64,000 nucleotides of DNA from Ancylomarina salipaludis (GTDB lineage Bacteria; Bacteroidota; Bacteroidia; Bacteroidales; Marinifilaceae): NCBI RefSeq assembly GCF_004122035.1, contig NZ_SAXA01000003.1, positions 62,001-126,000 of the forward strand, given 5' to 3'. Shown here one piece after another: positions 1 through 64,000 of this stretch (positions within the stretch are counted from its first letter, which is position 1; the number at the start of each line of letters is the position of its first letter). The notes beneath the pieces are model-generated. The model made no database searches. It saw only the letters and a program-made list of their open reading frames with translations, and had not been told where the DNA came from. The position numbers were made by a program, and so were the translations under genes.

Positions 1-3000
1 TTACGGATGATGATGAAGCGCCAACTGTTGCTTTTAATGCTACTTCTTCAAATGGTGTAGAATCATTAAGCAGTGCAGATTTACAAGTTGATCTTTCAGC
101 GGTAAGTGGATTGAATGTTTCAGTTGACTATGCAGTAACTGGAACAGCAACTGGCAGTGGAACAGATTATACTTTAGCAAACGGAACGTTAACAATAAGT
201 GCAGGGTCAGCATCAGATAATATCACAATAGCAAGTATTATAAACGATCTTTTAGATGAGAATAACGAAACAGTTATTGTTACATTGTCGAATCCATCAA
301 ATGCAACTTTAGGAACAAACACTGTTCATACCTATACAATTAGTGATGATGATGCAAAACCAACAATAGCCTTTAATTTGACAAGTTCAAATGGTGATGA
401 AACTGTTAGTTCGGCTAATCTGCAAGTTGATTTGTCTGCAGCAAGCGGTAGGGATGTAACAGTTGATTATACAGTAACCGGAACAGCAACAGGAAGTGGT
501 AATGATTATACATTGGCTAATGGAACACTGACTATTACTGCAGGATCTGCTAATGACAATATCACAATAGTAAATATTGTAAATGACTTGTTGGATGAGA
601 ATAACGAAACAGTTATTGTTACATTGTCGAATCCTGTAAATGCAACTTTAGGATCAAATACGGTTCATACTTATACAATTAACGATGATGATGCAACACC
701 AACAATTGCTTTTAATTCGACAAGTTCGAATGGAGCAGAATCAGTAAGTAGTAAAGATTTACAAGTCGATATTTCAGCAGTAAGTGGATTGAATGTTTCA
801 GTTGACTATGCAGTAACCGGAACAGCAACTGGTGGTGGGACTGATTATACTCTTGCAAACGGAACCTTAACGATTGGAGCTGGTAATGCTAGCAATAATA
901 TTACAATCGGAAGTATTGTGGATGATTTGTTGGATGAAAACAATGAGACGGTGATTGTTACCCTTTCAAATCCATCGAATGCCACATTAGGAAGTAATTC
1001 GGTTCATACCTATACGATTACGGATAATGATGCCACGCCAACAGTTGCGTTTAATTCCACTTCATCAAATGGCTTGGAATCGGTAAGTAGCGCAGATTTA
1101 CAAGTTGATCTTTTAGCTGTAAGTGGTTTAACCGTTACTGTAGACTATGAGGTAATCGGTACGGCCAGTGGAAGTGGTACGGATTACACTTTAGCAGATG
1201 GCACCTTAACGATTGCAGCCGGAGGTACAAGTGAAAATATTACAATCGGAAGTATTGTTGATGATCTCTTGGATGAAAATAATGAAACAGTGATTGTAAC
1301 TCTTTCGAACCCAACGAATACTACATTGGGTACAAATACGGTTCATACCTATACGATTACGGATAATGATGCCACGCCAACAGTTGCGTTTAATTCGATT
1401 TCATCAGATGGCTTGGAATCGGTAAGTAGTGCCGATTTGCAAGTCGATTTATCAGCAGCAAGTGGTTTAACCGTTATAGTAGACTATGTGGTCACCGGTA
1501 CGGCCAATGGAGGTGGAACTGACTACACTTTAGCAGATGGCACCTTAACGATCGCTGCAGGAGACGTTAGTGATAATATTACAATCGGAAGTATTGTTGA
1601 TGATCTGTTGGATGAAAATAACGAGACGGTGATTGTTACCCTTTCAAATCCAACGAATGCCACATTAGGGAGCAATACAGTTCATACCTATACGATTATG
1701 GATAATGATGCTACGCCAACAATTGCGTTTAATACTACTTCATCAAATGGCTTGGAATCGGTAAGTAACGCAGATTTACAAGTTGATCTTTCCGCAGCAA
1801 GTGGATTGGTGGTTACAGTTGATTATGTGGTCACAGGAACAGCAATTGGTGCTGACTATACTTTAGAAGATGGCACCTTAACGATCGCAGCCGGAGATGT
1901 CAGTGATAATATTACAATTGGAAGTATTGTTGATGATTTGTTGGACGAAAATAATGAAACAGTGATTGTGACGCTTTCGAATCCCACAAATGCCACATTG
2001 GGAAGCAATACGGTTCATACCTATACGATTACGGATAATGATGCCACGCCAACAGTTGCGTTTACTTCGGTTTCCTCAAATGGTTTGGAATCGATAAGTA
2101 GTGCAGATTTACAGGTTGATCTTTCCGTAGCAAGTGGCTTAACCGTTACCGTAGACTATGAGGTCACAGGAACAGCAACAGGTGCAGATTACACTTTAGT
2201 AGCTGGTACCTTAACGATTTCAGCCGGAGATACCAGCGAGAATATTACGATTTCAGGTATTGTTGATGATCTCTTGGATGAAAATAACGAGACGGTGATT
2301 GTGACTCTTTCGAATCCAATGAATGCCACATTGGGCAGTAATACGGTTCATACCTATACGATTACGGATAATGATGCCACGCCAACTGTTGCGTTTAATT
2401 CTACTTCCTCAAGTGGGTTGGAATCGGTAAGCAGCTCAGATTTACAAGTTGATCTTTCCGCAGCAAGTGGCTTAACTGTTACTGTAGACTATGAGGTCAC
2501 CGGTACGGCCAATGGAGGTGGTACGGACTACACTTTAGCAGATGGTACTTTAACGATCGCAGCCGGAGACGCCAGTGAGAATATTACGATTTCAGGAATC
2601 GTTGATGATTTGTCGATTGAAAATAATGAAACGGTGATTGTGACTCTTTCAAATCCAACGAATGCCACATTGGGTAGTAATATAGTTCATTCTTATACGA
2701 TTACGGATAATGATACTCCACCGGAGATCGCTTTTAATCTGGCTTCTTCAGCTGGATCAGAATCGATTGGTAGTGCAGATTTGCAAGTTGATCTTTCTGT
2801 TGCATTTGGGTTAACTATTACGGTTGATTATACGGTTACGGGCACAGCCAGTGGAAGTGGAGTTGATTATATTTTGACTGATGGGACCTTAACGATCGCA
2901 GCCGGAGACGCCAGTGATAATATTACGATTTCAGGAATTGTTGATGATCTTCTGGATGAAAGTAACGAGACAGTGATTGTGACGCTTTCTAATCCAACAA

Positions 3001-4410
3001 ATGCCACATTAGGAAGTAATACGGTTCATACCTATACGATTATGGATAATGATGCCACGCCAACTGTTGCGTTTAATTCCACTTCTTCAAATGGTTTGGA
3101 ATCGGTAAGCAGCGCAGATTTACAAGTTGATCTTTCCGCAGCAAGTGGCTTAACAGTTACCGTAGACTATGAGGTCACCGGTATGGCTAGTGGAAGTGGT
3201 ACGGATTACACCTTAGCTGATGGGACCTTAACGATCGCAGCTGGAGGTACAAGTGAAAATATCACAATCGGAAGTATTGTTGATGATTTGTTGGATGAAA
3301 ATAATGAAACGGTGATTGTTACCCTTTCAAATCCAACGAATGCGACATTGGGCAGTAATACGGTTCATACCTATACGATTACGGATAATGATGCCACGCC
3401 AACAGTTGCGTTTAATTCCATTTCATCAAATGGCTTGGAATCGGTAAGTAGTGCAGATTTACAGGTTGATCTTTCCGCAGCAAGTGGCTTAACCGTTACT
3501 GTAGACTATGAGCTCACAGGAACAGCAACAGGTGCAGATTACACTTTAGTAGCTGGTACCTTAACGATTTCAGCCGGAGATACCAGCGATAATATTACAA
3601 TCGGAAGTATTGTTGAAGATCTGTTGGATGAAAATAACGAGACGGTGATTGTGACGCTTTCTAATCCAACAAATGCCACATTAGGAAGTAATACGGTTCA
3701 TACCTATACGATTACGGATAATGATGTCATGCCAACTGTTAGGTTTAATTCGATTTCATCAAATGGCTTGGAATCGGTAAGCAGCGCAGATTTACAAGTT
3801 GATCTTTCCGCAGCAAGTGGCTTAACAGTTACAGTTGACTATACAGTAACGGGTACAGCCAGTGGAAGTGGAACGGATTATACTTTGGCAGATGGTACCT
3901 TGACGATTGCAGCCGGAGACGTTAGCGATAATATTACAATCGGAAGTATTGTTGATGATCTGTTGGATGAAAACAATGAAACCGTGATTGTAACTCTTTC
4001 GAATCCAATGAATGCTACATTGGGCACAAATATGGTTCATACCTATACCATTAATGATAATGATTCAGCTCCAAGTATTGCATTTAATACGGTTTCATCA
4101 AATGGTTTGGAATCGGTAAGTAGTGCTGATTTGCAAGTCGATCTTTCTGCAGCAAGTGGTTTGATCGTTACGGTTGATTATGCGGTAACTGGAACAGCGA
4201 CGGGGAGTGGAACTGATTATACTTTGGCAAATGGTACCTTAACCATTGCAGCCGGAGATGCCAGTAATACTATTACAATCTCAAGTATTGTCGATGACTT
4301 GTTGGATGAGAATAATGAAACCGTGATTGTAAGCCTTTCGAATCCTGTGAATGCGATATTGGGCACTAATACGGTTCATACCTATACGATTACGGATAAT
4401 GATGAGACTC
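1..4410 (+). repeat. Tandem DNA repeat array encoding 13 Calx-beta domains
   Basis: A marker in each copy (caagttgat or a close variant) falls at 84, 423, 762, 1101, 1440, 1779, 2112, 2445, 2784, 3123, 3462, 3795 and 4134. The period is therefore exactly 339 bp (113 codons), except for three copies of 333 bp that lack two codons before the ADYTL segment. Copies are very similar at the nucleotide level, including many synonymous sites, in the middle of the array (about 1000-4000). The first three and the ninth are more diverged. Confidence 0.95.
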
Positions 4411-5558
4411 CGGTAATTGTATCAAACCAAAGTTTTTCAGTAAATGAGGATGCACTTAATGATGTAAGTCTTGGTACTGTTTTAGCTACAGATAGTGATG
4501 CCGGGACAATATTCAGTAATTGGACAATTACCAGTGGTAATGATGATGCGATTTTTGCTATTGATCCAGTGAGTGGTGTAATTACTGTTAAAGATAATTC
4601 GAATTTGGATTTCGAGACTCAAACAAGTTATTCATTAGAAGTGGCTGTAAGTGATGGAACCAATATCAGCGTTCCAGAGGCAATCACGGTTAATGTGAAT
4701 AATATCAACGATAATACGCCTGTTGTTATATCAGATCAGAACTACTCTATAGATGAGGATATTGCAAATCATACAAATTTTGTGACAGTTTTGGCATCAG
4801 ATGCCGATTCCGGAACCATCTTTACTGAATGGGCAATTTTATCAGGGAATTCGGATGGTATTTTTGTAATTAATTCAGCTACCGGACAACTAGGTATTGC
4901 TGATAATGCCATGATTGATTTTGAGAATCAAAAAAATTACCATTTAGGTATTTGTGTTTCTGATGGTTTGTATACGTCAACTGCTGAAGAGGTAGTGATT
5001 ACAATTAGGGATGTAAATGAAAGACCTGTTGCCATTGCTGGAGAAAATCAAATTGTACCCAATAATTCGAAGGTGACACTTGATGCCTGGAATTCCTATG
5101 ATCCGGATGGTGATTATTTAGACTTTGTTTGGACTGCTCCTGATGGGATTGAGTTATCAGATATTCACGATCCTAAACCGATATTCATGTCTCCTAATGT
5201 GCTTGTTTCTACTGATTTTGTTTTCAAGCTTGTTGTAAATGACGGAAAATTATATTCAGAAGAGAGTTCAGTGGTTGTGACTGTTGACAATGTGACAGGA
5301 ATTGAAGATATAGATGCTGATCAGGTGAATATCTTTTTATATCCTAATCCTTCAAAAGGCGCTTTTTATATCGAATTGAATAAGCGTCCTATTAATGATG
5401 CTACTGTTGGACTGATTAATCTAAGTGGAAAGCTTGTTTATAGTCAGAAACTTTATGAGAAGAAAACGTACTTGAATTTATCACTTAAGTCAGGCATGTA
5501 TTTCTTAAAAGTAGAGTTGGATAATAGAATTGTAATGAAGAAGATTATCATAGATTAA
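3..5558 (+). CDS. Giant secreted Calx-beta repeat protein with T9SS sorting domain (5' partial)
   Basis: The reading frame is open to the left edge, so the N-terminus and signal peptide lie outside the window; about 1850 residues are visible. Thirteen Calx-beta-type repeats of 113 residues cover roughly the first 1465 residues. Each carries an acidic DDLLDENNETV segment typical of calcium-binding Calx-beta folds and ends in TYTITDNDATP. Two cadherin-like repeats (NEDALND, DEDIANH) and a PKD-like domain (DAWNSYDPDGDYLDFVW) follow. The last ~75 residues are a type A T9SS C-terminal domain (LYPNPSKGAFYIEL ... SGMYFLKVE). By family knowledge such proteins are exported by the type IX system and anchored at the cell surface or released, often as adhesins. 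The adhesion role is inference. A strong terminator follows the stop. Confidence 0.93.
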   Translation, partial: TDDDEAPTVAFNATSSNGVESLSSADLQVDLSAVSGLNVSVDYAVTGTATGSGTDYTLANGTLTISAGSASDNITIASIINDLLDENNETVIVTLSNPSNATLGTNTVHTYTISDDDAKPTIAFNLTSSNGDETVSSANLQVDLSAASGRDVTVDYTVTGTATGSGNDYTLANGTLTITAGSANDNITIVNIVNDLLDENNETVIVTLSNPVNATLGSNTVHTYTINDDDATPTIAFNSTSSNGAESVSSKDLQVDISAVSGLNVSVDYAVTGTATGGGTDYTLANGTLTIGAGNASNNITIGSIVDDLLDENNETVIVTLSNPSNATLGSNSVHTYTITDNDATPTVAFNSTSSNGLESVSSADLQVDLLAVSGLTVTVDYEVIGTASGSGTDYTLADGTLTIAAGGTSENITIGSIVDDLLDENNETVIVTLSNPTNTTLGTNTVHTYTITDNDATPTVAFNSISSDGLESVSSADLQVDLSAASGLTVIVDYVVTGTANGGGTDYTLADGTLTIAAGDVSDNITIGSIVDDLLDENNETVIVTLSNPTNATLGSNTVHTYTIMDNDATPTIAFNTTSSNGLESVSNADLQVDLSAASGLVVTVDYVVTGTAIGADYTLEDGTLTIAAGDVSDNITIGSIVDDLLDENNETVIVTLSNPTNATLGSNTVHTYTITDNDATPTVAFTSVSSNGLESISSADLQVDLSVASGLTVTVDYEVTGTATGADYTLVAGTLTISAGDTSENITISGIVDDLLDENNETVIVTLSNPMNATLGSNTVHTYTITDNDATPTVAFNSTSSSGLESVSSSDLQVDLSAASGLTVTVDYEVTGTANGGGTDYTLADGTLTIAAGDASENITISGIVDDLSIENNETVIVTLSNPTNATLGSNIVHSYTITDNDTPPEIAFNLASSAGSESIGSADLQVDLSVAFGLTITVDYTVTGTASGSGVDYILTDGTLTIAAGDASDNITISGIVDDLLDESNETVIVTLSNPTNATLGSNTVHTYTIMDNDATPTVAFNSTSSNGLESVSSADLQVDLSAASGLTVTVDYEVTGMASGSGTDYTLADGTLTIAAGGTSENITIGSIVDDLLDENNETVIVTLSNPTNATLGSNTVHTYTITDNDATPTVAFNSISSNGLESVSSADLQVDLSAASGLTVTVDYELTGTATGADYTLVAGTLTISAGDTSDNITIGSIVEDLLDENNETVIVTLSNPTNATLGSNTVHTYTITDNDVMPTVRFNSISSNGLESVSSADLQVDLSAASGLTVTVDYTVTGTASGSGTDYTLADGTLTIAAGDVSDNITIGSIVDDLLDENNETVIVTLSNPMNATLGTNMVHTYTINDNDSAPSIAFNTVSSNGLESVSSADLQVDLSAASGLIVTVDYAVTGTATGSGTDYTLANGTLTIAAGDASNTITISSIVDDLLDENNETVIVSLSNPVNAILGTNTVHTYTITDNDETPVIVSNQSFSVNEDALNDVSLGTVLATDSDAGTIFSNWTITSGNDDAIFAIDPVSGVITVKDNSNLDFETQTSYSLEVAVSDGTNISVPEAITVNVNNINDNTPVVISDQNYSIDEDIANHTNFVTVLASDADSGTIFTEWAILSGNSDGIFVINSATGQLGIADNAMIDFENQKNYHLGICVSDGLYTSTAEEVVITIRDVNERPVAIAGENQIVPNNSKVTLDAWNSYDPDGDYLDFVWTAPDGIELSDIHDPKPIFMSPNVLVSTDFVFKLVVNDGKLYSEESSVVVTVDNVTGIEDIDADQVNIFLYPNPSKGAFYIELNKRPINDATVGLINLSGKLVYSQKLYEKKTYLNLSLKSGMYFLKVELDNRIVMKKIIID

Positions 5559-5577
5559 GAGGCTGTGTTTTTTTAGT

Positions 5578-5612
5578 CGCCCTGCTTATTCCAAGCAGGG
5601 CGATTTTATTTA
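5578..5612 (+). terminator. Intrinsic terminator of the giant repeat protein
   Basis: A perfect 10-bp stem, cgccctgctt / aagcagggcg, encloses a 5-nt loop and is followed by a T-rich tail. It starts 20 bp after the stop codon and separates this gene from convergent thiC. Confidence 0.85.
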
Positions 5613-5631
5613 TTGATAAAAGGGAAGCGGA

Positions 5632-7450
<1,819 letters not shown>

Positions 7451-7488
7451 ATCGCCTTTAATTTTGAATAACTTTATCCTTTAAACCT

Positions 7489-8226
7489 TTAGTCTTGTTT
7501 CCCAATTTTTAGTTTTCTACAGCTTAAGTCCAAAGCATTGTAGAGCAGCAGTTCGCCGTCGAGTATTTGACCAATGCCTGTAATGATCTTAATGGCCTCA
7601 CTTGCTTGTATCAGACCAATTAAACCGGGAACAACAGGAAGCACGCCTATCTTTTCTCCATCTGTAAGAGGAATTTGATCCGGTGCTTCAGGATACAAAT
7701 CGCTGTATTGCGTTTGGGTTATATGGTTGAAAACAGAAACTTGTCCGCCATATTCAAACACAGAAGCATAAATCCAGGCTTTAGCAGCTTTTTGTGCTGC
7801 ATGACAAATGATGTAACGGGTTTCAAAATTGTCACAGGCATCAATAATTAAATCGTATTTTTCAAATAAGTCAGCCGCATTATCACGAGTGAGTCTGAAA
7901 TTGAAACAGTCAACAGCGATATTTGGATTTTGTTCCTTCAGCTTTCGCGCGCTCACCTCAACCTTGTATTGTCCGGCGTCGCTTTCATCATACATGATTT
8001 GACGTTGCAGATTACTCACTTCAACCACATCACCATCCATGAGACCTATTCGTCCTACTCCGGTTGAACAGAGATACTTTAGAATAGGGGAGGCTAGTCC
8101 GCCTGCTCCAATAACCAGAACACTTGCATTCTTTAGTTTGATTTGTGCCTCTTCTCCAAAATCTGGAAGGATGATCTGGCGCTGGTAGCGGTTCAGTTCT
8201 TCATGATTTAGTTTTGTTATAGCCAT
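7489..8226 (-). CDS. thiF: ThiF/MoeB/HesA-family adenylyltransferase
   Basis: This E1-like enzyme is expected to adenylate the Gly-Gly C-terminus of ThiS before sulfur transfer. The 245-residue sequence shows the N-terminal RYQRQIILPDFG motif, the nucleotide-binding GAGGLASP loop (about residues 41-48), the DGDVVEVSNLQRQ segment with the adenylation arginines, and IDACDNFETRY. Position between thiH and thiC supports the thiamine role over molybdopterin. Odd points: neither zinc-binding CxxC pair of E. coli ThiF/MoeB is present (a YSDLYPEAP segment and a single CRKLKI stand at those places). The cysteine normally found just before the C-terminal GVLP/GVVG helix is also absent (PLTDGEKIGVLPVVPG). 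Confidence 0.88.
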   Translation of the reverse strand: MAITKLNHEELNRYQRQIILPDFGEEAQIKLKNASVLVIGAGGLASPILKYLCSTGVGRIGLMDGDVVEVSNLQRQIMYDESDAGQYKVEVSARKLKEQNPNIAVDCFNFRLTRDNAADLFEKYDLIIDACDNFETRYIICHAAQKAAKAWIYASVFEYGGQVSVFNHITQTQYSDLYPEAPDQIPLTDGEKIGVLPVVPGLIGLIQASEAIKIITGIGQILDGELLLYNALDLSCRKLKIGKQD

Positions 8227-8326
8227 AGGTTCGTTTTAATTTGTGTTCTAACAGTCTAATAGTTAAATGGTCTTCAGTTGATGATTCAATCTGTGGTTTC
8301 TTTTTTCACTTTAACCTTTTCACTTG

Positions 8327-9433
8327 TCACATATATCTATCCCAGTCCTTCCATACGGCCTCGTATTCCTTTTCGTGTAGCATGCTTTCAATTTCTTTGG
8401 GGCTTCGTTGATCCGAAACCTCGAATTGTTCCAGAGCTTTGGTGTGTACTGCATAGCCTCCCGGTTCTGTTTTTGATCCTGCACTCATGGCTGTTATGCC
8501 AAGTTTGAATACATGATCGCGAAACGTGGGTGATTCCCGTGTCGAGAGTGAGAGTTCCACTTCCTGATTCAGAATTCTGAAGGCGCATATAACCTGTAAA
8601 AGTTCCCGGTCAGAGATGACCATGTTGGGTTGAAAGCCGCCTGCATTGGGACGTAAGCGAGGAAAGGAGATGGAGTATCGGGATTGCCAGTATGTTTTCT
8701 CCAGATAGGACAGATGCAGAGCAATGTGCCAGATATCCGAACGCCAGTCTTCTAATCCGATAAGACAACCCAATCCAATTTTATGAATGCCTGCTTTCCC
8801 AAGTCTGTCGGGGGTTTCAAGTCTGTATTGAAAGTTTGCTTTTTTCCCGGCAGGGTGATAGTTTTTGTAATTTTCCTGATGATAGGTTTCCTGATAAACG
8901 TAAACGGCATGCAATCCTGCTTGTCTCAGTTGCTGATACTCTTCGGTACTCATGGGTTGCACTTCCACCGAAATTTGGGCAAAATGAGGACGCAACAATT
9001 CGATAGCTCGCATCAGGTAGGTAAAACCGGCTTCCTTTTGATGTTCGCCAGTGACTAAAAGGAGGTGTTCGAAACCCATTTGTTTAATGGCCATAGCTTC
9101 TTTTAGAATCTGATCTTCGCTAAGGGTTACGCGTTCAATTTTGTTTTGGTGACTGAACCCGCAGTACACGCATGAATTCGAACAGGTGTTTGAAAGGTAT
9201 AAGGGGACGTAAAGTTGTATGGTTTTACCAAAACGTTGTTGAGTTGCTAGCATACTTTTTTGAGCCATTTGCTCTAAAAAGGGAGCTGCTGCAGGAGAAA
9301 TCAAAGCTTTGAAATCTTCCAGACCACATTGGGCTTGATTAAGGGCATGCAAAACATCTTGTTTCGTTTTGGCATAGATACTGTCCTTAATTTGTTCCCA
9401 GTCGTATTGTTTTAAGGTGTCAAAAAAACGCAT
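8327..9433 (-). CDS. thiH: 2-iminoacetate synthase ThiH
   Basis: ThiH is a radical SAM tyrosine lyase that makes dehydroglycine (2-iminoacetate) for the thiazole ring and works with ThiG. The 368-residue protein carries the canonical CX3CX2C cluster motif in CSNSCVYCGF (about residues 83-92), preceded by LYVPLYLSNTC. It also has the family segments LLVTGEHQKEAG and SFPRLRPNAGGF. Length is normal. The start lies 2 bp after the thiG stop, which implies tight coupling. An anaerobic glycine-oxidase-free route to thiazole is implied because thiH, not thiO, is present. Confidence 0.96.
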   Translation of the reverse strand: MRFFDTLKQYDWEQIKDSIYAKTKQDVLHALNQAQCGLEDFKALISPAAAPFLEQMAQKSMLATQQRFGKTIQLYVPLYLSNTCSNSCVYCGFSHQNKIERVTLSEDQILKEAMAIKQMGFEHLLLVTGEHQKEAGFTYLMRAIELLRPHFAQISVEVQPMSTEEYQQLRQAGLHAVYVYQETYHQENYKNYHPAGKKANFQYRLETPDRLGKAGIHKIGLGCLIGLEDWRSDIWHIALHLSYLEKTYWQSRYSISFPRLRPNAGGFQPNMVISDRELLQVICAFRILNQEVELSLSTRESPTFRDHVFKLGITAMSAGSKTEPGGYAVHTKALEQFEVSDQRSPKEIESMLHEKEYEAVWKDWDRYM

Positions 9434-9435
9434 GC

Positions 9436-10206
9436 TTATAAGTCTAGAAATGAAGTTAGAGGACTGCTTGCTTCGGCTTGGTTAAGTTGTGCACCCAGTT
9501 TGGCTTCGAAAGCCATTCGACCGGCTTGAACGGCCAGTTTGAAAGCTTCAGCCATTTTTATAGGATCATTTGCAACAGCAATAGCCGTATTAATCAGGAC
9601 AGCGTCGGCTCCCATTTCCATGGCTTCGGCAGCATGACTGGGAGCCCCAATGCCAGCATCGACTACGACCGGAATGTTTGCCTGCTCGATAATAATCTTG
9701 ATAAATTCACGTGTGATGAGGCCTTTGTTACTTCCGATTGGAGAACCCAGAGGCATCACGGCAGCGGCGCCTGCTTCTTCAAGCTGTTTGGCCAAAATAG
9801 GATCGGCCTGCATATAGGGCAGAATGATAAATCCTTTTTTTGCCAATTCTTCACAAGCCTTTAGCGTTTCTATAGTATCCGCAAGTAAATATTTCGGATC
9901 GGGATGAATCTCAAGTTTCAGCCAATTGGTTTGCAGGGCTTCTCGTGCAAGTTCTGCTGCAAATACGGCTTCTTTAGCTGTACGTACGCCTGATGTATTG
10001 GGTAATAATCTAAAACGATTCGGATCGATATGCTTCAGGATATCGTCTTCCGGGTTTTGAATATCTACTCTTCGCAGGGCAGTGGTGACCATCTCGCTGC
10101 CAGAGGCAATCAGAGCTTCTTCCATAAGTTGATTGGAACTGAATTTTCCGGTTCCAAGAAAAAGACGGGAATTAAATTCCTGACCCGCGATTATTAGTTT
10201 TTGCAT
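9436..10206 (-). CDS. thiG: Thiazole synthase ThiG
   Basis: ThiG condenses 1-deoxyxylulose 5-phosphate, dehydroglycine and the ThiS thiocarboxylate into thiazole phosphate. The 256-residue TIM barrel begins [19 protein letters not shown] and shows the LRRVDIQ, LPNTSG and [14 protein letters not shown] segments. The last of these contains the Schiff-base lysine of the family. Phosphate-binding glycines appear in [13 protein letters not shown] and [24 protein letters not shown]. The start codon lies inside the 3' end of thiE (13-bp overlap), so the two are probably translationally coupled. Confidence 0.97.
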
Positions 10207-11456
10207 AACGGACTTATTAGTTGTTTAAGGTAGTTTGTTGTTGTTGATATGAGATTTTTACTTGATGTAATGGCTGAGGACAAAGCAATACCATGCAAAC
10301 CACTACTCACAAGATCGGAGACGTCTTCAATATTGATTCCGCCGATGGCAACAATAGGCAAATGGATGTTTTCAATTTGGCACTGCTCTATGATTTGTTT
10401 GTAGCCATTGAGCCCTAAAACAGGAGCTAAGTTCTTTTTGGTCTGCGTAAAACGAAAGGGACCCAAGCCGATGTAGTCGACACCCGACTGGTGTAGTCGG
10501 CGAATATCATCTATATTATTGGCCGTTCCACCAATAATGTATTCACGTCCCAATAGTTCCCGGGCTGCAATGGGCGACATGTCTGCTTTGCCCAGGTGAA
10601 CCCCGTGTGCACCAATTTCTTTTACCAGATGCGCATGATCGTTTATGATGAGTTTGGCTTGGTATTGCTGGCAAATTTTCAAGGCTTGTTTACCAGCTTG
10701 TAAAATATTGTATTCGGATTGGTTTTTTAATCGCAATTGCACCCATTTGGCACCGGCTTCACAAACCTGCTGGATTTGTTCCAATTCATTCAGCTTGGAA
10801 AAATCGTTTGTAATGAATTGAAAATCTGAAATTGATGTGTTTTTTGTCATCGTTTTGTAATTTGCCTGAATCTCACAAAAACGTTTGGAGACCAGTTCCG
10901 GACTGAGATGCTTGCCTTCCCAAATACTTCCCAAAAGCGCACAACCCATAAATCCCAAATCCAGACAATCCTGAACATTCGTCTTGTTTATTCCGCCCAG
11001 AGCGATGCAGTTTTTTATTTCAGGATGGTCCTGAAATAAAGTTTGGATCTCGTTGGGGTAGAAAGCAGAAGGGTAGCCTTGTTTAGAGATTGAATTGTAA
11101 ATCGGACTTAAAAAAACATAGTCGTGCGTTTTGTAGTGGTTCAAAACTTCGAGGGGCGTATGGCAGGATCTGCTCCGGCTTATATTTTGACGTTTTATTG
11201 GATATTCATCTGTTTGATGGACGCTTTTGAAATGAATTCCTCCCAGATTGAATTCTTCAGCCAGAATATGGTGCTGGTGCAGAATCACGCGTGAATGGTA
11301 TTGCTTTTCTAAGTCATTAAGCATGTTTCTTAAATCTGAAATTGAAGCTTGTGGCTTTCGAACATGTAGCCTTTGAAGCCCCGATTGAAAAAGGGCTTCC
11401 CAAAGACGAACTTCATCCGTAAGGATTTCCTCAGGGGTGATAACGATTGGTGTCAT
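10194..11456 (-). CDS. thiE: Double-domain thiamine phosphate synthase (TenI-like + ThiE)
   Basis: The 420-residue product contains two successive ThiE/TenI-type barrels. The C-terminal half (about 210-420) has near-canonical ThiE motifs: [46 protein letters not shown] and VAIGGIN. It should join HMP-PP to thiazole phosphate. The N-terminal half (about 1-200) keeps the fold markers [35 protein letters not shown] and ALGGIN. It lacks the full set of ThiE catalytic residues and looks TenI-like (TenI is a thiazole tautomerase in Bacillus). The linker is about 10 residues. The 3' end overlaps thiG. A frameshift-free fusion is seen directly; the tautomerase role is inference. Confidence 0.9.
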
Positions 11457-11489
11457 AGAATATTGGGATTGATTTTGTTGGATAGGAGA

Positions 11490-11690
11490 TTAACCGCCTT
11501 GTGTGGCGCGAATCAACAAAACTTCATCGTCTGCTTCGAGCTTGTATTCATTCCATAAGTTTGAGGGAATGATGTTGGGGCCAATGGCAATAGCTATGCC
11601 TTTGGGAGATGTGTTGAGCTGCTTCAGCAGCTGCGAGATAGTAGAAGCATCAGCCAGAGTAATGCTTTCATCATTTACATAAACCTTCAT
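11490..11690 (-). CDS. thiS: Sulfur carrier protein ThiS
   Basis: This 66-residue ubiquitin-fold protein carries sulfur as a C-terminal thiocarboxylate for thiazole formation. It begins MKVYVNDES, has the family helix ISQLLKQLN followed by GIAIAIG, and ends in ATQGG, the required Gly-Gly terminus that ThiF adenylates. It is the first gene of the thi operon and lies directly downstream of two TPP riboswitches. Confidence 0.96.
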   Translation of the reverse strand: MKVYVNDESITLADASTISQLLKQLNTSPKGIAIAIGPNIIPSNLWNEYKLEADDEVLLIRATQGG

Positions 11691-11734
11691 ACGAGTTTGT
11701 TTTGTAGTAAATGAGAAGAGGCTTTGGCCTATGC

Positions 11735-11810
11735 TTGATATTCCTACGTCGGTATGATCCGAATCAGGTTATGAGGGTGTGATCTCAGCCCATAGGGCAC
11801 CCCTTATCAA
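11735..11810 (-). promoter_or_regulatory. TPP riboswitch (proximal, compact)
   Basis: Read on the minus strand, the conserved THI-box elements occur in order: aggggtgcc, ggctgagat, acaccctcataacctgat, ggatcatacc and gacgtagga. The P1 helix can be seen as ttgata (11810-11805) pairing with tatcaa (11740-11735). It has a short P3 and ends about 45 nt before the thiS start. No terminator lies between it and thiS, so control of translation initiation is likely. Binding of thiamine pyrophosphate is established for this RNA class. Confidence 0.93.
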
Positions 11811-11834
11811 TTACTATGTTCAAAAAAAAATGTG

Positions 11835-11858
11835 TGTTTTACAGAAGGCTGGTAAACA
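11835..11858 (-). terminator. Intrinsic terminator between the two TPP riboswitches
   Basis: On the minus strand tgtttac pairs with gtaaaaca (one bulged A), followed by caca and a run of nine T (plus-strand A run at 11822-11830). The loop contains ccttc, complementary to gaagg at the 3' end of the distal riboswitch core (cgaaggg). That offers a plausible antiterminator. Coupling of the distal riboswitch to this terminator is inference. Confidence 0.65.
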
Positions 11859-11875
11859 GAAATCAGAATGCTATT

Positions 11876-12075
11876 AACTCCCTTCGTCGGCATTATCCGC
11901 ATCAGGTTATTAAGGGTGTAATCTCAGCCTGGTTTTTATACCGATTAGCAATCAGCTTAACTAACTTTTGCTTTAAACTCAAGTTATTTGTCTGATTGTT
12001 TATCGGAATTATACCATAAAAAAAGTGAATTAGATATCACAAGTTTAAATGAAATGGTATAAGGCACCCCCGTAA
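11876..12075 (-). promoter_or_regulatory. TPP riboswitch (distal) with ~130-nt P3 extension
   Basis: Minus-strand elements are cgggggtgcc (12072-12063), ggctgagat (11932-11924), acacccttaataacctgat, gcggataatgcc and gacgaaggg. About 130 nt separate the ggggtgcc and ctgaga boxes, the position of the variable P3 helix. The inserted segment is self-complementary. Ttatacc directly after the first box pairs with ggtataa before the second, and an inner caatcag/ctgattg pair is present. The P1 pairing is weak by eye. It begins within a few nucleotides of the predicted transcription start. Confidence 0.85.
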
Positions 12076-12083
12076 AACGTTGT

Positions 12084-12091
12084 CAAATGTA
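12084..12091 (-). promoter_or_regulatory. Predicted thi operon promoter (-7 TACATTTG)
   Basis: The minus-strand octamer TACATTTG matches the Bacteroidota -7 consensus TAnnTTTG. It would start transcription near 12078, immediately upstream of the distal riboswitch core. The -33 element is only a degenerate TTTT run near 12110. Confidence 0.5.
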
Positions 12092-12136
12092 TGGAAATAT
12101 TTTAATAATAAAAGACCGGAACGAATTCGTTTTAAA

Positions 12137-12379
12137 TTATTTTTTTGATTGATCAGCTGAGGGAGATGATTTCTTTTTAATTTGAGTGAGCTCCATTTTA
12201 CGGATTCGGGCACGAATAGCCCCTTTGGTTCTGTTTAGTTTGATAGCCATTTCACCAACTGAGACCCCGTCAAAAAAAAGATTAATCATTTCATCATCGT
12301 CTTGTCTGCTCCAAGGCTTATAGGCTTCCTTGTTTTCTTTTTTGATTTGTTTGATTTTATCAAAGTCGTCCTGATTCAT
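12137..12379 (-). CDS. Small SANT/Myb-like DNA-binding protein
   Basis: The 80-residue basic protein contains a single helix-turn-helix of the SANT/Myb type. It runs PWSRQDDDEMINLFFDGVSVGEMAIKLNRTKGAIRARI at about residues 22-60, matching the W-(x)-D/E-(x)-L ... G ... IA ... RT ... AI-R-R pattern. Lysine-rich tails flank the domain. Similar domains occur as stand-alone proteins or helicase tails in Bacteroidota; the target here is unknown. It lies upstream of the thi promoter on the same strand, and its stop is about 46 bp before that promoter. Confidence 0.75.
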   Translation of the reverse strand: MNQDDFDKIKQIKKENKEAYKPWSRQDDDEMINLFFDGVSVGEMAIKLNRTKGAIRARIRKMELTQIKKKSSPSADQSKK

Positions 12380-12538
12380 TTTTGTTTTTTTATGTGATTA
12401 TCTGGATTCCGATTGTAAAGATAGTTAGAAGTATTTAGTTTGAACCCTTGAATAGTTTTAGGCTTAATAAATGCTATGTTGATAAATATAAAAGGAGTTT
12501 TTAGTCTTGTATTATGTTGTTAATGAATTGTTATTCCT

Positions 12539-12570
12539 TTTGGAAATATGTTAACTTAATTATAAATTTG
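12539..12570 (+). promoter_or_regulatory. Predicted promoter of the lipoprotein/PepSY operon
   Basis: TTTG at 12539-12542 and TAAATTTG at 12563-12570 match the Bacteroidota -33 (TTTG) and -7 (TAnnTTTG) boxes with a 20-bp spacer. The -7 box is about 48 bp before the ATG. Confidence 0.6.
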
Positions 12571-12618
12571 ATTTTCAAAAAAACGAAATAATAAAGTGTT
12601 TAATCCTAAATTCTAAAA

Positions 12619-13158
12619 TTGATGAAGTATCTAAGTCTATTAGTCCTGGGTCTTGCGTTTATGTCATGCAATTCAACACAGTCAGAGTCGAAAAAACAGA
12701 ATACCCAACAGCAAGTTATTAGTCAGGTAAAAACAGCAGTACTTAGCATCGATCAATTGATGACGGTAGCTGCTGATAAGGTTGGACAAGAGGTGTGTTT
12801 TAAAGGTTTGGTCAATCACGTGTGTGCCCATTCCGGCAAGCGATGTATTTTAAAAAATACGGAGGGGAATCTTTCTATTCGGGTTGAAGCTACAGGAGAT
12901 CTTGAAGGTTTTAATAAGGAAATAGCGGGTAACGATTTGGTGGTGACCGGCATTCTTCGTGAGAAAAGATTAGCCACAAGTGAGATTGATGAGTGGGAAA
13001 TGCAAGTGAAAGAAAAGCATAAAACTGAAGAAGGCGGGAAGCATTGCAGTTCTGAGATGGCCAATATCAAAGAAATGCGCGATTGGATGAAAGCCAACAA
13101 CAAAGATTATTATGCCATTTATTATGTAGACGGAACAGATTATGAAGTTGTGGACTAA
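12619..13158 (+). CDS. Lipoprotein with predicted OB-fold-like domain
   Basis: The 179-residue product starts with a lipoprotein signal peptide (hydrophobic LSLLVLGLAFMSC; lipid-modified Cys at about residue 16), so it should be membrane-anchored on the periplasmic side. The body (about 45-135) reads like a small beta-barrel: VGQEVCFKGLVNHVCAHSGKRC, then ILKN, LSIRVEA, NDLVVTGILRE. Two cysteines and a histidine in HVCAHSGKRC could bind a metal or form a disulfide. The C-terminus is charged. The gene overlaps the following PepSY-type membrane protein by 17 bp, so the two probably act together. No specific function is recognised. Confidence 0.7.
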   Translation: MMKYLSLLVLGLAFMSCNSTQSESKKQNTQQQVISQVKTAVLSIDQLMTVAADKVGQEVCFKGLVNHVCAHSGKRCILKNTEGNLSIRVEATGDLEGFNKEIAGNDLVVTGILREKRLATSEIDEWEMQVKEKHKTEEGGKHCSSEMANIKEMRDWMKANNKDYYAIYYVDGTDYEVVD

Positions 13159-13687
13159 GAAAGCTATTCGTAAGTGGTTAAGACTGACTCACCGTTATCT
13201 GGGCTATTTTTTTGTTGGGATCACCCTTATTTATGCCATTTCGGGAATTATTCTGAATCATAAAAAAAAGGGTGAGGATCCGGCTTATAAAACAGAGTAT
13301 ATCAGTTATCAATTAAGCCCCAGTCTTAGTCCGGGGCAATTAACAGCCTATTGGAACGAGAATATAACGGATTATGCATTAAACAGAATTATACCCGAAT
13401 CCGAATCATACAACCTCTACTTAAAGGGTGGTTTGGGAACCTATAATCCGATGACCGGGGAGTTAAATTTTGAGGTTTATCAGAAGAAACTATGGGTGTT
13501 TTTTATTAATAAATTGCATTACAACAGTAAATTAGGCTGGACACTAATGGCCGATATATTTGCTATTGCCTTGTTACTTTTTGCCCTTTCGGGCATGTTG
13601 ATGGTTCCTGGTAAAAAAGGCTTTAGAGGAATAGGAAAATGGCTTATTGCCATTGGTATTGTTTTGCCATTCCTGTTCTTTTTGTAA
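13142..13687 (+). CDS. PepSY-associated transmembrane protein
   Basis: This 181-residue protein has a PepSY_TM-like architecture. A first helix (THRYLGYFFVGITLIYAISGIIL, about 14-36) includes the conserved HRYLG and SGIILNH features. A periplasmic stretch of about 80 residues follows, then a second helix (MADIFAIALLLFALSGMLM) and a short C-terminal helix (WLIAIGIVLPFLFFL). Related proteins are linked to iron or siderophore reduction and to membrane electron transfer, but no haem histidine set is certain here. Translation is coupled to the upstream lipoprotein. A stem-loop terminator follows. Confidence 0.75.
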   Translation: MKLWTKKAIRKWLRLTHRYLGYFFVGITLIYAISGIILNHKKKGEDPAYKTEYISYQLSPSLSPGQLTAYWNENITDYALNRIIPESESYNLYLKGGLGTYNPMTGELNFEVYQKKLWVFFINKLHYNSKLGWTLMADIFAIALLLFALSGMLMVPGKKGFRGIGKWLIAIGIVLPFLFFL

Positions 13688-13707
13688 TTAATGACAGACA
13701 ATTTGAT

Positions 13708-13748
13708 AAAAGCTTATCAAAGGCAAATTGCTTTTGATGAGCTTTTTG
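13708..13748 (+). terminator. Intrinsic terminator after the PepSY gene
   Basis: Arms aaagcttatcaaa and tttgatgagcttt pair with one mismatch around a 12-nt loop, followed by a T run. Confidence 0.75.
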
Positions 13749-14115
13749 TATTAAGATTAATGGGTGTTTGTTATTTTGATTGAATTTAAATTGAGTCTAT
13801 CCGATTTTATTGAATAGCTGATTATTTCTTTAATGTGTGAAATATTTGCACCCTATTTTGTTCTTATTGCTTTGTGTTTGATTGTTTTATGATGTGTTTT
13901 TAATTAACTTCAATATGCGTTTAAGATTACATAATACATTGGTGTGGTATTTCTCTTATGTCATTATTTTGTTTTAACGATCTGCATAACAAATATCCAT
14001 TCATAAGTAAACTTGTAATTCTTGAATCTGTTAGAAGGAACAAGAAGCTCATTGGTCTTATGTGTCTGATAAGTTTAATTGGGTTTCGATTTATTCATTA
14101 ATCAAATTCATTAAA
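13749..14115. other. Intergenic stretch without a recognised gene
   Basis: This AT-rich 367-bp gap has stops in all frames and no hairpin with a T-tract. A reading frame extending the next gene upstream to 14062 exists, but its 18 extra residues (MSDKFNWVSIYSLIKFIK) look like non-coding sequence. Confidence 0.5.
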
Positions 14116-14865
14116 ATGGTTACAGAAGAACAAATTACCACATGTAAAGCGCAGGTTGCTGCAATAGCTGATGAAAAAATTTCAGTACCCAACATGCCAT
14201 GCAATGTTTACCTTGCCGAAACTGAAACCCTTGAAACCTGGGCCATGCAGGATAAAGAAAAGCTTTCTACGGCTGGCATTAGCGAAGAACGAATTGCTGA
14301 AATAGCTGTGCGGGCCACAGTCCTTCGGCAATACCAAGCCGATTGGATTATTGTGCGCCGAACCGGCAAGGACGCCGAAAAAGAGTGGAAGGCCTTTGCT
14401 ACGGGCGCTTACGATTTGTGTAGCGAAATGAAACATGCCTTTAAATATGCGTTCAGAAATGAGCCCGAGCTTTTGAGACGTGTGGATGAGATTGCTGAAG
14501 GCACAGGTGATGCTGATATGATTCAGGATTTGAAAACCTATTCGAAATTGGGGCTAAAACATCAGGATTTGCTTACGCCTATTGGTTTTGATATAGCCAA
14601 GTTAGATGCCGCAAGTACAATGTCGGATGAAGGGGCTAATTTGCTGGCTGAAGCCAATGGGAGCAAGTTAAAAGGCAATGTGCAGAAGGTTGCTCGCGAC
14701 AAAGCTTATACTCACCTAAAAGAAGTGGTGGATGAAGTTCGCGCCTGTGGAAAATACCTTTTCTGGAAAGACAAAAAACGTTTGGTCGGCTACGAAAGTT
14801 CTCATTGGAAGAGCCAAAATGCCAGACGCAAGAAAGATGAAATAGAAGAAGTTATCATTGATTAA
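14116..14865 (+). CDS. Conserved-looking protein of unknown function
   Basis: I do not recognise this 249-residue soluble protein. I chose the ATG at 14116 (MVTEEQITTCKAQ) over one 54 bp upstream because the residues before it are unlike a protein start. The sequence is rich in Lys, Glu and Ala and predicted mostly helical. It includes a tryptophan-containing ADWIIVRRTGKDAEKEWKAFATGAYDLC segment and a C-terminal basic tail (KDKKRLVGYESSHWKSQNARRKKDE). No signal peptide, membrane helix or catalytic motif is seen. Its GC content is higher than that of the surrounding gaps, as expected for a real gene. A terminator follows directly, and then the CATG array. Confidence 0.7.
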   Translation: MVTEEQITTCKAQVAAIADEKISVPNMPCNVYLAETETLETWAMQDKEKLSTAGISEERIAEIAVRATVLRQYQADWIIVRRTGKDAEKEWKAFATGAYDLCSEMKHAFKYAFRNEPELLRRVDEIAEGTGDADMIQDLKTYSKLGLKHQDLLTPIGFDIAKLDAASTMSDEGANLLAEANGSKLKGNVQKVARDKAYTHLKEVVDEVRACGKYLFWKDKKRLVGYESSHWKSQNARRKKDEIEEVIID

Positions 14866-14884
14866 TACAAAGCTAAATAAAAAG

Positions 14885-14909
14885 AACTCTGCGTAAGCGG
14901 AGTTTTTTT
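14885..14909 (+). terminator. Intrinsic terminator after the unknown gene
   Basis: aactctgc pairs with gcggagtt (one G-T) around a gtaa loop and is followed by seven T. Confidence 0.85.
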
Positions 14910-15161
14910 ATGTCTTAAATAAAGGACTCATGTTCTATAATTTATCGTCATGTTGGTTTTTACGCTTTCATGTTGCTAATTCTTCGGTCATGTTTGTCTT
15001 TGCCTCTCCATGCTATTTATTTAGTGCTCATGTTCAACATGGAGGCCTAAAACTTAACATGGCAGCTTATTTTACGACATGAGCACATAAAACATGACAT
15101 GGCAAGTCGCTTGTTAACATGACAGCCTTAAAGTTAACATGGGAGCTTTTGTGTTGACATG
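14909..15161. repeat. Mirror-symmetric array of CATG sites on a 20-bp grid
   Basis: CATG begins at 14929, 14949, 14969, 14989, 15009 and 15029, then at 15038, 15058, 15078, 15098, 15118, 15138 and 15158. That is two runs with exact 20-bp spacing, joined by one 9-bp step. A degenerate TATG at 14909 fits the left grid, making 7 + 7. Left sites mostly read CATGTT; right sites read (A/G)ACATG. The two halves are therefore inverted about 15035, inside catgttcaacatg. The 16 nt between sites vary, with a weak right-half consensus of acatggcagcctt. One extra CATG occurs at 15093. Since 20 is not a multiple of three and no frame is open, this is not coding. Function unknown. Confidence 0.9.
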
Positions 15162-15282
15162 GGGATGAGTAACTGAACTTTTGGGCTAAGTGATGTACAA
15201 GGATTCTATTTCTGAAATCAATTGTTGATTGCGTTAAGTATTAATTGTCTGGCAGTTATCGATTTTGTAACTTATTGGGACT

Positions 15283-15714
15283 TTGCATGGTAATATTAGG
15301 AATGGGCTGATGCAATTGTCCGAAATAGGCAAATTGGCTGAAATATATTGGCATGAAATCCCATTGCGTTTTCCATTTGCAGCCATAGATGAATTTGTTG
15401 TGATGCCCGATCATATTCATGGTATTATCATTATTAATAAGCAGGATGATAATGGATCGTGTTCTGATAGAGACGCGATTAATCGCGTCTGTACGGATGT
15501 AGGAGGCGTTACAGGCGTTAAAAATCCGATGTTATCGGATAATTTATCGAGAATCGTTAGATGGTATAAAGGTCGTGTATCGTTTGAATCGAGAAAAATC
15601 CATGCCGATTTCATGTGGCATTCCCGATTTTATGATCATATCATTCGAAATGATGAAGCCCTGCAAAGAATCAGAAATTATGTTAAAAATAATCCATCGA
15701 AATGGGCCAGATAG
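15283..15714 (+). pseudogene. Truncated REP-associated tyrosine transposase (RAYT, IS200-like)
   Basis: The 143-residue frame matches the Y1 transposase family from the EIGKLAEIYWHEIP segment onward. It includes the HUH motif in MPDHIHGIIII (about 46-56) and the C-terminal HSRFYDHIIRNDEALQRIRNYVKNNP with the candidate catalytic tyrosine. The usual N-terminal strand of about 35 residues (the YFVT region) is missing, and the apparent start MHGNIRN is not family-like. A REP palindrome lies inside the frame and encodes an inserted DRDAINRVCTD stretch. I take it to be inactive. RAYTs process and mobilise REP hairpins in trans. Confidence 0.8.
15471..15490. repeat. REP palindrome, copy 1 (inside the transposase frame)
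   Basis: agacgcgattaatcgcgtct is a perfect 20-bp palindrome. Confidence 0.85.
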
Positions 15715-15734
15715 AGACGCGATTAATCGCGTCT
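15715..15734. repeat. REP palindrome, copy 2
   Basis: Identical 20-bp palindrome to copy 1, starting directly after the transposase stop codon. Confidence 0.85.
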
Positions 15735-15743
15735 GTACAGATC

Positions 15744-15855
15744 ATTTATCGAGAATCATCAGATGGTATAAAGGTTGTGTATCATTCGAAATGGTGAAGC
15801 CCTGCAAAAAATCAGAAATTATATTGAAAATAATCCATCTAAATGGGCCAGATAG
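15744..15855 (+). pseudogene. Decayed duplicate of the transposase 3' end
   Basis: This segment repeats the transposase from ttatcgagaatc to gggccagatag with several substitutions. The middle part encoding RKIHADFMWHSRFYD is deleted. It is followed by a degenerate REP, so the unit [3' end + REP] has been tandemly duplicated and then eroded. Confidence 0.8.
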
Positions 15856-15875
15856 AGATGCAATTAATCGTGTCT
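15856..15875. repeat. REP palindrome, copy 3 (degenerate)
   Basis: agatgcaattaatcgtgtct differs from copies 1 and 2 at three positions, which breaks perfect symmetry. Confidence 0.7.
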
Positions 15876-15891
15876 GTTGTGAATGATATAT

Positions 15892-15932
15892 AAAAAAAAC
15901 AGCCAGATCGAGGGCTCGAACCGGCTGTTTTT
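15892..15932. terminator. Bidirectional terminator downstream of the Rnf operon
   Basis: aaacagcc pairs with ggctgttt and encloses an inner tcgag/ctcga stem. A T-rich tail lies on the plus side and an A run (T run on the minus strand) on the other. It lies about 95 bp beyond the rnfA stop. Confidence 0.75.
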
Positions 15933-16026
15933 CTTGTGTGCACGGGGCACGATCATATGGGGATTTAGGTTATTTCTAAAACGATGTACGAATATAGCAC
16001 AATATTTTAAAAAACCTTAATATTTG

Positions 16027-16599
16027 TTAAACAATTCCTGAAAATCCCATAAAGGCCATTGCAAGCAGACCTGCTACAATTAGGGCTGCAGGTGTACCTT
16101 TCATACCTTTAGGCAGATCAATTAGGTCAAGATGTTCGCGAATACCGGCAAATAAGACAAGAGCCAAGCCAAAACCGATGGCAGTTGCACCTGAGAATAC
16201 AACGGCTTCTAAAAGGTTGTAATCTTTCTGAATAGTCATAATGGCCACACCCAAAATGGCACAGTTTGTTGTAATCAGCGGAAGAAATACACCCAAAGCC
16301 TGATAAAGTGGAGGACTTACTTTTTTTAGGATGATCTCAACCAATTGAACCAATGCCGCAATAATTAAAATAAAGGTAATGGTTTGCATAAAACCAATAC
16401 CAAAGGCATCCAATACAAATTTTTGAATCAGGTAAGTAACGATAGTCGCCAAAATCATAACAAAGGTTACGGCGCCTGTCATCCCTACGGCTGTTGATAT
16501 TTTTTTCGATACACCAAGGAATGGACAAATTCCAAGGAACTGTGCCAATACAACGTTATTAACGAATATGGCTGATATAATAATTAAAATATATTCCAT
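16027..16599 (-). CDS. rnfA: Rnf electron transport complex subunit RnfA
   Basis: RnfA is one of two homologous integral membrane subunits forming the core of the ion-translocating ferredoxin:NAD oxidoreductase. The 190-residue protein has six hydrophobic helices and the family motifs [20 protein letters not shown] (about 14-33) and [14 protein letters not shown] (about 106-119). Their conserved cysteines ligate the membrane-embedded iron-sulfur centre shared with RnfE. It is the last gene of the operon, 12 bp after rnfE. Confidence 0.96.
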
Positions 16600-16611
16600 G
16601 ATTAGTTCTCC

Positions 16612-17196
16612 TTAAGCTTTTCTTAATCGGTTAATAATTGCAATCAGATAACCCAATGCCAGGAAAGCACCTGGTGCCAATACGAATACCAGCATGCCAT
16701 AATTTTCGTTGAATATGCTGATGCCGAAAACTTTTCCGCTACCCAACAATTCACGAACCGATCCTAAGATTGTTAATGCCATAGCAAAACCCAGTCCCAT
16801 ACCGGCACCATCGATAATAGAAGGGATGATCTTGTTTTTTGAAGCAAAGGCTTCCGCACGACCGAGTACAATACAGTTTACTACAATCAGAGGAATAAAT
16901 ACACCCAATTGCTCGTGTAGAGCTGGTACAAAACCTGCCATCACCAAATCAACCATGGTTACAAATGAGGCAATAATAACAATAAAAGAAGGAATCTTTA
17001 CCTTATCAGGAATTTGGCTGCTCACTAAAGAGATAACTAAATTCGACATGATAAGTACAAAAGTTGTTGCCAAGCCCATTCCCATACCATTGATTGCCGA
17101 TGAGGTTACACCCAATGTAGGACACATTCCAAGCAGCAGTACAAATACTGCATTCTCTTTGAAAAATCCTTTTGAAAAATTCTGCCAGTTATTCAT
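16612..17196 (-). CDS. rnfE: Rnf electron transport complex subunit RnfE
   Basis: This 194-residue membrane subunit is a paralogue of RnfA in inverted topology. It starts NNWQNFSKGFFKENAVFVLLLGMCPTLGVTSS and contains FIPLIVVNCIVLGRAEAFASKN, which supplies the partner cysteine motif. A DGAGMGLGFAMALTILGSVRELLGSG segment is typical of RnfE/NqrD. It overlaps rnfG by 8 bp, implying translational coupling. Confidence 0.96.
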   Translation of the reverse strand: MNNWQNFSKGFFKENAVFVLLLGMCPTLGVTSSAINGMGMGLATTFVLIMSNLVISLVSSQIPDKVKIPSFIVIIASFVTMVDLVMAGFVPALHEQLGVFIPLIVVNCIVLGRAEAFASKNKIIPSIIDGAGMGLGFAMALTILGSVRELLGSGKVFGISIFNENYGMLVFVLAPGAFLALGYLIAIINRLRKA

Positions 17197-17806
17197 GACT
17201 TGTGTCCTCCTTCGTTTTGGTTTTCATATACTCGTTGTAACCCTTTTGTACGGCATCCAGAAATGCACGAGAGCTGATAGTTGCTGCTGTAATGGCATCG
17301 ATATCACCCCCATCTTTACTTACAATAAATTTGGTTGTGCCTGGATTTTTATTGATAATGCTGCTTTTTTGTTTGGCAGGATCTGTTGGTTTAAACCAAT
17401 TCGCCATTTTTGTTCCCAAACCTGGTGTTTCCTTATGTTCCAATACCGAATAGTTATTTATCGTTCCATCGGGTAAGAAACCGACCATCACCCAAACATA
17501 GCCTGAAAAGCCATTGGTTGTAAAGGTTTTTACAGCGGTTCCAACTAAATTTCCACCCATTGTGGCAGGATAGAATTCCAGCTTGTCGCCACTTGGCATT
17601 TCTACTTCAGACATTTCGTCGCTAGGATTGTTGTCGAATGCAGGAACAACTTCTTTAATTGCTTTTAACTTTTTTGCCAGCTTAGCTGCGGCAATTGGTT
17701 CTTTGGTTAGTTCGTAAAGTCCACCCAAAGCAGCTGATGCTACCAGTGTTATTATAAACAACACCAGAACCATATTTATAAATGTAGATTCTTTTTTTCC
17801 AGCCAT
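17189..17806 (-). CDS. rnfG: Rnf electron transport complex subunit RnfG
   Basis: RnfG carries a covalently bound FMN on the outer face of the membrane. The 205-residue protein has one N-terminal helix (MVLVLFIITLVASAALGGLYELT) and a C-terminal FMN-binding domain. Its flavinylation site reads DAITAATISSRAF (about residues 167-179); the modified residue should be the second threonine. This replaces the SGAT core of proteobacterial RnfG/NqrC by TAAT. An ApbE-type flavin transferase is needed for maturation but is not encoded here. Confidence 0.95.
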   Translation of the reverse strand: MAGKKESTFINMVLVLFIITLVASAALGGLYELTKEPIAAAKLAKKLKAIKEVVPAFDNNPSDEMSEVEMPSGDKLEFYPATMGGNLVGTAVKTFTTNGFSGYVWVMVGFLPDGTINNYSVLEHKETPGLGTKMANWFKPTDPAKQKSSIINKNPGTTKFIVSKDGGDIDAITAATISSRAFLDAVQKGYNEYMKTKTKEDTSHE

Positions 17807-17808
17807 GA

Positions 17809-18804
17809 TTATTTCCTTTTTTCGCCGAAACGCTTAGGTTTAACAGATACATTAATAAGTGGCACAAATGCATTCATAATAAGAATTGCGAATGATACGC
17901 CTTCAGGATAAGCTCCGAATACACGAATCACAACGGTTAGTATACCAATACCAATTCCGTAAATGATCATCCCTTTGTTCGACATAGGAGAGGTGACATA
18001 GTCGGTTGCCATAAAAATAGCACCTAGCAATAAACCACCTGTTAGGATATGAAAAGCCGGACCTGCATAGGCCTCAGGATTCGATAAGTTTAAAATTCCT
18101 GAGAATATTGCTACAGTTGCAATAACTGAAACAGGAATATGCCAGGTGATAATCTTTTTAACCAACATATAAATTAGGCCCAGAACCAAAGCTGCTCCGG
18201 CCACTTCACCTAGTGAACCGCCCATGTTGCCAAGGAACATATCCGTGCTGGATGGGAGTTGTGACATTAAATCGGTTAGAGAATCACCTTTCTTCAAACC
18301 TTCTTTGATGATTGCTAAAGGAGTTGCTCCAGTTGCGGCATCGAAATAAGAGGTTTCAAAACCTAGAGCTTTAGGCCAGGATGTCATTTGAACAGGGAAG
18401 GAGATTAATAGGAAAACACGACCAACAAGTGCAGGGTTGAATACGTTGTTTCCTAATCCTCCAAAGGTCATTTTACCTACGCCAATTGCAACCAATGCAC
18501 CAATAATGATGATCCAGATAGGTAGGTTGGCAGGCATGTTGAAGGCCAGAAGAATACCGGTGATTAAAGCTGAACCATCATTAATCGAAGGCTCAACCTT
18601 AAGTAAATATTTTTGAATTAAGAATTCGAATAGATAGCATGATGCTACGGCAGTAAGGGTCACAATAAGGGCACCCATTCCAAAGTAAAAGAAGGATAAT
18701 AACAGAGCCGGAAGCATCGCGTAAACCACACCATACATATTTTTTTGTATGGAATCGCCACTGTGTATATGTGGCGATGGGGCGACAAGTACTTTGGTGT
18801 TCAT
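17809..18804 (-). CDS. rnfD: Rnf electron transport complex subunit RnfD
   Basis: RnfD is a polytopic membrane subunit with a second covalent FMN. The 331-residue protein begins VAPSPHIHSGDSIQKNMYGV, the family start. It has about ten hydrophobic segments and the flavinylation motif ATGATPLAIIKEG (about 157-169). The stop is 3 bp before the rnfG start. The gap upstream of rnfD holds a four-helix-bundle gene, an unusual interruption. Confidence 0.96.
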   Translation of the reverse strand: MNTKVLVAPSPHIHSGDSIQKNMYGVVYAMLPALLLSFFYFGMGALIVTLTAVASCYLFEFLIQKYLLKVEPSINDGSALITGILLAFNMPANLPIWIIIIGALVAIGVGKMTFGGLGNNVFNPALVGRVFLLISFPVQMTSWPKALGFETSYFDAATGATPLAIIKEGLKKGDSLTDLMSQLPSSTDMFLGNMGGSLGEVAGAALVLGLIYMLVKKIITWHIPVSVIATVAIFSGILNLSNPEAYAGPAFHILTGGLLLGAIFMATDYVTSPMSNKGMIIYGIGIGILTVVIRVFGAYPEGVSFAILIMNAFVPLINVSVKPKRFGEKRK

Positions 18805-18831
18805 ATTTTTTAGATATTAATTAATTATATT

Positions 18832-18878
18832 TTAGTACTTAGAGTTTAAAGTATTTATGAGTACTTAGAGTCATTTGT
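18832..18878. repeat. agtacttagagt repeats, rnfD side
   Basis: Two copies of agtacttagagt, with taaagtattta between them, fill the gap between rnfD and the four-helix-bundle gene. The same motif in reverse complement lies on the other side of that gene and again in the rnfC-rnfB gap. Confidence 0.7.
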
Positions 18879-19238
18879 TTAACTTTTTAGTTTATTGCTA
18901 ATAGATGTAAATATTGCCAAAATCTCGTTTGCTTCAATAAGAATTGTTTTTAGCTTGTCATGAGCTACCCAGTTCATATCTTCAATGAGTTCTAACCAAT
19001 AAACTGTCTCACTAGCCTCGCTTTCACTAATTTTGATTTTATTCTTAAAATCAGCTTTGCTTCTAGATCTATTTGCTTCTCTGTAATTGGCACCTATACT
19101 TGTTCCTGATTTTGTAACTTGATTTTTAATTACTCTACTTTCAGGTGTATTGGGTAAAGAAACGGATAGTTTAATTATGCTAAGAGCAAATAATTTTGTT
19201 CTTTTTTCTAACTGATTACCGAATTCTTTATTATCCAT
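18879..19238 (-). CDS. Four-helix-bundle protein (23S rRNA intervening-sequence family)
   Basis: The chosen start at 19238 gives 119 residues, MDNKEFGNQLEKRTKLFALSI onward. An upstream ATG at 19271 would add 11 residues translated from the flanking repeat and is rejected. Family hallmarks are RTKLFALSIIKL, the SGTSIGANYREANRSRSKADFKNKI stretch (about 53-77) and the ETVYWLEL helix. These small basic helical bundles were first seen in 23S rRNA intervening sequences and are widespread as stand-alone genes in Bacteroidota. Some relatives act as nucleic-acid chaperones of retroelements. It is co-oriented with the rnf genes but has no known Rnf role; it probably arrived as a small insertion. Confidence 0.88.
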   Translation of the reverse strand: MDNKEFGNQLEKRTKLFALSIIKLSVSLPNTPESRVIKNQVTKSGTSIGANYREANRSRSKADFKNKIKISESEASETVYWLELIEDMNWVAHDKLKTILIEANEILAIFTSISNKLKS

Positions 19239-19248
19239 TACATTTAAC

Positions 19249-19290
19249 TTTAAGTATTTTAGGCATTTCAAGTACTCTAAGTACTATTAT
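19249..19290. repeat. aagtactctaagtact repeats, rnfC side
   Basis: actttaagtatttta and aagtactctaagtact lie between the start of the four-helix-bundle gene and the rnfC stop. They form an inverted partner to the repeat on the rnfD side. Confidence 0.65.
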
Positions 19291-19294
19291 TCGT

Positions 19295-20623
19295 TTATTT
19301 TCTGGAACGCATGATCTGTCCAACCTTACCTTTACCTAATCGGATGTAATCCAAAAGTGGTCGGGTTGCAGGACAAGTAAAACTACAAGAACCACACTCA
19401 ATACAGTCCATTACAGCATCTTTTTCAAGTCTCTCGTACTCTTTTTTGTCAGCCAAAACCATAAGCAAATAGGGTTCCAATCCCATAGGACATACCGAAA
19501 CACATTTACCACAACGGATACAGGCTTTGGTTGCTTTACGTGCTGTTTCTTCCTGAGCTAATAAGAGTAAACCAGAGCTACCTTTGGTCAAGGGAACATC
19601 GACGCTAACCAGCGCTTTCCCCATCATCGGACCTCCACCAACAATCTTGGCAGTGTCTTCAGGTAGACCACCAGCTGCTTCAATAATGTCGCTTACAGGT
19701 GTTCCAACTCTGAATTTCCAGTTTGATGGATTTTTTAACGATTTACCAGTAACTGTTGCAACTCGTTCGAACAAAGGCTTGTTTTTTTGAACGGCTTCGT
19801 AAACCGCAAATGCCGTTCCTACGTTTTGTACTACAGCACCCACTTCAATTGGAAGTGCTCCTGATGGAACTTCACGGTTTATGGTTGCAGAAATCAATTG
19901 CTTTTCACCACCCTGAGGATATTGAGTTTTTAAAGGACAGACCTCAATCCCTGAATATTTTGTTGCAATCTGAGTCATGTGAGCGATGGCATCGGGCTTG
20001 TTGTTTTCAATACCGATGATGGCTCTTTTAACATCGAGTGCTTTCATTAAAATCTCTACTCCGACCATGATTTCGTCAGCCTTTTCAAGCATCACTCTGT
20101 GGTCAGAAGTCAAATAAGGCTCACACTCAACAGCGTTGATAATAAGTACTTCAGCCGTTTTTCCCGGAGGTACTGAAAGTTTTACATGAGCAGGGAAAGT
20201 TGCTCCACCAAGCCCAACAATACCTGCATCGCCAACGCGTTTGATAATTTCTTCTTTGGTGAGGGTAATTTCTGTTACCAACTCTTCACTTCTGTCGATG
20301 TGCTCCAGCCATTCATCGCCTTCAACCTTAATAACGACAGATGTACGACGGAATCCTGTAGCATCCATTACATCATCAACCTTAAGTACTGTTCCCGATA
20401 CTGACGAGTGGATGTTTGCAGATACAAAACCTGACGCTTGAGCAATCACTTGACCAACTTTCACTTCATCGCCTTTTTTGACAATGACTTTGGCAGGTGC
20501 ACCAATATGTTGAGCAATTGGAATTGTTGCTATTTGGGGAATTGGCAATTCTTGGATTGCACTGTTGGCAGAAAGTTTATTTTCTTGCGGATGAATACCC
20601 CCTATTGAAAATGTTTTTAACAC
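19295..20623 (-). CDS. rnfC: Rnf electron transport complex subunit RnfC
   Basis: RnfC is the peripheral NADH/FMN- and iron-sulfur-binding subunit. The 442-residue protein begins with the GGIHPQENK motif. It has an N-terminal barrel-sandwich region, an NAD/FMN-binding domain (GIVGLGGATFPAHVKL; INAVECEPYLTSDHR), an SLBB-like region, and two [4Fe-4S] motifs near the C-terminus (CIRCGKCVSVCP and CIECGSCSFTCP). Length is normal for the shorter, tail-less RnfC. It is separated from rnfB by a 129-bp repeat-filled gap. Confidence 0.96.
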   Translation of the reverse strand: MLKTFSIGGIHPQENKLSANSAIQELPIPQIATIPIAQHIGAPAKVIVKKGDEVKVGQVIAQASGFVSANIHSSVSGTVLKVDDVMDATGFRRTSVVIKVEGDEWLEHIDRSEELVTEITLTKEEIIKRVGDAGIVGLGGATFPAHVKLSVPPGKTAEVLIINAVECEPYLTSDHRVMLEKADEIMVGVEILMKALDVKRAIIGIENNKPDAIAHMTQIATKYSGIEVCPLKTQYPQGGEKQLISATINREVPSGALPIEVGAVVQNVGTAFAVYEAVQKNKPLFERVATVTGKSLKNPSNWKFRVGTPVSDIIEAAGGLPEDTAKIVGGGPMMGKALVSVDVPLTKGSSGLLLLAQEETARKATKACIRCGKCVSVCPMGLEPYLLMVLADKKEYERLEKDAVMDCIECGSCSFTCPATRPLLDYIRLGKGKVGQIMRSRK

Positions 20624-20639
20624 TGATTGTCCTCCTTGT

Positions 20640-20752
20640 TTTTTTAGTTTCTAAGTGCCTTGAGTGCTTAAAGTATTTACAAGTTTCTAAAGTCTTTTAG
20701 AACTTTAAGTATTTATAAATACTTATATAACTCTAAGTACTTGCACTTAAAA
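20640..20752. repeat. aagtact-type repeats in the rnfC-rnfB gap
   Basis: Multiple variants of the same short motif occur here (cttaaagtattta, aactttaagtattta, actctaagtacttg). No gene is present. It resembles the two repeats flanking the four-helix-bundle gene, as if an unoccupied counterpart. Confidence 0.65.
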
Positions 20753-21688
20753 TTATTTGTTATCAGATGTTTCGTTCTTAGTCTCTTCGCTTTTTTCTGC
20801 TTTTTCAGCCGTAGGCTTTGCCATTGGTTTTACAGTTTCAGCAGTAGGCTTATCGGCTGGTTTTTCCTTACGAGGAGGAAAGTTTAGCTCGTGAATAGCC
20901 TGTGTTGGGCAAACCACAACACATTTACGACACAACTTACATTTATTGTAATCGATATAAGCCAGGTTGTTTTCAAGTGTAATGGCATCGAAAGGACACT
21001 CTTTTACACATTTACCACAACCAATACAAGCTACAGCACAAGCTTTTTTAGCGATGCCACCTTTATCTTTGTTTACACATGAAACAAAAACACGACGGCT
21101 CTTAGGACCTTTCTTTCTTAATTCGATAATGCTGTTTGGACAGGCTTTAACACAAGCTCCACATGATACACACTTGTCTTCGATAATAACAGGTAGTCCT
21201 GTTTTTTCATCCATATACATGGCATCGAAATTACATGCGTCCACACATTCACCTAATCCCAGACAACCATACTGACAGCCTGTGTCCCCGGAATAAAGAG
21301 AGGCAGCGATTGTACAAGAAGTTGCACCATCGTAAACATTGGTTTTAGGTCGGTTGTCGCAAGTTCCGTTACAACGAACAACGGCAACTGTTGGGTCTGC
21401 AGCTTTTACTTCGTGTCCTAAAAGGGCACCAACGTGAGACATTACCGGAGCGCCTCCAACGGGGCAGTAAAAGTTTGAGATATCGTCTGCCTTAACTAAA
21501 GCTTCAGCAAAACCTCTACATCCCGGATAACCACAGCCTCCGCAGTTTGCTGCAGGCAATGCTTCTTCTACCTCGTCGATGCGAGGATCTTCGTATACTT
21601 TGAATTTTTGTGCTACAAAATAAAGGATGATTGCAGCCGCAATTCCAATAGCACACAAAGCAATAATCGTGATAACTATAATGTTCAT
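20753..21688 (-). CDS. rnfB: Rnf electron transport complex subunit RnfB
   Basis: RnfB takes electrons from ferredoxin and passes them into the complex. The 311-residue protein has an N-terminal membrane helix (about 3-25) and the Fe-S motif CGGCGYPGCRGFAEAL with a following FYCP. Several ferredoxin-type clusters follow: CLGLGECVDAC, CVSCGACVKACP, CIGCGKCVKECP and CKLCRKCVVVCP. The last ~40 residues are a low-complexity Lys/Pro/Glu tail (KPTAETVKPMAKPTAEKAEK). It begins 5 bp after the rseC-like gene. Confidence 0.96.
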   Translation of the reverse strand: MNIIVITIIALCAIGIAAAIILYFVAQKFKVYEDPRIDEVEEALPAANCGGCGYPGCRGFAEALVKADDISNFYCPVGGAPVMSHVGALLGHEVKAADPTVAVVRCNGTCDNRPKTNVYDGATSCTIAASLYSGDTGCQYGCLGLGECVDACNFDAMYMDEKTGLPVIIEDKCVSCGACVKACPNSIIELRKKGPKSRRVFVSCVNKDKGGIAKKACAVACIGCGKCVKECPFDAITLENNLAYIDYNKCKLCRKCVVVCPTQAIHELNFPPRKEKPADKPTAETVKPMAKPTAEKAEKSEETKNETSDNK

Positions 21689-21693
21689 TGTTT

Positions 21694-22119
21694 TTAGATA
21701 TTTACAATTTTATGTATAGTGAATGAAAACGTTTTCTTTAGTTTGTCTTTAAAAAAATAGAGCAAACTGTAATAGGGTATTAAGATACCCAAAGCCAATA
21801 AGCCACTTGTTAGCTCGTTGGTAAATGCCGAAGCGATAAACAGGGTAATAAGAACTATAATAAAGGGTAAGACATAAGCTAATACAAGGGCCAGCCAACC
21901 TAATGATTCGCTATAAACCACTTTAACTTTTTCGCCTATTTCGAAAGATTTGCTGTAGTCGATGATATCAATTTCTTTCTCTTTCATATCGGACATGGAG
22001 CAAGCCGATTTGGCATGACATCCTGAACAAGCCGATACATTAATTATGCTGACAGTAATCTTTTCGTCTTCTATCTTAGTGATGATTCCGACGTGATCTA
22101 TTTGCTTGTTATTCTGCAT
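21694..22119 (-). CDS. RseC/SoxR-reducing-system-like membrane protein
   Basis: The 141-residue protein matches the RseC family. It has an N-terminal small beta domain with a cysteine-rich CSGCHAKSACSM motif (about 32-43), then two hydrophobic helices (LALVLAYVLPFIIVLITLFIASA and LLALGILIPYYSLLYFF). In E. coli the homologous rsxC/rseC genes belong to the Rsx/Rnf reduction system. Here the gene heads the rnf operon, as is common in Bacteroidota. A role in assembly or redox maintenance of Rnf is inferred. Confidence 0.9.
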   Translation of the reverse strand: MQNNKQIDHVGIITKIEDEKITVSIINVSACSGCHAKSACSMSDMKEKEIDIIDYSKSFEIGEKVKVVYSESLGWLALVLAYVLPFIIVLITLFIASAFTNELTSGLLALGILIPYYSLLYFFKDKLKKTFSFTIHKIVNI

Positions 22120-22175
22120 GTGTTTTGACCTTACTATTTAGTTGTATGATTTATAAACGGTATTAAAAGTGCTAT

Positions 22176-22183
22176 CAAAAATA
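22176..22183 (-). promoter_or_regulatory. Possible rnf operon promoter (-7 TATTTTTG)
   Basis: The minus-strand octamer TATTTTTG matches TAnnTTTG 57 bp before the first gene. No clear TTTG is seen at -33. Confidence 0.35.
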
Positions 22184-22621
22184 CATGTTTGCAATCTTAA
22201 TGATGTAGAGTATCTTTCTGGTTAAGATGTGATTAGCTTGCCTTAAAAAGAATCTCTAACACTTAATATTTAAATCACACATCAGCAAAAATAACACTTT
22301 AGGTCAGATAGCATTAGGGGGCTGGTTTATTTATTATTTGTTTAAATAGAGGGACTTCGCCTCTTTTGTAAACTAGAGATAGCAATTTTTCATCTATCTC
22401 TGTTTGACACAGTCTGTTTGAAAGATTAGAGAAAAAAATCATTATTTTTTGATTTCCTGAAAAGCATTTTTAATTTAGAATGATTTTAAGATATAAAGCT
22501 TGTTGAAGACCTTATATAATCAGTGTTATTCCGATATGTTGGCTGCTATTTCTTATCATTACTAAATAGAGAGAGGGTGGTATTTTGTTTAAAATTAGAG
22601 CGTTGGTTTGTTTTAAAATAT
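22184..22621. other. Intergenic stretch without a recognised gene
   Basis: AT-rich sequence between the divergent ends of the Rnf operon leader and the porin terminator. No open frame of note, tRNA or riboswitch is recognised. Confidence 0.5.
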
Positions 22622-22654
22622 AAAGCGGAACCTGCTACATGCAAGTTCCGCTTT
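22622..22654 (-). terminator. Stem-loop after the porin-like gene
   Basis: A perfect 10-bp stem, aaagcggaac/gttccgcttt, with a 13-nt loop lies about 20 bp past the stop. The following minus-strand tail is only moderately T-rich. Confidence 0.7.
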
Positions 22655-22674
22655 AAATATTGCTTAAATAGGTA

Positions 22675-24060
22675 CTAGAAATTAAACCTTAGAGCCACAT
22701 AAGGCATTACTGAATTGTCAATTTTGTAGTTGCCATCTTCTTTTTCTACCCAAGCCCAACGGTAATCGACCCCGGTATAAAGAAACGGACTGATTTTATA
22801 AGCAAAGCGCATCACTGCTAATGAGTTCTCATCAAACTTGAAAGCATCATCTAGTTTGGTTAGATTTCCTTTACTATAACTTCCTTCAATCAGAATTTTA
22901 TCGAAAAGGTCTTTTGTTCTCAAATGGATTTGCATGAAAGCAGGAGATGTTTCGTTTATGTCATCAGGTAGCAAAAGATTTCCCCCTATGATGATTTTAT
23001 CAAGAATGCTTGCATTCAATGAGCCATAAATTCCTTCTTGTTTTTCGGCTCTACCTAACTGAGCAATTTTAGCATCTTTATTCAATTCATACATGGCATC
23101 GAAGAATTGTGGCATGTAATTGTCGCTATACCATAGTCTTTCGATACGTGCATTTAATTTAAACAGGTTGCCAATAATCTTCATGTTTGCATTCAGACCG
23201 ATCCCCATTCCTGTACCACTATCGTAATTAGCCAGTGTTTCAGGTGCTGCGAAATAGGTTTTTAAGCTATCCGATTCAACTTTTCTTAATTTACTGTAGT
23301 GTGCATACCATCCTAAATTGAAAACTGATGAGTTGACAAGGGTAATTCCCATATCAACACTCCAGGCATTCATACCGTCTTTAAGGAAATGATTGATGTC
23401 ATGACTTTCGTCGTAACGTTTGCTTTTGTCTTTATCCGATACATAAGTGAAACCCATATCCAGTGTTTTAATCACAGGAATTTCGCTGGCTCCAAACGGG
23501 CGAACATAGGGACGAATGGCGAAAAGATTGAAAGAACTGGCATCGAAATCGCTATACATTCCTTCAATACCCACTATCTTTTTTATACAAATATCGTAGC
23601 TAACACCAGTTTTACGTTTTTCGAAACTCATTGAGTTATTGTAGTTGTTTACCAAACTACCGTATCCTACATGTTCGCCTCTAAGTTGGCCAACTTTAAT
23701 ATAAAGAGGATCTTTTTTCTTACGTCCGTAACTTAAGTAGGAAATCATACGAAGAACACCGCTTCCATCTTTAAATTCGTCGGTATACATCTTACCATTG
23801 TCCAGATTGAAATAAACCGGAATATCGAAACCAACACCAAGTTTACCCAATCTCAGTTCGGGATTTAAACGCACACCAGCATAGTTTTTTTCTCCGATGC
23901 GGGCGTAGCCAAATGCGGCAGAAAACAGACTGACAGAATCTATTTGATTGATATTTTCAAACGAACTTTCGAATTCGAAATTGACTTGAGATTTAACTGT
24001 TTGGGGCAACAGTAAGACAGAGAGTGTAATGGCTAAGATAGCCAAGGTGATCTTTCTCAT
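22675..24060 (-). CDS. Outer-membrane beta-barrel (porin-like) protein
   Basis: The 461-residue product has a Sec signal peptide (MRKITLAILAITLSVLLLPQTVKSQ). The rest is an alternating hydrophobic/aromatic pattern typical of beta strands, ending ...MPYVALRFNF, a C-terminal beta-signal with a terminal Phe. Many short strands such as LFSAAFGYARIG, DMGFTYVSD and FNLGWYAHYSKL are visible, consistent with a 16-18-strand barrel. Substrate and family are not recognised. It is a single gene with its own terminator. Confidence 0.75.
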   Translation of the reverse strand: MRKITLAILAITLSVLLLPQTVKSQVNFEFESSFENINQIDSVSLFSAAFGYARIGEKNYAGVRLNPELRLGKLGVGFDIPVYFNLDNGKMYTDEFKDGSGVLRMISYLSYGRKKKDPLYIKVGQLRGEHVGYGSLVNNYNNSMSFEKRKTGVSYDICIKKIVGIEGMYSDFDASSFNLFAIRPYVRPFGASEIPVIKTLDMGFTYVSDKDKSKRYDESHDINHFLKDGMNAWSVDMGITLVNSSVFNLGWYAHYSKLRKVESDSLKTYFAAPETLANYDSGTGMGIGLNANMKIIGNLFKLNARIERLWYSDNYMPQFFDAMYELNKDAKIAQLGRAEKQEGIYGSLNASILDKIIIGGNLLLPDDINETSPAFMQIHLRTKDLFDKILIEGSYSKGNLTKLDDAFKFDENSLAVMRFAYKISPFLYTGVDYRWAWVEKEDGNYKIDNSVMPYVALRFNF

Positions 24061-24104
24061 TAATTTATAGATTTTGGTTATACGTATATTAAAATAATGA
24101 GAGC

Positions 24105-24112
24105 CAAAAATA
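24105..24112 (-). promoter_or_regulatory. Possible porin-gene promoter (-7 TATTTTTG)
   Basis: A TAnnTTTG match on the minus strand, 45 bp before the start codon. No obvious -33 box. Confidence 0.35.
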
Positions 24113-24186
24113 ATCTAATTATTAAGATTAATCACATATTTTTAAATATTCGTCATTTATTTTAAGTCAGTCGTCAGTGTGGCTCA

Positions 24187-26292
24187 CTAGCTAATAACAC
24201 TCCAATTGAATTGTGCTTTGCTTAAACGCTTTACTTGTTTGGCTAGAGTAAAATTGATTTCTTTTTCGAGTAAAGGATCTTTATCAAGGATGCTTTGAGC
24301 AATATCTCGTGCATATTGTAAAACTTGTCCATCCTTTGCTAAATTGGCAATTTTAAGATCGTAGGCAATACCGCTTTGTTGAGTTCCTTCAATATCACCA
24401 GGGCCACGGAGTTTCAAATCGACTTCTGCAATTTCGAAACCGTCATTGGTTCTGACCATGGTTTCGATTCGTTTTTTCGATTCGTTTGACAGTTTGTAAC
24501 TCGACATGAGAATGCAGTAGGATTGATCGGCACCACGACCAACCCGACCTCGGAGCTGGTGGAGTTGCGACAGTCCGAATCGTTCAGTCGATTCGATAAT
24601 CATGACTGAAGCATTGGGTACATTTACACCAACTTCGATCACTGTAGTAGCTACCATAATTTGTGTCTCACCTTTGGCAAAACGTTGCATTTCAGCATCC
24701 TTTTCGGCAGGTTTCATTTTGCCGTGAACCATACTGATGCTGTATTTATCCGGCGAAAAGAAACTGGCAACAGATTCATAGCCCTGTTCAAGATTTTTGT
24801 AATCCATTTTTTCCGATTCCTTTATCATCGGATAAACTAAATAGATTTGACGCCCCAAATCAATTTGTTTTTTCATGAATTTGTAAACCTCTTGTCTTTT
24901 GTTTTCAAAATAATGAACGGTTTGAATGGGTTTTCGTCCGGGAGGGAGTTCATCAATTACAGATACTTCCAAATCGCCATATAGTGTCATAGCCAGCGTT
25001 CTGGGGATAGGCGTAGCTGTCATGACCAAAATATGAGGAGGGATCGGATTTTTAGCCCATAATTTGGCCCGTTGAGCAACCCCAAATCGATGTTGTTCAT
25101 CTATAATAACAAAGCCTAAATTTTTGAATTGAACCACATCTTCGAGAAGAGCATGTGTTCCAATTAGAATTTGTAATTCGCCACTAATGAGATGTTCGTG
25201 TATGACTTTTCTGTCCTTAGGCTTGGTCGATCCTGTCAGCAAGGCATAATTCACATTGATTCCATCAAGAAATTCAGCGATGGTTTCCAGGTGCTGAGTC
25301 GCTAAAATTTCAGTTGGTGCCATCAGGCAAGCCTGACAACCATTGTCAAGAGCCATCAGCATGCTCATTAGGCCAACTAAAGTTTTTCCACTCCCCACAT
25401 CACCTTGCAAAAGGCGGTTCATTTGTTTACCCAAACCGACTTCTTTACGAATTTCTTTTAAAACTCGCTTTTGAGCACTGGTTAGTTCAAAGGGAAGATT
25501 ATTCTGGAAAAATGTATTGAAATACTCACCAATCTTAATGAATTGATGTCCTTGATAGAGAATTTTTCTCTTCATTTTCTTTTTCAGAATATTCAGCTGA
25601 ATGTAGAAAAGTTCTTCAAATTTTAAACGATACTGCGCTTTTTTAAGGATTTCGGTATTTTCAGGAAAATGAATTTGCCACAAAGCATCGTGTAGATTGA
25701 TTAAGCCAAGATGGTTGACCAAATAGGCAGGGAGGGTTTCAGGTATTTTGCCATTTACTGAATTAAGGATTCCTTCTTGAAATTTGTGAATGGTTTTTGA
25801 ATTCACAAAACCTGCTTTCATCTTTTCCGAAGTGGGATAAAAGGCTTGCAAAGCCGCCTGAATTTTGTTCTTATTCGGCTTAGCTTCTTCAAGTTCGGGA
25901 TGCACAACATTAATTCTGTGATTGAATTCATTAGGTTTGCCAAAGACAATATATTCGACACCAATTTTTAAATTCGGTTTTACAAATTTGATTCCTTTAA
26001 ACCAAACTAGTTCAATTATGCCTTGCCCATCCGTAAAGTTTGCAACCAATCTTTGCTGGCGTTTTTCGCCTATGGTTTGGATATCCGTTATTCGTCCCTT
26101 TACCTGTATATAAGGTAGTTTTGAATGAATTTCAGATATGGCATAAAACTTCGTTCTGTCAATATATTTGAAAGGGAAATGGTACAGCAAATCTTCGTAG
26201 CTGTGTACAGATAATTCCTGCTTTAGGAGCAGGGCTTTTTTGGGCCCAACACCTGGTAAAAATTTGATATCCTGTCCTGCTAATTCTGACAT
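24187..26292 (-). CDS. recG: ATP-dependent DNA helicase RecG
   Basis: RecG remodels stalled replication forks and branched recombination intermediates. The 701-residue protein contains the N-terminal wedge/OB-fold region (about 1-240, with VKGRITDIQTIGEKRQQRLVANF). The superfamily 2 motor follows: Walker A GDVGSGKT (about 293-300), APTEILATQH, DEQHRFGV (motif II), TATPIPRT, VHGKMKP and QLRGRVGRG. The C-terminal LRGPGDIEGTQQSG is diagnostic of RecG. Length is normal. Confidence 0.97.
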   Translation of the reverse strand: MSELAGQDIKFLPGVGPKKALLLKQELSVHSYEDLLYHFPFKYIDRTKFYAISEIHSKLPYIQVKGRITDIQTIGEKRQQRLVANFTDGQGIIELVWFKGIKFVKPNLKIGVEYIVFGKPNEFNHRINVVHPELEEAKPNKNKIQAALQAFYPTSEKMKAGFVNSKTIHKFQEGILNSVNGKIPETLPAYLVNHLGLINLHDALWQIHFPENTEILKKAQYRLKFEELFYIQLNILKKKMKRKILYQGHQFIKIGEYFNTFFQNNLPFELTSAQKRVLKEIRKEVGLGKQMNRLLQGDVGSGKTLVGLMSMLMALDNGCQACLMAPTEILATQHLETIAEFLDGINVNYALLTGSTKPKDRKVIHEHLISGELQILIGTHALLEDVVQFKNLGFVIIDEQHRFGVAQRAKLWAKNPIPPHILVMTATPIPRTLAMTLYGDLEVSVIDELPPGRKPIQTVHYFENKRQEVYKFMKKQIDLGRQIYLVYPMIKESEKMDYKNLEQGYESVASFFSPDKYSISMVHGKMKPAEKDAEMQRFAKGETQIMVATTVIEVGVNVPNASVMIIESTERFGLSQLHQLRGRVGRGADQSYCILMSSYKLSNESKKRIETMVRTNDGFEIAEVDLKLRGPGDIEGTQQSGIAYDLKIANLAKDGQVLQYARDIAQSILDKDPLLEKEINFTLAKQVKRLSKAQFNWSVIS

Positions 26293-26463
26293 TTAAATAC
26301 TCGATTTCATTTTTTAGTTAGAGAAACAGAAGTCTCAACTAACTCCTGAATGGTGATTCACAAAATCAAAAATACAATTAAATTTCTTATACTTTTCAAA
26401 TGGAGATTTATTGATTTTGATACTTTTTTTTATCTTCAACTTAGAATCTTAAAATATAGTCAG

Positions 26464-27222
26464 ATGCCCCATTTTAAGTACCATATACAAAAACGTTTTA
26501 CTCGATTAATTTCCAGACATTACAGAGGTTTTGGCCTTGATTCTCCTTTTGTGTATCATTTTGTTAGAAATGTGATAGAGGCTAAAATGCATTATTACCC
26601 TTTTCGGAAATTGGATAGGTTATGTCAGAATATTCTTTCGGTTTTGGAGGGAGCGATTTCTAATAAAAATTTGAAAGAAGATGAAAATCTATGGTATGTA
26701 TCGGAGTTTAATCATTTAAAAGATTGCACAAAATTAAATCGCTTTATATTTCGATTGGTAAATTTTGTAAATCCTAAAAGTTTAGCTTTTATAGGAGATG
26801 ATTCCGGATTAAATTTAATTTATCTGGCAAAGACTGATACGCGACGAGATTTGTATTGTATGGGGGCGCGTGGTTTTGTACATGATTTTGCACATCCAAT
26901 TTTAAAGGAACAAGCTCTAAGTAATATTGTTTTTTCAGACTTAAATACAGATTTGAATTTTGATTTTATCCAGATATCGAGGTCTGTTTCATCTGAAGTT
27001 TTATTAAAGTTTGAACAAAATCTCGATAAATATCTAAATGAAGAATGCTATTTGATAATTGAAAATATTAATCGGGATGAAAAGATGATTTCGTTATGGG
27101 ATCGCTTAAAGAAATTGGACCGCTTTACTGTGAGCTTGGATTTGTTTGATGTGGGAATTTTAATTGCGAGAAAGGGCTTAAAAAAGCAAGAGCATAATTT
27201 AAGTGCACGTGCGTATAAATAG
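26464..27222 (+). CDS. SAM-dependent methyltransferase-like protein
   Basis: I chose the start at 26464 (MPHFKYHIQKRF). A frame from 26350 adds 38 hydrophobic, unfamily-like residues that overlap the likely recG promoter region. The 252-residue product begins with a SPFVYHFVRNVI segment, resembling the HS-PFVY start of Bacteroidota class I methyltransferases. Its central region PKSLAFIGDDSGLNLIYLAKT sits where the SAM-binding glycine loop is expected. That loop is poorly conserved (GDDSGLN rather than GxGxG), so it may be divergent or have lost activity. Function unknown. Confidence 0.6.
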   Translation: MPHFKYHIQKRFTRLISRHYRGFGLDSPFVYHFVRNVIEAKMHYYPFRKLDRLCQNILSVLEGAISNKNLKEDENLWYVSEFNHLKDCTKLNRFIFRLVNFVNPKSLAFIGDDSGLNLIYLAKTDTRRDLYCMGARGFVHDFAHPILKEQALSNIVFSDLNTDLNFDFIQISRSVSSEVLLKFEQNLDKYLNEECYLIIENINRDEKMISLWDRLKKLDRFTVSLDLFDVGILIARKGLKKQEHNLSARAYK

Positions 27223-27253
27223 CCGATAATTATTAATATAAAATCTTTAATAA

Positions 27254-27288
27254 TTTGTTATGAAATGTGAGTCTAAATTTTAACTTTG
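27254..27288 (+). promoter_or_regulatory. Predicted promoter of the cobalamin adenosyltransferase gene
   Basis: TTTG at 27254-27257 and TAACTTTG at 27281-27288 match the -33 and -7 boxes with a slightly long 23-bp spacer. The ATG is 65 bp downstream. Confidence 0.5.
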
Positions 27289-27353
27289 TGTAGCTGATAG
27301 AAAAATGATAAATATTTTAAGTACATTTTTTATCACGACTAAAAAATAAAATC

Positions 27354-27914
27354 ATGACAAAGTTTAAAGTATATACTAAAACAGGTGATTCCGGAACCAC
27401 AGGATTAATTGGTGGAACTCGGGTTCCTAAGCATCACTTACGTCTCGAGGCATATGGGACTGTTGATGAATTAAATTCATATATTGGTTTGATTCGATCT
27501 CATGAGATCGAGACCAAATCGAAAGAGACATTACTTATTGTTCAAAATAAATTATTTTTAATAGGTTCACGTCTGGCTACCGATGATACAAAATCGGATT
27601 TGAAAGAAAAACTGATTATTGCTGAGGATGATATCCTTTTGTTGGAAAACGAAATGGATAGAATGGATGAGAGTTTACCGGAATTAAACAATTTTGTTTT
27701 GCCTGGAGGTGATCCTTTAAATGCTTATTGCCATATTGCCCGAACTGTTTGTCGTCGTGCCGAAAGGCGAGCCAATCAGTTGGCGGTAGAAGTCGATATT
27801 AACCCATTATTATTGAAGTATATAAACAGACTTTCTGATTACTTATTCATTCTTTCCCGTAAGGTTTTGATTGATATGGGAAAGGCGGAAATAAAATGGG
27901 AGTTAAACTTGTAG
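27354..27914 (+). CDS. PduO-type cob(I)alamin adenosyltransferase
   Basis: This enzyme transfers the adenosyl group of ATP to cob(I)alamin to give coenzyme B12. The 186-residue protein has the ATP-binding N-terminal motif VYTKTGDSGTTGLIGGTRVPK (split around residues 5-25), AYGTVDELNSYIG, and the C-terminal signature CHIARTVCRRAERR followed by YINRLSDYLFILSR. Length is normal. Its presence implies use of adenosylcobalamin, for example by methylmalonyl-CoA mutase, which is not in this window. Confidence 0.95.
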   Translation: MTKFKVYTKTGDSGTTGLIGGTRVPKHHLRLEAYGTVDELNSYIGLIRSHEIETKSKETLLIVQNKLFLIGSRLATDDTKSDLKEKLIIAEDDILLLENEMDRMDESLPELNNFVLPGGDPLNAYCHIARTVCRRAERRANQLAVEVDINPLLLKYINRLSDYLFILSRKVLIDMGKAEIKWELNL

Positions 27915-27965
27915 ATTCAGAAAAAAAAATTATATTCGCAAACTTAAAAAAGCAAAAATAAGACT

Positions 27966-28187
27966 ATGTATTGGACTCTAGAATTAGCTACGAAGCTAGA
28001 AGATGCGCCATGGCCAGCATCCAAAGATGAATTAATTGATTATGCAATTCGTTCGGGAGCGCCATTAGAAGTTATCGAGAATTTGCAGGAAATCGAGGAC
28101 GAAGGGGATGTGTATGAGAGTATTGAAGATATTTGGCCCGATTACCCAAGCAAAGGAGATTTTCTATTTAACGAAGATGAATATTAA
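27966..28187 (+). CDS. DUF2795-type small conserved protein
   Basis: This 73-residue acidic protein (MYWTLELATKLEDAPWPASKDELIDYAIRSG...) belongs to a very conserved Bacteroidota family with a DUF2795-like domain: LIDYAIRSGAPLEVIENLQEIED, ending IEDIWPDYPSKGDFLFNEDEY. Function is unknown. It follows the adenosyltransferase by 51 bp on the same strand and ends at a bidirectional terminator. Confidence 0.85.
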   Translation: MYWTLELATKLEDAPWPASKDELIDYAIRSGAPLEVIENLQEIEDEGDVYESIEDIWPDYPSKGDFLFNEDEY

Positions 28188-28222
28188 AAAAAACGTGAGA
28201 TTTTACATCTCACGTTTTTTTG
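28187..28222. terminator. Bidirectional terminator overlapping a stop codon
   Basis: Arms aaaacgtgaga and tctcacgtttt enclose a short loop, with A and T runs on both sides. The left-going gene's stop codon (28203) lies inside the hairpin, so its last codons (RE-M) form part of the stem. Confidence 0.88.
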
Positions 28223-29837
28223 TGTCTTTTACTTTGGGTTTTGGAGCAGACTCATTATTTTCTTCAGAAATTGTTTTTTGAAGTCTTTTCTTTAGTTTTT
28301 CCTGGAGTTTTTCTATGGCAGATTCCCAAATAAAGATTTCATCTTTAGTTTTGGGTCGAAGTTGTTCACGCCACTCAAAATCTTTGAGAAAACGTTTCTG
28401 ATTGACAATATCAAATACAGGATACATATTGCCGTCCGGTTTTTTTGTAAACAGAATCTGATCGATTTTTTGGCCTTTTATATCAATACTGATTGTACTA
28501 CTCTTTGCGACGTTCATACCTACAATAATACCATGTTCATCTCTGGGGAAATACAGCGTTTCGCCATTTCCAATAATATCAAGTTTATCAAGGTGATTTT
28601 TATTGACGTGCCCGAGCATGTTTCGGCCTTTTATTTGGTTGTATAAGGTGCTGTCTTCTTTTGAACACAAAAAGGCATTGGTTCTGAAATGAAGATATTT
28701 AATCGCATTGTTTTGGCTCTCAATACTAATGGAATCTGCTGTTATTTGGTTACCCTGGGCCCAAACAATAGGATCGTTAAACATTCGCATAGTTGAATCC
28801 TTAAGTGAGTAACTCATCGAATCGCATCTGCCTTGCAGATCTTTACGGAAGAATTTAACCTTATTGTAAGCCAGTATTCTATTAAAATCATTAGTGTCTT
28901 TTTCAATGCGAATGGTGTCAGAATGTAAAAATAAACTATCCTGTTCTCCTACATGAATAAAGAGGGTTGAGTCGGTTAAAAATGCTTCCTCGGTATCCTT
29001 ATGCATTTCCAGATAATGTCCTCTTAGGATAAGTTTATTGATGGTGTCCCTGAGTTCAACATTTCTGAAAATTTTGGCCTGTTTGGTATGTTTGTTTAAG
29101 TAGATACTATCGCCCTTAATCTGATAATTATCTCTGTTTACAGTCGTGTTTTTGAGAAGGTGAGAAATACCTGTTTGTGTGTTGTACCAACCCGATTCGC
29201 TATAAAGTGTTTCTTTCTCACTAACAATACGAGTTGGTCCAAGAATATTCACCACTTTATTTACCGTTTGATATTTTAGTGTGTCAGAGTATAAGGTGTA
29301 ATCGGTGTTGATAAGAACAACACTATCTTTAAAAAAGAATAGATCCTCATTGGTGTAGTAGCGTCCAATAATACTATTGAGTACATTGGTTGAATCAACG
29401 ATTGTGCCACCTTCATCGTAGTAACCGATGTTAAGAGTCATATCGTAATCAAGCTTATCTGTTGTTAGTTTTACACTTTGGTTTTTAAGTGTCACATTTT
29501 GTCTCAACTCAGCTCTGCGGGTGTCTCCATCATATCTTAAGTAATCACCAAAAATATGAACCGTATCTGCGTTGATGATGTGAACATGACCGAAAGCTTC
29601 AACTTCATTTTTTTTATCATATTGATAGGCACTGTCGCAATACATTTTCAGGTTTTGATGTGTCAGAAAGACATCTCCAATAAATTTATTTACATCAGGA
29701 TGAAGATCGCGATCAATTTTAAGATCATTGGAATTCTTAATTAGAATTTTTGATTTTTTCTGAGCATTGGACAGCTGTGGTAATGTAATTACCATTAGTA
29801 AGATAAGAGGGAAATATTTCTTTACAATGTTGGCCAT
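28203..29837 (-). CDS. OstA/LptA-like periplasmic protein
   Basis: The 544-residue product has a signal peptide (FPLILLMVITLPQLSNAQ) and an N-terminal OstA-like domain of repeated beta-jellyroll strands: GDVFLTHQNLKMYCDSAYQYDK, GDYLRYDGDTRRAELRQNVTLKN, LDYDMTLNIGYY. The repeats continue to about residue 470, followed by a charged tail. Proteins of this type bind and pass lipopolysaccharide across the periplasm (LptA/LptD N-domain). The Bacteroidota version is longer than E. coli LptA. It may act as the periplasmic bridge; this is family-based inference. Confidence 0.85.
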   Translation of the reverse strand: MANIVKKYFPLILLMVITLPQLSNAQKKSKILIKNSNDLKIDRDLHPDVNKFIGDVFLTHQNLKMYCDSAYQYDKKNEVEAFGHVHIINADTVHIFGDYLRYDGDTRRAELRQNVTLKNQSVKLTTDKLDYDMTLNIGYYDEGGTIVDSTNVLNSIIGRYYTNEDLFFFKDSVVLINTDYTLYSDTLKYQTVNKVVNILGPTRIVSEKETLYSESGWYNTQTGISHLLKNTTVNRDNYQIKGDSIYLNKHTKQAKIFRNVELRDTINKLILRGHYLEMHKDTEEAFLTDSTLFIHVGEQDSLFLHSDTIRIEKDTNDFNRILAYNKVKFFRKDLQGRCDSMSYSLKDSTMRMFNDPIVWAQGNQITADSISIESQNNAIKYLHFRTNAFLCSKEDSTLYNQIKGRNMLGHVNKNHLDKLDIIGNGETLYFPRDEHGIIVGMNVAKSSTISIDIKGQKIDQILFTKKPDGNMYPVFDIVNQKRFLKDFEWREQLRPKTKDEIFIWESAIEKLQEKLKKRLQKTISEENNESAPKPKVKDTKKREM

Positions 29838-29896
29838 TGATGATAACTTATGAATGAAAAGACTGTTATTACGATTGTTATGAATTGATTTGAGCT

Positions 29897-30865
29897 TTAT
29901 TTAAGTAGCTCCTCAATGATATTTTCAATACTGACACCTTCGGCTTCAGCTTTGTAGTTTTTCATGATTCTATGGCGAAGAATTGAAACGGCTACGGCTT
30001 TTACATCTTCGATATCCGGAGAGTATTTCCCGGAAATGATAGCGTGAGCTTTGGCTCCGATAACTAAATATTGTGAAGCTCTGGGACCGGCTCCCCAATT
30101 GATATATTTATTTGTGATTGCACTTGCATACTCTGTGTTTGGTCGTGATTTAGCAGCCAAATTTACAGCATATTCCAATACATTTCGGTTAATGGGTACT
30201 TTTTGGATCAAGCTTTGGTAATAACTAATTTCCTGAGCAGACATGATTGTTTCAATTTCGAATGTTTTTCCTGAGGTTGTGTTTTCAACAATGCTGATTT
30301 CATCCTCAAAGCTTGGGTAGTCAAGGTAAATGCTAAACATGAAACGATCGAGTTGCGCTTCGGGTAAAGGATAGGTTCCTTCTTGTTCAATCGGATTTTG
30401 AGTTGCAAGAACAAAGAATGGCTTGTCGAGCTGATAATTTTTACCATTGACCGTTACTTCCTTTTCCTGCATGGCTTCTAATAGTGCCGATTGAGTTTTA
30501 GGAGGGGTACGGTTAATCTCATCTGCCAAAATAATATTGGCAAAGAGCGGGCCTTGAATAAATTTGAATTGTCTGTCGCTGTTCAGAATTTCGGTACCAA
30601 TTATATCCGAAGGCATCAGGTCGGGCGTAAACTGAATGCGCTGGTACTTTAAGTCGAGGGCTTGTGAAATGGTATTTACAAGTAATGTTTTTGCTAGTCC
30701 TGGAACACCAACCAGTAGGCAATGTCCGTTACTGAAAATTGAAATTAATACCTGTTTGATGATATCATCCTGACCGTAAATCTTTTTCTTGATTTCGGAA
30801 AGTAAAGCGTCGTATTTGCTTTTTAAGGCATTGGCAGCCTCAACTTCAGTTATAAAATTCATCAC
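29897..30865 (-). CDS. MoxR-family AAA ATPase
   Basis: The 322-residue AAA+ protein shows Walker A GVPGLAKT (about 54-61), Walker B IILADEINRTPPKTQSALLEAMQE, the sensor-1 segment FFVLATQNPIEQEGTYPLPEAQLDRF, and a C-terminal lid. MoxR ATPases act as chaperones that assemble or activate partner proteins, often with von Willebrand-factor and DUF58 proteins. Those partners are not adjacent here; the neighbours are SurA-like isomerases, an arrangement I recall as common in Bacteroidota. Confidence 0.93.
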   Translation of the reverse strand: MMNFITEVEAANALKSKYDALLSEIKKKIYGQDDIIKQVLISIFSNGHCLLVGVPGLAKTLLVNTISQALDLKYQRIQFTPDLMPSDIIGTEILNSDRQFKFIQGPLFANIILADEINRTPPKTQSALLEAMQEKEVTVNGKNYQLDKPFFVLATQNPIEQEGTYPLPEAQLDRFMFSIYLDYPSFEDEISIVENTTSGKTFEIETIMSAQEISYYQSLIQKVPINRNVLEYAVNLAAKSRPNTEYASAITNKYINWGAGPRASQYLVIGAKAHAIISGKYSPDIEDVKAVAVSILRHRIMKNYKAEAEGVSIENIIEELLK

Positions 30866-30901
30866 AGAAAATTTTAATTTTCAAGAATAACAAAAACAAA
30901 G

Positions 30902-30947
30902 AATCAGACACAACTTATGCTGTGTCTGATTGTTGTATGCGTTAATA
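30902..30947 (-). terminator. Terminator-like hairpin after the SurA-like gene
   Basis: The stem aatcagacaca / tgtgtctgatt lies just past the stop codon. The minus strand continues with a T-rich stretch (ctttgtttttg). Confidence 0.65.
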
Positions 30948-32300
30948 TTACTTAATCCAGTTTTTGAATCTGAATTTAGCATTCTTATACGAATCATCAA
31001 TGCTAATATAAGTCGATGATTGTTTTTCGCTGATCCATTTGTTAAGCAAGTCTTGTTGTTTTTGTTGCTTAAGCATGTTTTCAAACTGGTTCCAGTCATC
31101 GGCTAAATTAGCTTTATGAGGCTTAGTTTGTGATTTAATTTTAATGATTTTATAGGCTTCTTGCCCTCTTTGATCATCAAGAAAAGCTTCAGAAATTTCA
31201 CCCACTTTAAGTTTGTTGACTGCTTTGGCAATGGCCGGAGCTAAGCTTTCTTTTGTGAATTTAGAACTCGAATTATACTGGTTTACAATTAAACCGCCAT
31301 TGTTTTTAGTGTCTTTGTCATCTGAGTAATAGAATGCAGCTTCTTCAAATTTGATTTTATCATTACGAATCATATCAGCAATACTATCCAGTTGCTGAGT
31401 TGCTGCAGTTCTGTCTTCCTGTTGAATGTGTGGCTTAAGAAGAATGTGGCGAACATTGATTCTTTCTCCTTTACGATCGATAAGTTGAATGATGTGGAAA
31501 CCATATTCCGATTCAACAATCTTCGATATTTTGTCTGGCTTTAGGTTGAAAGCTTCGTTAGCAAATTCAGGAACCAAATTGGCTCTGGGTGTAAATCCCA
31601 ATTCGCCACCACGTGGAGCGCTACCCGGGTCTTCAGAATAAAGAACAGCTAAGGTTGCAAAACTTTCACCTTTCATGATTCGATCACGGAAATTTCTTAG
31701 TTTTTCACGGATTCGATCTTTTTCATCATCTGTAATTTTGGGACTTCTGGTGATTTGCTGAATTTGCAGTTCTCCAGGTATGACAGGTAAACTATCTTTA
31801 GAAATGTTGTTATAAAGCTCGCGAACCTCGGCAGGTGTTGCTGTGATGTTTTTAGTAATCTCAGCCTGCATCTTTTGCTTAATCTTGTCGTTACGTGTCA
31901 TGTCACGCAACTCATTTTTCATATCAGAAATACTTTTCTTAAAATATTGTTCAAGCTTTTCTTTTGAACCAATTCGTTGAATATACATTTCGATTTTGCG
32001 TTCCAAATCGTTCTCAACTTCTTGTTCAGTCACCTCAATACTATCGACCTGTGCTTGTGCAATCATCAACTTTTCAATCAAAAGATCTTCAAAGATCTCC
32101 GATTTCAAATCTACACTCCCAGACTGGTAGCCCTGTGCTTGTAAGCCTAGAAAACGATTTTCTACGTCAGATTTCAAGACAACCTGATTGCCGACTACAG
32201 CAATAATCTTATCAATAGAATTATCCTGAGCATGAGCCGTTGTAAAAAGGATAGCCAATAATGCTAGTGACGTGCAGACTTTAAAAATAATGTTGCGCAT
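30948..32300 (-). CDS. SurA-like periplasmic peptidyl-prolyl isomerase
   Basis: I start at 32300 (MRNIIFKVCTSLALLAILFTTAHAQ), which gives a clear signal peptide. A longer frame to 32345 would overlap the upstream gene. The 450-residue protein has a SurA N-terminal chaperone region (IDKIIAVVGNQVVLKSDVENRF). Two parvulin domains follow, with LYSEDPGSAPRGGELGFTPRANLVPEF and EYGFHIIQLIDRKG in the first and FEEAAFYYSDDKDTKNNGG in the second. SurA escorts outer-membrane proteins to the BAM complex. It is preceded 10 bp upstream by a second isomerase-family gene. Confidence 0.92.
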   Translation of the reverse strand: MRNIIFKVCTSLALLAILFTTAHAQDNSIDKIIAVVGNQVVLKSDVENRFLGLQAQGYQSGSVDLKSEIFEDLLIEKLMIAQAQVDSIEVTEQEVENDLERKIEMYIQRIGSKEKLEQYFKKSISDMKNELRDMTRNDKIKQKMQAEITKNITATPAEVRELYNNISKDSLPVIPGELQIQQITRSPKITDDEKDRIREKLRNFRDRIMKGESFATLAVLYSEDPGSAPRGGELGFTPRANLVPEFANEAFNLKPDKISKIVESEYGFHIIQLIDRKGERINVRHILLKPHIQQEDRTAATQQLDSIADMIRNDKIKFEEAAFYYSDDKDTKNNGGLIVNQYNSSSKFTKESLAPAIAKAVNKLKVGEISEAFLDDQRGQEAYKIIKIKSQTKPHKANLADDWNQFENMLKQQKQQDLLNKWISEKQSSTYISIDDSYKNAKFRFKNWIK

Positions 32301-32310
32301 ATGTGATAGT

Positions 32311-33153
32311 TTAGTAAATTTTGAATTTGTTTTTTGATTCGGCATCTTTAAAGATACTTTCCTCCATATTTTTAATAAACTGAATTTTTCTCTTATTGAT
32401 AATTATTTTTCGAATATCCTCGTCAACAAATGAAAGGGGGGCTAGTTCCTTTTTAAGTTTGTAATCCTGAATATTTATAAAATAATGAAATGTACTATCC
32501 TCGGTTTCAAAATACTTATTTTGTCTTAGAAAATTGGCTTCATCTTTAATCTTAATAGGCGTTTGACTTAGCAAGTTTTGAGAATAAATCCATTGCTCGC
32601 TAAAATTATCAAATTTTGTGGCATTTTGAAAGCAGTAGTCCTCTAATTTCTCCCAATCTTCATCTTTCTTCAATTTATAGATTTGTATGATCTTCTTAGC
32701 TTGAGGGAGAGGTTTAGGAACTTTAATGTAAACAGCCTTAACAATATTACGGTTTAGTAGAAAGTTACCAGGATAATCACGGTAGTATTTATCGATTTCA
32801 GCATGTGTAACAACGGTATCGAGTTTTTGTTCGATTAAATGCTGCTGGTATTTATGAATGATGAGTGAAGAGCGGTAATCTTCAACCATTTCTTCAACAT
32901 TTTGATCTTTTTCGGAAAGGTTGAGTTCAGCTTTTGCAACAAGTAGCTGTTTTTTAATCCATTGGTGAACGTAGTTTTGAGCAATTCTTAAGCTGTCTTC
33001 TTTTGAAATGTCATTGGGGATAAGTTCTCGTATTTTATTTAGATACAAATAAGAATCATCAACTTTTGCAACGATAGGATTGTCAGAGTTGTTATTTGAG
33101 TTACACGATATAAATCCTAAGAGAATGAATAGTAAGATGATATTTCTTGTCAT
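32311..33153 (-). CDS. SurA/PpiC-related lipoprotein
   Basis: The 280-residue product has a lipoprotein signal (MTRNIILLFILLGFISC, lipid Cys at 17) and a SurA N-terminal-like helical region: VAKVDDSYLYLNKIRELIP, then QNYVHQWIKKQLLVAKAE. The C-terminal region (HAEIDKYYRDYPGNFLLNRNIVKAVYIKVPK) resembles a degenerate parvulin domain without obvious catalytic residues. It probably acts as a membrane-anchored chaperone for outer-membrane protein biogenesis with the SurA-like protein downstream. It is 89 bp after guaB on the same strand. Confidence 0.8.
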   Translation of the reverse strand: MTRNIILLFILLGFISCNSNNNSDNPIVAKVDDSYLYLNKIRELIPNDISKEDSLRIAQNYVHQWIKKQLLVAKAELNLSEKDQNVEEMVEDYRSSLIIHKYQQHLIEQKLDTVVTHAEIDKYYRDYPGNFLLNRNIVKAVYIKVPKPLPQAKKIIQIYKLKKDEDWEKLEDYCFQNATKFDNFSEQWIYSQNLLSQTPIKIKDEANFLRQNKYFETEDSTFHYFINIQDYKLKKELAPLSFVDEDIRKIIINKRKIQFIKNMEESIFKDAESKNKFKIY

Positions 33154-33188
33154 AAATTAGCTTTAAATAGGTTTTAAACTCAAATATT

Positions 33189-33219
33189 ATCGGCAATTAG
33201 TCCAAGACCAATTGCCGAT
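33189..33219 (-). terminator. Hairpin after guaB
   Basis: A perfect 10-bp stem, atcggcaatt/aattgccgat, with an 11-nt loop. The minus-strand tail is not a T run, so partial termination or an mRNA stabiliser is possible. Confidence 0.5.
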
Positions 33220-33242
33220 TATCATATTAATCTTTAAAAAGA

Positions 33243-34724
<1,482 letters not shown>

Positions 34725-34961
34725 TTAGATTTAAATTGCATGCGAAATTACAAAAAAATAGTGTGATTCGTCTTGTTCAATAATCTAAAAAAGTGTTAAT
34801 TGATTTTTGATGCTTAGTTTTGTATGAGAATAAAATATATATACGGCGTATTTACTGTTGTTTTTATGTGTATATTAAATCTCAATATAGACTGTACATC
34901 CCTTTGATGCAGTGGGTTGTTTGTGAAAATGATAAGATGGATTGTTAAATATTTGAGTTAA

Positions 34962-36860
34962 ATGAGCGTGTATCACAAAGTCTTAAAAAAATATTGGGGT
35001 TACGATGAATTTCGTCCTTTACAAGAGGATATTATTTTATCGGTGGCTGAAAGTCGCGATACTTTAGGCCTAATGCCAACAGGAGGAGGCAAGTCGTTGA
35101 CTTTTCAGGTTCCAACTCTTGCCATGGACGGGCTTTGTATTGTTGTCTCCCCTTTGGTTGCTCTCATGAAAGATCAGGTTTTAAATCTGAAAGAGAAAGG
35201 GATTAAGGCGGAATTGATCTATTCAGGCTTGACTCGGGATGAGATTGAACTTATTCTGAATAAATGCCTTTATGGCCAAAATAAGTTTCTATATATTTCC
35301 CCGGAACGCATAAGTACCTCAATTTTTCAGGAAAAGTTGCAAAGCATGAATGTGTGCTTGATTGCCATAGATGAATCGCATTGTATTTCGCAGTGGGGAT
35401 ATGATTTTCGTCCTTCATATCTTAAGATTATCAAGCTAAGGGAGCTTTTGCCTGATGTGCCGGTATTGGCTCTTACTGCCACGGCAACACCTGAAGTTGT
35501 TGATGATATTCAGGATCGTTTGGGGTTTGAAAAGAAGAATGTTTTCCGAAAAAGTTTTGAACGTCCCAACTTGTCTTATATCGTCAGGAATGTGGAAGAT
35601 AAAAATCGGTATTTGTTGAAAATTTTGAGAAAGCAGAAGGGGAGTTCGGTTGTTTATGTACGCAGTAGAAAAAAATGCAAGGAAGTCGCTGAGTTTTTAA
35701 AGTTGAATCAGGTTAAGGCTGAATATTATCATGCCGGGCTTGATAATGCGGTGAAAGACATGAGGCAGGAACGCTGGCGCGATGGGCAGGTTCAGGTTAT
35801 GGTTGCGACCAATGCTTTTGGTATGGGAATCGATAAAGCTGACGTGCGTACAGTTGTGCATATGGATTTGCCGGATACTTTAGAAGCATATTTTCAGGAG
35901 GCGGGTCGCGCAGGTCGTGATGGGAAAAGGGCTTACGCAGTGATGCTTTTTTCAAATCCGGATAAAGTTCAGTTGTTGAAACGAATTAAAACATCCTTTC
36001 CTGAGATTGAGACTATTAAACGAGTTTATCAAGCTGTAGGTAACTTTTTACAAGTTGCTGAAGGGGCTGGGAAAGATGCCGTATTTGATTTTAATCTGGC
36101 TCTTTTCTGTCAGAATTTCAAGTTCAATGTTTTACAGGCTTTCAGTAGCCTTAAAATATTGCAGCGCGCAGGTTATCTGGAATTGACGGATGATTTGGAA
36201 CATGCCACCAAAATTCATTTTGTAGTTCGTCGTGATGATCTGTATCGTTATCAGCTGGAAAATCAGCAGCAAGACGATTTTATTAAGCTTTTGCTGAGAA
36301 CGTATACGGGCTTGTTTACCGATTTTGTTTCTGTAAATTTGGATACACTGGCGTATCGGAAAAAAGTAGATGTGAAGCTTTTGATTGATAATTTGAAAGA
36401 TTTATCCCAGCATGGGATCATCAAATACATTCCGCGAAAAAAGACACCTTTTATTATTTTTACTCAGGAGCGTTTGCCTCTTAAATATCTGACATTTTCA
36501 AAAGAAGTTTATCAATTCAGAAAAGAAAATCTTGAAGAAAAGATAAATGCGGTTATCTCTTATGCAGAATCAACGGAAGTTTGCCGTTCTAAGTTTTTGT
36601 TGGAATATTTTGGACAGCTTAATGCGCCTGTTTGCGGTGAATGTGATGTGTGTAAAGAAAAAGATGGTGAGATAGAAAGTAAAATCTATCAGGCAATTCA
36701 AACTGAAGTGAAAACTTTTTTGACCGAAGAGGAGAGTTCCGTTTACGAATTGGTGGAAACCAGTCAGTATCCTGAAAAGAAATTGTTGGAAGTTATTCGG
36801 ATTATGATGGATAATGGCGAGCTGAAAATGGTTAAAGACGATAAGATAGGATTGGCTTGA
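34962..36860 (+). CDS. recQ: ATP-dependent DNA helicase RecQ
   Basis: This 3'-5' helicase works in recombination and fork repair. The 632-residue protein has helicase motifs FRPLQEDII, MPTGGGKSLTFQ (Walker A, about 38-49), AIDESHCISQWGYDFRPSY (DESH box), TATATP, VATNAFGMGIDKADVRTVVH and QEAGRAGRDG. The RQC zinc site follows near 540-565 (VCRSKFLLEYFG, then CGECDVC). The short tail carries no obvious HRDC domain. It heads a plus-strand run of nucleic-acid-related genes. Confidence 0.95.
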   Translation: MSVYHKVLKKYWGYDEFRPLQEDIILSVAESRDTLGLMPTGGGKSLTFQVPTLAMDGLCIVVSPLVALMKDQVLNLKEKGIKAELIYSGLTRDEIELILNKCLYGQNKFLYISPERISTSIFQEKLQSMNVCLIAIDESHCISQWGYDFRPSYLKIIKLRELLPDVPVLALTATATPEVVDDIQDRLGFEKKNVFRKSFERPNLSYIVRNVEDKNRYLLKILRKQKGSSVVYVRSRKKCKEVAEFLKLNQVKAEYYHAGLDNAVKDMRQERWRDGQVQVMVATNAFGMGIDKADVRTVVHMDLPDTLEAYFQEAGRAGRDGKRAYAVMLFSNPDKVQLLKRIKTSFPEIETIKRVYQAVGNFLQVAEGAGKDAVFDFNLALFCQNFKFNVLQAFSSLKILQRAGYLELTDDLEHATKIHFVVRRDDLYRYQLENQQQDDFIKLLLRTYTGLFTDFVSVNLDTLAYRKKVDVKLLIDNLKDLSQHGIIKYIPRKKTPFIIFTQERLPLKYLTFSKEVYQFRKENLEEKINAVISYAESTEVCRSKFLLEYFGQLNAPVCGECDVCKEKDGEIESKIYQAIQTEVKTFLTEEESSVYELVETSQYPEKKLLEVIRIMMDNGELKMVKDDKIGLA

Positions 36861-36939
36861 ATCTGTGAGAATTGTACTCAGAAGAATCATTATTGTCAAA
36901 ATCTTATTAATTTTGCATGATTACACTAGAATTTGAGAA

Positions 36940-37569
36940 ATGGAAGAGAATTTTGAACATCCGGTTTACGATAAAAACACCATTGAATTTGTGACTGTTG
37001 CCAATGAGTTTTGTATACTCCTGGAATCGAGCAGCAAAATTTCTAAAATGGATTTTATTAATCGTTCACAAAAACTATTGCCCCTTTTGTACTTAAAGTC
37101 GAGTTTGTTGCCCAAGGTGGAGAATGAGTTTGAAGGAGAAATAGAAAAATTTGTAGGAGAAGGCGATTGGGAATATATTAGAACTGCCGTACTTGAGAAG
37201 ATGGGGGCTAATGATGAATATCTCGAGGTATTTGATGATGGGATGCGTGATAGCGATGAGCCTATTGTAGCCTCTATTTCTGAGAATTTTGCTGATATCT
37301 ATCAGGACCTTAAAGACTTTTTAACCTCATATCGCATAGCCAGCGTTGAGATTATGAATGATGCCCTTTGGGATTTAAATAATAATTTCCATCAATATTG
37401 GGGGCAATCCATAGTCAACTCTTTGCGTGCAATTCATTATTTATTGGCTCATCCGGAAAAATTGGAAGATGATCTGAATGAACACGGACCATCTTCTTTG
37501 GACCGATTAGATATGAGTCAGTCAATTTTTTCGCAGCGCCAGCAACAGTGGGGAAATCAAGAAGAATAG
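36940..37569 (+). CDS. DUF5063 family protein
   Basis: This 209-residue acidic, mostly helical soluble protein matches the DUF5063 pattern: FVTVANEFCILLESSSKISKMDFINRSQKLLPLLYLKSSLLP near the N-terminus and YWGQSIVNSLRAIHYLLAHPE near the C-terminus. Function is unknown. I recall the order recQ, DUF5063, exonuclease, methyltransferase as recurrent in Bacteroidia, which hints at a link with DNA or RNA repair. Confidence 0.8.
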   Translation: MEENFEHPVYDKNTIEFVTVANEFCILLESSSKISKMDFINRSQKLLPLLYLKSSLLPKVENEFEGEIEKFVGEGDWEYIRTAVLEKMGANDEYLEVFDDGMRDSDEPIVASISENFADIYQDLKDFLTSYRIASVEIMNDALWDLNNNFHQYWGQSIVNSLRAIHYLLAHPEKLEDDLNEHGPSSLDRLDMSQSIFSQRQQQWGNQEE

Positions 37570-37633
37570 CTATTAGTTAGCCAATAATATGACCAGCCTG
37601 CCGGTGATCAGCGGACTATGAAAAATATAAGGA

Positions 37634-38221
37634 ATGATCAGTTTTCAGAAGAGTATAACAAAAGAAGAAATAAATGAACTCCCTTTAGAAGCTTTCGAAG
37701 GTGAAATCGTCATAATTGATAGTGAGGAAGGCTTGGAAGAAGCTGTTGAATATTTGAAGCAATTCCCTGTTTTGGGCTTTGATACTGAGACCAAACCCTC
37801 TTTTACCAAAGGGAATGTGAATCCTGTCGCTTTATTGCAATTGTCGAGCTTTGAAAAGAGTTTCTTATTTCGATTGAATCGGATAGGTTTGCCTTTCCCG
37901 CTTATTGATTTGTTAAGCGATCCTGAAATTATAAAAGTAGGAGCAGCCATAAAAGATGATATTAGAGGATTGCAGGATATTAAGGATTTTGATGGCAATT
38001 CGTTCTTAGAACTTCAGCAATATGTGTCTAGTTTTGGTATTGAGAATTATTCACTTAAAAAGCTAGCGGCTATTGTTCTAAAAATTAGAATTTCGAAACG
38101 CCAGCAGGTTTCAAACTGGGAAGCTGCCGAATTGAGCCTTGGACAATTACGATATGCAGCTACTGATGCCTGGGTTTCTTTAGAAATTTATAATGCATTA
38201 AGAGCTAGTATATCCAGATAA
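37634..38221 (+). CDS. 3'-5' exonuclease, DnaQ/RNase D fold
   Basis: The 195-residue single-domain protein has the DEDD exonuclease motifs: VLGFDTETKPSF (motif I, about 46-57), VGAAIKDDIRGLQ (motif II) and LRYAATDAWVSLEIY (motif III, DEDDy type). The helical HRDC domains of RNase D are absent, so it is a short stand-alone exonuclease of the WRN-exonuclease type common in Bacteroidota. Confidence 0.88.
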   Translation: MISFQKSITKEEINELPLEAFEGEIVIIDSEEGLEEAVEYLKQFPVLGFDTETKPSFTKGNVNPVALLQLSSFEKSFLFRLNRIGLPFPLIDLLSDPEIIKVGAAIKDDIRGLQDIKDFDGNSFLELQQYVSSFGIENYSLKKLAAIVLKIRISKRQQVSNWEAAELSLGQLRYAATDAWVSLEIYNALRASISR

Positions 38222-38260
38222 TTCAATCTGCTCCCCCGATTAACGTATAATAACAAACTA

Positions 38261-38280
38261 ACTTTAGCGTTTGCTAAAGT
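38261..38280 (+). terminator. Small stem-loop before the methyltransferase gene
   Basis: actttagc/gctaaagt with a gttt loop, 21 bp before the next ATG. The tail is only partly T-rich, so it may be an attenuator or incidental. Confidence 0.35.
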
Positions 38281-38301
38281 CAATTTCAAATAAGAATTTT
38301 C

Positions 38302-39489
38302 ATGATAAGTTATCCCAAAGTTGTATTAAAGAAAGATAAAGAAAACTCAATTAAACGCTTTCACCCTTGGGTTTTTTCAGGAGCAGTGGCTCGTGTTGAT
38401 GAGGGATTGGAAGAAGGGGATTTGGTATCGGTTTACAGTAATGATGATGAATTTTTAGCATTAGGACATATTGCTATAGGCTCTATTGTTGTTCGTATTT
38501 TAAGTTTCGAACCCGTTGAAATTAATTTGGCATTTTGGGTTGATCGACTGGCTTCAGCATGTCGTGTTCGTCGTGAGATTGGTTTATTAGGTATCGAGAA
38601 TAATAATGTGTGTCGTTTGGTCCATGGTGAAGGCGACAACCTACCTGGTTTGATTGTCGATTTTTATGCAGGAACGGCAGTTTTACAAGCTCATTCGGTA
38701 GGTATGTATTTGCATCGTGCTGAAATAGCGGAAGCTTTGAAAGAAGTTTTGGGCGATGAGCTGATTGCAGTATACGATAAATCAGAGGGAACTCTGCCAT
38801 TTAAGTCAGGAATAGAGCCTACCAACGAATATTTACTGGGAGAGACAAAAGATTTTACGGCTCTTGAGAATGGTTTGAAGTTTAAAGTCGACTGGTTGGA
38901 AGGACAGAAAACGGGTTTCTTTATTGATCAGAGAGAGAACAGATCCTTGCTTGAGCGCTACTCAAAAGGACGTTCTGTATTGAATATGTTCTGTTACACT
39001 GGAGGTTTTTCTTTTTATGCCATGCGCGGGGGAGCCAATTTGGTTCACTCAGTAGACAGTTCATCCAGAGCGATTGAAGTGACCAATGAAAATGTGGAAT
39101 TAAATTTCCCGGGAGATAAACGTCATGAAGCTTTTGCAACGGATGCCTTTAAGTATCTTGAAGAATCAGATCAGAAATATGATTTAATTGTTTTGGATCC
39201 ACCTGCATTTGCCAAGCACAAAAAAGTGTTGTCAAATGCTCTTAAAGGGTACAGACGTTTGAATTTTAAAGGTTTTCAAGCCATCAAAAAAGGCGGGATC
39301 ATGTTCACATTTTCTTGTTCTCAGGCCGTAAGTAAAGAAGATTTTAGAAAAGCCGTTTTTGTTGCTGCAGCCAATGCCGGACGTCGTGTGCGTATTTTGC
39401 ATCAATTGAATCAGCCAGCTGATCATCCTGTAAATATATTCCATCCTGAAGGCGATTACCTGAAAGGTTTGGTCTTATATGTAGAGTAA
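38302..39489 (+). CDS. rlmI: Class I SAM-dependent rRNA methyltransferase (RlmI family)
   Basis: The 395-residue protein has an N-terminal PUA domain (VVLKKDKENSIKRFHPWVFSGAV), an EEHEAD-like middle region (GLIVDFYAGTAVLQAHSVGM) and a C-terminal Rossmann methyltransferase. The last shows KTGFFIDQRENR, VLNMFCYTGGFSFYAMRGGA (motif I), FKYLEESDQKYDLIVLDPPAFAKHK (motif IV) and FTFSCSQAV. RlmI makes m5C1962 in E. coli 23S rRNA. The family assignment is firm; the exact base is inference. Confidence 0.9.
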   Translation: MISYPKVVLKKDKENSIKRFHPWVFSGAVARVDEGLEEGDLVSVYSNDDEFLALGHIAIGSIVVRILSFEPVEINLAFWVDRLASACRVRREIGLLGIENNNVCRLVHGEGDNLPGLIVDFYAGTAVLQAHSVGMYLHRAEIAEALKEVLGDELIAVYDKSEGTLPFKSGIEPTNEYLLGETKDFTALENGLKFKVDWLEGQKTGFFIDQRENRSLLERYSKGRSVLNMFCYTGGFSFYAMRGGANLVHSVDSSSRAIEVTNENVELNFPGDKRHEAFATDAFKYLEESDQKYDLIVLDPPAFAKHKKVLSNALKGYRRLNFKGFQAIKKGGIMFTFSCSQAVSKEDFRKAVFVAAANAGRRVRILHQLNQPADHPVNIFHPEGDYLKGLVLYVE

Positions 39490-39541
39490 AAATAAGCTTG
39501 CCTTACTGGTTGAGGCTTGCGATTCAAACAGTGTTTTTTTT

Positions 39542-39599
39542 GATACAAAAGATTTGCTTAAACGTTTCTTTATAACGCGTTTCAAATCTTTTTTGTATC
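39542..39599 (+). promoter_or_regulatory. Long imperfect hairpin in the leader of the DEAD-box helicase
   Basis: gatacaaaagatttg (39542-39556) pairs with caaatcttttttgtatc (39583-39599) with two extra T. Inside, aaacg pairs with cgttt. The hairpin lies about 165 bp before the TTG start. It could be a terminator for the upstream gene or a leader control element. Confidence 0.5.
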
Positions 39600-39764
39600 T
39601 TCGAATGAGTCTATTGGCGAGGTGTAAGCTGTATCGTTTATACTTTTACAATAGATGAATTAATTTTTATAGTGAGATGGGTTCTATGAGTTATGGAAGC
39701 TGGAAAATTGGAGAAAACTCAATCTCATGTTTCATAATATTCATATAATAATTTCTAAGAAAAC

Positions 39765-40970
39765 TTGAAATTTTCAGAACTTGATTTTTGTCCCGACATC
39801 ATGGAAGGCCTTGATGCTATGGGCTTCGAAACCCCTTCTCCTGTTCAGGAGTTGGCTATACCACAAATTATAGATAATAAGGATTTAATTGTTTGTGCAC
39901 AAACAGGTACCGGAAAAACGGCTGCCTATTTGTTACCAATCATGGATAAAATCCAAAAGCATCAGATTGAAGGCTTCAGTACATTGATATTGGTTCCGAC
40001 TCGTGAGTTAGCGCTTCAAATTGATCAGCAAATGCAAGGTTTTGCCTATTTCCTATCCATTTCATCACTCTCGGTTTATGGGGGGGGCGATTCAGGTGTT
40101 TGGGATCAGCAAAAGACAGGTTTGATGACCGGTGCTGATGTGATTATCGCAACGCCTGGTCGATTGATTTCTCATTTGAATTTAGGCTATGTAAATACCA
40201 AACAGGTTAAACATCTGATTCTTGATGAAGCAGACAGAATGCTGGATATGGGATTTTATGATGATTTGATGCAGATCGTTAATCATCTGCCAAAGCAACG
40301 CCAGAATTTAATGTTTTCGGCAACGATGCCTGAGCAAATGAGAAAATTGGCAAGCAGTATTATGGTGAACCCTGAGAATATAAATATCGCCATATCAAAA
40401 CCAGCCGAAGGGGTTTTGCAGGCGGCTTATATGCTATACGAACCTCAGAAAATACCATTGATCGAATCTTTATTAAAAGATAAAGACGTTAAATCGGTGA
40501 TTATTTTCTCGTCAACCAAGTTGAATGTAAAGGCGATGACAAAGGAGTTGAAACGTCAGAAATTTAAGGTTGAAGGCATTCATTCCGATTTGGAGCAATC
40601 TGAGCGTGAAGAAGTGCTTCGTGGCTTTAGAAATCGGAAATATCAAATTTTGGTGGCAACCGATATCATTGCTCGTGGTATTGATATTGATTCAATCGAC
40701 CTTGTTATCAATTTTGATGTGCCTAAGGATGCAGAGGACTATGTCCATCGAGTTGGGCGAACTGCTCGTGCTGCTTCAGAAGGGGTTGCTCTGACTTTTA
40801 TTACAGAAAAAGATCAATTGGATTTTAAGAATATTGAAGATTTGATTGAGAAGGAAATATATAAAATTCCTGTACCTGCAGAACTAGGTGAGGCTCCTGT
40901 GTACAATCCTAAAGTCAGGAAAAAAGGGCCTAAGAAGTTTTTCAAAAAACGTCCTTTTAAAAAGAAATAA
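39765..40970 (+). CDS. DEAD-box RNA helicase (RhlE-like)
   Basis: The gene starts with TTG at 39765, which gives the standard KFSELDFCPDIMEGLDAMGFETPSPVQELAIP opening; no in-frame ATG would keep this Q motif. The 401-residue helicase has AQTGTGKTAAYLLP (Walker A), PTRELALQI, GTP-type TPGRLISHL, DEAD in LILDEADRMLDMGF, SATMP, DIIARGIDIDSIDLVINFD and HRVGRTARA. A short basic tail (KVRKKGPKKFFKKRPFKKK) should bind RNA. It probably acts in ribosome assembly or mRNA unwinding. Confidence 0.94.
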   Translation: MKFSELDFCPDIMEGLDAMGFETPSPVQELAIPQIIDNKDLIVCAQTGTGKTAAYLLPIMDKIQKHQIEGFSTLILVPTRELALQIDQQMQGFAYFLSISSLSVYGGGDSGVWDQQKTGLMTGADVIIATPGRLISHLNLGYVNTKQVKHLILDEADRMLDMGFYDDLMQIVNHLPKQRQNLMFSATMPEQMRKLASSIMVNPENINIAISKPAEGVLQAAYMLYEPQKIPLIESLLKDKDVKSVIIFSSTKLNVKAMTKELKRQKFKVEGIHSDLEQSEREEVLRGFRNRKYQILVATDIIARGIDIDSIDLVINFDVPKDAEDYVHRVGRTARAASEGVALTFITEKDQLDFKNIEDLIEKEIYKIPVPAELGEAPVYNPKVRKKGPKKFFKKRPFKKK

Positions 40971-41001
40971 AATTGTATTAACCATACTAAACCTAATAAT
41001 C

Positions 41002-42198
41002 ATGACTCATTCTGAAAACTACGATCTTGTAATTGTTGGTGCTGGAATTAGTGGGCTGACAATGGCATTTAAGATTGCTGAATCCGGAAAAAAAGTATTG
41101 TTGCTTGAATCGAAAGATAAGGCTGGTGGTTGTTTAAATACGCTTTATGGAGAAAATGGTTATTGGGTTGAAATGGGAGCGCATACTTTTTATGCAAGTT
41201 ACACCAATGTGATCGATTTGTTAAAAAGTCTGGGCCTGGAATCAGATATTGTTGGGAGAGAAAAATTGAGCATGAAGCTCTTTTCTGATAAGCATGAGAA
41301 AATATTTGCCCCCTTATCAAAATTAGAGTTGTTAGGGAATCTGCCCAAACTGTTTGTATCGAAACGCGATGGAAAAACGGTGAAGGAATACTTTTCAAAT
41401 GTATTGGGCAAAAAGAATTTTGATAGGGTATTTACTCGCATGTTTTCGGCTGTGATTGTGCAGAATGCAGATGACTTTTCGGCAGAATATTTTCTGAAGC
41501 GAAGAAAAACTAAGAGTAAAAATCATCCCAAGAGTTTTATTTTAAGAAGAGGAATGTCTTCAATTGCTGAAACTATTTTGGCTCACAAGAATATTGACAT
41601 TGCTTACAATAAGGTGGTTACCTCCTTTGTTAAATCAGATGGTTATACGATTTCAACTCAGGATGGAACATCATATCAGTCTAAAGATTTGGCTTTTGCG
41701 ACTTCACCTAAGCATGTGGCGAGTTGTGTTAAGGATCTGAATCCTAAATTAGCTGGTTTATTGACCGAATTCCCAATTCAGGATATCGAATCGACTGCCG
41801 TTATTATGGATAAATCAGAGGTTAAGATTGAGCCTTTGACTTTTGTGATTCCATTGCAAGGGGCTTGTTATTCTATGGTGACTCGTGATGTGCTGGCAGA
41901 TGAGAAATACAGAGGATTTGCCTGTCATTTTCAAAAGAATGATGCGACCAATGGCGAGCAGGTGGCTACTATGGCTGAACTTTTATCTGCTGATCAATCT
42001 GAACTACCACAAGCCACAAAGGCTATTCATAGCTTGCCTTTGATCAAAGTTGGACATACCGAACGAATGTCTCAGATCAAGGAAGAAGCTCAAAAGTCAG
42101 GAATCTATATCACAGGTAACTTTTTTAATGGTCTTTCTTTAGAAGATTGTGTTGAGCGTTCTACTGAAGAAGCCAAGAGGTATCTGGAAAATCAGTAG
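41002..42198 (+). CDS. FAD-dependent protoporphyrinogen oxidase-like protein
   Basis: I start at 41002 (MTHSENYDLVIVGAGISGL). The frame extends upstream to 40888 but would overlap the helicase gene. The 398-residue protein has the FAD-binding GAGISGLTMAFKIAESGKKVLLLES motif (about 11-35) and GGCLNTLYGENGYWVEMGAHTF, typical of the HemY/amine-oxidase superfamily. The C-terminal ITGNFFNGLSLEDCVER closes the FAD site. Coproporphyrinogen or protoporphyrinogen oxidation for haem is plausible, but no haem genes adjoin it. Another amine-oxidase-type substrate is possible. Confidence 0.82.
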   Translation: MTHSENYDLVIVGAGISGLTMAFKIAESGKKVLLLESKDKAGGCLNTLYGENGYWVEMGAHTFYASYTNVIDLLKSLGLESDIVGREKLSMKLFSDKHEKIFAPLSKLELLGNLPKLFVSKRDGKTVKEYFSNVLGKKNFDRVFTRMFSAVIVQNADDFSAEYFLKRRKTKSKNHPKSFILRRGMSSIAETILAHKNIDIAYNKVVTSFVKSDGYTISTQDGTSYQSKDLAFATSPKHVASCVKDLNPKLAGLLTEFPIQDIESTAVIMDKSEVKIEPLTFVIPLQGACYSMVTRDVLADEKYRGFACHFQKNDATNGEQVATMAELLSADQSELPQATKAIHSLPLIKVGHTERMSQIKEEAQKSGIYITGNFFNGLSLEDCVERSTEEAKRYLENQ

Positions 42199-42268
42199 GA
42201 ATGCTAGTTGCATTTTTATTTAAGCTTCCTTTTGATATTTGATTAGCTGATCAAAAAAAACTACACGA

Positions 42269-44395
42269 ATGAATTATATCAATATTATAGCTAAAAGCCT
42301 GGGAATTTCAGTTTCTCAGGTTGAAAATACGGTCCAGTTACTTGACGAAGGAGCAACTTTGCCTTTCATTGCGCGTTATCGTAAGGAAAGAACCGGAAGT
42401 TTGGATGAGGTTCAGATTGGGAATATTAAGGATGAATTGGCCCGACTGAAAGAGCTGGATAAAAGAAGAGAAAGCATTATAGATGCGATTGAAAAGCAAG
42501 ATAAGCTGACCGATGATTTAAGAGACAAGTTAAATGCTTGTACTCAATTGAATCAACTTGAAGATTTGTATTTGCCTTACAAACAGAAGCGTAAAACAAG
42601 AGCAGTAAAAGCGAGAGAAAAAGGTTTGGAGCCATTGGCAAAAATTCTAATGTCGCAGAACGAAAACGATCCGGAAGCGAGAGCCTCACAGTTTTTAAAT
42701 GATGAGGTTGCTAATGAAGATGAAGCTTTAGAAGGAGCCAGAGATATTATTGCAGAATGGATTAATGAGAATGAAGTTGCCCGAAGCACGGTTCGAAATA
42801 TTTTTCAGCGAAGTGCATCGATTCGATGCAAACTTGTAAAGGGAAAAGAAGAAGAGGGAGCTAAGTTTAAGGATTATTTCGATTCTGAGGAGCTACTGAA
42901 GAAATCCGCATCGCATCGTTTGTTGGCTATGCGCCGTGGAGAGGCAGAGGGAATCCTTCGTGTTAGCATTGCACCTGATGAAGAGGAGGTGTTGGATCGC
43001 TTGTCTCGAATTTTTGTGAAAGGACAAACAGCATCATCAAAACAGGTGGAATTAGCAGAAAAAGATGCATATAAGCGTTTGCTTAATCCTTCTATAGAAA
43101 CTGAGTTTGCAAAAAGCTCAAAAGAAGCTGCTGATATCGAGGCGATTCGTGTTTTTGCGGAAAACCTGAGACAATTATTATTGTCATCACCTCTTGGACA
43201 GAAGCGTGTTTTAGCAATCGATCCTGGTTTTAGAACAGGGTGTAAAGTGGTTTGTTTGGACGCTCAGGGGAATTTGTTACACAACGAAACCATTTATCCG
43301 CACGCTCCGAAAAATCAGGGCAATATGGCTGCTCGTAAGCTGACGAATATGGTGGAAACTTATGATATTCAAGCCATAGCGGTTGGGAATGGAACGGCTG
43401 GTCGCGAAACGGAACGCTTTGTAACCAATTTGCATTACGATAGAAAGGTTCAGGTTTTTGTCGTGAGTGAGGCTGGTGCGTCAATCTATTCTGCCTCGAA
43501 AGTGGCACGTGAAGAATTCCCTGAATATGATGTAACGGTTCGCGGAGCGGTGTCTATCGGACGTCGTTTGATGGATCCTTTGGCTGAGTTAGTGAAAATT
43601 GAACCCAAATCGATAGGTGTGGGACAATATCAGCACGATGTGGATCAGAATTTACTACAAGAAAGTCTCGATCAGGTTGTTGAATCTTGTGTTAATAAGG
43701 TTGGGGTTAATCTGAATACAGCAAGTAAGCATTTATTGACCTATGTATCAGGTTTAGGGCCTCAGTTGGCTCAGAATATTGTAGATTATCGCACAGAACA
43801 AGGGGCATTTACATCACGTAAGGAGTTGATGAAAGTGAAACGAATGGGGGCAAAAGCTTTTGAACAATGTGCAGGTTTCCTACGTATTCAGAATGCAAAA
43901 AATCCGCTTGATAATTCAGCAGTTCACCCCGAAGCTTATGGCATTGTGAAAGCTATGGCTAAAGACCAGAATTGTTCTGTTGAGGACTTGATTAAGGATA
44001 AGGAAATTCGATCGAAGATTGATTTGAATCAGTATGTCAGTGCTGAAATAGGTTTGCCAACTCTTAAGGATATCATGGATGAGCTTGAAAAGCCGGGACG
44101 CGATCCGCGTCAGGTGATTAAGGTATTCCAGTTTAAAGAAGGCGTTTATAAGATTGAGCAGTTGGAATTGGGAATGGAATTACCAGGAATTGTAACGAAT
44201 ATCACCAATTTTGGTGCTTTTGTTGATATTGGGGTTAAGCAGGATGGTTTGGTTCATATTTCACAATTGGCTAATCGTTTTGTATCCAATCCAACCGATG
44301 TGGTTCAGCTGCATCAGCATGTTAATGTAAAAGTTACAGAAGTGGATGTTGCTCGTAAGAGAATTCAATTGTCGATGAAAGACGTAGAACAATAA
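42269..44395 (+). CDS. tex: Tex-family RNA-binding transcription accessory protein
   Basis: The 708-residue protein matches Tex throughout. It has an N-terminal helical region (TLPFIARYRKERTGSLDEVQI), a YqgF-like RNase H-fold domain (VLAIDPGFRTGCKVVCLD), and helix-hairpin-helix motifs (LNTASKHLLTYVSGLGPQLAQNIVDYR). A C-terminal S1 domain (LPGIVTNITNFGAFVDIGVKQDGLVHISQLA, about 636-705) follows. Tex/Spt6-like proteins associate with RNA polymerase and nucleic acids. Length is slightly short of the usual ~770 but all domains are present. Confidence 0.95.
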   Translation: MNYINIIAKSLGISVSQVENTVQLLDEGATLPFIARYRKERTGSLDEVQIGNIKDELARLKELDKRRESIIDAIEKQDKLTDDLRDKLNACTQLNQLEDLYLPYKQKRKTRAVKAREKGLEPLAKILMSQNENDPEARASQFLNDEVANEDEALEGARDIIAEWINENEVARSTVRNIFQRSASIRCKLVKGKEEEGAKFKDYFDSEELLKKSASHRLLAMRRGEAEGILRVSIAPDEEEVLDRLSRIFVKGQTASSKQVELAEKDAYKRLLNPSIETEFAKSSKEAADIEAIRVFAENLRQLLLSSPLGQKRVLAIDPGFRTGCKVVCLDAQGNLLHNETIYPHAPKNQGNMAARKLTNMVETYDIQAIAVGNGTAGRETERFVTNLHYDRKVQVFVVSEAGASIYSASKVAREEFPEYDVTVRGAVSIGRRLMDPLAELVKIEPKSIGVGQYQHDVDQNLLQESLDQVVESCVNKVGVNLNTASKHLLTYVSGLGPQLAQNIVDYRTEQGAFTSRKELMKVKRMGAKAFEQCAGFLRIQNAKNPLDNSAVHPEAYGIVKAMAKDQNCSVEDLIKDKEIRSKIDLNQYVSAEIGLPTLKDIMDELEKPGRDPRQVIKVFQFKEGVYKIEQLELGMELPGIVTNITNFGAFVDIGVKQDGLVHISQLANRFVSNPTDVVQLHQHVNVKVTEVDVARKRIQLSMKDVEQ

Positions 44396-44442
44396 GTGAG
44401 TTTATTATAACCCCGATTTTGAAGGGAATAAAATTAGATATT

Positions 44443-44679
44443 ATGGATTTTAACGATCAGGATGTTGTTATAGAATGCCCAAAATGTCAGGGAGAGATTG
44501 TGGTTAAGATTTTGGAAATTACGAATCATCACACAGTTACTTGTCCGGATTGTGGTGCAAAAAATGATTTGTCAGCTAACGATCCTTCGGCCAAACTGGG
44601 GATACCCAAAACATATTTGCCTTTCGAGGGTTTGGGTGATTATATCGAAGAAGTTGAGAAAAAAAGAAAGAAGAAATAA
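44443..44679 (+). CDS. Small zinc-ribbon protein
   Basis: With the start at 44443 (MDFNDQDVVIECPKC) the product is 78 residues. An ATG-less extension to 44419 adds eight weak residues. Two CxxC pairs, CPKC (about 12-15) and CPDC (about 36-39), form a single zinc ribbon, followed by a short conserved-looking segment (LGIPKTYLPFEGLGDYIEE) and a lysine tail. The function is unknown. It follows tex by 47 bp. Confidence 0.75.
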   Translation: MDFNDQDVVIECPKCQGEIVVKILEITNHHTVTCPDCGAKNDLSANDPSAKLGIPKTYLPFEGLGDYIEEVEKKRKKK

Positions 44680-44700
44680 TTCTTTTGAACTGATTGATAA

Positions 44701-44734
44701 AGAAAGAGCCTGTTCGTGATGAACAGGCTCTTTT
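44701..44734. terminator. Bidirectional terminator between convergent genes
   Basis: A perfect 13-bp stem, aaagagcctgttc/gaacaggctcttt, with a 5-nt loop; it serves both the zinc-ribbon gene and the convergent GIN-domain gene. Confidence 0.9.
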
Positions 44735-44746
44735 AGCGATTGAGTA

Positions 44747-45469
44747 TTAGCGTCGATTAACATCTCCACCGCTAGATGTATTTACGTCAACTTTTGACGG
44801 ATTTCCATAATAGTTTACGTCTCCACCAGAACTTGCTGAGGCTTCAATTTCTTCAGTTGCGTTCACTGTAACATCTGCACCACTTGATGCCTTTGCTTTG
44901 CAAACTTTAGCGCTTAGTTCACGAGCATTTAAATCGCTGCCACTACTGGCTTTTCCATAAAAATAGTTGGCAGTTCCCCAAAGGTCAGCATCTGCACCTG
45001 AACTTACTGAACAAGAAAGCTGGTCGGCGTGAATGTCAAGTTTTGCATCGGCACCTGAGCTTACTTCAATATCTAAGTTTTTGGTATTAATTGTCGATTT
45101 TGTTTTAAAATCACACCCACTTGAGATGTGAATTTCGTTAACATCAACTAAAGTAATATATACTGACATTGCTGTTGCTCTGCGAATACGGTCTTCAACT
45201 TTGACCACTAATTTATCGCCTCGAACTTCTGTAATAATATTGTCCTGTAAGTTTTCGTCAGCTTCAACAGTAATGGCTTCTTTATCGCCTTGTACAACAA
45301 AAACATCAAGGCCGGTACCAGCCGAAATTGCTGAGAAATGTCCAATCTCTCGATCTTGTTTTACGACGTTTCCATTACCTTTTTCGCCAGAAAATTGTGC
45401 GTTTATACACGATGTTGTTCCTAATATAATAGCGATTAGGAATAAACTAATTCGGTTAATTTGTTTCAT
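44747..45469 (-). CDS. Head-GIN domain (DUF2807) secreted protein
   Basis: The 240-residue product has a signal peptide with a possible lipobox (LFLIAIILGTTSC). A right-handed beta-helix-like DUF2807 domain follows: GHFSAISAGTGLDVFVVQGDKEAITVEAD near the start, then a run of SSG(A/S/G)D rungs (SSGCD, SSGADAKL, SSGADADL, SSGSDL, SSGADVTV, SSGGDV, SSGGDVNRR). These surface or periplasmic proteins are common in Bacteroidota; their role is not known. Confidence 0.88.
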   Translation of the reverse strand: MKQINRISLFLIAIILGTTSCINAQFSGEKGNGNVVKQDREIGHFSAISAGTGLDVFVVQGDKEAITVEADENLQDNIITEVRGDKLVVKVEDRIRRATAMSVYITLVDVNEIHISSGCDFKTKSTINTKNLDIEVSSGADAKLDIHADQLSCSVSSGADADLWGTANYFYGKASSGSDLNARELSAKVCKAKASSGADVTVNATEEIEASASSGGDVNYYGNPSKVDVNTSSGGDVNRR

Positions 45470-45689
45470 ATTATTAAATATTTGTTGTGTGAAAATGTTA
45501 ATCTGTATGTATGACGCTAAGTGGCTGAAAAAAGTTACAGCTTTTTATACTTTTAAAAAGTTATTGTAAAATCTATGTTAATTTTAAAATGGATTTCTGA
45601 ATTGATATTTTGAAAATAAAATCAAACAAAAGTTAAATAAAATTGTCACAAATGCTATTTTATTCCGACTAAGTATTAAAAGCCGTTTA

Positions 45690-46178
45690 TTGGAGACATT
45701 CGAAAAAATATATACAGATAATTATGAGGCTATGTTTCGTGTTGCGCGAAAAATGGTTTACGATGTTGATGTTGTAGCCGACATTGTACAAGAAGTTTTT
45801 ATTTATTTTTTTGATAAGGTGAATAGTGGTGATGTGGTTCGTTATCCTAAAAGTTGGTTGTATAGAGCAACTTATAATAAATGTATAGACTATTGGCGTG
45901 ATAAAAAACGGTTTGTAGCATTAGATCTGCTTGATTCATGTGAAATAGAAGAGTACAATACAGATCATTCTGAGATGAAAGCGGTTCTGAATAAGGCAAT
46001 AGATAAGTTGAAACCTCAGGAAAAGTTCTTGATTGTATTGTATAGCGAAGGATTATCATATAAAGAGATAGCCGAAGTTACTGAAATGAAATTTTCATCA
46101 GTAGGGAAAACATTATCAAGACTATTAAAGAAGATTGAACAGAAACTAATATATCAATATGATGAATTGTATAACTAA
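45690..46178 (+). CDS. ECF-type RNA polymerase sigma factor
   Basis: Translation probably starts at the TTG at 45690, giving METFEKIYTDNYEAMFRVARKMV. The next ATG (45732) would cut into region 2. The 162-residue protein has sigma-70 region 2 (VVADIVQEVFIYFFDKV, then YPKSWLYRATYNKCIDYWR) and region 4 (LKPQEKFLIVLYSEGLSYKEIAEVTEMKFSSVGKTLSRLLKKIEQKL). It overlaps the next gene by 20 bp, as is typical of a sigma/anti-sigma pair. Confidence 0.92.
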   Translation: METFEKIYTDNYEAMFRVARKMVYDVDVVADIVQEVFIYFFDKVNSGDVVRYPKSWLYRATYNKCIDYWRDKKRFVALDLLDSCEIEEYNTDHSEMKAVLNKAIDKLKPQEKFLIVLYSEGLSYKEIAEVTEMKFSSVGKTLSRLLKKIEQKLIYQYDELYN

Positions 46179-46611
46179 TGAGTCTATTCAGCGGTTTATT
46201 GATTGCGAAACAAATTTGGATGAATCTGTTTTGATCAAAAATCATTTGTCAAAATGTGAGCAATGTGCGAGTCGAGTCGAAGCTCAGCAGAAGCTTGCAG
46301 ACGACATTAAATTGGCTCTGAGTGAACATCAAGAGAATTATATTGAAATACCAAAAATAAACATTCCTCATCAGATTAATAGAAGACGTCCTGTTTTGAA
46401 GATGAGAATGATTTATGCTTTGTCAGCAGCTTGCTTGTTGTCGTTTTTTGTTTTGACTTTTCCCAATAAAGGAGATTTTGATCAGGATGAAATTACGATG
46501 TTGGAAAGTTTTGATGACGATTTCGACGCAAACTTACCTGTCGATCAGCAAAAAATGATGATTCATGTTGTTGATCCCACTGGTAAAGTAACTGAATTCC
46601 ATGTAAAATAG
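46159..46611 (+). CDS. Anti-sigma factor-like membrane protein
   Basis: The 150-residue protein starts with a zinc-finger-like anti-sigma segment (FIDCETNLDESVLIKNHLSKCEQCASRVEAQQ, with a C...H..C..C pattern at about 15-36). One transmembrane helix (MRMIYALSAACLLSFFVLTF, about 82-101) and a short acidic outer domain follow. Position and overlap indicate that it holds the upstream sigma factor inactive at the membrane. Confidence 0.85.
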   Translation: MMNCITNESIQRFIDCETNLDESVLIKNHLSKCEQCASRVEAQQKLADDIKLALSEHQENYIEIPKINIPHQINRRRPVLKMRMIYALSAACLLSFFVLTFPNKGDFDQDEITMLESFDDDFDANLPVDQQKMMIHVVDPTGKVTEFHVK

Positions 46612-46655
46612 AATTCAGAAAAAGCTATGCATTTGTTTAATTTAATAATGACAAA

Positions 46656-47930
46656 ATGAGAAAATTTGTATTAACAATTTTGCTTTCAGCAATAATAATG
46701 TCTGTGTCAGCGCAAAAACTAATTGATATTTATAAAAAGGGCCTGGTTAAATTAACGCCGGATACGGAGTACGCTTTAAATAACAATTGGAATCAGGTAT
46801 TTAAGACTTACTATGATACCATTTATAATACGCCGATGGGAAATAGAAAATCCTTGAAATTATTACCTGATGGATCGGTTCTTGTGAATCATCAATATCG
46901 AAATTACTATAGCAAATTTGCCCCTAATGGAACGTTTGTGAAAGAGTTTGGAATTAGAAACAGTAAGGGTAAACAATTCAAACGCATTGATCCCATTGAA
47001 GGTGTTATCAATAACAATCTATTTACAAAGCTTGATAATATGGGAAATATGGTCTGCTGCGATTTTGATGGGAATTACATCAAAACTTTGAAGCTGGACT
47101 ATATGGCAAAACAAATGATTCCAATTGGTGATACAAAAATTGCTGTTTCCGGATGGGTGATTTGGGAAAATCAGTTTAGAGATTTTGTATCTATTGTTGA
47201 TTATGAAACCAATGAAGAAAAGGTAATATGGGAGCATTTTACCGACAGGTCTCATGCAAAAGAACATACAACGATGTTTCAATATAGCTATGCGTTTAAG
47301 GGAAATGGTATGTTTTCAATCAATACAATGCCATTGACAAACGATCAGGGGTTAACATCTCATCCTAAAATTGCTATTTCAGGAGACGAATTAGTCATTG
47401 CCATTCCTGATACAGGTGAAGTTCTTGTCTATGATTTTAATGGTAAGCTCAAGTCAGAACAAAAGATAGAATGGGCCCGTAATTATATTTCGATTGAGGA
47501 ACAAAAGGCAATTCAGTCTAAAGCAATTGCGAAATACAAGAGCATAAAGAATCCAAGATTTGCAAATTGGGTCACTCCTGAAGAAAATCAGGCAGCATTA
47601 AACAAGGTAATTAGAGAGATGGAAGATGATTTAAAGAATATATCAAAGCCTTTGGCTGTACCTGTATTTTCGAATATCATTAAGGATTCTGATGGTAATC
47701 TTTTATTCTTTGAATTCCCTAAAGAGGTTAGTGCAAATAAATTTAATGTGTGGATTTATAAAGAAGGCGGTCAGTTTATAAGCCAGAGTAGTTTTGTATG
47801 TGATGATTACGATTTGCAGATTACGCCTTCGAAAATGGTATTTCGAGATGGCTACATTTATGCTTTACAAAATTTGAAAAATACTTCAGGTGTACCTTTA
47901 CGTCTCGTTCGATTTAAATTAAATAACTAA
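46656..47930 (+). CDS. Secreted beta-propeller-like protein
   Basis: The 424-residue protein has a signal peptide (MRKFVLTILLSAIIMSVSAQ). The repeated strand pattern suggests a six-bladed propeller as found in many Bacteroidota exported proteins (LLPDGSVLVNHQYRNYYSKFAPNGTFVKEFG; LDNMGNMVCCDFDGNYIKTL; LVIAIPDTGEVLVYDFNGKLK). It follows the anti-sigma gene by 44 bp, so it is probably the effector or sensor of that system. Ligand unknown. Confidence 0.7.
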   Translation: MRKFVLTILLSAIIMSVSAQKLIDIYKKGLVKLTPDTEYALNNNWNQVFKTYYDTIYNTPMGNRKSLKLLPDGSVLVNHQYRNYYSKFAPNGTFVKEFGIRNSKGKQFKRIDPIEGVINNNLFTKLDNMGNMVCCDFDGNYIKTLKLDYMAKQMIPIGDTKIAVSGWVIWENQFRDFVSIVDYETNEEKVIWEHFTDRSHAKEHTTMFQYSYAFKGNGMFSINTMPLTNDQGLTSHPKIAISGDELVIAIPDTGEVLVYDFNGKLKSEQKIEWARNYISIEEQKAIQSKAIAKYKSIKNPRFANWVTPEENQAALNKVIREMEDDLKNISKPLAVPVFSNIIKDSDGNLLFFEFPKEVSANKFNVWIYKEGGQFISQSSFVCDDYDLQITPSKMVFRDGYIYALQNLKNTSGVPLRLVRFKLNN

Positions 47931-47939
47931 CTTATTAAT

Positions 47940-47976
47940 AGAATATAAAGGCCAGCATGACTGGTCTTTATATTCT
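47940..47976 (+). terminator. Stem-loop after the propeller gene
   Basis: agaatataaaggccag pairs almost perfectly with ctggtctttatattct around a short loop. No T run follows, but the stem is long. Confidence 0.6.
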
Positions 47977-48228
47977 GTCAGCTTGCTTGTTTAAAGATTC
48001 TATTTTAAAACCTTGCCTGTAAATAATTATTGAAAAAAGGTTTTGTTAAATTGTTGTGATCATGACATATATAAAAGTTGAATACTTTTAGGATGAGTAT
48101 GATATAAGAATCATAAAAACAATTTTTTATAATGAAAGAAGAATTTTTTTTTCTTTTTCTACTGATTTTGTTGTCTTTAGAAGTTTTGTATGTATATCTT
48201 TGTGATAAGCTTTTATAAAACTACAATT

Positions 48229-48483
48229 ATGCTACCTAAATTTTTATTAGCGGATAATTCACAAGAATTACCAGACACTTTGTTTATCATTCATACAAAG
48301 GAACCTCGTTGCATCATCGAATGCGATGTAGAAGACTTTAATTCCAGTCAGACTGTGTATTGGCTTGATGAAGAACCTAAAGAGCAAGAAATAATCGAGG
48401 ATCTTATGGATGAGGCCGAAACTTTCTATAATGATGAATTGGAAAGTCAGGAAGATCTTTACGATGAAGAGTTTGACGATTAG
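48229..48483 (+). CDS. Conserved small acidic protein
   Basis: I start at 48229 (MLPKFLLADNSQELPDTLFIIHTKEPRCIIE), which matches a family I recall from many Bacteroidota. The longer frame from 48190 adds an unrelated hydrophobic stretch. The 84-residue product is strongly acidic at the C-terminus (EEPKEQEIIEDLMDEAETFYNDE). Function unknown. Confidence 0.75.
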   Translation: MLPKFLLADNSQELPDTLFIIHTKEPRCIIECDVEDFNSSQTVYWLDEEPKEQEIIEDLMDEAETFYNDELESQEDLYDEEFDD

Positions 48484-48557
48484 TTTAAATGATTTTATGA
48501 AAGCCGATAATCTTGCATTTGTTTCTTGTGAGATTTTCGGTTTCAAATTTTAGTGTA

Positions 48558-48755
48558 ATGAAAAAAAAGTTAAAACGATCATCCAATAAAATGATTGCCG
48601 GTGTATGTGCCGGAATCGCTGAATATTTGGGTTTAGATATTACGATTGTACGCGTAGTTTATGTTTTACTTTCTATTTTTAGTGCTGGTTTCCCTGGCCT
48701 GATTGTTTATTTGATATTAATGTTCGTGATGCCCGACTATTACGAAGTGATGTAA
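48558..48755 (+). CDS. PspC-domain membrane protein
   Basis: With the start at 48558 (MKKKLKRSSNKMIAGVCAGIAEYLGLD) the product is 65 residues. It consists of a PspC domain: the GVCAGIAEYLGLDITIVRVVYVLLSI signature and a hydrophobic helix (FPGLIVYLILMFVMP). PspC proteins sense or modulate membrane stress in some bacteria; in this lineage the role is not established. It lies 74 bp after the acidic protein gene. Confidence 0.88.
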   Translation: MKKKLKRSSNKMIAGVCAGIAEYLGLDITIVRVVYVLLSIFSAGFPGLIVYLILMFVMPDYYEVM

Positions 48756-49044
48756 ACATATCCCTATTTTAAAACCATCAGTATTTTCTTATTGATGCCC
48801 TTCTTTTCCACTTGTTATCAGTGTTTTATTATTTTAGTTGACTTGGTTTGTCATGAGCTGATTAAAAAAATATTATTTTTTTTAAGCTTCATACTTCTGA
48901 CATAAATTTTTCTTTTACTTTTGCATCGATTTTGATAAAATGAGATTTTACTGAAGCCTTGTATTTCAGGGTCTTTGGTGATTTTTATCATGTTTTGTTT
49001 TCGAAATCAGACAAGCTTTAAAACAACCAACACAAAAAAAAAGA

Positions 49045-49761
49045 ATGAGAATTTTTAGAAGTTTGCTATTGCTATCAATAGCAGTCTTATTGACTATGAC
49101 TGCATATGCAGAAGAGGCGTTAAAAAAAACGGATGTGTCATTAAGCGTAGATGTAGTCAGTCGACATGTATGGCGTGCACGTTTCTCGGGCAATGCGCCT
49201 TGTATTGAACCAACTTTAAATTTCAATACAGGTAAGTTTTCTTATGGCGTTTGGGGATCGTATGCTTTGGATGAGTCTTATCAAGAGGTGGATTTTTATA
49301 TTCAGTACAACACACCTTTGTTTCAATTCAGTCTGTACGATTTTTATTGTCCTAATGTCGACTTTAAAGATTCAAAATTCTTCGATTTTGATAGCGATAA
49401 AAGCGTTCATTTTTTCGACGCTGTGGCTAAGTATAAAGGCTGTGAGAAATTCCCGGTTTCTGTAATGGCTTCAGTTTTCTTTTATGGTGAATATGATCGT
49501 GATGCGAATAATGATCAGCGTTATTCAACTTATTTGGAGTTAGGTTATTCGAATTTTATTGGAGGTAAAAAAGTTGCGTGGGCACTGGGCATGACTCCGG
49601 CAAAAGGTTTTTATGCCGATGAAATGAATATCGTAAACATGGGGATGACTGTGTATGATAAAATTAAATTTAGCGAGCAATATTCTTTACCTGTTCGTGC
49701 AGGTGTAAGTTTGAATCCGGTAAGTGAACGTTTACTTTTTAGTTTTGCTTTTACTCTATAA
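49045..49761 (+). CDS. TorF-family-like putative porin
   Basis: The 238-residue protein has a signal peptide (LLLLSIAVLLTMTAYAEE). A small beta-barrel follows, resembling the TorF/Gcw_chp group: VSLSVDVVSRHVWRARFSGNAPCIEPTLNF, then GKFSYGVWGSYALDESYQEVDFYIQY. It ends ERLLFSFAFTL with a C-terminal aromatic-rich strand. These are thought to be outer-membrane channels. It is a single gene between intergenic gaps. Confidence 0.75.
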   Translation: MRIFRSLLLLSIAVLLTMTAYAEEALKKTDVSLSVDVVSRHVWRARFSGNAPCIEPTLNFNTGKFSYGVWGSYALDESYQEVDFYIQYNTPLFQFSLYDFYCPNVDFKDSKFFDFDSDKSVHFFDAVAKYKGCEKFPVSVMASVFFYGEYDRDANNDQRYSTYLELGYSNFIGGKKVAWALGMTPAKGFYADEMNIVNMGMTVYDKIKFSEQYSLPVRAGVSLNPVSERLLFSFAFTL

Positions 49762-49781
49762 GAGAATTGTGTAAGATATTT

Positions 49782-49816
49782 TAAATCCCTATTGAGTGTC
49801 ATCTTAATAGGGATTT
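49782..49816. terminator. Terminator after the putative porin
   Basis: The stem aaatccctatt/aatagggattt is followed by cttattta on the plus strand. It lies between convergent genes and may serve both. Confidence 0.75.
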
Positions 49817-49830
49817 CTTATTTAATACAT

Positions 49831-50301
49831 TTAGATTAAATGTCTTATTTGTATTTTGAAAGCAGAAATCGTTTGTTTGAGCATGTGTATTTTATGAAAA
49901 CAGAAAAGTCCGTATATACTCCATATTAAAAAGACTGCCAAGTCAAAATACATCCAAATGCCCAAATTTTCTAAAAAGCAGATGCCTCCTAATAAACTTA
50001 AAGAAATCAACAAAGCATTCATTATAATGAGGGTGTTGGATTTTAATACGTTTTCAAATTCAGCATTAAAAGAATCAGGAAGTACTGCTTTGGAATTTGT
50101 GGTTTGATAAAGAACTTGTTTGAGATAGTTCTTGTGTTTTTTTAGAACCATATATTTTTCATAACCAAATACCTTCAACTGAAATGAAAGTGTACATAAA
50201 TAAAATAAACCTGAATTCATCCACCTTGCATTAAATCCTAAGATTTGTATTGAGCTTAATAGAGCAAATGTAATTCCTAATAATAAAAAGATAAGCGACA
50301 C
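49831..50301 (-). CDS. Hypothetical membrane protein
   Basis: I do not recognise this 156-residue protein. It has an N-terminal hydrophobic helix (IFLLLGITFALLSSIQILGF), a second (WMNSGLFYLCTLSFQLKV) and two more near the C-terminus (IIMNALLISLSLLGGICFL and MYFDLAVFLIWSIYGLFCF), joined by a basic loop (YEKYMVLKKHKNYLKQ). Probably a four-helix inner-membrane protein. No neighbour suggests a role. Confidence 0.5.
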   Translation of the reverse strand: MSLIFLLLGITFALLSSIQILGFNARWMNSGLFYLCTLSFQLKVFGYEKYMVLKKHKNYLKQVLYQTTNSKAVLPDSFNAEFENVLKSNTLIIMNALLISLSLLGGICFLENLGIWMYFDLAVFLIWSIYGLFCFHKIHMLKQTISAFKIQIRHLI

Positions 50302-50506
50302 GTAAAATGTAAAGTGAAGACCAAATTTCTGTTGCTCAGTTTGAGAGAAATAAATGGGTTTGTTCTTTTCAATTATACTAATTTCTATTTTCCAGTATAT
50401 TCAGAATTGTCACAGCCTATTAGTTTTAATTTATAAAATGTTAACTAAATTATAAATTAAATAGATTTTATCCAAGTTGTAATTATGTTTTTTACAAGAT
50501 GGCTTA

Positions 50507-51082
50507 TTATTTTTCGTAGAAGTGCATTTCTTTGATATATTGGTATGCCTGAGCTGGTAAGAAGAAAGGGATTTCTTTCTTTTCTTTGATTGCCTGACGA
50601 ATAAAACTTGATGAAACTTCCATTAAGGGAGCAGGAACAATATGTATAATGCCTGGTAGATTAACATCTTCATCTTTAAAACCCGGGCGAGGGTAGACGT
50701 AAAGTTCATGATTTTGTAAAAGTAACTCGTAGTTTTTCCACTTGGTAAAGCTACTCAGGTTATCGGAACCAACAATTAACGAGAATTGATGCTTGCTGTG
50801 TTTTTCTTTTAAATAGCTAAGTGTATCAATGGTGAATGAGGGTTGAGGTAATCCAAATTCAATGTTTGAAGCTTTAAACTGAGGATAGGTTTCAATGGAT
50901 AGTTTTACGAGTTCTAACCGGTGGTGATCAGCCAAAAGGCTGGCCTTATTTTTAAGGGGATTATGAGGACTCACGACGAACCAAATTTCTTCCAGATCAG
51001 TATACTCAGCCATAAAATTCGCAATAGCTAAATGTCCAATGTGAATAGGATTAAATGATCCAAAAAAGAGTCCAATTTTCAT
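50507..51082 (-). CDS. nadD: Nicotinate-nucleotide adenylyltransferase
   Basis: NadD makes nicotinate adenine dinucleotide from NaMN and ATP in NAD synthesis. The start at 51082 gives MKIGLFFGSFNPIHIGHLAIAN, the conserved opening with the GSFxPxHxGH nucleotidyltransferase motif. A frame running upstream to 51157 is rejected because it enters the gmk terminator. The 191-residue product also has EEIWFVVSPHNPLK, SLIVGSDNLSSFTKW and the ATP-site motif VSSSFIRQAI. Normal length. Confidence 0.95.
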   Translation of the reverse strand: MKIGLFFGSFNPIHIGHLAIANFMAEYTDLEEIWFVVSPHNPLKNKASLLADHHRLELVKLSIETYPQFKASNIEFGLPQPSFTIDTLSYLKEKHSKHQFSLIVGSDNLSSFTKWKNYELLLQNHELYVYPRPGFKDEDVNLPGIIHIVPAPLMEVSSSFIRQAIKEKKEIPFFLPAQAYQYIKEMHFYEK

Positions 51083-51107
51083 CGTTGTTTCAATTTCTTT
51101 ATAAGAG

Positions 51108-51147
51108 AAAAAAAGCCGTGAAATATGATTGTCGCATACATCACGGC
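51108..51147 (-). terminator. Intrinsic terminator after gmk
   Basis: The minus-strand stem gccgtga/tcacggc is followed by seven T. It lies in the gmk-nadD gap and suggests that nadD is transcribed separately or by read-through. Confidence 0.75.
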
Positions 51148-51161
51148 ATAATATCAATATT

Positions 51162-51725
51162 TTATTTTAAAAACTTCTTTAGTGTTTCTTCTGCTTCTGT
51201 CAGGGCATCCTCAAGTTTATCATTTACGATAATGATGTCAAAACGATTCGCGTAGCTAAGTTCATATATAAATTTATCAACTCGATTCCGAATGACATCT
51301 TCACTATCGGTAGAACGACCTCTCAATCGGTTTTCCAATTCCTCTACCGAAGGGGGTTGAATGAAAACAGCCAGTGCTTTGTCTTCGTAATATTTTTTAA
51401 TATTAAGGCCACCCACAACATCAACATCAAAAATCACATTGTTGCCATTGGCTGTAATACGATCAACTTCACTTTTAAGGGTGCCATAGAAACAACCTTT
51501 ATACACTTCTTCCCATTCCAGAAATTCATCGTTTGCTATTTTAGCTTGAAAATCTTCAGTGCTTAAAAAATGATAATCTTTACCATCAACCTCATTGGGT
51601 CTCATAGGGCGGTTTGTAGCCGAAATTGAGAATTCAAGATTGAAATTTTGTGTCAGTAGGTGCTTAACGATAGTCGTTTTTCCAGCTCCGCTAGGAGCAG
51701 AAAATATAAGGAGTTTGCCAGACAT
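51162..51725 (-). CDS. gmk: Guanylate kinase
   Basis: Gmk phosphorylates GMP to GDP. The 187-residue protein begins KLLIFSAPSGAGKTTIVKHLL with the P-loop (about 10-17). It continues with SISATNRPMRPNEVDGKDYHFLS, EWEEVYKGCFYGTLKSEVD (GMP-binding), VIFDVDVVGGLNIKK and the lid/arginine segment LRGRSTDSEDVIRNR. Normal length. Confidence 0.97.
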   Translation of the reverse strand: MSGKLLIFSAPSGAGKTTIVKHLLTQNFNLEFSISATNRPMRPNEVDGKDYHFLSTEDFQAKIANDEFLEWEEVYKGCFYGTLKSEVDRITANGNNVIFDVDVVGGLNIKKYYEDKALAVFIQPPSVEELENRLRGRSTDSEDVIRNRVDKFIYELSYANRFDIIIVNDKLEDALTEAEETLKKFLK

Positions 51726-51740
51726 TTTAATAATATGAAA

Positions 51741-51760
51741 ATCCCGAAATGAATCGGGAT
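51741..51760 (-). terminator. Small hairpin between yicC and gmk
   Basis: atcccga/tcgggat with a 6-nt loop and a short T-rich tail on the minus strand. Weak terminator or attenuator. Confidence 0.4.
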
Positions 51761-51802
51761 ATGAGTATTCGAAATTTCTTGATGTATATAGATGTGCTTA
51801 AT

Positions 51803-52681
51803 TTATAGCACGTTCAGTAATTGTTCTTTTATTTTTTCCAATTCGTCTTTCATTTGAATGACAATTTTCTGAAGATTGGTATCGTTAGCTTTTGAACCTA
51901 GGGTATTGATTTCTCTACCAATTTCCTGAGCAATAAAGCCTAATTTTTTACCAATTGATTCGTGAGTTTGAGCTGTTTCGATAAAGTATTTGCAGTGATT
52001 GGCCAGGCGTACTTTTTCTTCAGTAATATCAAACTTCTCAAGGTAATAAATCATTTCTTGTTCAAAACGATTTTTATCGATATGTTGCTTTTCAACAAAT
52101 TCGTTTAAATTGTCGTTTATTCTTGTTTTGATTGTATTGATTCTGTCTTCTTCAAATTGAGGAACCTGTGAAAGCAGATCTTCAATAATATGGATTCTGG
52201 AAAAAATATCTTCCTCAAGAGCAGTCCCTTCCTGGGTTCTGAATTGGATTAATTCTTCTATAGCAGATTGTGCACCTTTGTGTATCAATTCCCACTCATT
52301 TTCATCCAAAGTTTGGTATTCAACTTTTAATGTATCCGGAAGTTTGATAATTGTGTTTAACAGTGGTTCATTATCAATTGAGATATTCAATTTCTCAGAT
52401 AAGTCCTGAAGTTGACGATAGTATGCTTCAACAATGGGTTGATTGATTTTTGTCTCTTTTTCAGCACCAACACTCTCAATAAAGATTGAAAGTTCAACCT
52501 TACCACGCTCCAGTTGCTTTTTAATATCATTACGAAGCACCAAATCTTTTTCCTTATATAAGTTAGGGATTCGCGTGAAGATATCGAGCTGTTTGCTGTT
52601 AAGGGATTTTATTTCAATGGAAACTTTTTTGTTCTCCAATTCAAGAGTGGCTTTTCCGAAGCCCGTCATCGATGTTAACAT
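51803..52681 (-). CDS. yicC: YicC-family endoribonuclease-like protein
   Basis: I start at 52681 (MLTSMTGFGKATLELENKK), the conserved family opening. The frame continues 17 codons upstream without family similarity. The 292-residue product has NSKQLDIFTRIPNLYKEKDLVLRNDIKKQLERGKVELSI, the C-terminal DITEEKVRLANHCKYF and the very conserved KLGFIAQEIGREINTLGSKAND. YicC proteins have been reported as RNases acting on small RNAs in E. coli. Its placement ahead of gmk is a frequent conserved pair. Confidence 0.93.
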   Translation of the reverse strand: MLTSMTGFGKATLELENKKVSIEIKSLNSKQLDIFTRIPNLYKEKDLVLRNDIKKQLERGKVELSIFIESVGAEKETKINQPIVEAYYRQLQDLSEKLNISIDNEPLLNTIIKLPDTLKVEYQTLDENEWELIHKGAQSAIEELIQFRTQEGTALEEDIFSRIHIIEDLLSQVPQFEEDRINTIKTRINDNLNEFVEKQHIDKNRFEQEMIYYLEKFDITEEKVRLANHCKYFIETAQTHESIGKKLGFIAQEIGREINTLGSKANDTNLQKIVIQMKDELEKIKEQLLNVL

Positions 52682-52742
52682 AGTAGCGTAAGTTGATTTT
52701 TGCAAAGGTAAGGCTTTGAATGCGATTTGCAAATAGACAGTC

Positions 52743-52765
52743 AGCTAAGTTATTTGAACTTAGCT
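52743..52765 (-). terminator. Hairpin after the MATE gene
   Basis: agctaagtt/aacttagct with a 5-nt loop about 20 bp past the MATE stop. No T run, so assignment is tentative. Confidence 0.45.
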
Positions 52766-52786
52766 TTCATTGATCACAACAGGGGT

Positions 52787-54121
52787 TTAATATTTCACAA
52801 CAGCTTTAGTTTTCCATTTTCCGGTTCGGTAATAGAAATATGAAAAGCTCATCCCAATGACCCAGCCCATAGGGATTGACCACCAGATACCATCTTCACC
52901 AATTTTTGAGGATAGGAAATATGCAGCAGGAATTCTGATAATCCACAGCGAAAATAGAGTGATAAACATAGGAATTAGTGTATCTCCAGCTCCACGCAGA
53001 ACACCATGTATGGTGAACATAGAAGAAAAGATTAGGTAGAATGAACTCACAATAATCAAATAGTTCTGACCAATTTCTATTACTTGTTGATCTGTTGTAA
53101 ACAGTCGCATTAAATCTCCTCCAAAAATGACGATGAGTGCTGTCATCGCCAAACAAAAGATATTAGACATGATAAAGGTGGCTTTAAATCCCTTTCTGAC
53201 GCGGTCGATTTTATTCGCCCCCAGGTTTTGTCCTACGAAGGCGGCAACAGCTTGTGAGAAATTCATGGCCGGCATCATGGCTAATGAATCAATTCTTCCA
53301 GCTGCTGTATAAGCAGCAATCACATCGGTCCCAAAGGTATTTACGATTCCTAGTAGAGCCATCATTCCCATAGCCACAAATGTATGTTGTAGCCCCGATG
53401 GTAAGCCGATTTTTAGACTCTTATAAAATAATTCTTTATCAAACCTGAGCTTGGTTAAAGCAAATTTCATAATCTTATGGCTGCGATTTAGGTATAGTAA
53501 GGCAGCAATAAAAGCGATGCCTTGAGCTAATACTGTGGCCCAGGCTGCCCCGCCAATTCCCCATTTAAATACCATGACAAAAAGCATATCGAATACAATG
53601 TTTAATATCGAAGCCAGTATTAGAAAATAAAGGGGTGTTTTTGAATCACCTAATCCGCGCAGAACTGAACTTGTTCCGTTAAAACCGAAGAAAAGAATCA
53701 TCCCGGCCATATAGATGTTTAAATAGATGGTGGCCTGGGGCATTAGCTCTTCGGGTAATTGCAGCAGTTTGAATAGATCTTCGCTAAAAATGATGCTAAG
53801 AATAGAAATGATAAAACCGGCGACGAATAAAAAGATATACATGGTGTCGATTGATCGTTTCACCCGATCGATATCCTTAGCGCCATAAAATTGGGATATG
53901 ACGATGGAGAACCCTGATCCAATACCAATCAGGAGAGCAATTAAAGTGAATATGATTGGAAATGAAGCACCAACTGAGGCCAGGGCTTCTTTACCAAGTA
54001 CTTTACCAACAATGATACTATCAACAATATTATAAAGTTGCTGAAATACATTGCCCAAAAGCATGGGTAGCGTAAAATTAAATATATGGCGTGCTACGTT
54101 TCCAGTAGTGAAGTCTTTCAT
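52787..54121 (-). CDS. MATE-family efflux transporter
   Basis: The 444-residue membrane protein has twelve hydrophobic segments. The MATE pattern is clear: TLPMLLGNVFQQLYNIVDSIIVGKVLGKEALASVGASFP near the N-terminus and the second-half repeat GMMALLGIVNTFGTDVIAAYTAAGRID...MNFSQAVAAFVGQNLGA. Such proteins export cationic drugs or metabolites with Na+ or H+. Substrate unknown. Confidence 0.93.
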   Translation of the reverse strand: MKDFTTGNVARHIFNFTLPMLLGNVFQQLYNIVDSIIVGKVLGKEALASVGASFPIIFTLIALLIGIGSGFSIVISQFYGAKDIDRVKRSIDTMYIFLFVAGFIISILSIIFSEDLFKLLQLPEELMPQATIYLNIYMAGMILFFGFNGTSSVLRGLGDSKTPLYFLILASILNIVFDMLFVMVFKWGIGGAAWATVLAQGIAFIAALLYLNRSHKIMKFALTKLRFDKELFYKSLKIGLPSGLQHTFVAMGMMALLGIVNTFGTDVIAAYTAAGRIDSLAMMPAMNFSQAVAAFVGQNLGANKIDRVRKGFKATFIMSNIFCLAMTALIVIFGGDLMRLFTTDQQVIEIGQNYLIIVSSFYLIFSSMFTIHGVLRGAGDTLIPMFITLFSLWIIRIPAAYFLSSKIGEDGIWWSIPMGWVIGMSFSYFYYRTGKWKTKAVVKY

Positions 54122-54230
54122 TGGAAAAATATTGGATTACAAAGCTCCCAATTTAATTCGGAATCTCAAAATCTGACCTAATAAATTTAGATTTGATTCA
54201 AGTGACGATATTTGAAGAAAGTTTTGGGTA

Positions 54231-54265
54231 TAAAAAAAGCACCAAAGTTTTTCAACTTTGATGCT
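54231..54265 (-). terminator. Intrinsic terminator of the tRNA cluster
   Basis: On the minus strand agcatcaaagtt pairs with aactttggtgct and is followed by seven T. It sits directly after tRNA-Ser. Confidence 0.85.
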
Positions 54266-54271
54266 TTAAAG

Positions 54272-54356
54272 CGGAGAGAGAGGGATTCGAACCCCCGGTA
54301 CGTTGCCGCACAATGGTTTTCAAGACCACCGCATTCGACCACTCTGCCATCTCTCC
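54272..54356 (-). tRNA. tRNA-Ser (anticodon TGA)
   Basis: An 85-nt cloverleaf. The acceptor stem is ggagaga/tctctcc with discriminator G, the anticodon loop reads cttgaaa with TGA, there is a long variable arm typical of Ser, and the T-loop is ggttcgaatcc. CCA is not encoded. Confidence 0.95.
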
Positions 54357-54363
54357 TGAATTG

Positions 54364-54436
54364 AGCGGGAAACGAGACTCAAACTCGCGACCCTCAGCTT
54401 GGAAGGCTGATGCTCTATCAACTGAGCTATTCCCGC
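54364..54436 (-). tRNA. tRNA-Gly (anticodon TCC), copy 1
   Basis: A 73-nt cloverleaf with acceptor gcgggaa/ttcccgc, D-arm tagctcagttgatagagca, anticodon stem tcagc/gctga with loop cttccaa (TCC) and T-arm gagtttgagtctc. Identical to copy 2. Confidence 0.95.
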
Positions 54437-54449
54437 AGGAAAATAATAG

Positions 54450-54531
54450 TGGGGAGAGCAGGATTCGAACCTACGAAGACGAAGTCAGCGGAGTTACAGT
54501 CCGCCCCAGTTGGCCACTTTGGTATCTCCCC
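54450..54531 (-). tRNA. tRNA-Tyr (anticodon GTA), copy 1
   Basis: An 82-nt tRNA with acceptor ggggaga/tctcccc, discriminator A, anticodon loop ctgtaac (GTA) in stem gcgga/tccgc and a long variable arm. Confidence 0.95.
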
Positions 54532-54552
54532 AATATATTTACAATAAAATTG

Positions 54553-54625
54553 AGCGGGAAACGAGACTCAAACTCGCGACCCTCAGCTTGGAAGGCTGAT
54601 GCTCTATCAACTGAGCTATTCCCGC
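54553..54625 (-). tRNA. tRNA-Gly (anticodon TCC), copy 2
   Basis: Same 73-nt sequence as copy 1, part of a duplicated Tyr-Gly unit. Confidence 0.95.
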
Positions 54626-54682
54626 AGATCTTTAGCAATTTATCGATCGTTATCGAATAAATTTGTTTGCTTCAGAATATGG

Positions 54683-54764
54683 TGGGAAGAGCAGGATTCG
54701 AACCTACGAAGACGAAGTCAGCGGAGTTACAGTCCGCCCCAGTTGGCCACTTTGGTATCTTCCC
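54683..54764 (-). tRNA. tRNA-Tyr (anticodon GTA), copy 2
   Basis: Differs from copy 1 in the fourth acceptor pair: ggga.../...tccc has an A-T pair where copy 1 has G-C, and both strands have changed together. The body is otherwise the same. It is the first tRNA of the cluster in the direction of transcription. Confidence 0.95.
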
Positions 54765-55120
54765 AGTTGCAATGTTTATTGGGTGATCGTTATCTCCCTA
54801 TTGCGATGCAAATATAGATGCTTTCCCCGAATATACAAGCCTCCTGAAAATATTTTTTTTAGAAAACAGAAGCGAGTTTATGTAAGTATTTGATTTCCTA
54901 GTGACTATTTTGAGAACTTTTTTTTGAAAAAAAAATCAGTCTCTCTGTTTTCATTGTTAAATGGTGATTAATTCATATTTCCGGGGTTGAATCAAGCAGC
55001 ATGAATCTCAAATTTCTTCTTTTAAAGATGCAGTTTTGATTGAATAGAATTATTCAGGCCTATAAATTAAAAGAGAAGAATCGGATTAATCACTTTATCT
55101 TAATAAAAGCTGGACATTAA
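54765..55120. other. Intergenic stretch without a recognised gene
   Basis: AT-rich upstream region of the tRNA cluster. It should hold its promoter, but I see no convincing -33/-7 pair, and no other gene. Confidence 0.45.
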
Positions 55121-55150
55121 AAAACCGCAACTAAATTTAGCTGCGGTTTT
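55121..55150. terminator. Terminator after the AHSA1-like gene
   Basis: A near-perfect palindrome, aaaaccgcaactaaa / tttagctgcggtttt, with a single mismatched pair, preceded by an A run that becomes a T run on the minus strand. Confidence 0.8.
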
Positions 55151-55189
55151 ATAGTATTATATAGTATGTCGGTTTTAAATTACTGAGCT

Positions 55190-55573
55190 TTAATAAAACT
55201 CAAGGAAGTTTTTCATCGATCCTAAATAGTAATCTTGCCAGCCTTCAACAATTTCGTCATAAGCTTCGTCAGGAATATTTGTATGTGTTAATTCCAGTAA
55301 GGTGTTTTTTCCTGCTTTTTTTAGGGTAAAGCTGACAATAGAAGGGTTTTCAGTTTCTCCGAAAAACCATTCCTGAACCAATTTGTAGTCTTTCACAACC
55401 TGAATATTGCAACCTGAAATATCACCTTCCCACAATGAGAAAACAGTTCCAACCTGATCGTCCATTGTTGCAGGATATCCAGTCCATAACTCAATTTGAA
55501 ATGGATTTGTCAGCGCATTAAATACTTCTTCTTGATTAGCTGATATCTCCAGAGTATAGTTGTAGTCTTTCAT
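55190..55573 (-). CDS. AHSA1/SRPBCC-domain protein
   Basis: The 127-residue protein has the START-like ligand-binding fold of the Aha1 C-terminal family: YTLEISANQEEVFNALTNPFQIELWTG at the N-terminus, VGTVFSLWEGDISG, LVQEWFFGE, TLLELTHTNIPDE, and a final long helix (EIVEGWQDYYLGSMKNFLEF). Such proteins bind small hydrophobic molecules. The ligand is unknown and there is no operon partner. Confidence 0.9.
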   Translation of the reverse strand: MKDYNYTLEISANQEEVFNALTNPFQIELWTGYPATMDDQVGTVFSLWEGDISGCNIQVVKDYKLVQEWFFGETENPSIVSFTLKKAGKNTLLELTHTNIPDEAYDEIVEGWQDYYLGSMKNFLEFY

Positions 55574-55813
55574 GATGCTTTGTTTTATTTGAATGCAAAA
55601 ATAATTTGAATAATAGATTTCGCTAACTATTTGAGGACTTATTTTGAAAATAGGCTTTATCTTCTGATAATCACGCCTTTTTTCCTTAATAATTATTCAT
55701 TAACTTGTGATATGTGACTTTGTAAATGGCTGATAATGAATGTTGAATTCTTAGTTGTTATCCAGAGATTGCAAAAAAGTTAAATCTTAAGGAGTCTAAA
55801 TAAAAATAAATGA

Positions 55814-55821
55814 TATATTTG
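55814..55821 (+). promoter_or_regulatory. Possible promoter of the 2-oxoacid dehydrogenase operon (-7 TATATTTG)
   Basis: TATATTTG matches TAnnTTTG 42 bp before the ATG. No clear TTTG at -33. Confidence 0.4.
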
Positions 55822-55863
55822 TCTCATTATTTATAAAGATTCTAACTAATAATCAAAGAATAT

Positions 55864-57165
55864 ATGTCAAGTTTTGAAATTCTAATGCCCAAGTTGGGGG
55901 AGAGTGTTCAGGAGGCAACCATCACCAAAATGTTTGTTAATCTTAATGATACAGTTGAAGAGGATGATATGCTTTTCGAGATTGCAACCGATAAGGTGGA
56001 CTCTGAGATTCCTTCTCCTGTATCTGGGAAAGTGATTGAAATTCGCTACAAAGAGGACGATGTGGTACCTGTGGGTGAGGTTGTAGCAATTATTGATTTG
56101 AGTGGTGGTGACGATGCAGAAGAAAGCCAGACTCAGGAAACAGCAAGCTTGGAAGCTTCGGTTGTTGAAGAAAAAGTAGTGAGAGAATCTGTTGATATTA
56201 AATCAGATTCTGATCGTTTTTATTCTCCGTTGGTAAAAGCAATTGCTCAAAAAGAACAAATCAGTCAAGCTGAGTTGGATTCAATTGTGGGACATGGCAA
56301 AGATGGTCGTGTACAGAAAGAGGATGTTTTGAAATTTGTTGCTGAGAGACAAAGTCCGGTACAAGCTCAGATTGTTGCTGAAACACCTGTTAAGCCAGTA
56401 GCAGAAAAAACACCTGCAAGTAACGAAAAACCAAAGGTTTCAATGTCAGTTGGAGCGAACGATCAGATTATTGAGATGGATCGTATGCGTCGAATTATTG
56501 CTGATCATATGGTAATGTCGAAGCAAACTTCACCTCACGTTACTGCTATGGTTGAGGCCGATGTAACCGATATGGTAAATTGGAGAAACAAGGTGAAAGA
56601 CGAATTCTTTGCAAAAGAGAAAACCAAAATCACGTTTATGCCGATTATCATTGAGGCTGTTTCAAAAGCTTTACGCGAATTCCCAATGATTAATTCATCA
56701 GTTGATGACTATAAGATTATTGTGAAAAAAGATATTAATATTGGCGTTGCAGTTGCTTTACCATCAGGTAATCTGATTGTTCCTGTTATTAAAAATGCAG
56801 ACCAAAAGAATCTTCTTGGTTTGACTGTTGGTATGAATACTTTGGCTGATAAGGCTAGAAACAACAAATTAGATGCAGATGATATTCAAGGTGGAACCTT
56901 CACAATATCAAATTTTGGATCGTTTAAAAATGTAATGGGAACACCGATAATCAATCAGCCACAGGTTGCGATCCTAGCTGTTGGTACTATTGAAAAGAAA
57001 CCTGCAGTACTGGAAACACCTGCTGGTGATGTTATTGTTCCACGTCAAAAAATGTTCTTATCTCTTTCTTACGACCACCGTGTGGTTGATGGTGCTTTGG
57101 GTGGTGCTTTCTTGAGAAAGATTGCCGATTACCTGGAGGAGTTTGATCTTAACAGAGCAGTTTAA
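55864..57165 (+). CDS. 2-oxoacid dehydrogenase E2 (dihydrolipoyl acyltransferase)
   Basis: E2 is the core acyltransferase of a branched-chain or pyruvate-type dehydrogenase complex. The 433-residue protein has one lipoyl domain (MPKLGESVQEATITK; the lipoylated Lys is in EIATDKVDSEI at about 44). An Ala/Pro/Glu linker and an E1/E3-binding domain (YSPLVKAIAQKEQISQAELDSIVGHGKDGRVQKEDVLKFV) follow. The catalytic domain ends SLSYDHRVVDGALGGAFL with the active-site His and Asp. A single lipoyl domain and the neighbouring fused E1 suit a branched-chain or mixed-substrate complex. Confidence 0.93.
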   Translation: MSSFEILMPKLGESVQEATITKMFVNLNDTVEEDDMLFEIATDKVDSEIPSPVSGKVIEIRYKEDDVVPVGEVVAIIDLSGGDDAEESQTQETASLEASVVEEKVVRESVDIKSDSDRFYSPLVKAIAQKEQISQAELDSIVGHGKDGRVQKEDVLKFVAERQSPVQAQIVAETPVKPVAEKTPASNEKPKVSMSVGANDQIIEMDRMRRIIADHMVMSKQTSPHVTAMVEADVTDMVNWRNKVKDEFFAKEKTKITFMPIIIEAVSKALREFPMINSSVDDYKIIVKKDINIGVAVALPSGNLIVPVIKNADQKNLLGLTVGMNTLADKARNNKLDADDIQGGTFTISNFGSFKNVMGTPIINQPQVAILAVGTIEKKPAVLETPAGDVIVPRQKMFLSLSYDHRVVDGALGGAFLRKIADYLEEFDLNRAV

Positions 57166-57212
57166 CGGACTTTGATCAGACAAGCATTTAAAGACAGATT
57201 ACTAATATATTA

Positions 57213-59267
57213 ATGACTTTTACAATGACAAATAAGAAAAAATATAGCATAAAGGAGACCCCTAAAGAGCTACTTGCTGAGTGGTTTAATTTAATGACTT
57301 TAGGACGAGCTCTTGACGAAAAAGCGCCTAATTATTTGAAACAAGCTATTGGCTGGTCGTATCATGCTCCTTATGCTGGACATGATGGTATTCAGTTGGC
57401 TATTGGACAAATATTTGATAGAAAAACGGATCATTTGTTTCCTTATTACCGTGATATGTTGACTTCGTTATCTGCTGGTTTAACTGCGGAAGAGGTTATT
57501 TTTAATGGTATTTCAAAAGATACTGATGTTGCCGGTGGTGGGCGTCATATGTCGAATCACTTTGCAAAACCCGAGTGGAATGTGCACAACGTTTCGTCAT
57601 GTACGGGGAATCATACTTTGCATGCGGTAGGTATTGCGCGTGCATTGAAACATTATAAAGGTAAGGGTGTTGCCATTAGTTCTCAGGGGGAATCTTCAGT
57701 TTCAGAAGGTTACGTTTATGAGGCGATTAATGGAGCTTCGAAAGAACAATTGCCCGTTATTTTTGTTTTCCAGGACAATGGTTATGGTATCTCAGTTCCT
57801 AAGAAAGATCAGACCGCAAATCGTAAGGTTGCGGATAACTTTAGAGGATTAAAATATTTGAAGATTTTCCATTGCAATGGTAAAGATGTTTTTGATTCGA
57901 TGAATACCATGGCAGAGGCAAAAGCTTATGCGATTGAAAATCAGATGCCGGCTATTGTTCAGGCAAACTGTGTGCGTATGGGCTCGCATTCAAATTCGGA
58001 TAAACATGAGTTGTATCGTGATAATGCTGAGTTAAACTACGTGCAGAAATACGATCCTTTGGCTAAGTTTCGTCGTTTGTTAATTCGTTACGAGCGTTTT
58101 ACTGAGGAGGAATTGCAAGCAATTGAAGCGGATGTGAAATTACAGGTTAAGAAGGCACACCGTGCAGGTTTGACTGCTCCGGATCCGGATCCAAATTCGG
58201 TTCACGATTTTGTGATGCCTGAAGCTTATCCAGCTGCTAAATATCCGGAAGGACTTCATAATGAAACAGGAGAATCCAAGAAATTAATTGAGGGCTTAAA
58301 TGAAACCCTAAAAGCTGAATTCCGCCACAATCCTGATACTTTTATTTGGGGACAAGATATTGCCAACAAAGACAAGGGAGGTATTTTTAATGTGTCGAAA
58401 GGCATGCAACAGGAGTTTGGTATTGAACGCGTGTTTAATGCACCTATTGCCGAAGATTTTATTATGGGTACGGCCAATGGTATGAGTCGTTTTAATGATA
58501 AGATTCGTATTGTTGTTGAAGGGGCTGAGTTTGCCGATTATTTTTGGCCGGCTATGGAACAGTTTGTTGAAACAACCCATGAATACTGGCGTACTAAAGG
58601 CCAATATTCACCTAATATTACTGTTCGTTTAGCTTCAGGTGGTTATATTGGAGGAGGACTTTATCATTCACAGAATATTGAAGGTGCTCTATCAACTTTC
58701 CCTGGTGTTCGAATTGTTTACCCATCTTATGCTGATGATGCGGCAGGTTTGCTTCGTACAAGTATCCGTTCGAAAGGGATGACCGTATTTATGGAGCCAA
58801 AGGCTTTGTATAACGATCCGAAAGCAGCTGCAGTTATTCCTGATGATTTCGAGGTGCCATTTGGTAAAGCTCGTGTTCGTCGCGAGGGAACAGACCTAAC
58901 AATTATTACCTATGGTAACACGACCCACATGTGTGTTGAGGTGGCTGATCAGATTGCCAAAGATTTGGGTCGAAATGTTGAGGTAATGGACTTGCGTTCC
59001 TTAATTCCATTGGATAAGGAAAGCATTCTTAAGTCGGTTGCTAAAACCAATAAAGTATTAGTAGTACACGAAGATAAAGTATTCTCCGGGTTTGGTGCTG
59101 AAATTGCAGCGATTGTAACAGAGGAGGCTTTTGAACATTTGGATGCACCTGTAAAACGAGTTGGATCAACTTTTACTCCGGTTGGATTTAATCGAATTTT
59201 GGAAAAAGCAATTCTTCCAAACAATGAGAAAATTTACGCTGCAGCTAAAGATTTATTAGACTACTAA
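57213..59267 (+). CDS. 2-oxoacid dehydrogenase E1, fused alpha-beta subunits
   Basis: E1 decarboxylates the 2-oxoacid with thiamine diphosphate and acylates E2. The 684-residue protein joins an alpha half (about 1-340; HAPYAGHDGIQLAIGQIFDRKTDHLFPYYRD, SCTGNHTLHAVGIARALKH, the TPP-binding stretch from GESSVSEG to FQDNGYGIS) to a beta half (about 355-684; WGQDIANKDKGGIFNVSKGMQQEFG, FNAPIAEDFIMGTANGMS, GLLRTSIRS, VEVMDLRSLIPLDKESI). It starts 47 bp after E2; an ATG 12 bp further in is an alternative start. It depends on the thiamine made by the thi operon. No E3 is present here. Confidence 0.93.
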   Translation: MTFTMTNKKKYSIKETPKELLAEWFNLMTLGRALDEKAPNYLKQAIGWSYHAPYAGHDGIQLAIGQIFDRKTDHLFPYYRDMLTSLSAGLTAEEVIFNGISKDTDVAGGGRHMSNHFAKPEWNVHNVSSCTGNHTLHAVGIARALKHYKGKGVAISSQGESSVSEGYVYEAINGASKEQLPVIFVFQDNGYGISVPKKDQTANRKVADNFRGLKYLKIFHCNGKDVFDSMNTMAEAKAYAIENQMPAIVQANCVRMGSHSNSDKHELYRDNAELNYVQKYDPLAKFRRLLIRYERFTEEELQAIEADVKLQVKKAHRAGLTAPDPDPNSVHDFVMPEAYPAAKYPEGLHNETGESKKLIEGLNETLKAEFRHNPDTFIWGQDIANKDKGGIFNVSKGMQQEFGIERVFNAPIAEDFIMGTANGMSRFNDKIRIVVEGAEFADYFWPAMEQFVETTHEYWRTKGQYSPNITVRLASGGYIGGGLYHSQNIEGALSTFPGVRIVYPSYADDAAGLLRTSIRSKGMTVFMEPKALYNDPKAAAVIPDDFEVPFGKARVRREGTDLTIITYGNTTHMCVEVADQIAKDLGRNVEVMDLRSLIPLDKESILKSVAKTNKVLVVHEDKVFSGFGAEIAAIVTEEAFEHLDAPVKRVGSTFTPVGFNRILEKAILPNNEKIYAAAKDLLDY

Positions 59268-59368
59268 ACGAGTGATAAGTTAATTTGAAAATGAGTAAAT
59301 ATGTTACGAATAAATTGTAATTTTAATAGTAACGGTTAACTTTTATCAGATTCTAAAAATATAAAGAG

Positions 59369-59872
59369 ATGAAAATTGGATTAATATATAGCTTCAATAC
59401 CATTAAGACTTCGAAGAATGCTGAGAAAATCAAGAAAGCTTTCGGTAAAGATTTTGATGTGGAAATGGTAAATGCTGAGGAGATTGATGAGAATACTTTC
59501 TTGTCCTTTGATAATATGGTGCTTGGCGTTCCAACTTGGTTCGATGGCGAATTGCCAAACTATTGGGATGAGTTTATGCCGGCTATTGAACAATTGAAAC
59601 TCAAAGGAAAAAAAGTAGCTCTTTTCGGTTTGGGCGATCAGGTCGGTTATCCTGAAAATTTTGTAGATGCCATAGGTTTATTAGCGATTGCCTTGGAAGA
59701 CCGAGGAGCTCAAGTGATTGGCTTGATAAGTCCCGAAGGCTATACCTTTGAGCGTTCCGTAGCTTTACGTGATGGAAAATTCTTAGGACTTGCCTTGGAT
59801 ATCGAGAACCAAGCTGCTTTGACCGATGAGCGCATTAAGACTTGGGTAGAGCAATTGAAGAAGGAATTTTAA
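59369..59872 (+). CDS. fldA: Flavodoxin
   Basis: Flavodoxin is a small FMN electron carrier that can replace ferredoxin under iron limitation. The 167-residue long-chain form shows the N-terminal phosphate-binding region (IGLIYSFNTIKTSKNAEKI, less canonical than T/S-x-T-G-x-T), VLGVPTWFDGELPNYWDEF with the flavin-stacking Trp, and VALFGLGDQVGYPENFVDAIGLL. The C-terminus is EERIKTWVEQL-like. It could serve the radical SAM enzymes and Rnf-linked electron flow in this cell. Confidence 0.92.
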   Translation: MKIGLIYSFNTIKTSKNAEKIKKAFGKDFDVEMVNAEEIDENTFLSFDNMVLGVPTWFDGELPNYWDEFMPAIEQLKLKGKKVALFGLGDQVGYPENFVDAIGLLAIALEDRGAQVIGLISPEGYTFERSVALRDGKFLGLALDIENQAALTDERIKTWVEQLKKEF

Positions 59873-59894
59873 TTCTAACAATTAGTCTAAACGA

Positions 59895-59931
59895 AAAAAG
59901 ATGATCCGAGGTGGATCATCTTTTTTTTTTT
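59895..59931 (+). terminator. Intrinsic terminator after flavodoxin
   Basis: aaagatgatcc/ggatcatcttt with a gaggt loop and a run of T; it lies before a convergent ABC gene. Confidence 0.9.
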
Positions 59932-59956
59932 ATATATAAATACGATTAATAAATGC

Positions 59957-61780
59957 TTATAGCATCTGCATGTCGTTAAGTTTTTTGTAGGTGCCATTCA
60001 ATTTAATCAACTCATCATGCTTGCCTCGCTCTACAATCTCACCCTCGTGGAAAACACAGATTAAATCGGCATTTTTTACTGTTGATAAACGGTGAGCAAT
60101 TACAACTGATGTTCTGTTTTGCATTAACTTATCCAAAGCATCCTGTACCAAACGTTCAGATTCTGTATCCAGTGCAGAAGTTGCCTCGTCCAGAATCATA
60201 ATTGGAGGGTTCTTCAATACCGCACGTGCAATACTCAATCGCTGACGCTGACCACCAGAAAGTTTACCGCCACGATCACCAATATTCGTCTGGTAACCAT
60301 CTTCAGTTGCTGTAATAAAATCATGAGCATTTGCAATTTTTGCTGCAGCTTCAACCTCTTCTTGTGTGGCATTGTCAACACCAAAGGCAATGTTGTTAAA
60401 AATGGTGTCGTTAAAAAGGATAGATTCTTGGTTTACATTACCCATTAGGTTTCGCATATCGGCAATCTTGCAATCGCGAATATCTTCGCCATCAATGAAA
60501 ATACCACCTTCAATCACATCGTAAAAACGTGGTAAGAGGTCAACAAAAGTAGTTTTACCTGATCCGGATTGTCCAACAAGTGCTACGGTTTTCCCTTTTG
60601 GAATCTCAAGGTTGATGTTTTTCAGAACTTGTTTTTCACCATTGTAGGTAAAGCTTACGTTTCTGTATTCAATCGCTTTCTCGAATTTATCAACCGATTT
60701 GGCATTGGCTTTATCAACAATAGTCGACTCAGCATCTAAGATTTGATCGATACGCTCCATAGCCGCTAAACCTTTTTGAATGCTGTACAAGGCTTTTGAA
60801 AAGGCTTTTGCAGGATTAATAATTGAATAGAAAACAACCAAATACGCAATAAACCCAGCACCATTCATCCCGCTTTCACCATTTAGAATCAAGCGGCCAC
60901 CATACCAAAGGACAATGACAATCACAATGGTACCTAAGAATTCACTGACAGGATGTGCCAATATACGTCTACGCATCAGGCTATTCATAATACGACGGTA
61001 GTCGTTATTTTCAGTAGCAAAATGTTTTTTTACCTTATCTTCAGCTGTAAAAGCCTTGATAATACGAAGTCCGGAAAGGGTTTCTTCAATGGTTGATAAC
61101 AAATCGCCCATTTTGTTTTGTCCCAAACGAGAAGTTTTTTTAAGACTTTTCCCAATTTGCCCAATAATATAACCGGCAATAGGTAAAAGGATGAAACTAA
61201 AGAGAGTTAACTGCGGACTCATGATAATCATTGATACAAGGTACACAATGATTAAAACTGGATTTTTAATAAACATGTCCAATGAGTTCATTACCGAGTT
61301 TTCGACCTCTTGTACATCACCTGTTGAGCGAGAAATAATATCTCCTTTTTTCTCTTCGGTGAAGAATGGAATAGGTAGGTTAACAATCTTATCATAAATT
61401 TGTTTTCTCATATCACGAACGACACCGTTGCGAATACCAACTGTGTGGTAAGAACCCAAGTATGTAAAAGCGACTTTGAAAAGAGCAGTAATAATCAAGA
61501 CGAAACCGACAAATAGGAGTGCTGAATCGGCTCCATATTCGATCTTCATTTGAGTAGTATAATAATAGAAATTGTGTTTTAATGAATCGATACTCAGCTC
61601 CCAAGGAACGAGTTCTTCGACTGGCTTTGCCATTTCGAAAAGAATTTCGAGAACAGGTTGCATCATTACAAAGGAGAATACCCCAAAGATAGCTGCAAGT
61701 AAGTTATACACAAAACTCATGATTAAATCACTCTTGTAGGGAGGAAGGAATCGTTTTAATATTTGAATGAAATCTTTCAT
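59957..61780 (-). CDS. ABC exporter, fused permease and ATPase (MsbA-like)
   Basis: The 607-residue half-transporter has six membrane helices in its first ~330 residues and a nucleotide-binding domain after that: Walker A GQSGSGKTT (about 395-403), signature LSGGQRQRLSIARAVL, Walker B MILDEATSALD and switch His in VIAHRLSTVKNADLI. Homodimers of this type flip lipids or export drugs. Lipid A-core export is plausible but not shown. Confidence 0.93.
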   Translation of the reverse strand: MKDFIQILKRFLPPYKSDLIMSFVYNLLAAIFGVFSFVMMQPVLEILFEMAKPVEELVPWELSIDSLKHNFYYYTTQMKIEYGADSALLFVGFVLIITALFKVAFTYLGSYHTVGIRNGVVRDMRKQIYDKIVNLPIPFFTEEKKGDIISRSTGDVQEVENSVMNSLDMFIKNPVLIIVYLVSMIIMSPQLTLFSFILLPIAGYIIGQIGKSLKKTSRLGQNKMGDLLSTIEETLSGLRIIKAFTAEDKVKKHFATENNDYRRIMNSLMRRRILAHPVSEFLGTIVIVIVLWYGGRLILNGESGMNGAGFIAYLVVFYSIINPAKAFSKALYSIQKGLAAMERIDQILDAESTIVDKANAKSVDKFEKAIEYRNVSFTYNGEKQVLKNINLEIPKGKTVALVGQSGSGKTTFVDLLPRFYDVIEGGIFIDGEDIRDCKIADMRNLMGNVNQESILFNDTIFNNIAFGVDNATQEEVEAAAKIANAHDFITATEDGYQTNIGDRGGKLSGGQRQRLSIARAVLKNPPIMILDEATSALDTESERLVQDALDKLMQNRTSVVIAHRLSTVKNADLICVFHEGEIVERGKHDELIKLNGTYKKLNDMQML

Positions 61781-61933
61781 TTATTCGTTTAAATTATTTC
61801 TGTATGTATGGGTTATATTTTGTTTTTCAGGCATGAAGTAAAACAAAATAGCTGGTAAAAATACGATTCTTACCCGCTATTCGCAAAGATTTAACAATAT
61901 TTAGATGCTGAAGTGCTTTGTGGAGGTATAACA

Positions 61934-61965
61934 AAAAAAGGCCGCAAAAGTCAAACTCCTGCGGC
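61934..61965 (-). terminator. Intrinsic terminator after purB
   Basis: The minus-strand stem gccgca/tgcggc is followed by cttttttt. Confidence 0.8.
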
Positions 61966-61989
61966 ATTTCAATTAAATGTATTTTGAGA

Positions 61990-63327
61990 TTAAACTCCTG
62001 TATAATTGCTCGGAGTGATGGTTTTCAATTCAGCTTTTAGACTGTTAGGAATCTCAAGTGTATCGATAAACTCAGCAATGCTCTCGCTGGTTATTTTTGT
62101 ATTGGTTCTGGTTAAAGCTTTCAACGCTTCGTATGGGTTTGGATAAGCTTCTCTACGCAAAATGGTTTGAATGGCTTCAGCAACAACTGCCCAGTTATCT
62201 TCCAAATCAGCTTCAAAAGCATCAGGAGAAAGAATCAGTTTATCCAATCCTTTTAATACGGATTTGAAGGCAATAATTGAGTGAGCAAATGGTACCCCAA
62301 TATTTCTCAATACAGTTGAATCGGTAAGATCACGTTGCAAACGAGAGATAGGTAATTTAGATGCCAAATGTTCATAAGTTGCATTAGCTAAGCCCAGATT
62401 ACCTTCTGAATTTTCAAAATCGATAGGGTTTACCTTATGAGGCATAGCTGAAGAGCCTACTTCACCTTCTTTAATTCTTTGCTTGAAGTAATTCATGGAG
62501 ATATATGTCCAAAAATCACGGTTCATATCAATTAATATGGTGTTGATACGCTTGAAGTTATCGAAGATAGCACCCATATTGTCGTAGTTCGAAATTTGAG
62601 TGGTGTATTCTTCACGCTCTAATTTCAACGACTCGTTTACAAATTTGTTACCAAAAGCTTTCCAGTCGATTTGTGGATAAGCGACATGATGGGCATTGAA
62701 ATTACCCGTAGCGCCACCAAATTTTGCTGAACAAGGAACCGATTTTAATAGGTCTAATTGTTTTTTTAGACGGTATACATAAACTTGAATTTCTTTACCC
62801 AAACGAGTTGGTGAAGCGGGTTGTCCGTGAGTACGAGCCAAAAGAGCCACATCTTTCCAGTCGTTTGATAAGTTTTCAAGCTTTTCAATCAATTCGTCTA
62901 AAAGAGGGTAATAAACATCATGTACGGCATCCCTCAAAGAGTATGGCGTAGCAGTGTTGTTGATATCCTGAGAAGTCAATCCAAAGTGGATGAATTCTTT
63001 ATATTCTTGTAAGTTAAGAGCGTCAAATTTTTCTTTGATGAAGTATTCAACGGCTTTTACATCGTGATTGGTTACAGCCTCAATGTCTTTAACTTTCTGT
63101 GCATCTTCAACAGTAAAGTCTAAGTATAAACTGCGTAGTTCATCAAAATTATTGGTGTCGAAATCGGCTAGCTGAGGTAGTGGATACTCGCAAAGTGAGA
63201 TGAAATATTCGACCTCTACCAATACCCGGTATCGAATAAGCGCATACTCCGAAAAATATTCTCCTAATACGTCAACCTTGTCACGGTAGCGTCCATCGAT
63301 TGGTGAAATAGCTGTTAAACTGTGCAT
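61990..63327 (-). CDS. purB: Adenylosuccinate lyase
   Basis: PurB acts twice in purine synthesis, cleaving SAICAR and adenylosuccinate to release fumarate. The 445-residue protein starts MHSLTAISPIDGRYRDKVD. It has VTNHDVKAVEYFIKEKF, HFGLTSQDINNTATPYSLRDA, LARTHGQPASPTRLGKE (catalytic His) and the superfamily signature SSAMPHKVNPIDFENSEGN (about 290-308). It is of the E. coli-like longer type. Normal length. Confidence 0.97.
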   Translation of the reverse strand: MHSLTAISPIDGRYRDKVDVLGEYFSEYALIRYRVLVEVEYFISLCEYPLPQLADFDTNNFDELRSLYLDFTVEDAQKVKDIEAVTNHDVKAVEYFIKEKFDALNLQEYKEFIHFGLTSQDINNTATPYSLRDAVHDVYYPLLDELIEKLENLSNDWKDVALLARTHGQPASPTRLGKEIQVYVYRLKKQLDLLKSVPCSAKFGGATGNFNAHHVAYPQIDWKAFGNKFVNESLKLEREEYTTQISNYDNMGAIFDNFKRINTILIDMNRDFWTYISMNYFKQRIKEGEVGSSAMPHKVNPIDFENSEGNLGLANATYEHLASKLPISRLQRDLTDSTVLRNIGVPFAHSIIAFKSVLKGLDKLILSPDAFEADLEDNWAVVAEAIQTILRREAYPNPYEALKALTRTNTKITSESIAEFIDTLEIPNSLKAELKTITPSNYTGV

Positions 63328-63456
63328 TCTATAAAAATTAAGTTGTAAAATGATTATTTAGTTTTGCAAAGATACAATATAATGTGAATGAGCATAAATG
63401 AATTTTTACGAATCTCTCATTGACAAGATTTTTCCTTGGGGTTTATTAATAAAAAA

Positions 63457-63478
63457 AGACAGCCCTTAGGATGTCTTT
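63457..63478 (-). terminator. Intrinsic terminator after the HAD gene
   Basis: aaagaca/tgtcttt with an 8-9-nt loop; the minus strand continues with seven T. Confidence 0.75.
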
Positions 63479-63484
63479 AAAATC

Positions 63485-63952
63485 TTATCGTTTCATAGTG
63501 GCGATAAAGGTGTCGGAATCTAAAAAGAAATCTAATGCATCGACAATCGATGGCATAATTACATCGACATGATCGATAACATCTTTGTGAATGCCTTCTG
63601 CTTGAAGCGTAGCAATGGAAACTTTTGATTGAACAAAGAGTCCAATATCTGTTCGAGCATTACCAATGGAAGCTATATTTTTACTTCCCAGTGAAAGAAG
63701 GATATCCTCTTTTTCGCGTGCATTGCTTGCTTCGTAGTAGGTCATGCCACTAACACGAGCTAGATGGTTAGCAGTACCACGTTGATCAGCTGATACCATT
63801 ACTACATTAACACCATGTGCTTGCAACTGATGAATTTTCTCGATAACGCCAGGAACAATTTCGCCTTTAATTGAGATCGTTCCATTTGAGTCGACAATTA
63901 AGGTATCAATCTCAATTACTCCTACTCCTGAAACATCGTAAATCATACTCAT
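63485..63952 (-). CDS. HAD-family phosphatase, soluble P-type ATPase-like
   Basis: The 155-residue protein resembles the soluble P-type ATPase group (COG4087). It has motif I LIVDSNGTIS (about 18-27; the nucleophile Asp with Asn rather than a second Asp at +2), motif II VVMVSADQRGTA and the C-terminal SIGNARTDIGLFVQSKVSIATLQAEG carrying the metal-binding acidic residue. These act like the P-domain of KdpB without the membrane part. Substrate unknown; no partner in view. Confidence 0.8.
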   Translation of the reverse strand: MSMIYDVSGVGVIEIDTLIVDSNGTISIKGEIVPGVIEKIHQLQAHGVNVVMVSADQRGTANHLARVSGMTYYEASNAREKEDILLSLGSKNIASIGNARTDIGLFVQSKVSIATLQAEGIHKDVIDHVDVIMPSIVDALDFFLDSDTFIATMKR

Positions 63953-64000
63953 AATCTGAATTTATTAGTTTTTAATTCAATATCTTATAATTATGGGTCG

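Follow-up and report, generated by a model that had tools for sequence, protein, structure and literature searches.

Thirteen CATG sites occupy an exact 20-bp grid between positions 14929 and 15161 of the 64-kb stretch of Ancylomarina salipaludis DNA analyzed here (the window), and the question raised is whether this intergenic array is the remnant of an ordinary repeat or a site where something reads the spacing. Six sites form a left run (14929, 14949, 14969, 14989, 15009, and 15029) and seven a right run (15038, 15058, 15078, 15098, 15118, 15138, and 15158); the opposed runs are joined by a single 9-bp step, and the one CATG off the grid is at 15093. A sequence-only reading of this DNA had described two runs of CATG exactly 20 bp apart, a single 9-bp step between them, and a degenerate TATG at 14909, and the site positions and the scans described below agree with all three. 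It had also read the right run as AACATG or GACATG, which are present at four and three of the seven sites, respectively, and the left run as CATGTT, which is found at five of six sites, the exception being CATGCT at 15009. The mirror symmetry it had proposed is only partial: the runs do face a common center, but the arms are not equivalent. In the left arm, the middles of the five inner units are T-rich and that of the outermost is A-rich, whereas right-arm middles are A-rich and T-rich in turn going outward, with a neutral fifth unit. The features of the locus are collected in Table 1; the outer border of the right arm probably lies near its listed end, and the hairpin and T-run are likely the terminator of the upstream gene (14119-14865) and thus a border outside the array.

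Table 1. Features at and beside the array, in window coordinates
Feature	Position	Strand	Description
Hairpin and T-run	14879..14908	+	Immediately 5' of the array; conserved in the sister-species genome G002
Left arm	14909..15028	+	Six units of 20 bp outward from the dyad; the outermost starts at TATG 14909
Dyad CATGTTCAACATG, 9-bp step	15029..15041	.	Central C sets the polarity
Right arm	15042..15177	-	20-bp units, orientation opposite to the left arm; last CATG at 15158-15161
REP-associated tyrosine transposase (RAYT) gene remnant	15283..15714	+	NCBIfam 51 bits, below the cut-off of 80

Scanning all 256 tetramers at periods of 8-60 for chains of five or more members yielded four in the window, CATG twice together with the overlapping ACAT and ATGT, and this array is the source of them all; the longest CATG chain at 20 bp in 60 dinucleotide-preserving shuffles had three members. 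Tandem Repeats Finder gave no row at the array at a score of 30, so the units of the array have diverged beyond what an ordinary tandem repeat would show. Interiors average an identity of 0.41 in one arm and 0.45 in the other, in line with the earlier claim that the 16 nucleotides between sites vary too much to be a duplicated repeat. A 20-bp tandem minisatellite, which the array resembles in its period, was therefore rejected as a description: the interiors have diverged and CATG has been held.

Comparison with relatives allowed the pattern to be followed across the genus and family. The A. salipaludis genome is designated G000, the other genus members G001-G004, and Labilibaculum sp. OB13, whose genus NCBI places in the Marinifilaceae, G069. 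The pattern of four sites was found in 4 of 58 genomes, every one of them among the five members of the genus, and the reversed control gave none; G001, the fifth member, has a degenerate piece of a left arm. Absence from all sister genomes, which the sequence-only reading had named as grounds for abandoning its view, is thus not what was found. Nor do chance arrays abound elsewhere in the same genome, its other stated ground: four-site matches in G000 outside the window array all belong to one second array, with none in the reversed control. That second array, on contig C1, has 5 + 5 exact sites around the same center, CATGTTCAACATG, with the same 9-bp step, and lies between convergent genes read by eye as lpdA and 5-formyltetrahydrofolate cyclo-ligase. 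The window array has an orthologue, flanked in the same way, in the sister species G002, where the dyad is CATGTTCAACATA; the C1, G004, and G069 arrays contain the 13-bp dyad of the window itself, on either strand.

Three loci are therefore distinguished. The window array is found in G000 and G002 and the C1 array in G000 only, and a further array lies upstream of queE (named by eye) in G003 and G004, with the remnant in G001 at the same locus and, beyond the genus, a copy in G069; the queE array is thus common to the genus and to Labilibaculum sp. OB13. A profile was trained on 28 three-unit stretches (from five family loci, with orthologues counted apart, and two loci of a Prolixibacteraceae MAG) and at E 0.01 it matched 8 of 56 family genomes, six of them strongly; five of these six had given training sequence, and G001 is the independent find. 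The two weak matches, G026 and G073, were not arrays on reading. Clear arrays are present in 6 of 56 family genomes, one of them as a remnant, so the arrays are dispensable; queE itself was detected in 25 of the 56. The simplest account would be an old queE array that was lost several times, with copies at two further loci. Note that the dyad alone is no marker: 11 of 56 family genomes contain CATGTTSAACATG, at 15 places in all, compared with 9 of 56 for its reversed control, and a 20-bp chain of three or more accompanies it at only four of the 15 places (two in G000, one each in G004 and G069). A given locus may carry an array in one relative and lack it in another, and the C1 array region, ~637 bp long in G000, corresponds to ~92 bp in G002; no clean empty site was found, the G002/C1 borders being too diverged to show insertion or target duplication. 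At the queE locus of G003 (L007, 1200-1490), the place expected for the left part of the array is occupied by tandem repeats whose unit spans several tens of bases, with the breakpoint inside a unit. In Labilibaculum sp. OB13 (locus L024), a frame read by eye as AbiH-like (1791-1995) starts ~100 bp past the queE array.

The pattern of change between orthologues is not even along the units. In the stretches that aligned in register, to which the count was confined, 4 of 104 CATG bases differed compared with 59 of 304 interior bases (Fisher 5.8e-5); one segment, the right side of L024/L006, ran contrary, with 3 of 12 CATG bases changed versus 2 of 32 in the interior. Forty-four units from six loci, chosen for an intact CATG at both ends and turned to one orientation (some are mutually orthologous, hence non-independent), gave the consensus YCATGTYR followed by an A/T tract at positions 10-12. 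In this profile, T at position 5 was found in 43 units, Y at 6 in 42, R at 7 in 41, and Y at 20 in all 44; positions 10-12 were A or T in 42-43 units, in either strand sense (A 15-20, T 23-27), and position 16 was S in 36. Because the units share a consensus, more than spacing and CATG is maintained. The earlier statement that only these two are held therefore stands as to the greater conservation of CATG over the interiors and falls short as to the loose consensus and A/T tract. Across the counted Bacteroidota stretches, which omit the degenerate outer parts of L006 and L007, 58 of 75 steps are 20 bp, six are 21 bp, and four are the 9-bp dyad step; the remainder comprise one of 29 and two of 40 bp at decayed sites, and steps of 5, 6, 14, and 15 bp from two stray CATGs.

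The two arms also differ in a consistent manner. When arrays are oriented by the C of CATGTTCAACATG, all 16 of the left-arm units counted are T-rich, and right arms at three loci go A, T, A, T outward, with 13 of 15 possible sign changes (permutation p 0.004, in a test devised after the pattern had been noticed). The test omitted outermost units that are not flanked by CATG at both ends (on the left, window units 6 and 7, both A-rich, C1 unit 7, and L024 unit 6, slightly A-rich; on the right, window unit 7, C1 unit 5, and L024 unit 9), and L008, L006, and L007 were excluded as orthologues. Left arms of different arrays were more alike in register than out of register in all six pairs, of which one is orthologous and one was ahead by just 0.02; for right arms of different arrays, likeness in register did not clearly exceed that between units of equal parity. 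A T-rich left arm and a right arm of alternating polarity make the array a directional object with a defined center, and three loci have this dyad, step, and A/T polarity in common.

In a scan of species genomes that reached beyond the family, at least 119 stretches with five CATG at 20 bp were found. Among the matches listed, 103 of 119 have units at least 70% alike and are ordinary minisatellites, and seven are two-armed pairs of exact chains, six from Microbacterium sp. HD4P20 and one from the Labilibaculum contig. The former group lends weight to a decayed, functionless origin for the arrays themselves, by tandem and inverted duplication of a 20-bp minisatellite in which CATG was kept by chance or by a local mutational or gene-conversion process; the presence or absence of arrays at one locus in relatives suits the same account. 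This is nevertheless unlikely, because within Bacteroidota arms the grid is nearly complete although interior identity is only 38-60%, orthologues have kept CATG, and one combination of dyad, step, and polarity is seen at three loci.

HD4P20, a member of another phylum, carries two-armed arrays as well, most of them with the 9-bp step. Its genome contains 109 four-site windows and shows the two-armed 9-bp pattern at eight places, where one strand or both match exactly (reversed control, 0); the center step of the six pairs is 9 bp in four, 8 in one, and 32 in one. Of 136 steps in Microbacterium arrays, 112 are 20 bp, eight are 21, nine are 9, and seven are others. HD4P20 units approximate CATGTSGGTTTCTCGCCGAS, with flanks that differ from those of the Bacteroidota units; common descent is thus not demonstrated by the likeness, and convergence is as likely. 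Units within an HD4P20 arm are often nearly identical and resemble recent unit duplications, a further point for the minisatellite account, so those arrays could be convergent tandem repeats. The base before CATG (G or C) is mostly uniform within an arm and opposite between the arms in nine of 12 HD4P20 arrays (L224-L231, L235, L238, L069, and L104), as though the arrays avoided perfect palindromes or marked one strand off from the other; of the other three, one has the same base and two are ties. M. kyungheense has 11 four-site windows, and five of six stretches read there turn around at a center, as judged by eye, with centers of varying length and decayed CATG. In the Prolixibacteraceae MAG, one array has 13 sites in a single arm; another, mostly of GCCGTCATGTTG-like units, runs into CATGTTCAACAGG, which is the Bacteroidota center with one change. 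The two-armed 9-bp pattern with at most one mismatch was found in neither of these two genomes nor in Lentibacillus.

Wider sampling indicates that such arrays are rare and patchy. Exact two-armed matches were found in one of 249 genomes sampled from the family of HD4P20, namely HD4P20 (the reversed control matched one other genome), and across the 393 genomes sampled from the order of Ancylomarina, the pattern with one mismatch matched G000 alone. A profile search of the order (R1, E 0.001) matched three of 393 genomes including G000, and is weak as a negative because it scored 13 candidates per genome under strict filters; the other two matches were not arrays on reading, one being a CATG and a GATG 20 bp apart. 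Viral contigs yielded 28 stretches in which five CATG follow each other at 20 bp, none of them a two-armed pair, and the Bacteroidota dyad pattern was found in no viral stretch; two viral contigs that matched a short two-armed pattern had one 20-bp step per side and no longer arms. By blastn, the window array matched nothing in 72,556 plasmids, the L024 array nothing in 50,697 phages, and one HD4P20 array nothing in either collection; in these collections, the arrays tried thus show no relation to a plasmid iteron or phage site. Other CATG arrays were seen in passing. Two in Rossellomorea (L099, 2300-2520, and L112, 4240-4440) are one-armed at 20 bp with an ATCATGC core, have strongly diverged interiors (identity 0.42 and 0.45), and share a nearby flank motif between two species; five in Bacteroidales (L047, L113, L123, L143, and L051) have a period of 10 rather than 20 bp and units like CATGATGNAA.

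Since the arms are inverted in orientation, they could act after transcription or as single strands, pairing into a long imperfect hairpin in the manner of a REP/BIME, a terminator, an mRNA 3' stabilizer, or a single-stranded DNA substrate. The RNA folds are indeed more stable than those of shuffled sequences (z -4.12 and -4.36, with 0 of 200 shuffles as good in each case), and, although the repeated self-complementary cores may explain part of this, the stable folds remain a count against binding by a protein that reads double-stranded DNA. The DNA fold is less marked (z -1.80, 7 of 200 shuffles as good), and facing units pair no better than others in three of four arrays: mean paired positions of 16, facing versus other, were 7.7/8.7 in the window, 7.8/8.1 in C1, 7.4/8.3 in L008, and 8.4/7.6 in L024, in a test that ignored the 21-bp steps of the last two. 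The opposed G and C before CATG in HD4P20 would be mismatched in a hairpin, and the array contains no match to an Rfam family at gathering score; relaxing the threshold to E 5 gave ten matches, all below gathering, the best for the array stretch being potC at 21 of 44 bits. We consider the hairpin a poor candidate overall.

The 20/21-bp phase, the polarity relative to a fixed center, the asymmetric conserved site, and the free middle fit a protein that reads double-stranded DNA. From the grid, dyad, polarity, conservation of CATG over the interiors, and recurrence, all of which are observed, we infer that a protein binds and does so cooperatively, starting at the dyad; the array is probably, if not by a wide measure, an intergenic nucleoprotein platform, that is, a phased protein-binding array centered on the dyad. 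Each 20- or 21-bp unit would be one putative binding site for a sequence-specific protein, which would read the asymmetric YCATGTYR once per two helical turns, always from the same face, and put up with considerable variation in the A/T-rich middle. At the dyad, two protomers in opposite orientation would meet 9 bp apart, and from there a phased filament or wrapped complex would grow outward over the two arms. Counting against such a platform, besides the stable RNA folds, are the dispensability of the arrays, the contrary L024/L006 segment, the lack of a two-armed 9-bp match in M. kyungheense, the Prolixibacteraceae MAG, and Lentibacillus, and the frequent near-identity of HD4P20 units within an arm. 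The sequence-only reading had suggested a cooperative dimer or a filament nucleated at the dyad: the phased steps (64 of 75 in Bacteroidota and 120 of 136 in Microbacterium are 20 or 21 bp) and the conservation of CATG favor this, while the symmetry is only partial and the binding itself is deduced from the DNA. Its idea that units of about two helical turns place self-complementary CATGs on the same face is likewise half sustained, as the steps suit phased binding but the core that is held is the asymmetric YCATGTYR and not CATG alone.

The most likely use of such a platform would be local chromosome architecture or insulation at gene borders, because arrays sit between genes of differing relative orientation. 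Flanking genes are convergent at C1, codirectional at the G002 orthologue, and divergent at the G069 queE locus (by eye), and their orientation is mixed in Microbacterium (from a crude choice of ORFs); this mixture speaks against a promoter or terminator role. Intrinsic curvature was considered and set aside, as it is not raised: just one of five stretches leans curved, the end-to-end/contour percentiles (low values are curved) being 99, 51, and 94 for window stretches and 89 and 15 for the C1 arms. More tentatively, and with the balance of probability against it, the arrays may constitute an undescribed class of chromosomal site, a directional, dyad-nucleated, two-armed 20-bp CATG array at which a DNA-binding system of Bacteroidota and Actinomycetota assembles, like a centromere or boundary element. 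If a protein does assemble on them, the arrays would be naturally occurring places, encoded in the sequence, where a bacterial nucleoprotein filament nucleates, and their strict geometry and direction could be read from the DNA; the same geometry in two phyla would be a transferred or repeatedly invented solution. The array DNA would itself be ready bait for catching its protein, and the arrays suggest selection on a 4-bp core and its spacing that an ordinary repeat finder missed here.

SeqA reads clusters of GATC, also palindromic tetranucleotides, as a group along the helix; we know of no fixed 20-bp grid, dyad, or arm polarity in those clusters. By analogy, CATG might be the target of an adenine methyltransferase and the array might be bound in a methylation-dependent manner. 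A self-complementary tetranucleotide kept among varying interiors would suit this, as would the scarcity of CATG in the window (183 versus a mean of 264.8 in shuffles), but conservation reaches beyond CATG to YCATGTYR, and we regard methylation-dependent reading as improbable.

Regular short repeats with variable interiors also recall a guide or memory array of the CRISPR or TIGR kind, in which CATG would be a minimal repeat and the 16 nucleotides between sites the spacers; the right-arm alternation, which doubles the period to 40 bp, is of some help to this idea. Even so, it is very improbable. The interiors follow a common consensus, partly in register between loci, the arms are opposed, and no defense model matched the two neighbors tested. 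A CRISPR array, with long near-identical direct repeats and unrelated spacers, is rejected on the 4-bp invariant core as well, only four to six bases per unit being fixed, and a TIGR array on its repeat structure: TIGR arrays combine two alternating repeats of 8-12 nt with 9-nt spacers (PMC12045711), and the CATG array has about five near-invariant bases per 20 bp.

The array works like a multi-site array of the parC or iteron type, and it is a member of no kind tested. The nearest printed geometry we encountered is that of parC (ParMRC, pSK41 type): ParR of pSK41 binds 20-bp repeats and, on parC, seeds a solenoid-shaped segrosome, the repeats being direct, plasmid-borne, and usually upstream of parM (PMC9426499). 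CATG arms, in contrast, are opposed around a dyad, the genes around the arrays are of chromosomal type, and some species have several arrays in one genome; no par gene was found among the neighbors scanned, and the array is set apart from parC on these counts. REP/BIME elements share an intergenic location, inverted units, and, in the window, a RAYT remnant ~120 bp away. REPs are palindromes tagged GTAG or CGTC (PMC3733652), whereas the 44-unit profile shows no palindrome beyond CATG and no conserved tag. Assignment to a RAYT/REP element was rejected, as the G002 orthologue has no RAYT ORF beside it in a 3,064-bp locus; RAYT therefore arrived after the array or was lost in G002. The literature searched, which mostly excluded subscription journals, contains no named element with this geometry, as the sequence-only reading had supposed.

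No gene was seen to travel together with the array, and no Nop-domain protein was detected among four neighbors scanned (Pfam, E 0.1). The upstream gene has no Pfam family and a weak NCBIfam match to the PQLLE family (28 bits versus a cut-off of 80), and on the other side, beyond the RAYT remnant, is rnfA, the last gene of an apparent Rnf operon of which rnfA alone was tested. The truncated RAYT gene is followed by a second partial copy (15283-15886 overall), with AGACGCGATTAATCGCGTCT-type palindromes inside and behind. Farther away, thirteen 339-bp tandem repeats (1-4404; Tandem Repeats Finder score 4142) reach the window edge and are possibly part of a large repetitive protein gene, a perfect 8-bp repeat (CAGTCTAA x4) adjoins a degenerate 7-bp repeat at 7383-7447, and five successive tRNA genes, identified with Rfam, lie on the minus strand at 54272-54764.
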